Assembly: GCA_001769505.1 (NCBI GenBank)
Contig: MEOF01000045.1
Location: 1 to 42,717 of the forward strand
DNA from: Bacteroidetes bacterium GWF2_33_38
GTDB lineage: Bacteria > Bacteroidota > Bacteroidia > Bacteroidales > GWF2-33-38
DNA: 42,717 bases
Reading direction: 5' to 3'
A program made the position numbers and the translations under genes. Under the pieces are notes generated by a model. That model did no database searches. It was given only the letters and a program-made list of their open reading frames with translations, and was not told the DNA's origin. This document shows, piece after piece, positions 1 to 42,717 of this stretch. How positions within the stretch are numbered: the first letter of the stretch is position 1; the number at the start of each line of letters is the position of its first letter.

Positions 1-85
1 CTTTTTTAAATATGGATTAATATTTATTTCACATGCTTTATTTAACAGAATAACAGTAGATTATAAAAAATGCCTCAATCTTTTG

Positions 86-376
86 TCATGTACTTAGATC
101 ACTTGCAATAAATTTATTTTTCCCTTTATATATACCGACAATTGATGTGTTTTTATATTCAACATTATAAAATTCAGAATCAAAATTTACAACCATCTGT
201 TCAGAGTTGTTTAAAAACTCATTTTGGATTTCTATAGGTAGGCTATCCCATATAACCTCTTTATATGTAAAATTGTTTAAATCAACTTCTTTTTGACATA
301 AAAACATTACAAAGAAGAAAAGTAAGATTAAACCTAATCCTATTAATATTTTATTCTTTAAATTCATTTTCAACAT
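86..376 (-). CDS. Small single-pass membrane protein, unknown function
   Basis: This 96-residue protein starts with a lysine-rich stretch and one hydrophobic segment (about residues 10-27), then has a short polar, probably periplasmic domain. That layout fits an N-terminally anchored envelope protein; the cysteine at residue 27 follows MFL and does not make a convincing lipobox. Its start lies about 25 bp inside the end of the frameshifted upstream gene (351-556), which suggests translational coupling. A second in-frame ATG four codons in could be the real start. I do not recognise the family. A small membrane protein overlapping the end of an upstream gene resembles an immunity-protein arrangement, but that is only a guess. 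Confidence 0.45.
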   Translation of the reverse strand: MLKMNLKNKILIGLGLILLFFFVMFLCQKEVDLNNFTYKEVIWDSLPIEIQNEFLNNSEQMVVNFDSEFYNVEYKNTSIVGIYKGKNKFIASDLST

Positions 377-556
377 TCTTTAAAATTTGTTCTTGAGCAT
401 CACTATTATTATGCAGACTATGTCCTGCTGCATCTAAAAACCCCCAGCTCCCGCAAGGCTCTGCCTTGTGGTTTTACTATATTTAAACATATCTTTACAA
501 AAACCTTTTGGGTTAACAAAATTATCTAAATTATAAGTTTTATAATTACTGCTCAT
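351..556 (-). pseudogene. Frameshifted small gene, unknown function
   Basis: Read on the minus strand from the ATG at 556, the frame encodes a protein beginning MSSNYKTYNLDNF and stops just after a GAGGF stretch at a homopolymer (GGGGGTTTTT, positions 436-445). If one T were added there, the frame would continue as LDAAGHSLHNNSDAQEQIL and end at 351, giving about 68 residues. So this is a gene with a single-base frameshift, an assembly error in a homopolymer, or a slippage site. The repeat arm at 451-472 lies within the coding frame. A -7 element (TATATTTG) sits only a few bases upstream of the ATG, so the transcript would be nearly leaderless. No family recognised. Confidence 0.4.
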
Positions 557-604
557 TACACAAATATAAACTTTTTTTATTTACCACAAGGCAGAGCCTT
601 GCGG
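451..604. repeat. Pair of 22-bp perfect inverted repeats enclosing a promoter
   Basis: The 22-bp arm at 451-472 is the exact reverse complement of 583-604. Each arm is itself a near-palindrome: a CAAGGC/GCCTTG stem with a TCT loop, extended by CC/GG. The pair could therefore be two REP-like elements or the ends of an invertible segment. The enclosed 110 bp holds a -7 promoter element and the 5' end of the small gene. No invertase gene is visible in the window. Confidence 0.7.
561..568 (-). promoter_or_regulatory. Bacteroidota -7 promoter element (minus strand)
   Basis: TATATTTG on the minus strand matches TAnnTTTG exactly. It lies 4 bp upstream of the ATG at 556 and inside the segment bounded by the inverted repeat 451-604. 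No clear TTG -33 box was seen. Confidence 0.45.
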
Positions 605-697
605 CATCCTACGAAAAATTTTATTGAATAAAATATTATTACATCTTTTTATATCTTAAATTCAAGTAAATGATTACCTTTATAAAATTTTTTATTT

Positions 698-1150
698 ATG
701 AGAATACTATTTTATCTTTTAACGCTTTTGTCTTTCGATATTTATGCTCAAGATGCTACAAGTAATGTTTGGCTTTTAAATATTGACTCAGCAAAAGTTG
801 AAGCAATCAAAACGAATAAACCAATTATGATCGTTTTTTCAGGTTCAGATTGGTGCAAGCCATGTATAAAATTGAAGCATGAAATTTTAGAATCCGAAAC
901 ATTTTTAGCTTTTGCGAAAGATAGTTTGGTTTTAGTTGCGGCCGATTTTCCTCGATTAAAAACAAACCGACAATCAGATGCACAAGTAAAACATAATGAA
1001 AACTTAGCATCGAAATATAATCAATCGGGGTCATTTCCGCATGTTGTTTTCATAAATACCGAAGAAAAAATATTAGGAACATTGGGATATAAACCTATAC
1101 CACCAATAGAATATAATAAACTAATTAAATCAATTATCCTTAATCAATAA
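698..1150 (+). CDS. Secreted thioredoxin-family protein
   Basis: A Sec signal peptide (about residues 1-18, ending YAQ) is followed by a thioredoxin-like fold. The redox motif is WCKPC, with cysteines 53 and 56, and the cis-proline segment GSFPHVVF lies near residue 114. The central domain resembles the Thioredoxin_7 type found in periplasmic thiol oxidoreductases. It is the first gene of a plus-strand cassette followed after 17 bp by the DUF2271 gene and then by apbE, so its substrate is probably a cassette member; the GCGC tail of the DUF4266 lipoprotein is an attractive candidate. A near-match to the -7 element, TACCTTTA at 675-682, lies just upstream. Confidence 0.85.
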   Translation: MRILFYLLTLLSFDIYAQDATSNVWLLNIDSAKVEAIKTNKPIMIVFSGSDWCKPCIKLKHEILESETFLAFAKDSLVLVAADFPRLKTNRQSDAQVKHNENLASKYNQSGSFPHVVFINTEEKILGTLGYKPIPPIEYNKLIKSIILNQ

Positions 1151-1167
1151 TCTCAAAAGTCAGGAAT

Positions 1168-1953
1168 ATGAAACTAATTTTTACACTCATTATCAGTTCA
1201 TTGTTTTTAAATTCAATAGCACAAACTAAGACATCGGGAAATGTATCTTTTGCGTTTACAACACAAACGGCAAATGGCGAATATTCACCGAAGCATGTAT
1301 TAGCGGCATGGGTTACCACTTCATCGGGAACTTATGTAAAATCACTTAAAGTAATGGCTCAAGAACGTATTCAGTATCTGTATGCCTGGAAAGCAACTTC
1401 TTCTAGCGACAAAACAGATGCAATTACAGGAGCTACTTTAAATTCTCATCAAACACATAATTTAAGTTGGAATTGTAAAGATTTAAGCGGAGTTGATGTT
1501 GCCGATGGCGACTATAAATTATGGGTTGAATTTACCGATAAAGACGGCGTTGGTCCAAAACAAAGTTACACTTTTACCAAAGGAGCGACTTTAGTTTCGC
1601 TAAATCCTGCCGACGTTACAAACTTCAAAAGTGTTAGTATTCAATATACTCCTGCAACGAATGATATTGCAAGCGTTTCATCGGAAAACAAATATGTAAC
1701 GGTTTTTCCAAATCCATTTTCTGAAGAAGTGAAAATTGTAGTTAAAGACTCGGAAAACAATAAACTTTATATTTATAATACGGTTGGAAAATTAGTAAGC
1801 GTTTTAAATTCAACATCAAATACAAATGGTTCAATAATTTTCAATTGGAACGCTAAAAATTCAGAAAATCAAGAAGTTGCAAAAGGAATTTATTTTTACA
1901 CATATAAATCTAAAAAAGCAAGTTATTCAGGTAAATTAATTTACGTTAAGTAA
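1168..1953 (+). CDS. DUF2271 predicted flavoprotein with T9SS sorting tail
   Basis: This 261-residue protein has a signal peptide (1-19), a DUF2271 domain (about 24-140) and a C-terminal sorting tail starting near residue 180 with VFPNPF. At residues 84-90 it reads DAITGAT, which fits the Dgx(s/t)gAT consensus at which ApbE enzymes attach FMN; threonine 90 would be the attachment residue. The apbE gene lies two steps downstream in the same direction, which strengthens the link. The tail contains the G-IYFYTYKS pattern typical of type A T9SS cargo, so the protein is probably taken to the cell surface. The role is inferred as extracytoplasmic electron transfer; DUF2271 itself has no settled function. 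Confidence 0.85.
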   Translation: MKLIFTLIISSLFLNSIAQTKTSGNVSFAFTTQTANGEYSPKHVLAAWVTTSSGTYVKSLKVMAQERIQYLYAWKATSSSDKTDAITGATLNSHQTHNLSWNCKDLSGVDVADGDYKLWVEFTDKDGVGPKQSYTFTKGATLVSLNPADVTNFKSVSIQYTPATNDIASVSSENKYVTVFPNPFSEEVKIVVKDSENNKLYIYNTVGKLVSVLNSTSNTNGSIIFNWNAKNSENQEVAKGIYFYTYKSKKASYSGKLIYVK

Positions 1954-1963
1954 TTTTAGCACC

Positions 1964-2068
1964 ACGTCATTGCGAACGAAATGAAATGAAGTGTGGCAAT
2001 CTGAATAATTGAAATACAAAACATTTATCATTGAGATTGCTTCAGTCATACTTCTTTCGCAATGACGT
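1964..2068. repeat. Imperfect palindromic intergenic repeat, about 105 bp
   Basis: The outer arms at 1964-1976 (ACGTCATTGCGAA) and 2056-2068 are perfect reverse complements. An inner pair, GCAATCT near 1996 and AGATTGC at 2034-2040, extends the fold. This resembles dispersed palindromic repeats carrying the CGTCATTGCGA end seen in many genomes. It lies between the DUF2271 gene and apbE and could form a long hairpin in their shared transcript. Confidence 0.75.
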
Positions 2069-2095
2069 TGTTTATTATACCTTTTATCTCAAACA

Positions 2096-3127
2096 ATGTA
2101 TTCAAAACTAATAATCACATTATTTTTTTTTAGTTCGATAACATTCTCACAAAATGTTACCAAAACTGAAGTTATAAAGTTGATGGGTTCGCGTTATGAA
2201 ATTACAGCTGTTGCTGAAGATACAATAAAAGCAAAAATTGGAATTGATGCAGCAATAACAGAAATTAGAAGAATTGAAAACATAATTTCAACACACATCG
2301 AAACATCTGAAACATCAGAAATAAATAGAAATGCAGGAATAAAACCTGTAAAAGTTTCAAAAGAATTGTTCGATTTAATTCAACGATGTATTAAAATTTC
2401 GGATTTAACCGATGGAGCTTTTGATATTTCGTGGGCAGCAATGGAAGGAGTTTGGGTTTTCGATAGCAAACATAACAATATTCCTGCCGACAGTACTGTT
2501 CAAAAAGCATTTAAAAAAGTTGGTTACAAAAACATAATTCTCGACAAAACAAATCAAACAGTTTTCTTGAAAGAAACTGAAATGAAAATTGGATTTGGAG
2601 CAATTGGTCAAGGTTTATCAGCCAATAAAGGACGTGATAAAATGAAAGAACTTGGCATCACAAGCGGAATTGTAAACGCAAGTGGCGAAGTTCTAACTTT
2701 TGGAAAACAAGCCGATGGAACAAATTGGAAAATTGGAATTTCAAATCCTGATAGAAAAGAAAAAGCTTATGCTTGGTTAGAAGTGAGCGAAATGTGTGTT
2801 GCAACATCGGGCAATTATGAAAAGTTTTTTGATATAAATGGACGCAGATATTCACACATCATAAATCCCAAAACGGGATATCCTGTTGAAGGTGTTAAAA
2901 GTGTTACCATAATTTGTCCAGATGCAGAATTGGCGGATGCTTTAGCAACTTCGGTTTTTGTTTTAGGTGAAAAAGCAGGAATAAATTTAATAAATCAATT
3001 AAAAGGTGTTGATTGCATAATTGTGAACAATAATAATGAAAAAATATCGTCGAAAAACTTAAATTTGAATTATTATCAACCCAACGAAATTCAGCAGAAA
3101 CACAATTTTACAACAGGTCAAAAATGA
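2096..3127 (+). CDS. apbE: FAD:protein FMN transferase (ApbE family)
   Basis: ApbE moves FMN from FAD onto a threonine or serine of a target protein outside the cytoplasm, using magnesium. The 343-residue product has an N-terminal signal sequence (1-19) without a lipobox, the early MGSRYEI motif (30-36), ATSGNYEKFF (236-245), SHIINPKTGYPV (253-264) and the metal-site region ADALATSVFVLG (about 280-291). All are hallmarks of the family, and the length is usual. Its likely target is the DUF2271 protein encoded just upstream, which carries a DAITGAT motif. The stop codon overlaps the start of the DUF4266 gene by 4 bp, showing tight coupling. Confidence 0.95.
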   Translation: MYSKLIITLFFFSSITFSQNVTKTEVIKLMGSRYEITAVAEDTIKAKIGIDAAITEIRRIENIISTHIETSETSEINRNAGIKPVKVSKELFDLIQRCIKISDLTDGAFDISWAAMEGVWVFDSKHNNIPADSTVQKAFKKVGYKNIILDKTNQTVFLKETEMKIGFGAIGQGLSANKGRDKMKELGITSGIVNASGEVLTFGKQADGTNWKIGISNPDRKEKAYAWLEVSEMCVATSGNYEKFFDINGRRYSHIINPKTGYPVEGVKSVTIICPDAELADALATSVFVLGEKAGINLINQLKGVDCIIVNNNNEKISSKNLNLNYYQPNEIQQKHNFTTGQK

Positions 3128-3336
3128 TAAAAAAAATATTATTTATACTAACAGTTAGTACATTATTAGCAAGTTGTGCTACAGTTCAACCTTACCAAAA
3201 AATGTATTTAAACGATGAAGATATGAAGCTAAGTTCACACGGAACGGAAGCTTTTGAAACCGGAATTGAAGGATATCGTGAAGGTTCGGCTGGAGCTAAT
3301 GGCGGAAAAACAGGAGGAGGTTGCGGATGCAATTAA
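3124..3336 (+). CDS. DUF4266 small lipoprotein
   Basis: This 70-residue protein has a lipobox (LASC) with the lipidated cysteine at position 18, a short conserved segment (YLNDEDMKL, then HGTEAFETGIEGYREGSAG) and a glycine-rich tail ending GGGCGCN. This is the DUF4266 pattern, and the family typically sits beside DUF3570 and ApbE genes, as here. The two tail cysteines could be a thiol pair served by the thioredoxin-like protein, or a metal site; this is inference. The gene overlaps apbE by 4 bp and the next gene by 10 bp. Codons for the GG repeat double as the ribosome binding site of the following gene. Confidence 0.9.
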   Translation: MIKKILFILTVSTLLASCATVQPYQKMYLNDEDMKLSSHGTEAFETGIEGYREGSAGANGGKTGGGCGCN

Positions 3337-4598
3337 AACATTTTATGTTAGCCGTTTTAGTTTTAGTTTTCACAAATTTAAAAGCTCAAGACGATAAAGT
3401 TTTAAATGAAAAAGAAGTTAATTTCTTATTCAATTATTATCAACAAGATGGCGACCACTCGCCAGTAACTGGCGGTAAAGGAACTGAAAAACTTGAATGT
3501 ATTGCTCCTTTAATTACCGTAAATATTCCTGTTGACACATTGAATAGTTTCGGAATGACTGTCGGCGTAGATTATTATTCATCAGCATCTTGCGACAATA
3601 TTGACATGTTTGTTTCTGGAGCAAGTTCACAATATTTATCATCTGCATCTCGCCAAGATGTTCGTGGCCATGGAGATATTCATTATACACGAACAAGACC
3701 TTCAAAACACGTTTCGGGAACAACAACATTTGGTTATTCACAAGAATTTGATGTTATTTCACTTTCGGGTGGTTACAAATGGCAAAAAGCATCGAAAAAT
3801 CAAAATAGAGATTTTAGTGTTGGTGGAAATATTTTTTACGATACTTGGAAAATAATAAAACCCGGAGAATTAAGGTATGAGTCAACGGAATTTGGAAACG
3901 AAGAAGACAATTACAATACGGACACTCGTACAACTGGAACATTTTCAATTTCTTACGCACAAGTTTTAACAAAAAAACTTCAAATTTTATTTTCGTCAGA
4001 TATTGTTTATCAAAATGGAATTTTATATACTCCATTTCATAGAGTTTTTTTTAACGATTTCACTTGTGTTGATTGTGAAGAAGAAAGCAAATTTCATTTA
4101 ATAGAAAACTTACCCCGCACACGTTTAAAAATCCCAATTGGAATTCGTGCTAATTATTACATCAACGATTGGTTAATTTCTCGTTTATATTACAGATATT
4201 ATAGCGATGATTTTGGAATAAAATCACATACAGTAAGCATTGAATTGCCAATAAAAATCACTCGCTTTTTCACTGTTTATCCAATTTATAGGTTTTATAC
4301 ACAAACTGCAAGTAAATATTTTAAACCTTATGGCGAACACGAGATGCAATTAGATACCAACTATGTTCCACAAGCAATTGAACAATATTACACTTCAGAT
4401 TATGATTTATCAGAATTTGTAAATCATAAATTTGGACTGGGATTAAAATACAGCCCCCTATATGGAATTGCACAAATTGACATTTCTAAAGAACGAAAAA
4501 TTGTTTTCAAAAAAATTGAATTCCGTACAGTCTTTTATCGCCGAAGCGACGGACTTAAAGCATTTACAATAAGTTTTGATACAGGATTTACATTCTAA
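3327..4598 (+). CDS. DUF3570 outer-membrane beta-barrel protein
   Basis: The 423-residue product has a signal peptide ending near KAQ. It then shows many alternating, aromatic-rich strands and finishes in a phenylalanine-terminated strand (DTGFTF), typical of outer-membrane barrels. Its family partner DUF4266 lies immediately upstream. I prefer the ATG at 3327 over the TTG two codons earlier (3321), because a strong GGAGGAGG at 3312-3319 is well placed for 3327 and the signal peptide starts there. The acidic N-terminal region (DDKVLNEKEVNFLFNYYQQD) is characteristic. It may provide the outer-membrane route or anchor for the flavin cassette; the precise job is unknown. Confidence 0.9.
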   Translation: MQLKHFMLAVLVLVFTNLKAQDDKVLNEKEVNFLFNYYQQDGDHSPVTGGKGTEKLECIAPLITVNIPVDTLNSFGMTVGVDYYSSASCDNIDMFVSGASSQYLSSASRQDVRGHGDIHYTRTRPSKHVSGTTTFGYSQEFDVISLSGGYKWQKASKNQNRDFSVGGNIFYDTWKIIKPGELRYESTEFGNEEDNYNTDTRTTGTFSISYAQVLTKKLQILFSSDIVYQNGILYTPFHRVFFNDFTCVDCEEESKFHLIENLPRTRLKIPIGIRANYYINDWLISRLYYRYYSDDFGIKSHTVSIELPIKITRFFTVYPIYRFYTQTASKYFKPYGEHEMQLDTNYVPQAIEQYYTSDYDLSEFVNHKFGLGLKYSPLYGIAQIDISKERKIVFKKIEFRTVFYRRSDGLKAFTISFDTGFTF

Positions 4599-4764
4599 AT
4601 AAGTTATGAGAAATGAGTGATGAATTAGAAGTTTTTAAACCGTTAAACTTATCAACCTTTCAACATATAAACTAATTAATTTTTATGCACTCCAAAATCT
4701 AACTGCTAATTGCTTACATAGCGGATTGAAGATTGCTAATTACTGATTGATTCTGTTTTTCTAT

Positions 4765-4795
4765 TTTGTATCGGTATATTATTGAATTATATTTG
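4765..4795 (+). promoter_or_regulatory. Promoter: TTTG, 19-nt spacer, TATATTTG
   Basis: A TTTG at 4765-4768 and TATATTTG at 4788-4795 are separated by 19 nt, matching the Bacteroidota -33/-7 arrangement. The methyltransferase start codon follows 21 bp later. Confidence 0.75.
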
Positions 4796-4816
4796 TCGTA
4801 GAAAATTCAATTAAAA

Positions 4817-5581
4817 ATGAAAAAAATACAAACAGCCGAACGTGTTTCTGACCAAGATTTATCCGATAATTTTGTATATCAACGAAGCGTGTTGGCATAT
4901 TTCGAAGCAAGCAAAATAGTTCACGGAAATGTATTGGAAATTGGATTTGGCGAAGGATACGGAATGAAAGTGCTGTCGCCGAAAGTTGAAAAATACACCG
5001 CTGTTGATAAGCACGAAAAAGAATTTGCAAATTTACCATCAAACGTTACTATCGTAAATCAAACCGTTCCACCACTCAATTTCCCCGACGAAACATTCGA
5101 TTATGTAGTTTCTTTTCAGGTAATTGAACATATAAAAAACGATAAACTTTTTGTGAAAGAAATTTCCAGAGTTCTTAAAAAGAATGGGAAATTTATTGTT
5201 ACAACCCCGAATATTTTAATGTCGTTAACTCGAAATCCTTGGCACATACGCGAATACAAAGTCGACGAATTGAAAAAATTGTTGCAACGCGAATTTAAAG
5301 CAATTGAGACAAAAGGCGTTTTTGGGAACAAAAAAATAACGGCATATTACAATGAAAATAAAAAGTCGGTCAATCGCATCATGCGTTTCGATATTTTCAG
5401 AATGCAATATTGGCTTCCTCGATTTATCCTACAAATTCCTTATGACATAATGAATCGCCGAAATCGCAAAAAACTCTTAACCCAAAACACAAGTCTAGTT
5501 CAGGATATTAAAATGGACGATTATTTCATCTCATCAGCAAACGACAAGTGTTTCGATTTGTTTTTTGTTGCCGAAAAATAG
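4817..5581 (+). CDS. Class I SAM-dependent methyltransferase
   Basis: The N-terminal half (about residues 35-140) is a Methyltransf_11-type Rossmann fold. Motif I is VLEIGFGEG (39-47), the acidic residue after strand 2 is D64, and the motif IV/post region is FDYVVSFQVIEHI (94-106). These bind S-adenosylmethionine. The C-terminal 110 residues are basic and less conserved and probably define the substrate, which I cannot infer. The gene stands alone with its own promoter and converges on the ATPase gene 32 bp downstream, with no obvious terminator between them. Confidence 0.85.
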   Translation: MKKIQTAERVSDQDLSDNFVYQRSVLAYFEASKIVHGNVLEIGFGEGYGMKVLSPKVEKYTAVDKHEKEFANLPSNVTIVNQTVPPLNFPDETFDYVVSFQVIEHIKNDKLFVKEISRVLKKNGKFIVTTPNILMSLTRNPWHIREYKVDELKKLLQREFKAIETKGVFGNKKITAYYNENKKSVNRIMRFDIFRMQYWLPRFILQIPYDIMNRRNRKKLLTQNTSLVQDIKMDDYFISSANDKCFDLFFVAEK

Positions 5582-5613
5582 GAAATTCTGAAAAATAAAG
5601 AGTTTTATCATAT

Positions 5614-7293
5614 CTATTTTGAAACATCAATGTCAATATTGTATTTTTTCAAAATATTTATAAACTTTGGATATTTAAAGTATTTTCTGTAAATTTCTTC
5701 TGTCTTTAGTATTCGTTCAGCCTGATTTTTAGGCATTCCAAAAGATAATGAAAGTTCAAAATTTTTATAAAATTCATTGTCATTTCCTGTTTCTGCATAT
5801 ATTTCAGCCAATGTTACTGTACTTGTGAAATCTCTTGGAGCTAACTCTAATGCTTTATATATAAATTCAAATGCTTTTTCATAATTCTTTTGAATTCTAT
5901 ATAAGTTTGCAATATTATTATATCCAGCTTCATAATCTGGATAATAATTTATTAATGATACATAGCATTTATAAGCCTCTTCATACATTTTTTTCTTGTA
6001 AAAAATACTGCCCAACCAAATTAGAGCATTTAAATTTTTATTATCTCGGCTTAACACATTCTTAAATACTAATTCTGCTTTGTCAACGTTACCAATATTT
6101 TTTAAAATTCCTCCTTTTGTACACAAATAATCATTAGATTCGGGATTTAATTCAATAGCTTTGTTTATTTTATTTAAAGCATCATCTAAATTTCCCAGTG
6201 AATATAAATTAACCGCTAATTGAGAATAAGCTTCGTCTGATTTTGGATTTAATTTAATGGCTTCTAATAATATTTCCAATTTTTGATTTTGATCAGAAAT
6301 TTTTAAAGCTTTTTCAATTAAATGTTCTGCTTTTTTTAAATTGTTAAACATTTCTTTTTCTTCAATCGACAATTTTTCTTTTGTCAACTCTTCAAATAGT
6401 TCTAAATAATCGGAAGAAATTGGGGTTTTTATTCTTGAACTTCTTTGCGTATTTTGATTACTAATCTCCTCTTTTTCAAACTGATAGCCCATTAACAATT
6501 TTTCTTCTATTTCTAATGTTGGATCAGAATGAATAACAAATAAGTTATTAAATTCAATTGGTAAATCATTTTCTTTTATAAATTTTCTTAAATCTTTATC
6601 AACTGCATTTACTGCTCGCAATTCAATTATTTTTTCATCAGGTCTTTCAAAATATGGAATTCTACATAAAACAAAATTCAACTTCGGTAATTTTCCTGTT
6701 AATGTATTCTCCGGTTGAGATAATGTTTTAATTATTTGTTTTATACCTTGAATATTTTCATCATTTTTAGCTGCCAATAAAACAATTTCATCAGCCATTA
6801 ATGACATTGTTATGCCTGAAATTTCCGAAATTCCAGTTCGTGAATCAATCAATAAATAATCTGGTTTCAATTCTTTTTTAATTCTTTCTTTCAAATCAAC
6901 AAACAAAGCAACTCCTTGACTTTCTTTTTTGTAAAACATTTTAATCCAATCAATTGAAAATAATGTTTTCCAATATTTATCAGAATAAACATTTCCAGCC
7001 GCAATAAAATCAATATCGGTGTATTTTTTATTGTTAAATTTTATGGGTGTAACATAATCATTAATTGATTTTGGTAAAGAATTCTTTTTGTTAAAATAAT
7101 CAATATAATCAACCAAACCTTGATTAATTCCTTTTATATTTTCTTTAAATTTATGATGCAACCCTGGAGCTTCTAAATCGAAATCAATAATACAAACCTT
7201 TTTTCCAAATTCCGAAAGTCGTTTTGCAATATTGGCAAGAGCTAAGCTTCTTCCAACGCCACCTTTGTATGAATAAAATGTTATAGTTTTCAT
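5614..7293 (-). CDS. ParA/MinD-like KGGVGR ATPase fused to TPR repeats
   Basis: The N-terminal ~280 residues form a SIMIBI-class ATPase. The deviant Walker A is YKGGVGRS (9-16), with the signature lysine K10 kept but arginine replacing the usual P-loop lysine. IDFDLEAPG (36-44) follows, and the Walker B strand is DYLLIDSRTG. After a linker containing QNTQRSSRIKTP come about six tetratricopeptide repeats (about 320-515; AIKLNPKSDEAYSQLA and KAIELNPESNDYL are clear examples). This is not a chromosome-partitioning ParA: there is no parB or parS nearby. It starts on the base after the higA stop codon, so it is translated with higA as a third member of the toxin-antitoxin operon. Likely role, inferred: a nucleotide-dependent switch with a TPR sensor or scaffold, possibly acting on the antitoxin. 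The region looks AT-richer than its housekeeping neighbours. Confidence 0.85.
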   Translation of the reverse strand: MKTITFYSYKGGVGRSLALANIAKRLSEFGKKVCIIDFDLEAPGLHHKFKENIKGINQGLVDYIDYFNKKNSLPKSINDYVTPIKFNNKKYTDIDFIAAGNVYSDKYWKTLFSIDWIKMFYKKESQGVALFVDLKERIKKELKPDYLLIDSRTGISEISGITMSLMADEIVLLAAKNDENIQGIKQIIKTLSQPENTLTGKLPKLNFVLCRIPYFERPDEKIIELRAVNAVDKDLRKFIKENDLPIEFNNLFVIHSDPTLEIEEKLLMGYQFEKEEISNQNTQRSSRIKTPISSDYLELFEELTKEKLSIEEKEMFNNLKKAEHLIEKALKISDQNQKLEILLEAIKLNPKSDEAYSQLAVNLYSLGNLDDALNKINKAIELNPESNDYLCTKGGILKNIGNVDKAELVFKNVLSRDNKNLNALIWLGSIFYKKKMYEEAYKCYVSLINYYPDYEAGYNNIANLYRIQKNYEKAFEFIYKALELAPRDFTSTVTLAEIYAETGNDNEFYKNFELSLSFGMPKNQAERILKTEEIYRKYFKYPKFINILKKYNIDIDVSK

Positions 7294-7800
7294 TTAAATA
7301 TTTATATGACAAACATTAAAAATAGCACCTCTTTTTAAAATATTGTTTGTGAAATTTTCCACATCTGACCAAATTGTTGATGGAAAATTAAATTTTACTT
7401 TTCTAGATATTTTGGGTTTAGTGCTTTCAACTAAATCATATTTAGTAATTAAAATATCTTGACTTATATTAAGTAATTTTGAAAATTCACGTATCATATT
7501 TTTTGAAAGGCTTCTTCTTTTATTCAAAACATCTGAAACCAAACCTTTACTTCCAATTATTGGAACAAGATCTTTGGGTTTTAGTTCCATATAAGCCATT
7601 TTTAATTTAATGATTTCTATTGGATTTCCTTCTTTAATAGGATAATGAATTTTATCATAAGCTTTAATTAATTTTTCAATTCTTTCAAATTCTTGAATTA
7701 ATTTTGGATTATTTTCAAATTCAGGATTATCTCCTAAATTTTCCAAAAATTTGACAGCATTTATATATTCTTCTTCGGTTTTAATTATTTTTAGTTCCAT
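7294..7800 (-). CDS. higA: HigA-type antitoxin with helix-turn-helix and C-terminal extension
   Basis: Residues 1-125 match the HigA/COG5499 antitoxin plan: an N-terminal helical region (IKTEEEYINAVKFLENL), the HYPI segment near residue 52, then an Xre-type helix-turn-helix (about 64-118) including LVPIIGSKGLVSDVLNKRR. It should neutralise HigB and repress the operon. At 168 residues it is roughly 40 longer than usual family members; the extra tail (after YDLVESTKPK) is basic, then has a WSDVENF segment. The gene follows higB by 14 bp and its TAA abuts the ATG of the ATPase gene. A 29-bp inverted repeat upstream of higB is the likely operator. Confidence 0.85.
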   Translation of the reverse strand: MELKIIKTEEEYINAVKFLENLGDNPEFENNPKLIQEFERIEKLIKAYDKIHYPIKEGNPIEIIKLKMAYMELKPKDLVPIIGSKGLVSDVLNKRRSLSKNMIREFSKLLNISQDILITKYDLVESTKPKISRKVKFNFPSTIWSDVENFTNNILKRGAIFNVCHINI

Positions 7801-7814
7801 TTGTTTAATCGTAT

Positions 7815-8171
7815 TTAATTAAATAAATCAATTTCATATTGTAATTTCTTTTTGCAAAGCTTTGTATATTCGGCGTGTGTTCCAATCCATTTTAGATACA
7901 ATTTACATTTCTTTAATTTAGGAAAAAATTGATATTTAATAATTATCCTTATGTTATTACCTTTCACATCAAAAACAGCCCTTTCGGGTGATTTTGAATT
8001 ATTATCTTTTTTAGGTAGTATATCCGTTGAATTAAAATCTCCTAAAATGTCTATTGGCTTTTCCCAATTACAGTTTTTCACGATAGAAATCCAAGCATAC
8101 AAAGCTTCAGCGTGTTGTGCGTGATTAACAGCAAATTCTTTTATATGTTTTTCTGAAACAATTTCTACCAT
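7815..8171 (-). CDS. higB: HigB-type mRNA interferase toxin
   Basis: The 118-residue protein fits the HigB_toxin family (RelE fold), whose members cut mRNA on the ribosome. Visible signatures are the helical start (VSEKHIKEFAVNHAQHAEAL), the basic core ERAVFDVKGNNIRIIIKY (63-80), and the family hallmark KWIGTHAEYTKL (94-105). The segment between about residues 48 and 62 (STDILPKKDNNSKSP) is longer than in many homologues. Toxin-first order, 14-bp spacing to higA and an adjacent operator all suit a type II higBA module. Nothing in the frame suggests inactivation. Confidence 0.85.
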   Translation of the reverse strand: MVEIVSEKHIKEFAVNHAQHAEALYAWISIVKNCNWEKPIDILGDFNSTDILPKKDNNSKSPERAVFDVKGNNIRIIIKYQFFPKLKKCKLYLKWIGTHAEYTKLCKKKLQYEIDLFN

Positions 8172-8190
8172 TTTAAATTCTAATATTCTG

Positions 8191-8198
8191 CAAATATA
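8191..8198 (-). promoter_or_regulatory. -7 promoter element of the higBA-ATPase operon
   Basis: TATATTTG on the minus strand is an exact TAnnTTTG match, 19 bp upstream of the higB ATG. No good TTG lies at the -33 position; that place is taken by the operator-like inverted repeat. Confidence 0.7.
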
Positions 8199-8200
8199 TA

Positions 8201-8229
8201 TTAAAAGTTTACATATTGCGAACTTTTAA
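8201..8229. promoter_or_regulatory. 29-bp inverted repeat, probable HigA operator
   Basis: Perfect 9-bp arms TTAAAAGTT (8201-8209) and AACTTTTAA (8221-8229) flank an 11-bp centre that keeps further partial symmetry (GTTnnCAnnnTGnnAAC). It begins 2 bp upstream of the -7 element, so a bound repressor would cover the -33 region of higB. That is the arrangement expected for antitoxin autoregulation. It is also upstream of the ileS promoter at 8301 but about 70 bp away. Confidence 0.7.
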
Positions 8230-8300
8230 CATCTTTTTTGATTTCTATTTATTTTTCCAACTTATTCCCAAAACTCAATTCATTTTTTCTCAAATAAAAT

Positions 8301-8308
8301 TATCTTTG
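8301..8308 (+). promoter_or_regulatory. -7 promoter element for ileS
   Basis: TATCTTTG matches TAnnTTTG and lies 24 bp upstream of the ATG at 8333. It falls inside the apparent 5' extension of the open frame (from 8216), which argues that translation really begins at 8333. Confidence 0.75.
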
Positions 8309-8332
8309 CATTTCTTTACAAAATTCGAAAAA

Positions 8333-11300
8333 ATGGCAAGTAAATTTCCTGAACACAAAGAGTTAAATCTTTCACAAACCAACAAAGATGTTCTCAAAAA
8401 ATGGGAACAAGACAATACATTTGAAAAAAGTCTTTCAACACGCGACGAAAATCGTCCGTATGTTTTTTACGAAGGACCGCCATCAGCAAACGGAATGCCC
8501 GGAATTCATCACGTAATTGCACGTTCAATAAAAGATATTTTTTGTCGTTACAAAACCTTAAAAGGATATCAAGTTAAACGAAAAGCAGGTTGGGACACAC
8601 ACGGTTTGCCAGTTGAATTGGGCGTTGAAAAAGCTTTAGGAATTACCAAAGAAGATATTGGAACAAAAATTTCGGTTGAAGAATACAATGCCGCTTGCCG
8701 AAAAGATGTAATGAAATACACTGACCTTTGGGCAGATTTGACCAAAAAAATGGGATATTGGGTCGATATGGAAAATCCATACATAACCTACGATAATCGC
8801 TACATCGAAAGCGTTTGGTATTTATTGAAACAACTTTACAACAAAAAACTGATTTACAAAGGATACACAATTCAACCATATTCGCCAGCTGCCGGAACAG
8901 GTTTAAGCACACACGAGCTCAACCAACCAGGTTGCTACCGCGATGTGAAAGACACAACCGCAGTTGCACAATTTAATGTTGTAAAAAATGCAAAATCAGA
9001 ATTTTTATTCCAAAACAATAATTTTGAAGGATTTTCTTGTTCAGAAGTTAAAATTTTAGCTTGGACAACAACTCCTTGGACTTTACCATCGAACACCGCT
9101 TTGGCAGTTGGAGCTTCAATCACGTATGTAAAAGTTGCAACTTTTAATCCTTACACAGGAATTCCAGTTGTGGTAATTTTGGCAAAAGACAGATTGAGTG
9201 GGTATTTCAATGCCGACAATGCAAATTTAGCTTTCGCAGATTATAAAATCGAAGATAAAAAAGTTCCGTTCAAAGTTTTGGGCGAATATACCGGAAAACA
9301 ACTCGAAGGAATTGATTTTGAGCAATTAATACCTTGGGTAAAACCAATGGGAAATGCGTTCAAAGTAATTCTTGGCGATTATGTTACAACCGAAGATGGA
9401 ACCGGAATTGTTCACATTGCTCCAACTTTTGGTGCCGATGATGATAGAGTTGCAAAAGTTGCAGGAATTGTTCCTTTAATTTTGATTGATAAAGACGAAA
9501 AACGTCAACCGATGGTTGATAAACGTGGACGATTTTTTACAATTGAAGATTTAGATGAGAAATTTGTTAAAGAATTTGTTGATGTAAATTTGTATAAAGA
9601 ATTTGCAGGCAGATTTGTAAAAAATGCTTACGACGAAAATCTTACCGAAAAAGATACAACTCTCGACATCGACCTTTCGGTAATGTTGAAAAAAGAAAAC
9701 AAAGCTTTCAAAGTTGAAAAACACGAACATAATTATCCACATTGTTGGAGAACCGATAAACCTGTTCTTTACTATCCTTTAGATAGTTGGTTTATTAAAA
9801 CTACCGATATGAAAGACAGAATGTTCGAGTTAAATAAAACCATAAATTGGAAACCAGAAAGTACCGGAACAGGTCGTTTTGGAAAATGGTTAGAAAATCT
9901 TCAAGATTGGAATTTATCTCGTTCACGATACTGGGGAACTCCGCTTCCAATTTGGGTTTCGGAAGATAAAACCGAAGAAATTTGTATTGGTTCTGTTGAA
10001 GAATTAATGGCAGAAATCGAAAATTCAATCGCAAAAGGAGTGATGAAAGAAAATCCTTTCAAAGGATTTAAAGTTGGCGATAATTCAAAAGAAAATTACG
10101 AAAAAATTGATTTGCACCGTCCTTATGTCGACAATATAATTTTGGTTTCGAAATCGGGCAAAAAACTAGTTCGTGAACTCGATTTAATTGATGTTTGGTT
10201 CGATAGCGGTGCAATGCCTTACGCACAATTGCATTATCCTTTCGAAAACAAAGATTTGATTGACAAAAAACAATTTTTTCCAGCCGATTTTATTGCCGAA
10301 GGAGTTGACCAAACTCGTGGTTGGTTCTTCACTTTGCACGCAATTTCAACAATGTTGTTCGATAGCGTTGCCTTCAAAAACATCATCTCGAATGGTTTAG
10401 TTTTGGATAAAGATGGCAACAAAATGTCGAAACGTTTGGGAAATGCAATCGACCCATTCGAAACTATCGAAAAATCGGGTTCCGACCCATTGCGTTGGTA
10501 TATGATTACAAATGCGTCGCCTTGGGACAACATAAAATTCGATGTTGAAGGAATTGAAGAAGTGAAACGTAAATTTTTCGGAACGCTTTACAACACATAT
10601 TCGTTCTTTTCGCTTTACGCAAATGTCGATAATTTCAATTATTCTGAAGCCGAAATTCCTGTTTCGGAACGTCCTGAAATTGATAAATGGATAATTTCTT
10701 TGCTCAATACTTTGATAAAAGATGTTGAAATGTATTACGAAACTTACGAGCCAACTCGTGCCGGACGTGCAATTCAAGAATTTGTAACCGAAAATTTGAG
10801 TAATTGGTATGTTCGTTTAAATCGAAAACGTTTTTGGGGCGATAAATATAATAATGACAAAATTGCAGCTTACCAAACTTTATATTTCTGTTTAGAAGTT
10901 GTGGCAAAACTTATGTCGCCAATTGCTCCATTTTATGCCGACCAATTGTTTATTGATTTGAACAAAGCTAGCAAACGACATGATTATTGCTCGGTTCATA
11001 TTAGTAAGTTTCCTGTTTCAAATCCTAGCTTGATTGACAAAGACTTGGAAGAACGTATGGAAATGGCTCAAAGTATTTCATCGATGGTGTTGGCATTGCG
11101 ACGAAAAGTAAATTTAAAAGTTCGCCAGCCACTAAGTCGAATAATGATTCCAGTTATGAATCAATCCATGGCAAATAAAATAAATGCCGTAAAAAATATT
11201 ATTTTAACCGAAGTTAACATAAAAGAAATCGCACTTTTAGATAAAACAAACAACATTTTAGTTAAAAAAGTTAAGCCTGATTTTAAAGCACTTGGAAAAA

Positions 11301-11791
11301 AACTTGGAAAAAACATGAAGCTTGTTGCTACAAAAATCGGCGAATTTTCTCAAGACGAAATCATTGCTCTTGAAACAGAGGGGAAATATACGTTTAATGT
11401 GGATGGCGAGTACATTGATGTACTTTTGTCTGAAGTTGAAATAATATCGGAAGACATTCCGGGCTGGTTAGTTGCAAACGAAGGCAGATTAACGGTAGCT
11501 CTTGATGTTACAGTTACTGAGGAACTAAAAGAGGAGGGAGTTGCCCGTGAAATTATCAATCGAGTTCAAAACTTGAGAAAAGAAAGCGGACTTGAAGTTA
11601 CTGACAAAATAAATCTCTTTGTTCAAAAAAATAATGAGATAAATAACGCCGTTCGTAATTATAATCACTATATTGGTTCACAAACTTTAGCCGTTAACGT
11701 AAAACTGGAGGAAAAACTTGAACCTGAAAGAGCTAAACTCGTAGAAATTAACGATGTTGACACATTAATTATGATTGAAAAAGTAGAATAA
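8333..11791 (+). CDS. ileS: Isoleucyl-tRNA synthetase
   Basis: IleRS charges tRNA-Ile with isoleucine in the cytoplasm. The 1152-residue product has the class I HIGH-type motif as HHVI (about 59-62, in PGIHHVIARS), the editing domain with GTGIVHIAPTFGADD, WFISLL-like anticodon-binding helices, and KMSKR near residue 697. The frame is open from 8216, but the first 39 residues of that longer version are phenylalanine-rich and unlike the family. ATG 8333 (MASKFPEHKEL) follows a good -7 element and is the expected start. The product is of the long, eukaryote-like IleRS type. It is followed by a DksA-like gene and lspA, a common Bacteroidota order. Confidence 0.97.
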   Translation: MASKFPEHKELNLSQTNKDVLKKWEQDNTFEKSLSTRDENRPYVFYEGPPSANGMPGIHHVIARSIKDIFCRYKTLKGYQVKRKAGWDTHGLPVELGVEKALGITKEDIGTKISVEEYNAACRKDVMKYTDLWADLTKKMGYWVDMENPYITYDNRYIESVWYLLKQLYNKKLIYKGYTIQPYSPAAGTGLSTHELNQPGCYRDVKDTTAVAQFNVVKNAKSEFLFQNNNFEGFSCSEVKILAWTTTPWTLPSNTALAVGASITYVKVATFNPYTGIPVVVILAKDRLSGYFNADNANLAFADYKIEDKKVPFKVLGEYTGKQLEGIDFEQLIPWVKPMGNAFKVILGDYVTTEDGTGIVHIAPTFGADDDRVAKVAGIVPLILIDKDEKRQPMVDKRGRFFTIEDLDEKFVKEFVDVNLYKEFAGRFVKNAYDENLTEKDTTLDIDLSVMLKKENKAFKVEKHEHNYPHCWRTDKPVLYYPLDSWFIKTTDMKDRMFELNKTINWKPESTGTGRFGKWLENLQDWNLSRSRYWGTPLPIWVSEDKTEEICIGSVEELMAEIENSIAKGVMKENPFKGFKVGDNSKENYEKIDLHRPYVDNIILVSKSGKKLVRELDLIDVWFDSGAMPYAQLHYPFENKDLIDKKQFFPADFIAEGVDQTRGWFFTLHAISTMLFDSVAFKNIISNGLVLDKDGNKMSKRLGNAIDPFETIEKSGSDPLRWYMITNASPWDNIKFDVEGIEEVKRKFFGTLYNTYSFFSLYANVDNFNYSEAEIPVSERPEIDKWIISLLNTLIKDVEMYYETYEPTRAGRAIQEFVTENLSNWYVRLNRKRFWGDKYNNDKIAAYQTLYFCLEVVAKLMSPIAPFYADQLFIDLNKASKRHDYCSVHISKFPVSNPSLIDKDLEERMEMAQSISSMVLALRRKVNLKVRQPLSRIMIPVMNQSMANKINAVKNIILTEVNIKEIALLDKTNNILVKKVKPDFKALGKKLGKNMKLVATKIGEFSQDEIIALETEGKYTFNVDGEYIDVLLSEVEIISEDIPGWLVANEGRLTVALDVTVTEELKEEGVAREIINRVQNLRKESGLEVTDKINLFVQKNNEINNAVRNYNHYIGSQTLAVNVKLEEKLEPERAKLVEINDVDTLIMIEKVE

Positions 11792-11815
11792 TAATCGCAA
11801 TTTAATACAAATAAA

Positions 11816-12199
11816 ATGACTGAAACAATAAGAAATCGATACAATGATCACGAATTGGAAGAATTCAAACAATTAATCATTGATAAGTTAGATAAGGCAC
11901 GAAAAGATTACGATCTTTTAAGAAACAACCTAACTCAAAGCGACGAAAACGATATTCAAGACACTTCTCCGACATTTAAAATTATGGAAGAAGGAGCGTC
12001 GGTTATGTCGAAAGAAGAAGTTGGTAAATTAGCTCAACGTCAGCAAAAATTTATTCAACACCTTCAAGCTGCATTAGTTCGCATTGAGAATAAAACATAC
12101 GGAATTTGTCGAGAAACTGGGAAGTTGATTTCGAAAGAAAGACTTAGAGCGGTTCCGCATGCAACATTAACGATTGATGCAAAGCTAAATCAAAAGTAA
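11816..12199 (+). CDS. TraR/DksA-family protein lacking most zinc cysteines
   Basis: This 127-residue protein has an N-terminal coiled-coil part (about 10-85) and the C-terminal DksA signature YGICRETGKLISKERLRAVP. Members bind RNA polymerase through its secondary channel and tune transcription. Only one of the four usual zinc-ligand cysteines remains, so the fold probably holds without zinc, as in other Bacteroidota relatives. It starts 25 bp after ileS and is followed by a strong terminator. Confidence 0.88.
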   Translation: MTETIRNRYNDHELEEFKQLIIDKLDKARKDYDLLRNNLTQSDENDIQDTSPTFKIMEEGASVMSKEEVGKLAQRQQKFIQHLQAALVRIENKTYGICRETGKLISKERLRAVPHATLTIDAKLNQK

Positions 12200-12218
12200 A
12201 ACCTTTTATTCATGTTTT

Positions 12219-12251
12219 AAAAATGATTGGAAAAATTCCAATCATTTTTTT
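12219..12251 (+). terminator. Rho-independent terminator after the dksA-like gene
   Basis: A 12-bp perfect stem (core AATGATTGG/CCAATCATT) with a 7-nt AAAAATT loop runs into seven T residues. It separates ileS-dksA from lspA, although lspA may still receive read-through. Confidence 0.85.
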
Positions 12252-12268
12252 ATTAATTTTTTAGATTT

Positions 12269-12913
12269 GTGAAAAAAGCATTATTCGTAATATTTGGAGT
12301 ATTAATACTCGACCAAGTTCTTAAAATATGGATAAAAACTCATATGCATCTTGGCGAAGAATTTAATGTATTAGGCAATTGGTTCGTAATTCATTTTATC
12401 GAGAATAATGGAATGGCTTTCGGGATGGAATTTGCCGGAAAATACGGAAAAATTATTCTAAGTCTATTTCGCGTAATTGCCATTAGCATAATTGGTTGGT
12501 ATATGTTTACCCGATTAATTAAAAATAAAGTCCCTAACGGATTAATAATTAGTGCATCACTGGTTTTTGCTGGAGCAATTGGAAATTTAATCGACAGTGC
12601 ATTTTATGGAATGATTTTTAACGAAAGTTACTACCAAATTGCAAGTTTCATGCCCGCAGAAGGAGGATACGCCCCATTTTTACACGGAAAAGTAGTTGAT
12701 ATGCTTTATTTTCCAATACTTGAAGGTAATTTCCCAAGTTGGTTTCCTTTTTGGTCAAACGAACATTTTATATTTTTTCGTCCGGTTTTCAATATTGCCG
12801 ATTCGGCTGTTACAGTTGGTGTTTTGATGGCTTTCGTATTTCAAAAAAGATACTTCAAAAAAGAAAGCACGATCGAAAATTCAACAAATCTAGAGGAAAA
12901 AGAACAGGTTTAA
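12269..12913 (+). CDS. lspA: Lipoprotein signal peptidase (signal peptidase II)
   Basis: LspA is an inner-membrane aspartyl protease that removes the signal peptide of lipoproteins after lipidation. The 214-residue protein shows four hydrophobic segments and the conserved motifs LDQVLK, IENNGMAFG, GNLIDS and FNIADSAV; the aspartates in the last two are catalytic. It starts with GTG at 12269. A roughly 40-residue loop before the last motif (HGKVVDMLYFPILEGNFPSW) is typical of Bacteroidota enzymes. Several lipoproteins in this window are its expected substrates. Confidence 0.96.
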   Translation: MKKALFVIFGVLILDQVLKIWIKTHMHLGEEFNVLGNWFVIHFIENNGMAFGMEFAGKYGKIILSLFRVIAISIIGWYMFTRLIKNKVPNGLIISASLVFAGAIGNLIDSAFYGMIFNESYYQIASFMPAEGGYAPFLHGKVVDMLYFPILEGNFPSWFPFWSNEHFIFFRPVFNIADSAVTVGVLMAFVFQKRYFKKESTIENSTNLEEKEQV

Positions 12914-12987
12914 AGAATAAATAAGGTTTTTAACATTATTTATTTCATTTCATTTACGATAAAACTTTTTATCTTTAAAAAAGTTTA

Positions 12988-12995
12988 TATTTTTG
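12988..12995 (+). promoter_or_regulatory. -7 promoter element upstream of lipoprotein gene 13022
   Basis: TATTTTTG matches TAnnTTTG, 26 bp before the ATG at 13022. An AT-only hairpin at 12916-12944 just upstream may end lspA transcription, but weakly. Confidence 0.6.
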
Positions 12996-13021
12996 TATCA
13001 AATAGTTAAGATTTCGAAGAA

Positions 13022-13921
13022 ATGAATAATATATATAAATTATTTTTAATCAGCCTAATACTTTCTTTTATGGTATTTGGTTGCAATATGTCAAACAATA
13101 ATTCAGGGAATGCCGAATTTGACGTTGATACAAGCGATTTTCAATATCAAGAACAGTCGCACAAAGTGAAGAAAATATTTTACAATGTACCTTCTCCTAT
13201 TGAGATGGCGGCTATTATGCAACGTGCTGGAGCTTCTTACGATTTCGGGTTATTAAACAGAGTCGAAAATGTTGACAAATATACTACAAACTCAACCATG
13301 GCATTAAATCTGGGCGTTTATGGTGCAGACTTAAGCTATACAAGAATGTTTGACCAGATTCAAGAATCAGTGAATTTTTTATCGGTAATTCGAAAACTTT
13401 CTGATGGTTTAGGAATTCCTCAAGAACCCGGAAGATTTGCTGTAAGTAGAATAGAAAAAAATATCGAAAATCGCGACTCCTTACTATTAATTATTACCGA
13501 TGTTTACGGGGCTGCTGATATATATTTAAAAGAAAACAACCGAGGAAGTACGGCAACATTAATTATTTTAGGAGGTTGGGTTGAAGCCCTTTATATTGCC
13601 ACAAATATTATTAATGAAAATAAGAAAAACACCGAAGTGTTGGAAAGAATTGCTGAACAAAAATATTCGTTGCAAAATTTAATAGAGTTGCTTAATTCGT
13701 ACGAAGGAGATGAAATTATTGCTTTATATCTACCTACACTCAATGAGTTGGACGAAATTTACAAAGCCGTAGAAATAACATCTTCAAAAACAGAAGTGAA
13801 AACCGATTCAATTAAAAAGATAACATCAATCGACAATAAAAGCGAAATTAAAATTACCATGAAAGAAGTTCAAGTAATTCGAGAAAAAGTATCGTTGTTG
13901 AGAGAGAAAATTATTAAATAA
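13022..13921 (+). CDS. Conserved lipoprotein of unknown function
   Basis: The N-terminus is a lipoprotein signal with lipobox MVFGC (cysteine 21), followed by a serine/asparagine-rich linker. The remaining ~270 residues are mostly predicted helical, with segments such as PSPIEMAAIMQRAGASYDF and ATLIILGGWVEALYIATNII, and end in a charged helix. The pattern resembles a lipoprotein family common in Bacteroidota, but I cannot name a domain. It has its own promoter and is followed in the same direction by another secreted protein, so the two may act together in the envelope. Confidence 0.8.
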   Translation: MNNIYKLFLISLILSFMVFGCNMSNNNSGNAEFDVDTSDFQYQEQSHKVKKIFYNVPSPIEMAAIMQRAGASYDFGLLNRVENVDKYTTNSTMALNLGVYGADLSYTRMFDQIQESVNFLSVIRKLSDGLGIPQEPGRFAVSRIEKNIENRDSLLLIITDVYGAADIYLKENNRGSTATLIILGGWVEALYIATNIINENKKNTEVLERIAEQKYSLQNLIELLNSYEGDEIIALYLPTLNELDEIYKAVEITSSKTEVKTDSIKKITSIDNKSEIKITMKEVQVIREKVSLLREKIIK

Positions 13922-13989
13922 ATTGGATTTTTTTTGTAATTATAATAAATCAATATTATCTTAGTTAATCATTTAAAAAACAAACATAA

Positions 13990-14439
13990 ATGAAAAGGCT
14001 GCTAAACACAATCCTGATTGCAACAATGTTAACTGCAATTCCATTTTTAGGATTCTCGCAATGCAAAGGATTTACTAAAAAAGAATGTTTACCTGTACTT
14101 GAACCATATTTATACAATGGTCAGTTAAATAGTGCTATTTTAAATGAAGGCGATGTCGCTGAGCTTTTGCTCACGTTCTATGGTGGTCAAGACTATCGAA
14201 TTTTGGTTTGCTCGCAAGATATGCTAGGTACAGTTGAGTTTAAATTATTTGATACTGAGCGAAATGAGATTTTTTCAAACAAAGAACATAATTTGGTTAA
14301 TGTTTGGGATTTCAACGCAAACTCTACTCAACAATTAATAGTACAAGTTAAAGTACCTGCCCCAACCGAAAAAAAGGAACTTGTAAATAGCGGTTGCGTT
14401 TCAATTCTTGTCGGATTTAAAGAAAATTTAGGCGAATAA
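13990..14439 (+). CDS. Secreted protein of unknown function
   Basis: This 149-residue protein has a signal peptide (about 1-23, ending FSQ) and a small mainly-beta domain with four cysteines (CKGFTKKEC near the start, VCSQD in the middle, SGC near the end) that may form disulfides. Segments such as LNEGDVAELLLTFYGGQDYRI suggest a beta-sandwich. It follows the lipoprotein gene by 68 bp and is closed by a strong terminator. Family not recognised. Confidence 0.75.
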   Translation: MKRLLNTILIATMLTAIPFLGFSQCKGFTKKECLPVLEPYLYNGQLNSAILNEGDVAELLLTFYGGQDYRILVCSQDMLGTVEFKLFDTERNEIFSNKEHNLVNVWDFNANSTQQLIVQVKVPAPTEKKELVNSGCVSILVGFKENLGE

Positions 14440-14457
14440 TATTTTAGAAAATATTAT

Positions 14458-14490
14458 AAAAAGCCGAATCTTAACCGTTCGGCTTTTTTT
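14458..14490 (+). terminator. Rho-independent terminator after gene 13990
   Basis: An 11-bp stem (AAAAAGCCGAA/TTCGGCTTTTT) with a 9-nt loop is followed by more T residues. It lies 19 bp after the stop codon. Confidence 0.9.
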
Positions 14491-14528
14491 GTGAAATGCA
14501 TCAAAACAACGCCGAATCCTTAGGATTT

Positions 14529-14674
14529 ATACCAATTCTATTTCCATATGACACATATGTGATTTTTTAGATTCCCTTTTTCAAGGGAATGTGCCTCAAA
14601 AAATTATCACATACCCGCAAAAGCGGGTATCTTATTTTTAAATTGTGTCGGTCACATTGAATCGTAATTGGTAT
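14529..14674. mobile_element. MITE-like element, copy 1 (146 bp)
   Basis: The ends are inverted repeats with a perfect 9-bp tip ATACCAATT/AATTGGTAT; similarity continues to about 24 bp (18 of 24 by eye). Inside are hairpins ATTCCCTT/AAGGGAAT and ATACCCGC/GCGGGTAT and a CATATG-rich palindrome. A second copy at 26228-26374 is inverted and differs by about one substitution and one length change in an A run. There is no coding capacity and no related transposase in the window. No convincing target duplication was found. Confidence 0.85.
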
Positions 14675-14686
14675 TAGCGAAAGAAT

Positions 14687-15346
14687 TTAAAAAGCAATTC
14701 CAGCGTTAAAGCCGAAATACATTTTGAAATTCTTTTTAAAGTAATACAAATCGGCATCGTCAATAGGGAAAGTTTGGTTGTTATCGACTTCAACCCAACG
14801 ATTATCTCTATAGCCGAATCCCATAAAAATATCGAAGGCAACGGAGTTTTGAATTATCTGATAACCAAACAATCCTGCGTAGTTTATATAAGTTCCTTTA
14901 ATATAATTGTCGCGGTAAACATTGCTGTTTTGTCGTAGCATAATATTCACATTCGAAAACGAAACATGAGGCGAAAAGTAAGCTCCACGAGGAGCTTCCT
15001 CGTCAAGAAAAAAACGATAAGAAAATTGTAACCGGAAACCTCTTACAGCGTATTTATAGTTATTTGCTTTGTATAGCGAATCGTTCTCCTCGATTGATTT
15101 CATCAGCGAATTTTTCCCCAAATACGAAAAGCCGATTTGTACCGATTGTTTTTGTGCTGTTTTATTTTCTATTGCAATACGATACTCCGAAGTATAAATA
15201 AACGGTCCAAGCATCATCGCAAAAGGATTGGTTTTAATGGTATAATTTGTCGAGAGAACAATTGGTTTAATAGTCGGTTTTATTTCTTGTGCGAATAAAG
15301 AAACCGTCACTAAAAATCCTAATATGAATAGCTTCGTTTTAATCAA
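14687..15346 (-). CDS. Predicted outer-membrane beta-barrel protein
   Basis: The 219-residue product has a signal peptide (ending LFAQ) and then alternating amphipathic strands rich in tyrosine and phenylalanine (GFRLQFSYRFFL, MYFGFNAGIAF), closing with a terminal phenylalanine as in outer-membrane barrels of about eight strands. Its ATG overlaps the tsaD stop by 4 bp, so it is co-expressed with tsaD despite having no obvious functional link. Specific family not identified. Confidence 0.75.
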   Translation of the reverse strand: MIKTKLFILGFLVTVSLFAQEIKPTIKPIVLSTNYTIKTNPFAMMLGPFIYTSEYRIAIENKTAQKQSVQIGFSYLGKNSLMKSIEENDSLYKANNYKYAVRGFRLQFSYRFFLDEEAPRGAYFSPHVSFSNVNIMLRQNSNVYRDNYIKGTYINYAGLFGYQIIQNSVAFDIFMGFGYRDNRWVEVDNNQTFPIDDADLYYFKKNFKMYFGFNAGIAF

Positions 15347-16359
15347 AATTTATATCTGGCAGTCGCCGCTACCGTGTGATTTGAAAAATTATGGTCCAAA
15401 TATTTATAATATCCTGTTATGGCAATCATTGCACCATTGTCGGTTGTAAACTTATTTTTAGGAATGTGCAGAGTCCAATCGTACGTTGCTCCCAATTCCG
15501 ATAAACGTGCTTTAAGTCCAGAATTTGCAGAAACGCCGCCAGCTATAGCAATTCGCTTTATCTCTGTTTGCATAGATGCAATGATAAGTTTGTCCATCAA
15601 AATCTCAATGATTGTATATTGCAAAGAAGCACATAAATTGTCGATATTTTCTGAGATAAAATGTTCGTTCTGTTTTAAATTATCTCTCAAAAAGTACAAA
15701 AAATTGGTTTTCAATCCACTGAAACTATAATCTAATTTTTCGATTCGCGGCTTTGTAAATTTAAACGTGTGTTTATTTCCTTGCTGAGCGTGCTTATCAA
15801 CATGTGGACCTCCAGGATATGGTAATCCAATGCTCTTTGCACATTTGTCGAAAGCTTCACCTGCAGCATCATCAATGGTTGTTCCAATAATTTCCATTTC
15901 GAAATAATTTCTAACGATAATAATTTGCGTATGTCCACCTGAAACTAATAAACATAAAAAAGGAAAATCAGGAAGTTTGTCTTCATTATTTTCTTTTATA
16001 AAATGAACCAAAACGTGTGCTTGAAGATGATTTATCTCGATTAATGGAATATTATTAGCCAAGGCAAAACCTTTTGCAAAAGATGTACCTACGAGCAACG
16101 AGCCTAATAATCCTGGTCCTTTAGTAAATGCAATCGCATTGATATCGCTTTTTTTTATTCCGGCAACAGTAATAGCTTCGTCAACCACCGGAATAATATT
16201 TTGCTGATGTGCTCTAGAAGCAAGTTCAGGAACCACCCCTCCATATTTTATATGAATTGCCTGATTTGCAATAACATTTGAAAGCAAAAATCCATCTTGA
16301 ATAATTGCTGCAGAAGTGTCATCACACGACGATTCTATTCCTAAAATTGTAATACTCAT
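15343..16359 (-). CDS. tsaD: tRNA threonylcarbamoyladenosine transferase TsaD
   Basis: TsaD completes the t6A modification at A37 of ANN-decoding tRNAs, using threonylcarbamoyl-AMP. The 338-residue protein shows the ASKHA start ILGIESSCDDTSAA, the metal-binding HLQAH motif, FTKGPGLLGSLLVG, SGGHTQI and the late GGVSANSGL. All are diagnostic and the length is normal. It is divergent from tamB, an arrangement often seen in Bacteroidota. A Sua5/YrdC gene for the preceding step of the same pathway lies at 23698. Confidence 0.97.
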   Translation of the reverse strand: MSITILGIESSCDDTSAAIIQDGFLLSNVIANQAIHIKYGGVVPELASRAHQQNIIPVVDEAITVAGIKKSDINAIAFTKGPGLLGSLLVGTSFAKGFALANNIPLIEINHLQAHVLVHFIKENNEDKLPDFPFLCLLVSGGHTQIIIVRNYFEMEIIGTTIDDAAGEAFDKCAKSIGLPYPGGPHVDKHAQQGNKHTFKFTKPRIEKLDYSFSGLKTNFLYFLRDNLKQNEHFISENIDNLCASLQYTIIEILMDKLIIASMQTEIKRIAIAGGVSANSGLKARLSELGATYDWTLHIPKNKFTTDNGAMIAITGYYKYLDHNFSNHTVAATARYKF

Positions 16360-16503
16360 TCGACGTTTTGTTATTTAAACAATCGAAAAGTGCAAATTTT
16401 CAATTGTTTGTGTAAATTTACATTGAAAATTTTAATGATTGGTAATTTATTAATTTAAAAATCGCAAAAAATTAAGAAACTTCTCAAAATACTGTTCTAT
16501 TTC

Positions 16504-19500
16504 TTGTTAGTGATTATTTCATTGCCTGTTAATCTGTTTTTATTTTTGCAAAATCCGGGAATACAAGCATACATATTGCATCAAGGCAATATTCAGGTAT
16601 CTAAACATTTCGAAACTCGTATTTCGGTAGCTGCTTTTGAACTTCGAAATTGGGATTATGTAATCTTAAAAGATGTAATGCTCGAAGATAAAAATCGTGA
16701 CACTATCTTGTTTTCAGAAAGAATCAGCTTAAAATTTAATGCTATTGATTTTGAAAAAAGAGAGGCAAATATTCAATCGATTTCATTCGAAAAATTAAAT
16801 TCAAAAATAAATGTTGATTCGTTGGGAACGATGAATTTTCAGTTTCTATTAGATAAATTGAAAAGCAAAAATCCAGATACAACAGCAAAATCATGGGATA
16901 TTAACATTGAAAATGTTTTTATAGAAAATTCAAGAGTCGGGTACAAAAAATTTGAAGTTCAGAAAAAAGACTTTGGAATAAATTTCAGCCATATTGGACT
17001 ACGAAATTTGAATTTAGAAATTAAAAATGTTTCCGTTCGCAAAGATTCAATATGCTTTTCGCTTGAGAAATTTAATGCTATCGAACGAAGCGGATTCGTG
17101 ATAAAAAAAATATCGTCGAATGTAAAAATTAAGAAAACAGAAATTGTAACCGAATTTATGAAAATAGTAACTCCAAATTCGTTTTTTGATATACAATCCT
17201 TATCATTAATGTATGAAAGTACTGATGATTTTAAAGATTTTATTCACAAAATAAAGTTCAATATTCAACTCGATTCATCGAAAGTTTACTCCGAAGAATT
17301 GGCTTATTTCGCTCCAAGTTTACGGCATTTTGAACAGAATTTTTATGTTAAAGCTCAAGTGAAAGGAAAAATCGACGAAATGAAAATTCGAAAACTTTCG
17401 CTTTGTTTCGGTGAAAATACAATAGTACATGGTAAGGTAGATTTAACGGGCTTGCCCGATATAAACGAGACCCTTATTATTGCCGACATTAAAGATTTAA
17501 CAACTACAAAGTCGGACATCGAAAAAATAAAACTTCCTCCTTTTGAGCAAAATAAATACATTCAAATTCCTTCACGAATCAGCCACATCGGGCAAATTAA
17601 TTACACTGGAAATTTTACCGGATATATTACTGATTTTGTTGCATTTGGAAATTTTGAAACAAATTCAGGAAATGTATTTACTGATATTTCGATAAAAACT
17701 GATACCATAAAACATAAACGAAACATAACAGGTAAACTTAAATCACAGCGATTTGATATTGGACATCTAATCGACTATTCAGAAAAGCTAGGAAAAGTTT
17801 CGTTGAATTTTAATCTTGACGGAACAACCGATGACAAAGGAAACATTTTTGCTAAAATAGATGGCAAAATTCAAGAAGTTGAATTCAATCAATATTTATA
17901 TACAAACATTTCGGTAAACGGAGAGCTTACCAATAAAAAGTTCGATGGCGTTCTAAATATTGTTGATCCAAATATTGAAATGGAATTTTTGGGTCGAGTC
18001 GATTTATCATCCGAAAAACCTATTTTTGATTTTAATGCTGATGTTGGAATTGCAAGACTTAATATTCTTAATTTTTTGCCAAAAGACTCTTTGTTAGAAG
18101 TTTCTGGACTTATGAAAGCCAACTTTTTAGCTAAAAATATTGACGACATTATTGGCGAATTGAAACTGTATGAAATAAAAATTAAAAACAAAAACGGAGA
18201 GTTTTCTTCAAACAATTTTTCGTTTTACGCTTCGCAAGACACCGTAAAACATATCGCGGTTTCATCTGATTTTATCACGCTCAATTTAGACGGAAATTAT
18301 CAAATAATGAGCCTTCCATACTCTCTTTCGGAGATGTCAAACAAATTTATTACGTATAATTTTTTCGAAGCCAAAAAGCCTGAATATCCGTTCAAAAATA
18401 TTTTCGATTTCAACATAAAACTAAATCGGATTAACGATTTTGTAAAAATATTTAAGCCCAATTTATCAATCAGTGACTTTGAAATAATCGGGAAATATGA
18501 CGATGAAAGTAAAAACATTTCATTTCAAGGAGAAATTGCTAAAATTGTGTATAAAACCGACACTATCGAAGAATTAAGATTCTTTTCACATAATCGCGAC
18601 TCAATTTTAACGATTTATGCTGAAAGTAAAAAGCTTGTTTATCAAAAGGTTAAACTACAAAATATATTTATAAATGCCGAATTAATTCAAGATAAGGTTT
18701 TAACGAGTGTACATTGGTTAAACGAACAGGAAAATAGATTTAGTGGCGATATTACTTCAACACTTTTTTTGAAAAACAACGATTACAAAAATCCTAAACT
18801 TGAGTTTTATATTCACCCATCAAACATTTTTTTAGCCGATATTTATTGGGATATTCAAGAAAGTAGAGTTTTGGTTGATACAAATCGAATCGAGATACAA
18901 CACTTTAATTTTAGAAATCAAAATCAAATTTTTGAACTTTACGGCGGCATTTCAAAAAGTCTAGATGACACATTATATGCAACATTTCAAAATATTGATT
19001 TAAAAGAATTGTTGCAATATAGAAACGACGAAAAAATATCTTTTGCTGGGATTGTAAACGGAAAAGCAAAAATATCCGATGTATATCGAAATTTATTCTT
19101 CGATGCGGATGTTCGAATCGATACGCTTATCTTAAACAACGAGAATTTGGGAACTTTTTATACCAGTTCGAAGTGGAACAAAAATGCACATGGCATTTAC
19201 TTGAATGCCTATGCAAATCGGGGGAAAATTAAAACTTTTAACGTCGATGGTTTTTATTATCCTGCAAACCAAACTGTTGACTTAATGTTGAATTTAAATA
19301 AACTAAGACTCAATATTTTAGAACCTTATGTGAAAGAAAATATTTCGAATCTTCGTGGCATTGCAACCGGAGATATTTCTATAAAAGGAAATATGCTTGA
19401 TCCCGAAATTGTTGGCGATTTAAAACTTCAAAAAACAACTTTTTTAATCAATTATTTGAACACTCAATACAATTTTACTTCGATAATTCAGCTTAAAAAT

Positions 19501-20880
19501 CACTCACTTGAGTTGAACGATGTCGAAATTTTTGATGTAAACGGTCACAAAGCAGTAATTTCGGGAAAAGTTGATTACGATTTTTCGAAAAATGTAAGCT
19601 TCGATGCTGTTATTAAAGCCGAAAACCTAATGTTTTTAAATACCAGCGAAAAGGACAACGAATTGTTTTACGGTAAAGCGTATTCGTCGGGAGTAATCGA
19701 AATTATTGGAACTCAAAAGAATATTGATATAAACATATCGGCAAAAACCGAAAAAGACACTCGTTTTTTTATTCCCCTCGGTTCGAGCGAAGATATTGGT
19801 GAAGCTGATTTCATAACCTTTGTAAATAAAGCCGATACGGCTGTTGCTGTTCGTCAGGATTATAAAGTCGATTTGTCGAATATTAAATTAAATTTCGATT
19901 TAGAAGTAACGCCCGATGCCGAAGTTCAAATTATTTTTGACTCAAAAACCGGCGATATTATCAAAGCAAAAGGCACTGGGAACTTGAATTTAGGAATTAA
20001 CACGCTTGGTGATTTTAATATATATGGCGAATATGTGATTGAAGAGGGTGATTATTTATTTACGCTTCAAAACATTATCAATAAGCGATTTGATATCGAA
20101 AAGGGCGGGTTCATAAAATGGAATGGGAGTCCGTATGATGCTTACGTTGACATAAATGCGGCATACAATATAAAGACTTCTCTGTTTGACTTAGTTCAAG
20201 ATTCCAGCGAAATATATCAAAAGCGAGTTCCTGTAAAATGTATGCTGGCAATGAAAAACAATATTATGACTCCGGAAATAAAATTTAACATTGATGTGCC
20301 CACTGCCGACGATAAAGTTAAAAGCTTAATTAGTGGAATGAGCGAAGAAGACCTTAATCGTCAGGTTATTTCTCTGCTTATTTTAAGTAGATTTTATACG
20401 CCCGAAGATTTGAAAAGCAATGTTGGCGGAGTTACCGACAGCAAAAGCTCAGGAAATGCGGTTGGAGCAAATTCCAGCGAACTATTATCAAACCAGTTGA
20501 ATCATTGGTTGTCGCAAATTAGCAACGATTTCGACATTGGGGTAAATTATCGTCCGGGAGACGAAATTAGTAAAGATGAGCTTGAGGTCGCTTTGTCAAC
20601 ACAGATATTAAACGATAGAGTAAATATCAACGGAAACGTTGGTGTTGGTGGAAATCAAGCTGCTTCTTCGAGTGGAGTGGTGGGCGATGTAAGCGTGGAA
20701 GTAAAGATTAATAAAAGCGGAAAACTCCGAGTAAAAGGTTTTACCCGAAGCGACGAAACCCTATCGTACGAAACCTATAATCGACAAGGAGTTGGTGTCT
20801 TTTACAAAGAAGATTTTAATACTGTTGGCGAATTATTCAGACGATATTTTTCGCGAAAAAATAAGAAAACAAAAAATTAA
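16504..20880 (+). CDS. tamB: TamB-like translocation/assembly module protein
   Basis: A 1458-residue AsmA/TamB-type protein: an N-terminal membrane anchor, a very long repetitive beta-rich region (predicted hydrophobic groove bridging the envelope) and a C-terminal DUF490 domain (about 1080-1440) with DIYGEYVIEEGDYLF-like and KGTGNLNLGINTLGDF segments. Such proteins help insert outer-membrane proteins or carry phospholipids between membranes. The only standard start is TTG at 16504, which would leave out the basic residues before the anchor. The frame is open upstream to a stop at 16456 and reads KKLLKILFYFLL, so initiation at ATT 16471 or a sequence error should be considered. Divergent from tsaD. 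Confidence 0.9.
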   Translation: MLVIISLPVNLFLFLQNPGIQAYILHQGNIQVSKHFETRISVAAFELRNWDYVILKDVMLEDKNRDTILFSERISLKFNAIDFEKREANIQSISFEKLNSKINVDSLGTMNFQFLLDKLKSKNPDTTAKSWDINIENVFIENSRVGYKKFEVQKKDFGINFSHIGLRNLNLEIKNVSVRKDSICFSLEKFNAIERSGFVIKKISSNVKIKKTEIVTEFMKIVTPNSFFDIQSLSLMYESTDDFKDFIHKIKFNIQLDSSKVYSEELAYFAPSLRHFEQNFYVKAQVKGKIDEMKIRKLSLCFGENTIVHGKVDLTGLPDINETLIIADIKDLTTTKSDIEKIKLPPFEQNKYIQIPSRISHIGQINYTGNFTGYITDFVAFGNFETNSGNVFTDISIKTDTIKHKRNITGKLKSQRFDIGHLIDYSEKLGKVSLNFNLDGTTDDKGNIFAKIDGKIQEVEFNQYLYTNISVNGELTNKKFDGVLNIVDPNIEMEFLGRVDLSSEKPIFDFNADVGIARLNILNFLPKDSLLEVSGLMKANFLAKNIDDIIGELKLYEIKIKNKNGEFSSNNFSFYASQDTVKHIAVSSDFITLNLDGNYQIMSLPYSLSEMSNKFITYNFFEAKKPEYPFKNIFDFNIKLNRINDFVKIFKPNLSISDFEIIGKYDDESKNISFQGEIAKIVYKTDTIEELRFFSHNRDSILTIYAESKKLVYQKVKLQNIFINAELIQDKVLTSVHWLNEQENRFSGDITSTLFLKNNDYKNPKLEFYIHPSNIFLADIYWDIQESRVLVDTNRIEIQHFNFRNQNQIFELYGGISKSLDDTLYATFQNIDLKELLQYRNDEKISFAGIVNGKAKISDVYRNLFFDADVRIDTLILNNENLGTFYTSSKWNKNAHGIYLNAYANRGKIKTFNVDGFYYPANQTVDLMLNLNKLRLNILEPYVKENISNLRGIATGDISIKGNMLDPEIVGDLKLQKTTFLINYLNTQYNFTSIIQLKNHSLELNDVEIFDVNGHKAVISGKVDYDFSKNVSFDAVIKAENLMFLNTSEKDNELFYGKAYSSGVIEIIGTQKNIDINISAKTEKDTRFFIPLGSSEDIGEADFITFVNKADTAVAVRQDYKVDLSNIKLNFDLEVTPDAEVQIIFDSKTGDIIKAKGTGNLNLGINTLGDFNIYGEYVIEEGDYLFTLQNIINKRFDIEKGGFIKWNGSPYDAYVDINAAYNIKTSLFDLVQDSSEIYQKRVPVKCMLAMKNNIMTPEIKFNIDVPTADDKVKSLISGMSEEDLNRQVISLLILSRFYTPEDLKSNVGGVTDSKSSGNAVGANSSELLSNQLNHWLSQISNDFDIGVNYRPGDEISKDELEVALSTQILNDRVNINGNVGVGGNQAASSSGVVGDVSVEVKINKSGKLRVKGFTRSDETLSYETYNRQGVGVFYKEDFNTVGELFRRYFSRKNKKTKN

Positions 20881-21026
20881 TTCCGCAAACATTTTAATAA
20901 ATTTGCTTTTTTATATTCGCTAATAATCTTGAAAAAAATCATTAATTGGACTTGATATACTCAAATCATCTATAAAACCGAAAAACTATTTGAAATGAGT
21001 ATTAAAACTTAAATTCTAATTTACTC

Positions 21027-21611
21027 TTAGTTTAACTTATCCCAAATAGTATTGTCTTTTTCGTGAATACGAATAATACCATTGGCTTTGTTTAAATAAA
21101 CTTTAAATACATCTGAATTTGCATTTTCAAGATTGCTATAAACAATAACATTGTGATAAAGTGTATTTTGAATAGTTATAGTATCTAACAAGTCCATGTA
21201 CGGAAAATCGTCAACATATTGCACTTCGTTATCAAAATCAATTTCAAAATCAAAATCTTGAACCTTGTATTTGAAATATCTCATATCGGAAACATCGCTT
21301 TGTTCCATTCTTAAAAAAACGTATGGGCTCATGCTTGTAGAGTTCTTTGCCATAACCTCAACATAATTTATACAAGGACAAATTCCATATAAATCAACGC
21401 ATTCATCTTCAAATGCATCTGATAATATAAAATTTTGAAGATAAATGTAATATTCTTCGCTTTGTTGATTTACAAACTTCAACGTATCGTATTCACTGTA
21501 AGTAACATGAGTTAAGTCGGACTCTTTAAATGCTGGGCATTCTTTTTTATGCTTACAAGAAAACATCGTTGCAATGATAAATAAACTCACCAATATTTGA
21601 ATTGTTTTCAT
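21027..21611 (-). CDS. Lipoprotein of unknown function
   Basis: The 194-residue protein carries a lipoprotein signal with lipobox MFSC (cysteine 19), followed by KHKKEC. The mature part is acidic and beta-rich, with a cluster of cysteines (DECVDLYGICPC) and a C-terminal VYLNKANGIIRIHEKDNTIW segment like those in many Bacteroidota envelope lipoproteins. It stands alone between tamB and rho, transcribed toward tamB. No family assigned. Confidence 0.75.
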   Translation of the reverse strand: MKTIQILVSLFIIATMFSCKHKKECPAFKESDLTHVTYSEYDTLKFVNQQSEEYYIYLQNFILSDAFEDECVDLYGICPCINYVEVMAKNSTSMSPYVFLRMEQSDVSDMRYFKYKVQDFDFEIDFDNEVQYVDDFPYMDLLDTITIQNTLYHNVIVYSNLENANSDVFKVYLNKANGIIRIHEKDNTIWDKLN

Positions 21612-21723
21612 CTGATTTATATTTTTTATTGATTCTAATTCAGTAACAAATTTCGACTAAACAAATATTTAAAGCAAATAATTTTTTCAATCTATGGTCA
21701 TAAACTTAAAAAATATATAATAA

Positions 21724-21754
21724 TTGTATTTTTTTCTTGCATATGATACATTTA
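21724..21754 (+). promoter_or_regulatory. Candidate rho promoter: TTG, 20-nt spacer, TACATTTA
   Basis: TTG at 21724-21726 and TACATTTA at 21747-21754 (one mismatch to TAnnTTTG) have proper spacing. The start codon is 105 bp downstream, leaving a long AT-rich leader, which would suit the autoregulation known for rho in other bacteria. In the 248-bp gap before rho I see nothing else. Confidence 0.5.
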
Positions 21755-21859
21755 TGGAGTATTATTGCACTGAAAAATCCTTTCAAGTTAATCAGAACAC
21801 ACATTTATTGAATCAAAATCCACTTTTAATAATTATTTTTTCATAAAATTTTAAACTAT

Positions 21860-23617
21860 ATGTACGATATTCTCGGACTAAACAAAATGCTTGTTACAGA
21901 ACTACAAGAAATTGCAAAAAAAATGAACATCAAAGACTCAGAGTCGCTAAAAAAACAAGATATTATTTACAAAATATTAGATGAGCAAGCAATTGCTTTG
22001 GTCTCAACTAAACAAGACGATAAAAAACCTCGAAAACGAATTGTAGCAAAAAAAATAACCAAACACGAGTTTGCAAATAAAGAAAACATTCAAGAAAAAA
22101 AGCCAACGCTAACATTCGACAATCCTATTCCAAAAGTCAAAAATGTATTAGCAAAGCCGGTTGAAGAATTTAAAGAACAAGTAAAAGAAATTTTACCAGA
22201 AATTATTCAGCCCGAAATAATTTTCGAACCCAAAGCAGAACAAGAACAAGTTGCTAAACCTGAAATAGCTCCCAAAAAGAAACATCACGTTACTCCTCGA
22301 AAAGAGATTATTAAAAACGAAGAGCCAGATATGCAGCTTCAGATAGAAAATACCGATACAAATTTAATCGAAAAACCTATCGATGGAATTCTCGTGAAAG
22401 ATGAACAAGAACCAAAAAAGCACTTCGAGCGAAAAGATAAAAATGGAGAACGAAATCAGGAAAAACCTGAACGACAACCCGATAAATATTTCGATTTCGA
22501 AGGAATTGTCAGCAGTTCGGGTGTTCTCGAAATTATGCCCGATGGATATGGTTTTTTACGTTCGTCAGATTATAATTATTTAAGTTCGCCAGACGATATT
22601 TATGTGTCGCAATCGCAAATCAGACTATTTGGATTAAAAACTGGTGATACCGTAAAAGGAACCATCAGACCTCCCAAAGAAGGAGAAAAATATTTTCCGC
22701 TAATCAAAGTTGAGGAAATAAATGGAAGAACTCCGGCTTCGATTCGAGACAGAGTTCCTTTTGACTACTTAACCCCATTATTTCCACAAGAAAAATTTAA
22801 CCTTACCGGTCAAAAAGATTGCGGCTTATCGGTTCGTATTGTAGATATGTTTACGCCTATCGGAAAAGGTCAACGAGGATTAATTGTTTCGCAACCAAAA
22901 ACCGGAAAGACTGTACTTTTAAAAGACATTGCAAATGCAATTGCATATAATCACCCCGAAGTTTATTTAATGATTTTGTTGATTGATGAGCGTCCCGAAG
23001 AAGTAACAGATATGGCACGAAACGTAAAAGCCGAAGTTTTATCATCAACTTTTGACGAGCCCGCTGAACGACACGTTAGAGTTGCAAATATGGTACTTGA
23101 AAAAGCCAAAAGAATGGTTGAGTGCGGACACGATGTTGTTATTTTGCTTGATTCTATTACTCGTTTAGCGAGAGCTTACAATACCGTACAACCTGCATCA
23201 GGAAAAGTATTATCCGGAGGTGTTGATGCAAATGCATTGCATAAACCTAAACGCTTTTTTGGAGCAGCTCGAAACATCGAAAACGGAGGCTCTCTATCAA
23301 TAATTGCAACAGCATTAACCGATACTGGGTCTAAAATGGACGAAGTCATATTTGAAGAATTTAAAGGAACTGGAAATATGGAACTTCAATTAGATAGAAA
23401 AATTTCGAATAAACGATTATTTCCTGCTGTTGACCTTGTTGCTTCGAGCACTCGAAGAGAAGACTTATTATTGAACAAAGAGTATATTAATCGCATTTGG
23501 ATTTTACGTAAATATTTATCAGATATGAACCCTGTTGAAGCGATGGAATTTATCAGAGATCGAATGATTCATGCTGAAACAAATGAGGAATTTTTAATTT
23601 CAATGAATAGCAACTAG
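21860..23617 (+). CDS. rho: Transcription termination factor Rho with long disordered insertion
   Basis: Rho is the hexameric RNA helicase that ends transcription. The 585-residue protein has the N-terminal Rho_N helical domain (1-50), a lysine/glutamate/proline-rich, low-complexity insertion (about 55-205), a cold-shock RNA-binding domain (about 207-285, with [15 protein letters not shown]) and the RecA-like motor with Walker A around 340-352 (VSQPKTGKT) and [13 protein letters not shown]. It is roughly 165 residues longer than E. coli Rho because of the insertion. Such insertions are typical of Bacteroidota and in a Bacteroides species have been linked to Rho phase separation. Confidence 0.97.
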
Positions 23618-23697
23618 AAGTTTATACAGTTCGTAAAGTTAAAAGTTCATAAAGTCTAAAGTTTTTGTTTTTTTCTAGCGAATCACAACGTACAGAA

Positions 23698-24312
23698 ATG
23701 CTAATCAGAATTCATCCCGAAAATCCGAGCGAAAGACAAATCAATCAAGTAGTTGATATTCTTAAAAATGGAGGCGTGATTATATATCCAACCGACACGG
23801 TTTACGGACTTGGGTGCGATATCAATAACTCAAAAGCCGTTGAGCGTATCGCCAGATTAAAAGAAATTAAGCTCGAAAAAGCAAATTTTTCATTTATTTG
23901 CCACGACTTAAGTCATCTTTCCGATTTCACCAAACCGCTAAATAACGATGTCTTTAAGTTGATGAAACGAAATCTTCCTGGGCCATTTACATTTATTCTC
24001 GAAGCAAACAACAATGTTCCTAAACTTTTTAAAAGTAAGAAAAAGACGGTTGGAATAAGAATTCCTGACAATAATATTGCTCTGGAGATTGTAAAAGCCT
24101 TGGGCAATCCAATAATGAGTACATCAATTCACGATACCGACGATATAATAGAGTACACAACCGATCCTGAATTAATTCACGAAAGGTACGAAAATTTGGT
24201 TGATGCGGTAATTGATGGCGGATTTGGAAATAACACAGCCTCCACAGTTGTTGATTGCTCTGATAACGAAATAACTATAATTAGACAAGGAATCGGAGAT
24301 TTAGAATACTAA
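23698..24312 (+). CDS. L-threonylcarbamoyladenylate synthase (Sua5/YrdC/YciO family)
   Basis: This enzyme makes threonylcarbamoyl-AMP, the donor used by TsaD for tRNA t6A. The 204-residue product has the YrdC signature GGVIIYPTDTVYGLGCD and ends with the STVVDCSDNEITIIRQG motif. The frame is open from a TTG at 23665, but ATG 23698 (MLIRIHPENPSERQ) gives the usual family start, so I chose it. Some members of this family (YciO type) act differently, so the exact reaction is likely rather than certain. It follows rho by 80 bp. Confidence 0.9.
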   Translation: MLIRIHPENPSERQINQVVDILKNGGVIIYPTDTVYGLGCDINNSKAVERIARLKEIKLEKANFSFICHDLSHLSDFTKPLNNDVFKLMKRNLPGPFTFILEANNNVPKLFKSKKKTVGIRIPDNNIALEIVKALGNPIMSTSIHDTDDIIEYTTDPELIHERYENLVDAVIDGGFGNNTASTVVDCSDNEITIIRQGIGDLEY

Positions 24313-24349
24313 TGATTTTAATTTACTGTCTTTGTAATCGACTCTTTGC

Positions 24350-24375
24350 AAAAAAAACTCATTTTCATGAGTTTT
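24350..24375 (-). terminator. Terminator for the siaBC operon
   Basis: A perfect 9-bp stem AAAACTCAT/ATGAGTTTT with a 4-nt loop. Read on the minus strand it runs directly into a T tract (A run at 24350-24357 on plus). It may also work weakly for the plus-strand gene ending at 24312. Confidence 0.75.
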
Positions 24376-24386
24376 CAGTAAAACAA

Positions 24387-24419
24387 CAAATTAAGCCGGA
24401 TGCAATCCAGCTTAATTTG
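24387..24419. terminator. Second hairpin between convergent genes
   Basis: A perfect 10-bp stem (CAAATTAAGC/GCTTAATTTG) encloses a further GGAT/ATCC stem, giving a long stable hairpin. The T tract is poor on both sides, so it may be a bidirectional terminator or an mRNA 3'-end stabiliser. Confidence 0.6.
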
Positions 24420-24447
24420 AATTAAAATATTTTAAAGAAGAAAATAA

Positions 24448-24828
24448 TTACTCCTCTATTTCGATCATTTTAAAAGGAATACGAATAATCGATTGATAAT
24501 CTTCGCCAGCTTCCAACATATCTTCGTCATCTTCTTCGTAGTACCAATTAATTATCACTTCATTTCCTGATTTGTGAATAGCTTCAAGTTTTTTGAATAC
24601 ATCTAAAATACATTTTGATGAGCTTGTGTTGAAGTATTCTAATTGAACATTAACCTCCGTTAATTTAGTTGGTGAAGCAGAATAACTTTCTAACCAATCA
24701 ACAACAGGTTTGTAAAATTCAATCGAATTTTCAGGAATTGATCTTCCTTTAATTTCAACTTTGCCGGTTGTAGGGTTTAAATTTACAGTTGGCGTTTTTG
24801 GTGTTCCTTCAATTGCAATTGGATCCAT
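24448..24828 (-). CDS. siaC: SiaC-family (DUF1987) phosphoregulated partner protein
   Basis: The 126-residue protein matches the DUF1987/SiaC family: an N-terminal strand with GTPKTPTVNLNPTTG, then KGRSIPENSIEFYKPV, then EYFNTSSSKCILDVF. SiaC is switched by phosphorylation on a threonine; Thr68 here sits in that EYFNTSSS motif, at the same number reported for Pseudomonas SiaC. Unphosphorylated SiaC binds a target protein (in Pseudomonas a diguanylate cyclase). It lies 33 bp after siaB in one operon. Neither the phosphatase SiaA nor the cyclase SiaD is encoded nearby, so the target here is unknown. Confidence 0.88.
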   Translation of the reverse strand: MDPIAIEGTPKTPTVNLNPTTGKVEIKGRSIPENSIEFYKPVVDWLESYSASPTKLTEVNVQLEYFNTSSSKCILDVFKKLEAIHKSGNEVIINWYYEEDDEDMLEAGEDYQSIIRIPFKMIEIEE

Positions 24829-24861
24829 ATTTCTCCGATTTATATTAGTATAATAATTTAA

Positions 24862-25407
24862 TTACATGTTAATATTAAAATAAAAAAACGAATATTCGTC
24901 ATTTAATTTATCAAACGAGTACTCAATTTTACTCTCTGTCCGTTTGACAATATCTATCATTCCTAAGCCACCACCGCCTTTATCTGAATATTCTTCATTG
25001 TTCAAAACAATTTTATACAAATCCTTAACTTGGTCTGATGTCATCGAATTTAACTGTTCAATACGGTCCCTCAAAAGTTGCAACTTTGTATTTTTAACAA
25101 AATTACCTGTCGCTACATTATAGCTGTTTCCAACTTTTTTTACGCTGAACATTGCAAATTTCTCATCGGCTTTAACCTGTCCATTATATTTGACAGCATC
25201 AAGATGATGATACAAATTCTGCAAACACTCGACCAAAACATTATAAATTTTCTTTGTTACTTTAGGTTTTTCTTCGCTTTCGTTGAGTTTTGTTTCGACA
25301 GTTTCGAGTACGTCGGTAATAAGCTCAGACGTGATATTTCCATTGTATGAAAGAATCACATTCCCTTCGTTAAACTTGTTACTCCAATTCTCGATATTAA
25401 AACTCAT
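24862..25407 (-). CDS. siaB: SiaB-family protein kinase
   Basis: SiaB is a GHKL-fold kinase, related to anti-sigma-factor kinases, that phosphorylates SiaC. The 181-residue protein has an N-box-like helix VECLQNLYHH (59-68, with E60 and N64 placed to bind Mg-ATP) and a glycine-rich ATP lid DKGGGGLGMIDI (142-153). It is first in the siaB-siaC operon, with a clear promoter (25430-25437) divergent from the LOG-family gene. Kinase activity is inferred from motif retention and gene pairing. Confidence 0.87.
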   Translation of the reverse strand: MSFNIENWSNKFNEGNVILSYNGNITSELITDVLETVETKLNESEEKPKVTKKIYNVLVECLQNLYHHLDAVKYNGQVKADEKFAMFSVKKVGNSYNVATGNFVKNTKLQLLRDRIEQLNSMTSDQVKDLYKIVLNNEEYSDKGGGGLGMIDIVKRTESKIEYSFDKLNDEYSFFYFNINM

Positions 25408-25429
25408 AAATTAATCTACCTATTCAAGA

Positions 25430-25437
25430 CAAATATA
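25430..25437 (-). promoter_or_regulatory. -7 promoter element of siaBC
   Basis: TATATTTG on the minus strand, 22 bp upstream of the siaB ATG. A TTG lies 23 nt further upstream (complement at 25461-25463). It is back-to-back with the promoter of the LOG-family gene. Confidence 0.65.
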
Positions 25438-25466
25438 AAAAAAAATAAAGCAAAAAAAAACAAATC

Positions 25467-25500
25467 TTTGAATTATCAAACATCATTATCAATACATTTG
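25467..25500 (+). promoter_or_regulatory. Promoter of LOG-family gene: TTTG, 22-nt spacer, TACATTTG
   Basis: TTTG at 25467-25470 and TACATTTG at 25493-25500 match the Bacteroidota consensus. The start codon follows 26 bp later. Confidence 0.7.
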
Positions 25501-25526
25501 TAAAAATTTACATAGAATCGTTAAAA

Positions 25527-26078
25527 ATGAGAAGAATAGTTGCTGTAGTGTGCCAATCTGGTGTTAGCGAACAATCTGACTTATATAGATTAGGGCTTGA
25601 ACTTGGTAAAGATTTAGTTGACCATAACTATCGTATTCAAATCGGAGGACGTGACGGAGTTATGGAAGCAGTGGCAAAAGGAGCTAGAGAATCGTCGAAT
25701 TATACCGGAAATGAAATAATTGGTATTTTACCTGGTTTTGATCCAAGTTTAGGAAATAGGTTTCTTGATATCGCTATTCCGACAGGCTTGGACGTTTTAC
25801 GAAATTCGATTGTAGCGAATGCCGATGCTGTAATTGCAATTGGTGGAGGTGCAGGAACTTTATCAGAAATGGCAATGGCATGGCAATTAAAACGAATGAT
25901 TATAGCCTACAATGTTTTTGGATGGAGTGGAAAATTAGCAAATACTCGTATTGATGACCGAAAACGAATAGAATGGAGTGGCGACAAAGTTTTTTCTGTT
26001 TCTAATTCACGTGAAGTAATTCAATACTTATCGGAATATTTACACTATTATACTGAACGACATAAAGGAATTAGTTGA
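25527..26078 (+). CDS. LOG-like Rossmann protein (TIGR00725 type)
   Basis: The 183-residue protein has a Rossmann fold of the LOG/DprA-like group: the start RRIVAVVCQSGV, the IQIGGRDGVMEAVAKGA segment and the nucleotide-binding motif IGGGAGTLSEMAMAW (around residues 105-120). The classic LOG motif PGGxGTxxE appears here with glycine replacing the proline. LOG proteins release cytokinin-like bases from nucleotides, but bacterial members of this subtype have no settled substrate, so I give none. Single gene with its own promoter. Confidence 0.82.
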   Translation: MRRIVAVVCQSGVSEQSDLYRLGLELGKDLVDHNYRIQIGGRDGVMEAVAKGARESSNYTGNEIIGILPGFDPSLGNRFLDIAIPTGLDVLRNSIVANADAVIAIGGGAGTLSEMAMAWQLKRMIIAYNVFGWSGKLANTRIDDRKRIEWSGDKVFSVSNSREVIQYLSEYLHYYTERHKGIS

Positions 26079-26183
26079 AAGTTCATGAAGTTCATCAAGC
26101 TTGTAAAATGCTATTTTTGTCATTTAGAACTTTCTTGTAAGGAATCTTTCTCATTCAAATGATAGCAAATTTCTTGCAGGAAA

Positions 26184-26220
26184 CTCGAAATGAAAATAAG
26201 ATTACTGCTGTCATTTCGAG
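26184..26220. repeat. Palindromic repeat with 10-bp arms
   Basis: CTCGAAATGA (26184-26193) and TCATTTCGAG (26211-26220) are perfect inverted arms. TCATTTCGAG followed, beyond the MITE, by ACGAGAAATCT at 26380-26390 resembles another palindromic repeat split by the MITE insertion. The 399-bp gap 26079-26477 holds this repeat and MITE copy 2; I see no gene in it. Confidence 0.65.
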
Positions 26221-26227
26221 GGAAGTG

Positions 26228-26374
26228 ATACCAATTACGATTCAATGTGACCGACACAATTTAAAAATAAGATACCCGCTTTTGCGGGTATGTGGTAATT
26301 TTTTGAGGCACATTCCCTTGAAAAAGGGAATCTAAAAAAATCACATATGTGTCATATGGAAATAGAATTGGTAT
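26228..26374. mobile_element. MITE-like element, copy 2 (147 bp, inverted relative to copy 1)
   Basis: Same element as 14529-14674 but reverse-complemented, with the same ATACCAATT/AATTGGTAT ends and the same internal hairpins. By eye it differs by one base substitution in the middle and one extra A near 26335-26341. It lies between convergent genes, as does copy 1, and its hairpins may also act as a bidirectional terminator. Flanks (GAAGTG and GAAACG) show no clear target duplication. Confidence 0.85.
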
Positions 26375-26477
26375 GAAACGACGAGAAATCTAAATTGTTT
26401 GAAATGTTAAGAGTGAAAATCTAAAAGTGAGTACAATTAGAAGTCAATTAAGATTTTTCAACGTTACATTTTAAATT

Positions 26478-28196
26478 TTACTGAATACTTATCTTGTTTG
26501 TACACAAAACATTATTTCCAGAAATAACTTTCACAAGATAAACACCTTTTGAAAACCCGCTAACATCAAACGCTTTGATAACATTCCCTGCATGTACTTG
26601 ATAAGAATCAGATAACATTTCTTTTCCTGTAATATCAAAAATACTTAAATTTACATCGCATTCAATATCGGAAAAAATATTTACGAATATTTCATTATCC
26701 GCAGGATTTGGATAAACTCTGAACGAAACATTGGTTACTTGTGATAAAATCCCAGTTGCCATTCCAATTACAAAAACATGAGGATCGGGAGCACCTATAT
26801 AAGGGTGATTCGACGTTTTAGACGTATTGGTTTCAGCATGAATATAGTACCCAACTTCACTATTTTCGGGAAGTTCAGGAATTATGCCTCTATAAGTTGA
26901 GCCACCAATATTTGACATGCTTACTTCACTAAAAACTCCACCGTTGACCTGATATCGCAAAACAGCCGATGTAACCGTTGCCGAAGAATAAGGAATAATT
27001 TCTGCCTCAATTGTGTACTGTGTTGCGTAAGTCACATTGTTCAATGTTGGCATATGAAAAATATGCAGCATATCGAAATCGGGAACTTCGTGTGCACGAC
27101 AATGTAAAGCATCTGTAGATTCCCATGGTGTTTCAGGATTTTCGTAAAAGCCAATTACTTCATATCCAGGCATTGCAGTCTGATAAACAGCAATTGCATC
27201 GTCGTTCCAAGTCGACCCCGTTCCATCAACAATGGGAACAAAAACACGATTGTTTAGAATTAACGAATTGGTATATGGTTGCCCATTGGGACTATAGGTT
27301 CTGAATACCTGATAATTGGTTCCATAAGAACTAATTTGATTTGACCAATATTCAGCCATAGCTTCATATTCAGAATATTGCGAGTTGGTTGTAGCTACTT
27401 GTCCTATTAATATTTTATCGACATCGAGAAACTTTCCCCAACAATCAATGTGTTTAATATAATCTCCCAGCGGATCGGCAGTTATATGATAATTATTTAT
27501 TCCCATATAATCTTCGATTTTTGTCTGGATTGCTGATGTGGTCAAGGTTTCATTTTCTTCTTCAACAAGGTCGGTTGAAGCTCCTGCATACATTCCATCG
27601 CACATAAAATTACCACCTGTTTGCATTAAGTCCATTCCATATATATCAAGCCCATAGGCATTTGCAAATTCAACAGGAATTTCGTCGTCGTTCGGACGAG
27701 AGGGTCTATCGTATGGAAAATCAAGTACGCAAATTTCGTTATTTACGGCAACAAACCAAGGGCTATAATCGCGAGACCAATATGAGTCAGCAGGAGCAAT
27801 AAAAAATTCGCAGTTTGCCGTGTTTACGCCATTTGTACTATAAAAATCGAGCACATCGGCTTGTTGTGCACCATCTTCAACTATAGTAATAACTTTTACG
27901 GTTTCAGAATACGAAGAAATTAAATCAACAGGAATTCCAAAATATCCATCTCCATACCATTCGTCAACCAAATAAGTAACAATAACCGCTTGCATTGGCT
28001 CAAATTCAGCGATGGCTCTAACTGTACCCGATGGAGGAGCCGTTTCATTAAAACTTTTTATAGATTTTGTGCCTTTTTCAAGTTCATCTGTTGACAGCAT
28101 GTGATGTTTACCTTGAAAAGTGCTTTTTATTTGTTCTTGAGAAAAAGCACATGTGCAAATCAATAATGCAACGATAAAAGAATATAATCTTGTCAT
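26478..28196 (-). CDS. Secreted peptidylarginine-deiminase-like enzyme with T9SS tail
   Basis: The 572-residue protein has a signal peptide (ending AFSQ), an agmatine/peptidylarginine deiminase domain (about 55-380), an Ig-like segment (about 390-475) and a T9SS sorting tail from about 495 (VYPNPADNEI). Probable catalytic residues are visible: D143 in WSRDYSPWF, H249 in KHIDCWGKF, N310 in YTNSLI and the nucleophile C366 in DALHCRAHE. R164 and R167 in YDRPSRPNDD resemble the substrate-clamping arginines of Porphyromonas PPAD. PPAD turns C-terminal arginine into citrulline; this protein has the same domain order. Whether it acts on peptides or on agmatine/free arginine cannot be told from sequence. 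Own promoter. Confidence 0.9.
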   Translation of the reverse strand: MTRLYSFIVALLICTCAFSQEQIKSTFQGKHHMLSTDELEKGTKSIKSFNETAPPSGTVRAIAEFEPMQAVIVTYLVDEWYGDGYFGIPVDLISSYSETVKVITIVEDGAQQADVLDFYSTNGVNTANCEFFIAPADSYWSRDYSPWFVAVNNEICVLDFPYDRPSRPNDDEIPVEFANAYGLDIYGMDLMQTGGNFMCDGMYAGASTDLVEEENETLTTSAIQTKIEDYMGINNYHITADPLGDYIKHIDCWGKFLDVDKILIGQVATTNSQYSEYEAMAEYWSNQISSYGTNYQVFRTYSPNGQPYTNSLILNNRVFVPIVDGTGSTWNDDAIAVYQTAMPGYEVIGFYENPETPWESTDALHCRAHEVPDFDMLHIFHMPTLNNVTYATQYTIEAEIIPYSSATVTSAVLRYQVNGGVFSEVSMSNIGGSTYRGIIPELPENSEVGYYIHAETNTSKTSNHPYIGAPDPHVFVIGMATGILSQVTNVSFRVYPNPADNEIFVNIFSDIECDVNLSIFDITGKEMLSDSYQVHAGNVIKAFDVSGFSKGVYLVKVISGNNVLCTNKISIQ

Positions 28197-28222
28197 AAGT
28201 GTAGTGTTTCAATCATAAAAAC

Positions 28223-28253
28223 CAAATGTAGCAAAAGAAAAAATTAGAAACAA
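28223..28253 (-). promoter_or_regulatory. Promoter of the deiminase gene: TTG, 20-nt spacer, TACATTTG
   Basis: On the minus strand, TTG (28253-28251) and TACATTTG (28230-28223) have good spacing. The ATG is 26 bp downstream. Confidence 0.75.
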
Positions 28254-28353
28254 TCTTCCCAAAATACTTTGGTATTACATGATTGAAAATTTTGACTAAA
28301 AAATATTTAATCATTTTTGAAAATATCTTTTCTCAACTAAAAGACATATAAAC

Positions 28354-28383
28354 AAAAAGCCTCCAACAGTCAATGTTGGAGGC
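28354..28383 (-). terminator. Rho-independent terminator after lipoprotein gene 28405
   Basis: A perfect 10-bp stem GCCTCCAACA/TGTTGGAGGC with a 5-nt loop, followed on the minus strand by TTTTT. Confidence 0.92.
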
Positions 28384-28404
28384 TCAAGATTATCTATATC
28401 AAGA

Positions 28405-29001
28405 TTATTTATTTATTAGTTCAAATGAGTCTATAAAAGCTTTAACTGCTTCATCGTTTGGAAAACTACCATCGCGTAAAATACCAATTTGGTATAATCG
28501 ATTTTTTACTAAATAATCTTTAAAAACAACAAAATAACTTTCGCTGTTAGCTTTGAAAAAGATTCCGGGATTTTCGCCAAGTTTAATTTCTTTTTCTTCG
28601 ATAACCGAAACTTGTAAATCTCCGGTAAATCCACTTTTAACGCCTTCTAATAATGTTTTTGCATCGCTTGCCTCTACCATAGCTGATGGATAATCAGAAT
28701 AAGCTACCATGTAAGCTTCGGTTGCACTTTTTTCGTACATAAACGAAACCATTTCTATGTTCCCAACTTCAGTTGGAATTGATTGAGACTCAACTTTTGG
28801 TTCTGCCGGAAAATTAACTTTGAAATTACCATCGATTGATTCGTATAAATTTGATGTTTCAAGAGTTTCTAATTCTTTTTGAAGGTCTTCTAAAGCATTT
28901 GCAACGTCATTGCCTTTTTGTTCAGATGAACCACATCCCGATACAACCATAACAGCAACGATTGCTATGCTGCTAAAAATTAAAGAAAATTTATTCTTCA
29001 T
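28405..29001 (-). CDS. Lipoprotein of unknown function
   Basis: The 198-residue protein has a lipobox (VSGC, cysteine 23), a GSSEQKGND linker, a short coiled-coil-like helix (ALEDLQKELETLETS) and then a mixed alpha/beta domain starting FKVNFPAEPKVESQ. The domain resembles PsbP/DUF1795-like folds in which a surface-damage or load-sensing role has been proposed, but the match is only by general pattern. It ends in ESFELINK-like residues just before a strong terminator. Single gene. Confidence 0.75.
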   Translation of the reverse strand: MKNKFSLIFSSIAIVAVMVVSGCGSSEQKGNDVANALEDLQKELETLETSNLYESIDGNFKVNFPAEPKVESQSIPTEVGNIEMVSFMYEKSATEAYMVAYSDYPSAMVEASDAKTLLEGVKSGFTGDLQVSVIEEKEIKLGENPGIFFKANSESYFVVFKDYLVKNRLYQIGILRDGSFPNDEAVKAFIDSFELINK

Positions 29002-29104
29002 AAAATATAAATTTAGGTTAGTAATTATTCAATACAAATTAAGAAATAATATTTAACAATAAAAATAGTTTTTGTCGTGTAAAAATGAGACTTTGTCAAA
29101 ATAC

Positions 29105-29136
29105 AAAAAAGGGAGCTATTGATATTTACTCCCTTT
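29105..29136 (-). terminator. Rho-independent terminator after frr
   Basis: An 8-bp stem AAAGGGAG/CTCCCTTT with a 13-nt loop, followed by a T tract on the minus strand. It begins 5 bp beyond the frr stop codon. Confidence 0.8.
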
Positions 29137-29141
29137 AATAT

Positions 29142-29705
29142 TTAGACTTTCATTACATCTTCTTCTTTTGCGTGGACAATTGATTCAATTTTTTTTACGT
29201 AATCATCGGTAAATTTTTGAACAATATCTTCGGCATTTTTAATAACATCTTCTGAGACTCCGTCTTTTTTAAGTTTCTTTAGTTCGTCGTTTACATCGCG
29301 ACGAATATTCCGAACGCTAACTTTTGCATTTTCGCCTTCGTTTTTAACTTGCTTAACAATATCTCGACGTCTTTCCTCAGTCAATGGAGGAACAACCAAT
29401 CGAATAATTTCTCCATTGTTGATAGGAGTTACTCCAATGTTTGCAACCAAAATAGCTTTTTCAATTGCTCCAATAATATTTCGTTCCCAAGGCTGAATTA
29501 CAATTGTTTTTGCGTCGGGCGAACTTATACTTGAAACTTGATGAACGGGCGTTATTGTGCCGTAATAATCAATTTTGATTCCTTCCAACATTCTTGGGTT
29601 TGCTTTCCCTGCTCTGATTTTCGACAATTCATTTTCTAAAAAAGAAATACTTGCTATCATTCTTTCTTTGGCATCGTCTAAATACATTTGAACTTCTTCG
29701 GTCAT
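29142..29705 (-). CDS. frr: Ribosome recycling factor
   Basis: RRF splits post-termination ribosomes together with EF-G. The 187-residue protein is full length and has the expected start (LDDAKERMIASISFLENELSKIRAGKANPRML), the PWERNIIGAIEKAI segment and RLVVPPLTEERRRDIVKQVK. It lies 74 bp downstream of pyrH. A -7 element (TAATTTTG at 29738-29745, minus) in that gap suggests an extra promoter. Confidence 0.97.
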   Translation of the reverse strand: MTEEVQMYLDDAKERMIASISFLENELSKIRAGKANPRMLEGIKIDYYGTITPVHQVSSISSPDAKTIVIQPWERNIIGAIEKAILVANIGVTPINNGEIIRLVVPPLTEERRRDIVKQVKNEGENAKVSVRNIRRDVNDELKKLKKDGVSEDVIKNAEDIVQKFTDDYVKKIESIVHAKEEDVMKV

Positions 29706-29737
29706 ATTCTATTTTCAATAATGATGTTTTCTATGGG

Positions 29738-29745
29738 CAAAATTA
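29738..29745 (-). promoter_or_regulatory. Possible -7 element upstream of frr
   Basis: TAATTTTG on the minus strand fits TAnnTTTG. It lies in the pyrH-frr gap, 32 bp before the frr ATG. No TTG box was seen, so this is tentative. Confidence 0.4.
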
Positions 29746-29779
29746 TAAATATTTTTTGCTTGATTTGGTAAAATATTCG

Positions 29780-30487
29780 TTAGTTTTTAACAGTTGTCCC
29801 TATTTTTTCGCCTTTTATAATTTTTTCAAGATTTCCTTCTTTGTTCATGTCAAAAACAATTATCGGCATATTGTTCTCTTTACACATAGTAAATGCTGTT
29901 AAATCCATAATTTTAAGTCCTTTATTATAGGCTTCATCAAAAGTTATTTCGTCATATTTTGTAGCTTTTGGATCTTTTTCGGGGTCTGATGTATAAACTC
30001 CATCAACACGAGTTCCTTTTAGCAAAACATCGGACTCGATTTCAACCGAACGCAAAGCAGAGGCTGAGTCAGTAGTAAAAAATGGATTGCCAGTACCTCC
30101 GGCAATGATGACAACGTAACCGTTATTCATGGCATCAATTGCCTTTTGTTTGCTGTAATATTCTCCGATTGGTTCCATATTTATTGACGTCAAGACTTTT
30201 GCTTTAACTTCTATATTTTCTAATGCAGATTGTATAGCGATACTATTGATTATTGTTGCCAACATTCCCATTGAATCGCCTTTAACTCTGTCAAAACCTT
30301 TATTTACACCCGAAAGTCCTCTAAAAATATTTCCGCCACCAATCACAATTCCAATCTGCACTCCATTATTTAACGCTTTTTTTATATCATTTGCGTACGT
30401 AGATAATACATCTTCGTTTATTCCATATTGGCTTTTACCCATTAAAGCTTCTCCGCTTAATTTTAAAAGTATTCTTTTATATTTCAT
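29780..30487 (-). CDS. pyrH: UMP kinase
   Basis: PyrH phosphorylates UMP to UDP in pyrimidine nucleotide synthesis. The 235-residue product has the amino-acid-kinase start KRILLKLSGEALMG, the GGGNIFRG nucleotide motif and VYTSDPEKDPKATKYDEI. The frame is open from a TTG at 30511, but ATG 30487 (MKYKRILLK) is the family start and follows a -7 element, so I chose it. It is separated from tsf by a terminator and has its own promoter. Confidence 0.97.
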   Translation of the reverse strand: MKYKRILLKLSGEALMGKSQYGINEDVLSTYANDIKKALNNGVQIGIVIGGGNIFRGLSGVNKGFDRVKGDSMGMLATIINSIAIQSALENIEVKAKVLTSINMEPIGEYYSKQKAIDAMNNGYVVIIAGGTGNPFFTTDSASALRSVEIESDVLLKGTRVDGVYTSDPEKDPKATKYDEITFDEAYNKGLKIMDLTAFTMCKENNMPIIVFDMNKEGNLEKIIKGEKIGTTVKN

Positions 30488-30508
30488 ATTTGCTAAATTT
30501 CGTTGTAA

Positions 30509-30516
30509 CAAAGTTA
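30509..30516 (-). promoter_or_regulatory. -7 promoter element of pyrH, abutting the tsf terminator
   Basis: TAACTTTG on the minus strand, 21 bp before the chosen pyrH ATG. It begins within the T tract of the tsf terminator, so one transcript ends where the next begins. Confidence 0.65.
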
Positions 30517-30546
30517 AAAAAAAAGAGAGAACTTACATTCTCTCTT
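30515..30546 (-). terminator. Rho-independent terminator after tsf
   Basis: A perfect 9-bp stem AAGAGAGAA/TTCTCTCTT with a 6-nt loop and a T tract on the minus strand. It lies 26 bp after the tsf stop and closes the ribosomal-protein operon. Confidence 0.9.
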
Positions 30547-30572
30547 CCTTTGTTTTTATTTTGTTCTTAAAT

Positions 30573-31400
30573 TTAGATTGTCAACGAGAAACGTTTAAAA
30601 TCAATTACTTTAAGTTCTTTATCATAATCGTTTAAATATTGACGAACTGTAATTTTACTATCTTTAATAAATGATTGATTTACTAAAGTGCTTTCGCTGA
30701 AAAATTTGTTTAATTTTCCCAATGCAATTTTATCTAACATTGCTTCTGGTTTTCCTTCTTGGCGAGCTTGTTCTTTTCCAATTTCAAGTTCTTTGTCAAT
30801 TATTGCTTGCGATACGTTTTCTTTATCAATTGCAACAGGATTCATGGCTGCAGCTTGCATAGCAATATCTTTTGCAACTTGAATGTCGGCAATTTTCTTA
30901 TTAAAACCAATCATGGTTGCCAATTTGCTTCCTGCATGAATATAAGGAATTGTAAATTCGGCAGAGATTGATTCAAAATACGATAAATCAACTTTTTCGC
31001 CTATTGCAGCTATTGATTCAGAGATGGTGTCGATAACTGTTTTTCCTTTAATCTGAAGGTTTTTTAATGCATCTAGATTAGCTGGACGTTTTTCAATAGC
31101 TAAATCCAAAATTGTGTTTGCAATACCTACGAATGTTTCGTTTTTTGCAACAAAGTCAGTTTCGCAATTCAAAACAATCATTGCAACATAAGTGTGATCA
31201 GCAGATGTTCTTGCTAAAACAACTCCTTCTCCTGCATCTCTATCTGCTCTTTTGTTTGCTATTGCTTGTCCTCTTTTTCTAATTACTTCGATAGCTTTTT
31301 CGATGTTTCCTTCAGCCTCAACAAGAGCGTTTTTACAATCCATCATTCCTGCTCCTGTCATCTTACGTAATTTGCTAATATCTTCGGTAGTTACTTTCAT
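30573..31400 (-). CDS. tsf: Elongation factor Ts
   Basis: EF-Ts recharges EF-Tu with GTP. The 275-residue protein opens with the UBA-like domain (DISKLRKMTGAGMMDCKNALVEAEGNIEKA split as usual), then KRGQAIANKRADRDAGEG, the NCETDFVAKNE core and the C-terminal VNQSFIKD segment. Length is normal. It is the last gene of rplM-rpsI-rpsB-tsf. The 112-bp gap to rpsB holds no obvious terminator, so the genes are probably cotranscribed. Confidence 0.97.
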   Translation of the reverse strand: MKVTTEDISKLRKMTGAGMMDCKNALVEAEGNIEKAIEVIRKRGQAIANKRADRDAGEGVVLARTSADHTYVAMIVLNCETDFVAKNETFVGIANTILDLAIEKRPANLDALKNLQIKGKTVIDTISESIAAIGEKVDLSYFESISAEFTIPYIHAGSKLATMIGFNKKIADIQVAKDIAMQAAAMNPVAIDKENVSQAIIDKELEIGKEQARQEGKPEAMLDKIALGKLNKFFSESTLVNQSFIKDSKITVRQYLNDYDKELKVIDFKRFSLTI

Positions 31401-31512
31401 TTGTTTTTAATTAAATTATTTTTTTATTTTCATATGAAATTCGTCACAAATTATAAATCGATTTCTCGAAATAAATTTCATGGCTATTACATATCAATAA
31501 TTTCGAAATTTC

Positions 31513-32412
31513 TTATTCTGATTTTTTAATTGGTTTTTTAACAGCTACTTTCTTTGCTGTTGTTTTTTTAGCGATTGGTTCTTTCGTTTCTTGTTTCTCA
31601 ACTTTTTCGTCTTCAACATCTTCGCTAACAGATCTTCTTGCCACAACTTTTGCAACAGGTCTTCTTTCAGTTCTTGGCTTAGTTCCTTTTTTATCGTTTG
31701 GACTATCGTCTTTATCTTTAACGGATTTACGTTCTTCTAAACCTTCTTTAATTGCTCCGCAAAGAGCATCTAAAATAACAGAAATTGATTTTGTGGCGTC
31801 GTCGTTTGCTGGAATAACAAAGTCAATGTCTTTAGGGCTTGAATTTGTATCAACCATCGCAAATACAGGAATATTTAATCGTTTTGCTTCGCGAACAGCG
31901 ATGTGTTCTTTTGAAACATCGATAACAAACATTGCAGCTGGTAAGCGTGTTAAGTCGGTAATACTACCTAAGTTTTTCTCTAATTTTGCTCGTTGACGAG
32001 TGATTTGAAGAATTTCTCTTTTTGATAAGTTCTCAGAAGTACCATCGCTAAACATTCTGTCAATTGATGACATTTTTTTAACGGCTTTTCTGATTGTCGG
32101 GAAATTGGTAAGCATTCCGCCTGGCCATCTTTCAACAACATAAGGCATATTGATTGCTTTTACTTTTTCGGCAACTAATTCTTTAGCTTGTTTTTTTGTT
32201 GCAACGAATAAGATTTTTCTTCCTGATTGTGCAATTTGTTTAAGTGCATTTGCAGCTTCGTCAATTTTAGCTACAGTTTTGTGAAGGTCGATAATGTGGA
32301 TACCGTTCTTCTCCATAAAAATGTATGGAGCCATACTTGGATTCCACTTTCTTTTTAGGTGTCCAAAATGTACACCAGCTTCTAATAATTCATCGAAATT
32401 TGTTCTAGCCAT
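31513..32412 (-). CDS. rpsB: Ribosomal protein S2 with lysine-rich C-terminal extension
   Basis: Residues 1-225 are a standard S2 (GVHFGHLKRKWNPSMAPYIF, VERWPGGMLTNFPTI, AMVDTNSSPKDIDFVIPAND). The C-terminal 75 residues are low complexity, rich in lysine, glutamate and arginine, ending AKKTTAKKVAVKKPIKKSE. Total length is 299, against about 240 in E. coli. The tail may contact rRNA. A perfect hairpin lies just upstream in the rpsI-rpsB gap. Confidence 0.97.
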   Translation of the reverse strand: MARTNFDELLEAGVHFGHLKRKWNPSMAPYIFMEKNGIHIIDLHKTVAKIDEAANALKQIAQSGRKILFVATKKQAKELVAEKVKAINMPYVVERWPGGMLTNFPTIRKAVKKMSSIDRMFSDGTSENLSKREILQITRQRAKLEKNLGSITDLTRLPAAMFVIDVSKEHIAVREAKRLNIPVFAMVDTNSSPKDIDFVIPANDDATKSISVILDALCGAIKEGLEERKSVKDKDDSPNDKKGTKPRTERRPVAKVVARRSVSEDVEDEKVEKQETKEPIAKKTTAKKVAVKKPIKKSE

Positions 32413-32455
32413 TTAATTTTAATTTATATTGTTTACATTCTTTCTTTTAAATCGC

Positions 32456-32493
32456 AATTGCCAAGTAGTCCCATGCAAGGAATCTTGGCAATT
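32456..32493 (-). promoter_or_regulatory. Hairpin in the rpsB leader
   Basis: A perfect 10-bp stem AATTGCCAAG/CTTGGCAATT with an 18-nt loop lies 43 bp upstream of the rpsB ATG. No T tract follows it on the minus strand, so it is not a simple terminator. It could be a binding site for autoregulation by S2 or a processing site. Confidence 0.5.
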
Positions 32494-32522
32494 TAGATAC
32501 TAAACTAATTCTAAGCAAAGTT

Positions 32523-32909
32523 CTAACGTTTGCTGAATTGGAATCTTTTTCTTGCTTTTGGTTGTCCTGGTTTCTTTCTTTCAACCTCACGAGGATCTCT
32601 AGTCATGAACCCATTTGCTCTCAATGCAGGTTTATTATCAGCATCAATTTTAACCATTGCTCTAGCAATTGCCAATCGTAATGCCTCTGCTTGTCCGCTA
32701 ATTCCACCGCCATCAAGATTTACATGTATATCATATTTTTCGTTAACATTAAGTAAATTAAGAGGTTGACGAACTACAAATTGTAATAATTCATTTGGGA
32801 AGTAAGTTTTAATATCTACTTTATTGATTGTGATATCTCCTTTTCCCGCTTTAACATAAACACGTGCAATCGCTGCTTTTCTTCTTCCTATTGCGTTAAT
32901 AACTTCCAT
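32523..32909 (-). CDS. rpsI: Ribosomal protein S9
   Basis: A 128-residue small-subunit protein with the full S9 signature: IGRRKAAIARVYVKAGKG at the start, GGGISGQAEALRLAIARAM in the middle, and the basic tail ending KARKRFQFSKR whose last residues reach the ribosomal P site. It follows rplM by 5 bp, the standard L13-S9 pair. Confidence 0.98.
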   Translation of the reverse strand: MEVINAIGRRKAAIARVYVKAGKGDITINKVDIKTYFPNELLQFVVRQPLNLLNVNEKYDIHVNLDGGGISGQAEALRLAIARAMVKIDADNKPALRANGFMTRDPREVERKKPGQPKARKRFQFSKR

Positions 32910-32914
32910 ATCGA

Positions 32915-33370
32915 CTATTTAATAGTATTTAAATTAATTTCTTTAGGTTGTTGAGCTGCATGTGGATGCTCGCTGCCTTCATAAACAAAAAGATTTCTAA
33001 ACAAATCTCTGCCTAGTCTGTTTTTTGGAAGCATTCCTCTAACTGAATTTTCAACAATACCAATCGGATTTTTCTTTAACAAATCTTTAGCAATTATTAT
33101 TCGTTGCCCTCCTGGATAACCTGTATGATGAACGTATTCTTTTTCGTCCCATTTATTACCAGTTAATTGCACTTTTTCGGCATTAATAACAATTACATTG
33201 TCTCCGCAATCTACGTGAGGAGTAAATGATGATTTGTGTTTTCCTCTTAAAATCATAGCGACTCTTGAAGCGAATCGTCCTAAAATTTCATCTTTCGCAT
33301 CGACAATTATCCACTCTTTTTTTACAGTTGCCTTATTTGCCGAAATCGTTTTGTAACTAATTGTATCCAC
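32915..33370 (-). CDS. rplM: Ribosomal protein L13
   Basis: A 151-residue large-subunit protein with the L13 signatures WIIVDAKDEILGRFASRVA, GDNVIVINAEKVQLTGNKW, YVHHTGYPGG and the VRGMLPKNRLGR loop. It is the first gene of the operon and is preceded by a clear promoter 58 bp upstream. Confidence 0.98.
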   Translation of the reverse strand: MDTISYKTISANKATVKKEWIIVDAKDEILGRFASRVAMILRGKHKSSFTPHVDCGDNVIVINAEKVQLTGNKWDEKEYVHHTGYPGGQRIIIAKDLLKKNPIGIVENSVRGMLPKNRLGRDLFRNLFVYEGSEHPHAAQQPKEINLNTIK

Positions 33371-33427
33371 TTTTCTTTCTTTATTTTTAGTTAGCTATAC
33401 TAATAACCCACTTATTTTAATGGAGTG

Positions 33428-33457
33428 CAAAGATAGATTATTTTTTTCTAAATTCAA
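33428..33457 (-). promoter_or_regulatory. Promoter of the rplM operon: TTG, 19-nt spacer, TATCTTTG
   Basis: Minus-strand TTG (33457-33455) and TATCTTTG (33435-33428) are separated by exactly 19 nt, the best promoter match in the window. A leader of roughly 50 nt precedes the rplM ATG. Confidence 0.85.
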
Positions 33458-33606
33458 TAATTTATGTTAATAATTTATACTGTTTCTTATATTTTATTGA
33501 TCAAATAAGGCTGTTCATAACATTTCGCTAACAAAAGATTTCATCCCAAAAATAAAATGGTTTTCTTTACGTTTCAAATTAAAATTGTCAAAAGAATATA
33601 TTTCTA

Positions 33607-35178
33607 ATGTATAGTTATAACCGACAAGAGATTCATGCTAAAATTTATTTTGGTGGCATCATTTTATTGGCAATGAGTATTCCGTTGTCGGAATTTATGA
33701 TGAGTATTGCTCAATTTATATTAGCCGGAAACTGGTTGATAGAGGGAGGGTTCAAGAATAAATTCAATATCTTAAAAACTCGCAAAAGCATTCTGATATT
33801 TTTAACGATTTTTATCATCCATATTCTAGGTTTAATCGTAACCGATGATTTCAAATATGGGTTCAATGATATTCGAATTAAAATTCCCTTATTTATTTTG
33901 CCATTAATAATAGGCACGACTGAATCTCTAAACGAAAAGCAAATTAAGACAGTGTTGACATCTCTGTCAATAGCCTTGTTCGCAGGAAGTGTTTCAAGCA
34001 TGTTAGTAGTGTTTGGTTACATACATAAAGTCGTGGAAAGTGAAAGAGATATTTCTCTTTTTATTTCACATATTCGATTTGCATTACTGCTAAATGTTGC
34101 GATATTTAGCATGTTCTATTTTATAATTTCAAAAAAAATAATTTTATCAAAAATTGAAAAAATTGGTTTCGTTGCTTTGTTAGCATGGTTTATCGTTTTT
34201 CTTTTTATCTTAAAATCGGTTACCGGAATTATTATTTTTCTAGTTCTAGCTTTTGCCTTGACAATTTATGTGTTTTTTCGACGCAAAAATCCATGGTATA
34301 AGGCAAGTATTATTGGTTTAACTGCATTAGGAATAGGTCTTATTTTTTATATTGTTTATGGCGTTTACTCGGATTTTTATAATATTGAAAAAATTGATTT
34401 TAAAAAGCTAGAAGAACAAACCGCATCGGGAAACGCTTATCATCACGATACGTTAAATCGCCAAATCGAAAATGGACATTACACCTATATATATGTGTGC
34501 GAAAAAGAACTTGAAAAAGAGTGGAACAAAAAAAGCTCTTTTGCATACAAGGGGAAAGACAAGAAGAACCATGATTTAAAATACACGTTGATTCGTTATT
34601 TGACATCTCTTGGATTACGAAAAGATGCCGAGGGCGTTTTACAACTCAAAAGCGAAGATATTAAAGTAATCGAAAATGGATACGCAAATCAGATTTATAA
34701 AAGTAACAATGGGATGTACAATCGTATTTACGAAATTATTTGGGAATTTGATGTGTATAAAAAAGGAGCAAACCCAAGTGGTCATTCAATAACTCAACGA
34801 ATTGAGTTTTTGAAAGCAGCAAAAAATATTGTGTTGGCTAATTTCTGGTTTGGGGTTGGTACTGGAGATGTAAAACAAGAATTTTTGTCGAATTACGAGA
34901 ATACAAATTCTATATTAACCGAAAAGGCTAGATTAAGAGCACACAACCAATTGGTTACGTTTTTTATTACCTTTGGTTTGATTGGATTTTTATGGATTTT
35001 GTTTGCCTTATTTTATCCGATTTATCTTGAAAAAGGATTTAGGAATATTTTATTTACCGTATTTTTGGTAATTGCCATGCTCTCAATGCTAAACGAAGAC
35101 ACGCTTGAAACTCAAGCAGGAGTTACTTTTTTTGCGTTTTTGTATTCACTGCTGTTGTTCGGGGCTTCAAAAAAATAA
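33607..35178 (+). CDS. O-antigen ligase-like polytopic membrane protein
   Basis: The 523-residue protein has about ten hydrophobic helices and, between about residues 255 and 410, a large soluble domain holding charged segments (YICEKELEKEW-like, RYLTSLGLRKDAEGVL). After it comes the conserved Wzy_C-like element FWFGVGTGDVKQEF and RAHNQLVTFFITFGLIG, where an RxHN-type motif is typical of WaaL/Wzy enzymes. Such proteins join O-antigen or other glycans to lipid carriers at the periplasmic face; the substrate is unknown. No other glycan genes adjoin it. Confidence 0.8.
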   Translation: MYSYNRQEIHAKIYFGGIILLAMSIPLSEFMMSIAQFILAGNWLIEGGFKNKFNILKTRKSILIFLTIFIIHILGLIVTDDFKYGFNDIRIKIPLFILPLIIGTTESLNEKQIKTVLTSLSIALFAGSVSSMLVVFGYIHKVVESERDISLFISHIRFALLLNVAIFSMFYFIISKKIILSKIEKIGFVALLAWFIVFLFILKSVTGIIIFLVLAFALTIYVFFRRKNPWYKASIIGLTALGIGLIFYIVYGVYSDFYNIEKIDFKKLEEQTASGNAYHHDTLNRQIENGHYTYIYVCEKELEKEWNKKSSFAYKGKDKKNHDLKYTLIRYLTSLGLRKDAEGVLQLKSEDIKVIENGYANQIYKSNNGMYNRIYEIIWEFDVYKKGANPSGHSITQRIEFLKAAKNIVLANFWFGVGTGDVKQEFLSNYENTNSILTEKARLRAHNQLVTFFITFGLIGFLWILFALFYPIYLEKGFRNILFTVFLVIAMLSMLNEDTLETQAGVTFFAFLYSLLLFGASKK

Positions 35179-35204
35179 GCAAGTCGTTTTTAAAAAATTA
35201 TTTA

Positions 35205-35212
35205 TATTTTTG
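35205..35212 (+). promoter_or_regulatory. -7 promoter element for the deaminase gene
   Basis: TATTTTTG, an exact TAnnTTTG match, 24 bp before the ATG at 35237. No clear TTG box. Confidence 0.6.
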
Positions 35213-35236
35213 CAATCCACTATTAAGAAATAGATT

Positions 35237-35710
35237 ATGTGTGCAAATTGTGAAAAACATATGAAAGAAGCTATAAATCTTTCAATTGAAAATGTAAAAA
35301 ACGATGGCGGTCCTTTCGGAGCAGTTATTGTAAAGAACGGTGAGATTATTGCTCGTGGAGTGAATCGAGTTACACAAAACAACGACCCTACTGCACATGC
35401 CGAAGTTATGGCAATACGAGCTGCTTCAGAAAAATTAAAAAATTTCGATTTAAGTGGTTGCGAAATTTACACTTCTTGCGAACCTTGCCCAATGTGCTTA
35501 GGGGCAATTTATTGGTCTCGATTAGATAAAATTTATTATGGAAACAATAAAATTGATGCAAAAAATATTGATTTCGACGATTCGTTTATTTACGATGAAT
35601 TGGATTTGCCAATTGATAAGCGAAAAATTCCAACTATTCAAATGATGCGAAACGAAGCTTTGCAAGCATTTATCGATTGGGCGAATAAAACAGATAAAAC
35701 TGAATATTAA
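35237..35710 (+). CDS. Guanine deaminase-like cytidine/deoxycytidylate deaminase family enzyme
   Basis: The 157-residue zinc hydrolase has the two catalytic motifs HAE (54-56, with E56 as proton shuttle) and PCPMC (zinc cysteines 84 and 87). The long C-terminal part (IDAKNIDFDDSFIYDELDLP and the end NEALQAFIDWANKTDKTEY) resembles GuaD guanine deaminases rather than the tRNA-editing TadA. Guanine to xanthine is therefore the likely reaction. The N-terminal cysteine pair (CANC) is unusual but may be incidental. Single gene. Confidence 0.85.
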   Translation: MCANCEKHMKEAINLSIENVKNDGGPFGAVIVKNGEIIARGVNRVTQNNDPTAHAEVMAIRAASEKLKNFDLSGCEIYTSCEPCPMCLGAIYWSRLDKIYYGNNKIDAKNIDFDDSFIYDELDLPIDKRKIPTIQMMRNEALQAFIDWANKTDKTEY

Positions 35711-35783
35711 AAATTCATCCTCGTTATTATACTTTAAATCCTCAGGTTAAAAATTTGTTTTTGTAAGACTAGAGTTCCTAACA

Positions 35784-35811
35784 TTTGTTAAGAATTCGAA
35801 TTCTTAACAAA
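35784..35811. promoter_or_regulatory. 28-bp perfect palindrome
   Basis: Positions 35784-35811 are exactly self-complementary, with no central spacer; the core is GAATTCGAATTC and the outer half-site TTTGTTAA. Partial symmetry goes on outside (CTAACA and ATATTAG). It lies between the deaminase gene and the metalloprotease gene, 87 bp before the latter, and could be a dimer-binding operator or a cruciform/terminator. Confidence 0.6.
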
Positions 35812-35824
35812 AATATTAGTGCAA

Positions 35825-35857
35825 TTATTCAACATTCTATCAAAAAAAGTTGAATAA
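35825..35857. promoter_or_regulatory. Inverted repeat with 9-bp arms upstream of the M43 protease gene
   Basis: TTATTCAAC (35825-35833) and GTTGAATAA (35849-35857) are perfect arms around a 15-nt centre. It is 41 bp before the protease ATG and only 14 bp after the 28-bp palindrome. Confidence 0.5.
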
Positions 35858-35897
35858 GCTTACAATTAAAGCTAGTTTTACTTTCAAAACATAAATT

Positions 35898-37988
35898 ATG
35901 TATCGAATATACACCTTATTGGCACTCCTTGTTTTTTTTATCAATGTTGGTTTTTCACAAGATTTAAAGCTTTGCAAAACTCCTGAGATGAATAAACTGA
36001 TGCAAGAAAAGCATCCAGAAATGAAACAAGAACGAATAGATTTAGAAAAATTCACTAAACAATATATTGCTAACAAAAATATAACCGACGAGGTTTATGT
36101 TATTCCCATTGTTTTTCATATTGTTCATAACAATGGAACAGAAAATATTTCGAAAGAACAAATTTTAGACGCCGTACGGATTTTGAACGAAGATTTTAGA
36201 AAACAAAACGCTGACACTACACAAATTGTAAGTGCTTTTAAAAGCATTGCTGCTGATAGTTATATCGAATTTCGTTTAGCAAAAATCGACCCCGACGGAA
36301 ATTGTACTGAAGGCATAACACGAACTCAATCAGTTCTTACAACAAATGCTGGCGAAAATGTAAAATATTTAGCTCCAGCCTGGCCTCGCGATAAATATTT
36401 TAATGTTTGGGTTGTGAAATCGGTTGACGGAGCCGCCGGATATGCTTATTATCCAAGCGATTGGCTCGATCCTGAAGTTGATGGAGTTATATTAAATAAT
36501 ACATATATAGGAAGTATTGGAACTGGAACTTATACTCGATCAAGAGCCTTAACGCATGAAATAGGGCACTCTATGAATTTAATGCATCCATGGGGAAATA
36601 GCAATGACCCTGGTCTTGCTGAAAATTGTTACGACGACGATGAGGTTGAAGATACTCCAAACACGATTGGAAATACAACATGCATTTTAACCGCAGAGTC
36701 TTGTGGTTCGCTAGATAATGTGCAGAATTACATGGAATATTCGTATTGTACAAAAATGTACACATATGGGCAAAAAGACCGAATGAGAGCAGCCTTAAAT
36801 TCATATACTGGTGACAGATACTATTTGTGGCAAGCCGACAATCTTGTGGCTACTGGAACAAACGATGGATATATCTCAATGGCTTGTATTCCAACGGTTG
36901 AGTTTGGGATAAATTATACAAATGTTTGTGCCGATTATTTAGTTCAGTACAACGATTTGTCGTACAATGCTGAAGTTGACAGCTCTTGGTCGTGGAATTG
37001 GAGTTTCCCTGGAGGAATCCCAAGTTCATCAACGGAGCAAAACCCGTTGGTAAAATATAGTTCGGGCGATTCTTACGACGTAAGCCTAACTGTTGCCAAT
37101 TCTACTGGAAGTAATTCTTTGTCAAAATCGGCTGTTGTAAGCGTTTTTAATACTGATTCGGGCGAGTCGGCTCCTGTTTTTCAAGGGTTTGAAAGTTCAA
37201 GTTTTCCAACAAATACAAGCGATGCTGAAAAAAATTGGTTCATCGAAAGTGGAAGCGACCAAACTTGGTATCGAACAACATATGCTTCAGCTAGTGGTAA
37301 CGCATCGTTGGTATTGCGAAACAATTACATTTATTCTGGAACTAAAAATTCGTTCACCTCTCCAAATATTATATTGGGAAACAACACCATTTCGGCAACG
37401 CTTACTTTTAAAGTTGCGTATGCCCGAAGTTCTATTTCGTCAACCGATTATTTAAAAGTTTATGTATCGCCCAATTGCGGAAGAACATGGCATTTAAGAT
37501 ATGCTCGTTCGGGTGCAACCTTAGCTACAAACGGAGGTGTTTACGTAACAAATGCATTTATTCCTGATGCTGAAGAGTGGAGACAAGACAATGTTAGCCT
37601 TGCTGGATATGCTGATTCAACTATGATGCGTATTAAGTTTGAATGCACAAGTGGCGATGGAAATTATCTATATATCGACGATATTGATTTAACAATCGTA
37701 ACCTCTGACCAAAGCGAAGAAGAAATTATTCAGTCGGCGAATGTATATCCAAATCCATTTAACAATAGTGCAACCATAAGTTATTCGCTAAACCAAGTCA
37801 GCGATGTTTCGATTGTAATTTACGATATTGCCGGAAAACAAATTGGATTTATTCAAAAAACCAACATGGTTGGAAATCACGAAATACAAGTCGCCGAAAT
37901 TGCTGATATAAAAACCGAAGGAATTTATTTTGTAAACATCAAAATTAACGATTATTCGCTTACTCGTAAAATGATTAAAATCGAGTAG
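35898..37988 (+). CDS. Secreted M43-type (cytophagalysin) zinc metalloprotease with T9SS tail
   Basis: The 696-residue protein has a signal peptide (ending FSQ), a propeptide-like region and a pappalysin-type protease domain (about 65-305). The zinc motif is HEIGHSMNLMH (220-230), with E221 catalytic, and the Met-turn VQNYMEY follows with M279. Next come a PKD-like domain (about 330-410), a jelly-roll-like domain (about 425-615) and a T9SS sorting tail from VYPNPFNNSA (about 620). It is predicted to be exported through the outer membrane and to digest extracellular proteins. Two inverted repeats precede it and may govern expression. Confidence 0.95.
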   Translation: MYRIYTLLALLVFFINVGFSQDLKLCKTPEMNKLMQEKHPEMKQERIDLEKFTKQYIANKNITDEVYVIPIVFHIVHNNGTENISKEQILDAVRILNEDFRKQNADTTQIVSAFKSIAADSYIEFRLAKIDPDGNCTEGITRTQSVLTTNAGENVKYLAPAWPRDKYFNVWVVKSVDGAAGYAYYPSDWLDPEVDGVILNNTYIGSIGTGTYTRSRALTHEIGHSMNLMHPWGNSNDPGLAENCYDDDEVEDTPNTIGNTTCILTAESCGSLDNVQNYMEYSYCTKMYTYGQKDRMRAALNSYTGDRYYLWQADNLVATGTNDGYISMACIPTVEFGINYTNVCADYLVQYNDLSYNAEVDSSWSWNWSFPGGIPSSSTEQNPLVKYSSGDSYDVSLTVANSTGSNSLSKSAVVSVFNTDSGESAPVFQGFESSSFPTNTSDAEKNWFIESGSDQTWYRTTYASASGNASLVLRNNYIYSGTKNSFTSPNIILGNNTISATLTFKVAYARSSISSTDYLKVYVSPNCGRTWHLRYARSGATLATNGGVYVTNAFIPDAEEWRQDNVSLAGYADSTMMRIKFECTSGDGNYLYIDDIDLTIVTSDQSEEEIIQSANVYPNPFNNSATISYSLNQVSDVSIVIYDIAGKQIGFIQKTNMVGNHEIQVAEIADIKTEGIYFVNIKINDYSLTRKMIKIE

Positions 37989-38118
37989 GTTTAATACGAA
38001 ATTAAACTTGAATTATAATTCTGCAAAATATTTCGAATAGGTTTCTTGAGCTAAAATTAATGGTCGCATAAATTACCCTATTTTAAAAAATTAATCGAAG
38101 GAATATTTTTGATACACA

Positions 38119-38156
38119 AACCTATCTTTTTATTCTTTTGTGAAAGAATCTAGGTT
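38119..38156 (-). terminator. Weak hairpin at the end of dnaG
   Basis: ATTCTTT/AAAGAAT around a 4-nt loop, with outer arms AACCTA/TAGGTT that include the dnaG stop codon. Read on the minus strand, an A run separates the two stems, so termination is uncertain. The 161-bp gap 37989-38149 holds nothing else that I see. Confidence 0.35.
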
Positions 38157-40075
38157 ATAATTCTATTTCCAAGTGTTATCGAAATTGTTTTATGAATTTC
38201 TTTGAGTTTTGTATAATCTCTCATTAAATTGTCAATTTCTTCATTGTCGGTGGTTTCCGAAAGCTTTTGTTCAATTTGTTTAAGTTCGTGAACAAGATGA
38301 GAATTTTTATACGCAATAATTGTCTCTGGAACAATTTCAGTTAGTTTCTTTATTTCGGGTTGAATTAATGTTTCACGTTTTATCCAAATGGTGCTTAGCT
38401 GGTATATTTCGGTAAGCATATTTACGGCGATTGTACTAATTTGAGGATTTGGATGATTTATAAAAGGTTTTTCTGAAAAAACGCCAGTGTTTTCAATAAG
38501 CGTAACAATCTCGTCGAAAATAATTTTATATTGTTCATTATCAAGACTTAACTCATCTTCCTTAAGTTGATTAATGATATAAGTTGCAACCGAAATGTTG
38601 TTTTCATTATCTTCAAAAGTGAGTTTTTCGTTACCATAATTCAGCATTAGCCGAATAATTTCGTATTCGCATGTTTGATGGTCGTATAGAATTTTGTTTT
38701 TGTTTGATTGGTCTATAGCTGACTGAGTCGGAGTCTCTCCATGTTGCAATCGAGAATCCCTAGATTGATCACCATTTTTTTTGCGAATTCGTGATATTTC
38801 GTAGTAAAGAATTTGTTCATCTACTTTAAGCAATCGACTACATTCTTTTATGTACAACGAACGTGCGATTCTATCTGGAATCAATGCGACCGAACTAACC
38901 ACATCGCTAATCAAACGTGCTTTTTGAATTGGGTCGGTTGCAGATTCAGTTATAAGCAATTCGGTTTTGAACGAAATAAAATCTTTTTCGTTTGCTTTAA
39001 TGAATTGAATATATTCTAACGAACTAACTTTTTTTGAGAACGAATCGGGGTCATCGCCTTCGGGAAAAAGAAGCACTTTAACATTGAGTCCTTCTTCAAG
39101 TATTAAATCAATTCCTCGCAGCGAAGCTTTGATTCCGGCTGGATCGCCATCGTACAAAATTGTAACATTTTCGGTAAATCGTTTAATCAGCCTTATTTGT
39201 TCAACGGTTAACGATGTTCCCGACGAGGCGACTACATTTTCGATTCCTGCCTGATGCATCGAAATAACATCGGTATAGCCTTCGACCAAATAACATTTAT
39301 CGTGTTCAACGATAGCTTTTTTCGCAAAATATAATCCATATAATATTTTGCTTTTATGATAAATTTCTGATTCGGGCGAATTTAAATATTTAGCAACTTT
39401 TTTATCGGTTCTTAGTGTTCGTCCTCCAAATCCGATAACACTTCCCGAAATAGAATGTATAGGAAACATAACACGCCCCGAAAATCGATCAAAAGTTTTG
39501 TCGTTACTTTCTATTGTAAGCCCTGATTTTACAAGATTTTCGAGTTTATATCCTTTTTTCAATGCCTCTTTGGTAAATTCATCGAATTTGTCAACGCTAT
39601 AACCTAGTTGAAATGTATCAATAATTTTTTCGGTAAATCCTCGTTCAATAAAATATGCTTTCCCAATAGCATTTCCGTCTGGATGTTTGGCTAAAACATC
39701 TGAAAAATACTTTTGAGCAAATGCCGAAACAATCAATAAACTTTCACGTTCATTTTTTTGTTTAACGTCTTCTTCGCTTAATTCTTTTTCATATATTTCG
39801 ATGTTATATTTTTTCGCCAAATGCCTTATTGAATCCGTAAAAGAAAGGTGTTCGTGGTCCATAATGAAACTTACCGAATTGCCTCCCTTTCCGCAACCAA
39901 AACATTTGTAAATTCCTTTTGCAGGCGAAACAGTAAATGATGGGGTTTTCTCGTTATGAAACGGGCATAATCCAAGAAAGTTTGCTCCACGACGTTTTAA
40001 GGTAATATAATCTTGAACAACCTCTGTAATTTCAGCTGTTTCGATTACTCGATCAATCGTGGCTTGGTCAATCAT
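38150..40075 (-). CDS. dnaG: DNA primase
   Basis: DnaG makes RNA primers at the replication fork. The 641-residue protein has the N-terminal CHC2 zinc site (C37, H40, C58, C61 in CPFH and CFGCG), the RNA-polymerase core with FSGRVMFPI and FGGRTL, the TOPRIM domain with YLVEGYTDVI (about 262-271) and LYDGDPAG, then a diverged C-terminal helicase-binding region. The frame is open from 40141, but ATG 40075 (MIDQATIDRVIE) is the family start and the -7 element at 40115-40122 lies inside the longer version. Confidence 0.97.
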   Translation of the reverse strand: MIDQATIDRVIETAEITEVVQDYITLKRRGANFLGLCPFHNEKTPSFTVSPAKGIYKCFGCGKGGNSVSFIMDHEHLSFTDSIRHLAKKYNIEIYEKELSEEDVKQKNERESLLIVSAFAQKYFSDVLAKHPDGNAIGKAYFIERGFTEKIIDTFQLGYSVDKFDEFTKEALKKGYKLENLVKSGLTIESNDKTFDRFSGRVMFPIHSISGSVIGFGGRTLRTDKKVAKYLNSPESEIYHKSKILYGLYFAKKAIVEHDKCYLVEGYTDVISMHQAGIENVVASSGTSLTVEQIRLIKRFTENVTILYDGDPAGIKASLRGIDLILEEGLNVKVLLFPEGDDPDSFSKKVSSLEYIQFIKANEKDFISFKTELLITESATDPIQKARLISDVVSSVALIPDRIARSLYIKECSRLLKVDEQILYYEISRIRKKNGDQSRDSRLQHGETPTQSAIDQSNKNKILYDHQTCEYEIIRLMLNYGNEKLTFEDNENNISVATYIINQLKEDELSLDNEQYKIIFDEIVTLIENTGVFSEKPFINHPNPQISTIAVNMLTEIYQLSTIWIKRETLIQPEIKKLTEIVPETIIAYKNSHLVHELKQIEQKLSETTDNEEIDNLMRDYTKLKEIHKTISITLGNRIIT

Positions 40076-40114
40076 TTCTGATGATAAATAGTGCTTTGTG
40101 ATTTTTTGTGAATA

Positions 40115-40141
40115 CAAAGGTACGAAATTATCATTGAGCAA
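40115..40141 (-). promoter_or_regulatory. dnaG promoter: TTG, 16-nt spacer, TACCTTTG
   Basis: Minus-strand TACCTTTG (40122-40115) is an exact -7 match, 39 bp before ATG 40075. A TTG lies at 40141-40139, a slightly short spacing. The 299-bp gap 40076-40374 contains this promoter and presumably the divergent carboxylase promoter, which I could not pin down. Confidence 0.7.
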
Positions 40142-40374
40142 TTATTATATGTTGAAAAAAGACAACTTATTAACAGATTTTCACTCAATACACAAAAACA
40201 AATATCAGATAATCAAGTCGATATGTTTTTATGAAAAGAAGTTTTGAACAAGGTTAAAATATGTGAATATTTAGATTTGTTATTTTTTCCTTAATTTTAT
40301 ATGTTTTTTAACATTGCTACAAAGCATAAAGGTTGACTTAAGTGGCTGATTATTTTAACGTTTACTAAAATAAA

Positions 40375-41925
40375 ATGGATATAGAAGGAAAATATTTTAA
40401 AGATTTTTTGGCTAGAGGAGAAAAACAGAAAAATCATCGCTCCGAGAAGACGGCAGAAAAACAGCATTCAAAAGGAAAATTAACAGCATGGGAAAGAATT
40501 GAATTATTATTCGACGAAGGAACATTTGAAGAAATAGACAAATTTGTTACATCTGCTTCAGTTGATTTTGGAAAAGCGGATAAAATTCTTGGCGATGGAG
40601 TAATTACGGGACATGGTAAAATCAGTGGAAGACTTGCCTTTGTATTTTCTCAGGATTTTACTATTATGGGCGGTTCGCTTGGTTCGGTTCATGCTGCAAA
40701 AATAGCAAAAATTCAAGATATGGCTCTTAAAACCGGAGCTCCTTTAATTGGACTTATTGACTCTGGTGGGGCTAGAATTCAAGAAGGAGTTCAAAGTTTA
40801 GCAGGATACTCAGGTATTTTTTTCCGCAATGTTAAGTCGTCAGGAGTTATTCCCCAAATATCGGTGATTATGGGACCAGCTGCGGGAGGAGCGGTTTATT
40901 CTCCTGCTTTAACCGATTTTGTTTTTATGACCGATAAAACCAGTTATATGTTTGTAACGGGACCAAATGTTGTAAAAGAAGTTCTTAACGAAGATGTTTC
41001 GTTCGAAGAACTTGGAGGAGCTTCAATACACGGAAAGAAAAGCGGAGTATCTCATTTTGTCTACGACGATGAAGAGAATACGATAAAGGGAGTTAGGCGT
41101 CTTTTGTCTTATATTCCATCAAACAACATGGAACATCCTCCTTTTATTGACACGTTCGATGTAGAAGGGCGTTTCGAAGAAAAACTTCGAGATGTAGTTC
41201 CCGACGATCCCAACAAACCTTACGATGTTAAAGATGTTATTCGGCTGATTGTTGATAATGGTCGATATATGGAAGTTTCTGAGGGTTTCGCACAAAATAT
41301 TTTTATTGGTTTTGCTCGTTTAGCTGGAAAAACGATAGGAATTATCGCAAATCAGCCCAAAGTTCTAGCAGGAACACTAGATATTAATGCCTCAATGAAA
41401 GCTGCTCGTTTCATTCGTTTTTGCGACGCATATAACATTCCTCTTCTTGTATTGGAAGATGTTCCTGGTTTTTTGCCTGGAATAAATCAAGAGCATGGTG
41501 GATTAATTAAACATGGAGCAAAACTGCTTTATGCATTTTGCGAAGCTGTAGTTCCTAGAGTTACAGTTATTTTAAGGAAATCATACGGTGGTGCATATTG
41601 TGTTATGAACAGTAAAAATATTGGTGGAGATTTTAATTTTGCTTGGCCGACAGCCGAAATAGCAGTTATGGGACCAGAAGGAGCTGTCGCAATTTTGTAC
41701 AAAAAAGAACTCGACGAAGCAGAAGATAAAGCTAAATTGAAAAAGGATTTAGCACAAAAATATCGTAACGAAATTGCAAATCCCTACGTAGCTGAGGATA
41801 AAGGATATATTGACGAGGTTATTGATCCTGCTGTTACAAGAACAAAGCTCATTTCTGCTTTTCAAGCATTAGAAAATAAACATGTTTATGTTCCTGATAG
41901 AAGACACGGAAACATTCCATTATAA
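40375..41925 (+). CDS. Acyl-CoA carboxylase carboxyltransferase (beta) subunit
   Basis: The 516-residue protein is a biotin-dependent carboxyltransferase of the propionyl-CoA/methylmalonyl-CoA type. Signatures are DFTIMGGSLGSVHA, LIDSGGARIQEG (oxyanion site), GPAAGGAVYSPALTDF and the second-domain PGFLPGINQEHGG with GGAYCVMNSK. It transfers CO2 from biotin to an acyl-CoA. The biotin carboxylase gene begins 15 bp downstream, so this is an operon; a biotin-carrier gene would be expected outside the window. Propionyl-CoA is the most likely substrate, but the beta subunit alone does not settle it. Confidence 0.93.
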   Translation: MDIEGKYFKDFLARGEKQKNHRSEKTAEKQHSKGKLTAWERIELLFDEGTFEEIDKFVTSASVDFGKADKILGDGVITGHGKISGRLAFVFSQDFTIMGGSLGSVHAAKIAKIQDMALKTGAPLIGLIDSGGARIQEGVQSLAGYSGIFFRNVKSSGVIPQISVIMGPAAGGAVYSPALTDFVFMTDKTSYMFVTGPNVVKEVLNEDVSFEELGGASIHGKKSGVSHFVYDDEENTIKGVRRLLSYIPSNNMEHPPFIDTFDVEGRFEEKLRDVVPDDPNKPYDVKDVIRLIVDNGRYMEVSEGFAQNIFIGFARLAGKTIGIIANQPKVLAGTLDINASMKAARFIRFCDAYNIPLLVLEDVPGFLPGINQEHGGLIKHGAKLLYAFCEAVVPRVTVILRKSYGGAYCVMNSKNIGGDFNFAWPTAEIAVMGPEGAVAILYKKELDEAEDKAKLKKDLAQKYRNEIANPYVAEDKGYIDEVIDPAVTRTKLISAFQALENKHVYVPDRRHGNIPL

Positions 41926-41940
41926 ATTAAGCATTACTAC

Positions 41941-42717
41941 ATGGAAAAGAAAATAATTAAAAAATTGCTTATTGCAAATCGTGGCGAAATAGCAATAAGA
42001 ATAATAGAAACAGCAAAAAAACTAGGAATCGAAACCTATGTAATTAAAACAGCAAAAGAACCTTCGGCTCTTTATTTAAAGCACGCTGATGTAATTTGCG
42101 ATTTTACTCAAAATACTAACGAACTGCCTGAGTTTTTAGATGTTGAGTTGATTATAAAAACAGCGAAAGAACATAAGGTTGATGCAATACATCCCGGATA
42201 TGGATTCTTAGCTGAAAACCCCTATTTTGCTCAATGTTGCGACGATGAAGGAATCATTTTTATCGGCCCCTCTGCCGATGCTATTTACAAAATGGGAAAC
42301 AAGACAATAGCAAAACAATTAGCAATAAAACATAAAGTTCCTTTGTTGGAGGGTAGTAGCGGAAATGTTCCAAGTCCTAAAGAGGCATTAAAAATTGCCG
42401 AAAAAATAGGTTATCCCGTTATTATTAAAGCTGCATCGGGTGGAGGTGGACGTGGAATGCGTATTGTTGAAGATGCTTCGCAAGTTGAAAAAATGTTTCA
42501 TCTTGCATCAAATGAAGCAGCAAAAGCCTTTGATGATTCATCGGTTTTTATTGAAAAATATGTTCGAAATCCTCGACATATTGAGTTTCAAATCCTTGGC
42601 GATAAACATGGAAATATTATTCATCTTGGCGAAAGAGAATGTTCGATTCAACGAAAACACCAAAAATTAATTGAGGAATCTCCATCGGTAGCCTTAAGCG
42701 AAGAATTAAGAAAAATT
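41941..42717 (+). CDS. Biotin carboxylase subunit, 3'-truncated by the window end
   Basis: The frame is open from ATG 41941 to the last base (259 codons, no stop), so the gene continues beyond the window. It starts with the biotin-carboxylase signature KKLLIANRGEIAIRI, then HPGYGFLAENPYFA, IGPSADAIYKMGNK and the ATP-grasp glycine loop KAASGGGGRGMRIV, and reaches RECSIQRKHQKLIEESPS. It carboxylates the biotin carrier using ATP and bicarbonate. It follows the carboxyltransferase by 15 bp and shares its operon. The full protein should be about 450-500 residues or more. Confidence 0.95.
   Translation, partial: MEKKIIKKLLIANRGEIAIRIIETAKKLGIETYVIKTAKEPSALYLKHADVICDFTQNTNELPEFLDVELIIKTAKEHKVDAIHPGYGFLAENPYFAQCCDDEGIIFIGPSADAIYKMGNKTIAKQLAIKHKVPLLEGSSGNVPSPKEALKIAEKIGYPVIIKAASGGGGRGMRIVEDASQVEKMFHLASNEAAKAFDDSSVFIEKYVRNPRHIEFQILGDKHGNIIHLGERECSIQRKHQKLIEESPSVALSEELRKI

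What the first reader, a model, noticed from the sequence alone, without database searches (positions are those of the whole stretch)
5614..8229. Three-gene toxin-antitoxin operon: HigB, HigA and a KGGVGR-ATPase/TPR protein
The sequence shows an unbroken minus-strand unit: higB, 14 bp, higA, then the ATPase ATG directly after the higA TAA. Classical higBA modules have two genes, and known three-gene variants usually add a SecB-like chaperone. Here the third member is a deviant-Walker ATPase (arginine in place of the P-loop lysine) fused to about six TPR repeats. HigA also has an unusual C-terminal tail of about 40 residues that could be its docking site. My hypothesis is that the ATPase/TPR protein senses stress or phage and controls antitoxin activity or stability, making this a regulated growth-arrest or defence unit.
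Basis: partly seen in the sequence, partly recalled or inferred. Interest (0 to 1): 0.85.

Follow-up and report, generated by a model that had tools for sequence, protein, structure and literature searches.

The report
Toxin-antitoxin operon with a MinD-like ATPase
A bacterial growth-arrest toxin and its antidote are encoded together with a third, MinD-like ATPase protein, and the antidote carries an extra tail seen here only when that third gene is present, which suggests a class of three-part toxin systems that reuses one ATPase with many different toxins.

Summary
On the minus strand, higB (8171-7815), a 14-bp gap, higA (7800-7294) and a 559-aa KGGVGR ATPase/TPR gene (7293-5614) are contiguous and intact. 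Five HigB-HigA-ATPase triplets were found: the window, three more genomes of its order, and Chitinophaga. Four have a related 21-bp palindrome 30-35 bp before higB.

HigBA pairs in general lack the ATPase: of 134 HigA places in 395 Bacteroidota genomes, only the window's is beside one. But the C-terminal tail tracks the ATPase: linked HigA are 165-173 aa (5 of 5), ATPase-less HigA inspected at most 128 aa (29 of 29).

The same ATPase family follows other antitoxins (MqsA, XRE with DUF6932 or Gp49, BrnA) and an unnamed pair. Their C-termini share a weak motif, about [IV]RxR[GR][SF]L[LF], detected in held-out families (AUC about 0.8).

Best reading: a toxin-antitoxin-ATPase system analogous to SecB-dependent TAC, in which a MinD/ParA-fold ATPase binds the antitoxin tail and gates neutralisation. 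Docking and phage sensing are not shown; a fused AlphaFold model left the tail unplaced. The papers searched do not describe it.

The parts
7815..8171 (-). higB-like toxin gene, 118 aa
   Evidence: PF09907 HigB_toxin E 1.6e-17, 64 bits vs cut-off 27; PADLOC PD-Lambda-2_A
7294..7800 (-). higA-like antitoxin gene, 168 aa
   Evidence: PADLOC PD-Lambda-2_B positions 1-128; profile of the five HigA matches Antitoxin HigA structures 5ycl/5ifg over positions 6-113
7294..7416 (-). coding sequence of the HigA C-terminal tail (residues 129-168 and stop), holding ILKRGAIFN
   Evidence: 29 of 29 ATPase-less HigA inspected are 128 aa or shorter; five ATPase-linked ones are 165-173 aa; shared motif tests
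5614..7293 (-). KGGVGR MinD/ParA-fold ATPase (residues 1-309) fused to TPR repeats (about 310-550), 559 aa
   Evidence: NF047398 169.7 bits; TPR models; AlphaFold pLDDT 91.6; VIA Z 23.8 to FleN 5j1j and MinD 3r9i; TPR folds by Foldseek
8205..8225 (.). 21-bp palindrome AAGTTTACATATTGCGAACTT, 33 bp upstream of higB, candidate operator
   Evidence: only match in the window at up to 2 mismatches, 0.03 expected; related palindromes 30-35 bp before higB in three other triplets with 0, 3 and 1 mismatches; none in L024; an overlapping inverted repeat was found first without the pattern. The pattern was drawn from these loci.

Best explanation
This is a three-part type II toxin-antitoxin operon, toxin-antitoxin-ATPase. 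HigB is a translation-targeting mRNA interferase (inferred from its family). HigA neutralises it and represses the operon through the palindrome before higB (inferred). The C-terminal tail of HigA is a recognition tag for the third protein, a MinD/ParA-fold ATPase with an arginine P-loop fused to TPR repeats. Binding of the tail by this protein, depending on its nucleotide or ligand state, decides whether the antitoxin stays folded, stable or able to hold the toxin, much as a SecB-like chaperone does in TAC systems. Loss or change of the ATPase state, for example through a phage product, would release HigB. Shown by computation: the conserved unit, the tail seen only with the ATPase, the reuse of the ATPase with other TA types, and the shared tail motif. 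Inferred: binding, gating and trigger. It is open whether the tail binds the TPR superhelix or the MinD-like domain.
For: Five HigB-HigA-ATPase triplets (window; L003, L207, L208 of the same order; L024 Chitinophaga japonensis) with ATPase identities to the window of 73, 59, 62 (L208 is cut by a contig end) and about 43%. Flanking genes differ in the three loci inspected. HigA with the ATPase is 165-173 aa (5 of 5), without it 128 aa or shorter (29 of 29). MqsA with the ATPase is 171-297 aa (n=38, longest-ORF starts) against 129-152 aa in 15 of 16 control MqsA and 170 in one; none of the 16 has the ATPase downstream. Of 80 genome-contig loci, 78 gave an ATPase ORF, 77 an upstream gene, and 72 of these end -10 to +25 bp from the ATPase start. 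Partner families found by tools: HigB, MqsA, DUF6932 with an HTH protein, Gp49, BrnA. ATPase tree of 71 rows: 11 partner changes, minimum 7, shuffled mean 30.5. Held-out-family tail test: AUC 0.82 (width 9) and 0.80-0.81 (width 10), all six groups with positive medians.
Against: The fused HigA-ATPase model gave no confident tail placement (shallow alignment, single tail sequence, covalent join). Only 16 of 44 aligned ATPases match the most frequent TPR model, so TPRs may not be the common docking site. The motif is weak: for HigA alone against control HigA, P ranges from 0.0006 to 0.08 with motif width and seed, and L207 and L208 are not significant against their own shuffles. A motif trained on MqsA transfers to HigA only at P 0.03 and not to the HTH/CN-hydrolase group (P 0.47, n=4). 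P values ignore relatedness within groups, and HigA, MqsA and the XRE proteins all hold helix-turn-helix regions, so these groups are not wholly independent. One control MqsA (L173, 170 aa) has an extension without the ATPase. No toxicity, binding or phage data exist here. With the P-loop lysine replaced, ATP hydrolysis is uncertain.
Confidence: 0.6

Rival explanations
1. The ATPase is the sensor and switch of a wider effector family (HEPN, TIR and other partners as well as TA pairs). The upstream pair is just one payload, and the ATPase acts on the whole TA complex as a phage-triggered release factor rather than as a stabilising partner of the antitoxin.
For: KGGVGR ATPases also follow a HEPN gene (PADLOC PDC-M28A, L023; PF05168 just above cut-off for L021), TIR-like genes (L087, L096, L098, by eye) and an HTH gene with a CN-hydrolase gene (L097), where no antitoxin is evident. 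Viral contigs carry MqsA-type and HEPN-like versions.
Against: The tail motif is not significant in TIR partners (P 0.30) or in the viral and plasmid HEPN set (P 0.67); a second small HEPN group scored P 0.017, with two near-identical members, and the HTH group P 0.035. For TA types the gene next to the ATPase is the antitoxin and carries the tail, which points to the antitoxin as the contact.
Confidence: 0.25
2. The third gene is a ParA-type partition or maintenance gene, and the operon is a stability cassette of a mobile element in which TA and ParA are merely neighbours, as with delta and omega-epsilon-zeta of pSM19035.
For: MinD/ParA fold (which also lists pSM19035 Delta 2oze at Z 20.4). 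Eight relatives opened lie on plasmids, five of them near annotated recombinases.
Against: The P-loop lysine is replaced and TPRs are fused. The flanks of the window's triplet and of two others look like ordinary chromosomal genes (by eye). The antitoxin tail correlation is not predicted. ParB-like genes and centromere repeats were not searched for.
Confidence: 0.08
3. Chance adjacency of a common TA pair and an unrelated ATPase gene.
For: HigBA pairs elsewhere in the phylum sample do not carry the ATPase (1 of 134 places, the window's own).
Against: Five triplets with the same order and tight spacing, tail in 5 of 5 against 0 of 29, and the same ATPase family behind other TA types with 72 of 77 upstream genes within -10 to +25 bp.
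Confidence: 0.03

Closest known systems
TAC, toxin-antitoxin-chaperone systems (HigBAC, MqsRAC, CmdTAC)
   Same: Three genes; the third protein is shared among different TA types; the antitoxin has a C-terminal extension absent from two-gene relatives (ChAD; PMC6377645 and PMC9519451, passages read).
   Different: The third protein here is a MinD/ParA-fold ATPase with TPRs, not SecB-like; the tail motif differs; dependence is untested.
PD-lambda-2 (Vassallo 2022)
   Same: HigB-like first gene and HigA-like second gene; PADLOC models of its A and B components match; three genes.
   Different: There HigA is fused to a peptidase and the third gene is related to a P4 antitoxin (PMC9519451 passage); here there is no peptidase and the third gene is the ATPase.
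PADLOC PDC-M28 (HEPN-type A with KGGVGR-type B)
   Same: The KGGVGR domain matches PDC-M28B positions 129-343 of 438.
   Different: The partner here is HigBA, and TPRs follow the ATPase domain.
omega-epsilon-zeta with delta (pSM19035)
   Same: TA genes with a functional link to a ParA-type ATPase (PMC4803016 passage).
   Different: There delta is a partition ATPase and co-activator with omega; here the ATPase is the third gene of the operon, with TPRs and an arginine P-loop.
Inactive MinD/ParA-like domains in VMAP and peptide-processing conflict systems
   Same: A MinD/ParA-like domain predicted inactive inside conflict systems (PMC7159879 passages).
   Different: The passages seen do not describe HigBA (no 'HigB' in that main text) or tailed antitoxins beside it.

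Membership tests
HigBA type II TA | HigB toxin of family PF09907 | tested here: met
   64 bits vs cut-off 27
HigBA type II TA | HigA-type antitoxin directly downstream | tested here: met
   14-bp gap; HigA structures 5ycl/5ifg E about 4e-4 with the five-row profile
HigBA type II TA | palindromic operator before the operon | tested here: inconclusive
   related palindromes in 4 of 5 triplets; the pattern was drawn from these loci, binding untested
HigBA type II TA | toxicity of HigB and neutralisation by HigA | not testable with these tools
   needs expression tests
TAC | SecB-like chaperone as third protein | tested here: not met
   the third protein is NF047398 with a MinD/FleN-type fold, Z 23.8, plus TPRs
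TAC | antitoxin C-terminal extension absent from two-gene homologues | tested here: met
   165-173 aa in 5 of 5 against 128 aa or less in 29 of 29
TAC | antitoxin depends on the third protein | not testable with these tools
   needs expression tests
PD-lambda-2 | HigA fused to a C-terminal peptidase | tested here: not met
   match covers only positions 1-128 of 402 of PD-Lambda-2_B; 168-aa protein
PD-lambda-2 | third component related to a P4 phage antitoxin | tested here: not met
   third gene is a KGGVGR ATPase and matched no PD-Lambda-2 model
NF047398 AAA_KGGVGR | score above the curated cut-off | tested here: met
   169.7 vs 90 bits
PDC-M28 | HEPN-type A component | tested here: not met
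   the adjacent genes are HigA and HigB; neither matches PDC-M28A
ParA partition system | deviant Walker A with P-loop lysine (KGGVGK; motif recalled) | tested here: not met
   R15 invariant in 44 aligned ATPases
ParA partition system | ParB partner and centromere | not tested
   not searched

The most novel reading that the evidence does not exclude
KGGVGR MinD-like ATPases define a general class of tripartite TA systems in bacteria and archaea. At least five TA types have each acquired the same C-terminal tag on their antitoxin, and that tag puts the toxin under control of one shared ATPase module that swaps partners.
Probability: 0.5. Interest if true: 0.9.

Novelty: new variant of a known kind. 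Interest (0 to 1): 0.8.

Why it matters
How chromosomal TA systems are triggered is a long-standing question. TAC showed that a chaperone can be the trigger point. A second, ATPase-based third component reused across HigBA, MqsA-type, BrnA-type and other modules, with a tag on the antitoxin, would give another solution that can be tested directly by deleting the tail or the ATPase. It would also give a job to a large ATPase family that is at present named only by its motif.

Tried and rejected
Chance adjacency: rejected by the five triplets and the wider family. TAC membership in the strict sense: rejected, no SecB-like third gene. PD-lambda-2 membership: rejected, no peptidase. Phage records: no ATPase match at E 1e-5 in 50,697 phage records, though 14 viral contigs gave relatives.

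Docking by structure: AlphaFold of HigA joined to the ATPase through the read-through TAA gave no confident tail position. An alignment that included the L024 HigA row was misaligned and that row was dropped before prediction. Foldseek's top list is filled by TPR proteins, so the ATPase domain was judged from VIA-align.

Insertion site: the neighbouring methyltransferase-like gene was not found in G001, G002 or G049 (no positive control), so no empty site was shown. Pfam and PDB scans of the unnamed toxin-position families gave nothing convincing. Named by eye only: HicA/HicB in L019 (Pfam found nothing for the two proteins), BrnT in L037 (NCBIfam found nothing; no Pfam scan of it), the HTH protein before the ATPase in L046 and L051, and the TIR-like genes. 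The motif test at width 8 is weaker; the P values used repeated controls and were replaced. The first run of the HigA control read one strand only and missed 11 of 28 loci; it was redone on both strands, and the one control locus left out, L162, was added. For the 30 MqsA control loci, the 16 best (L163-L178) were used in the tail tests; of the other 14, two gave no hit and none of the rest had the ATPase downstream.
Full report
What is there. The minus strand carries higB (8171-7815), 14 bp, higA (7800-7294) and, starting at the base after the higA stop, a 559-aa gene (7293-5614). HigB matches PF09907 well above cut-off. HigA has no Pfam family above cut-off but matches the HigA part of PD-Lambda-2_B, and a profile of five relatives matches Antitoxin HigA structures over positions 6-113. 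The third protein scores 169.7 bits against the NF047398 AAA_KGGVGR cut-off of 90 and has several TPR hits. Its AlphaFold model has pLDDT 91.6. Residues 1 to about 308 align to FleN and MinD at Z 23.8, 2.8-2.9 A over about 240 residues, and the rest resembles designed TPRs and OGT. The P-loop lysine is arginine in all 44 aligned members while the other lysine is kept; in the genome-contig loci the motif ends in R in 78 of 78 ATPase ORFs. In MinD the corresponding lysine is needed for activity (recalled), so hydrolysis is doubtful.

The triplet is conserved but rare. The window's order holds three more HigB-HigA-ATPase triplets: L003 (73% ATPase identity), L207 (59%) and L208 (62%, cut by the contig end). 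Chitinophaga japonensis L024 (about 43%) is a fifth. In an order-wide search of 295 genomes, 9 had a match to the ATPase at E 1e-20 and 4 of these, the window's included, had the HigBA triplet. The flanks differ in the three loci inspected: a methyltransferase-like and an ileS-like gene; a secreted glycoside-hydrolase-like and an addB-like gene; a gcvT-like and an AAA-type gene (all named by eye). HigBA in general does not carry the ATPase. In 395 Bacteroidota genomes 100 have a HigA match, 134 places in all; compared by eye with the 35 NF047398 places listed for the same sample (E 1e-15 or better), only the window's are adjacent.

The tail tracks the ATPase. The five ATPase-linked HigA are 165-173 aa. 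Of the 29 ATPase-less HigA loci fetched (the best-scoring), 28 proteins are 116-128 aa, one is a 78-aa fragment, and none has a KGGVGx frame within 1.5 kb downstream (28, L162). For MqsA, 38 ATPase-linked proteins are 171-297 aa, with longest-ORF starts, so upper lengths may be inflated. The 16 canonical controls are 129-152 aa except one of 170 (L173), and none has the ATPase downstream.

The ATPase changes partners. Among 80 genome-contig loci (the best 80 of 578 relatives, a capped list), 78 gave an ATPase ORF, 77 an upstream gene, and 72 of these end -10 to +25 bp from the ATPase start. By partner, of 80: MqsA-like 35, an unnamed pair of about 290 and 200 aa ('DGWA') 16, DUF6932 with XRE 5, TIR-like 3, Gp49 with XRE 2, HigBA 1, BrnA 1, unclassified or missed 17. 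Representatives were scanned by family libraries; the other members were assigned by BLASTP at 1e-4, and TIR is by eye. Eight plasmid regions were opened: three have an annotated MqsA-family antitoxin before the ATPase, none has HigBA. In a tree of 71 ATPase domains the partner label changes 11 times (minimum 7, shuffled mean 30.5). HigBA, DUF6932/XRE and two DGWA loci share one group (support 94/99), and the BrnA locus sits inside DGWA (100/95 with L035). The tree includes archaeal loci (L029, L033).

A shared tail motif. A motif trained on DGWA tails alone picks out the HigA tails: WIN ILKRGAIFN, L003 VSQRGSIFN, L024 VRKTGMLMA, with combined shuffle P 1e-5; trained on MqsA tails it does so only at P 0.03, and neither motif picks out the four HTH/CN-hydrolase tails (P 0.47). 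With each partner group held out in turn, 73 tails score above 192 control C-termini (AUC 0.82 at width 9, 0.805 at width 10), above 44 tails of ATPase-less HigA and MqsA, and above 465 internal segments; all six groups have positive medians. The consensus is roughly [IV]RxR[GR][SF]L[LF]. Limits: members of a group are related, so the P values are too small; HigA, MqsA and the XRE proteins share helix-turn-helix regions, though the tail lies outside them; width 8 is weaker (AUC 0.74); HigA alone against control HigA gives P 0.0006-0.08 depending on settings. Two HigA tails kept out of the training of a last test score z 2.1 each, group P 0.011. A ribosome-binding-site artefact is unlikely, because the R of RGAIFN lies about 39 nt before the ATPase start in the window (from the sequence).

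Operator. A 21-bp palindrome lies 33 bp before higB at 8205-8225, the only match in the window (0.03 expected). Related palindromes lie 35, 30 and 31 bp before higB in L003 (L211), L207 (L212) and L208, with 0, 3 and 1 mismatches; none was found in L024. The pattern was drawn from these loci. HigA autoregulation is the likely use.

How it probably works. By analogy with TAC, where a C-terminal extension of HigA makes it depend on a SecB-like chaperone (PMC6377645, passages), the tail would hand the antitoxin to the ATPase. Two docking sites are possible. TPRs often bind C-terminal peptides (recalled), but only 16 of 44 members match the commonest TPR model, while 43 of 44 match CbiA, a MinD/ParA-type model, and MinD-type ATPases bind partner peptides (a MinD-MinE peptide complex is among the hits). 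The fused model did not resolve this. Trigger and defence role are conjecture. MqsA-type and HEPN-like versions on viral contigs and plasmid versions near recombinases fit mobile conflict systems.

Literature. 'KGGVGR' occurs in no held paper as a word start and as an inner string only in a mushroom lectin review (listing only). 'PDC-M28' occurs in none of the four papers listed. Searches for tripartite TA with ATPase or MinD-like terms gave, in listings and the passages read, no description of this arrangement. Passages, not whole texts, were read of PMC9519451, PMC11980606, PMC10865869, PMC6377645, PMC7159879 and PMC4803016. Most subscription papers and all bioRxiv preprints were outside the library.

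Noticed in passing
L029:930-2439 (also L030-L036, L039-L041, L043, L044, L047, L052, L055): An unnamed two-gene pair (about 290 aa and about 200 aa) directly before KGGVGR ATPases in bacteria and two archaea; the L029 pair has no Pfam or NCBIfam family and the larger proteins of 16 loci have no convincing Pfam match. Possible new toxin-antitoxin type.
   Followed up: partly
L057:3063-3452 and 21 relatives (alignment A8): A toxin-position protein of about 120 aa before tailed MqsA, with conserved W, YxK and SFH near the end; no convincing Pfam or PDB match.
   Followed up: partly
L193, L194, L195, L197 (viral contigs): MqsA-like antitoxin followed by the KGGVGR ATPase on IMG/VR contigs, with tails such as AQSFSLRP.
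   Followed up: partly
L106-L110, L117-L133: In one family of Bacteroidota (f76) KGGVGR proteins go with HEPN-like genes or with HTH-like genes (by eye); some of the latter end in RAGSYLRKSA-like tails.
   Followed up: partly
L072:900-5584, L097:1978-5995: KGGVGR ATPase behind an HTH-like gene and a gene with carbon-nitrogen hydrolase similarity (CN_hydrolase found for L097; L072 by BLASTP cluster).
   Followed up: no
L087, L096, L098: TIR-like gene (by eye) directly before a KGGVGR ATPase.
   Followed up: no
window 26478-28196 (-): Secreted protein that looks like a peptidylarginine or agmatine deiminase with a C-terminal sorting domain (by eye, no family search run).
   Followed up: no
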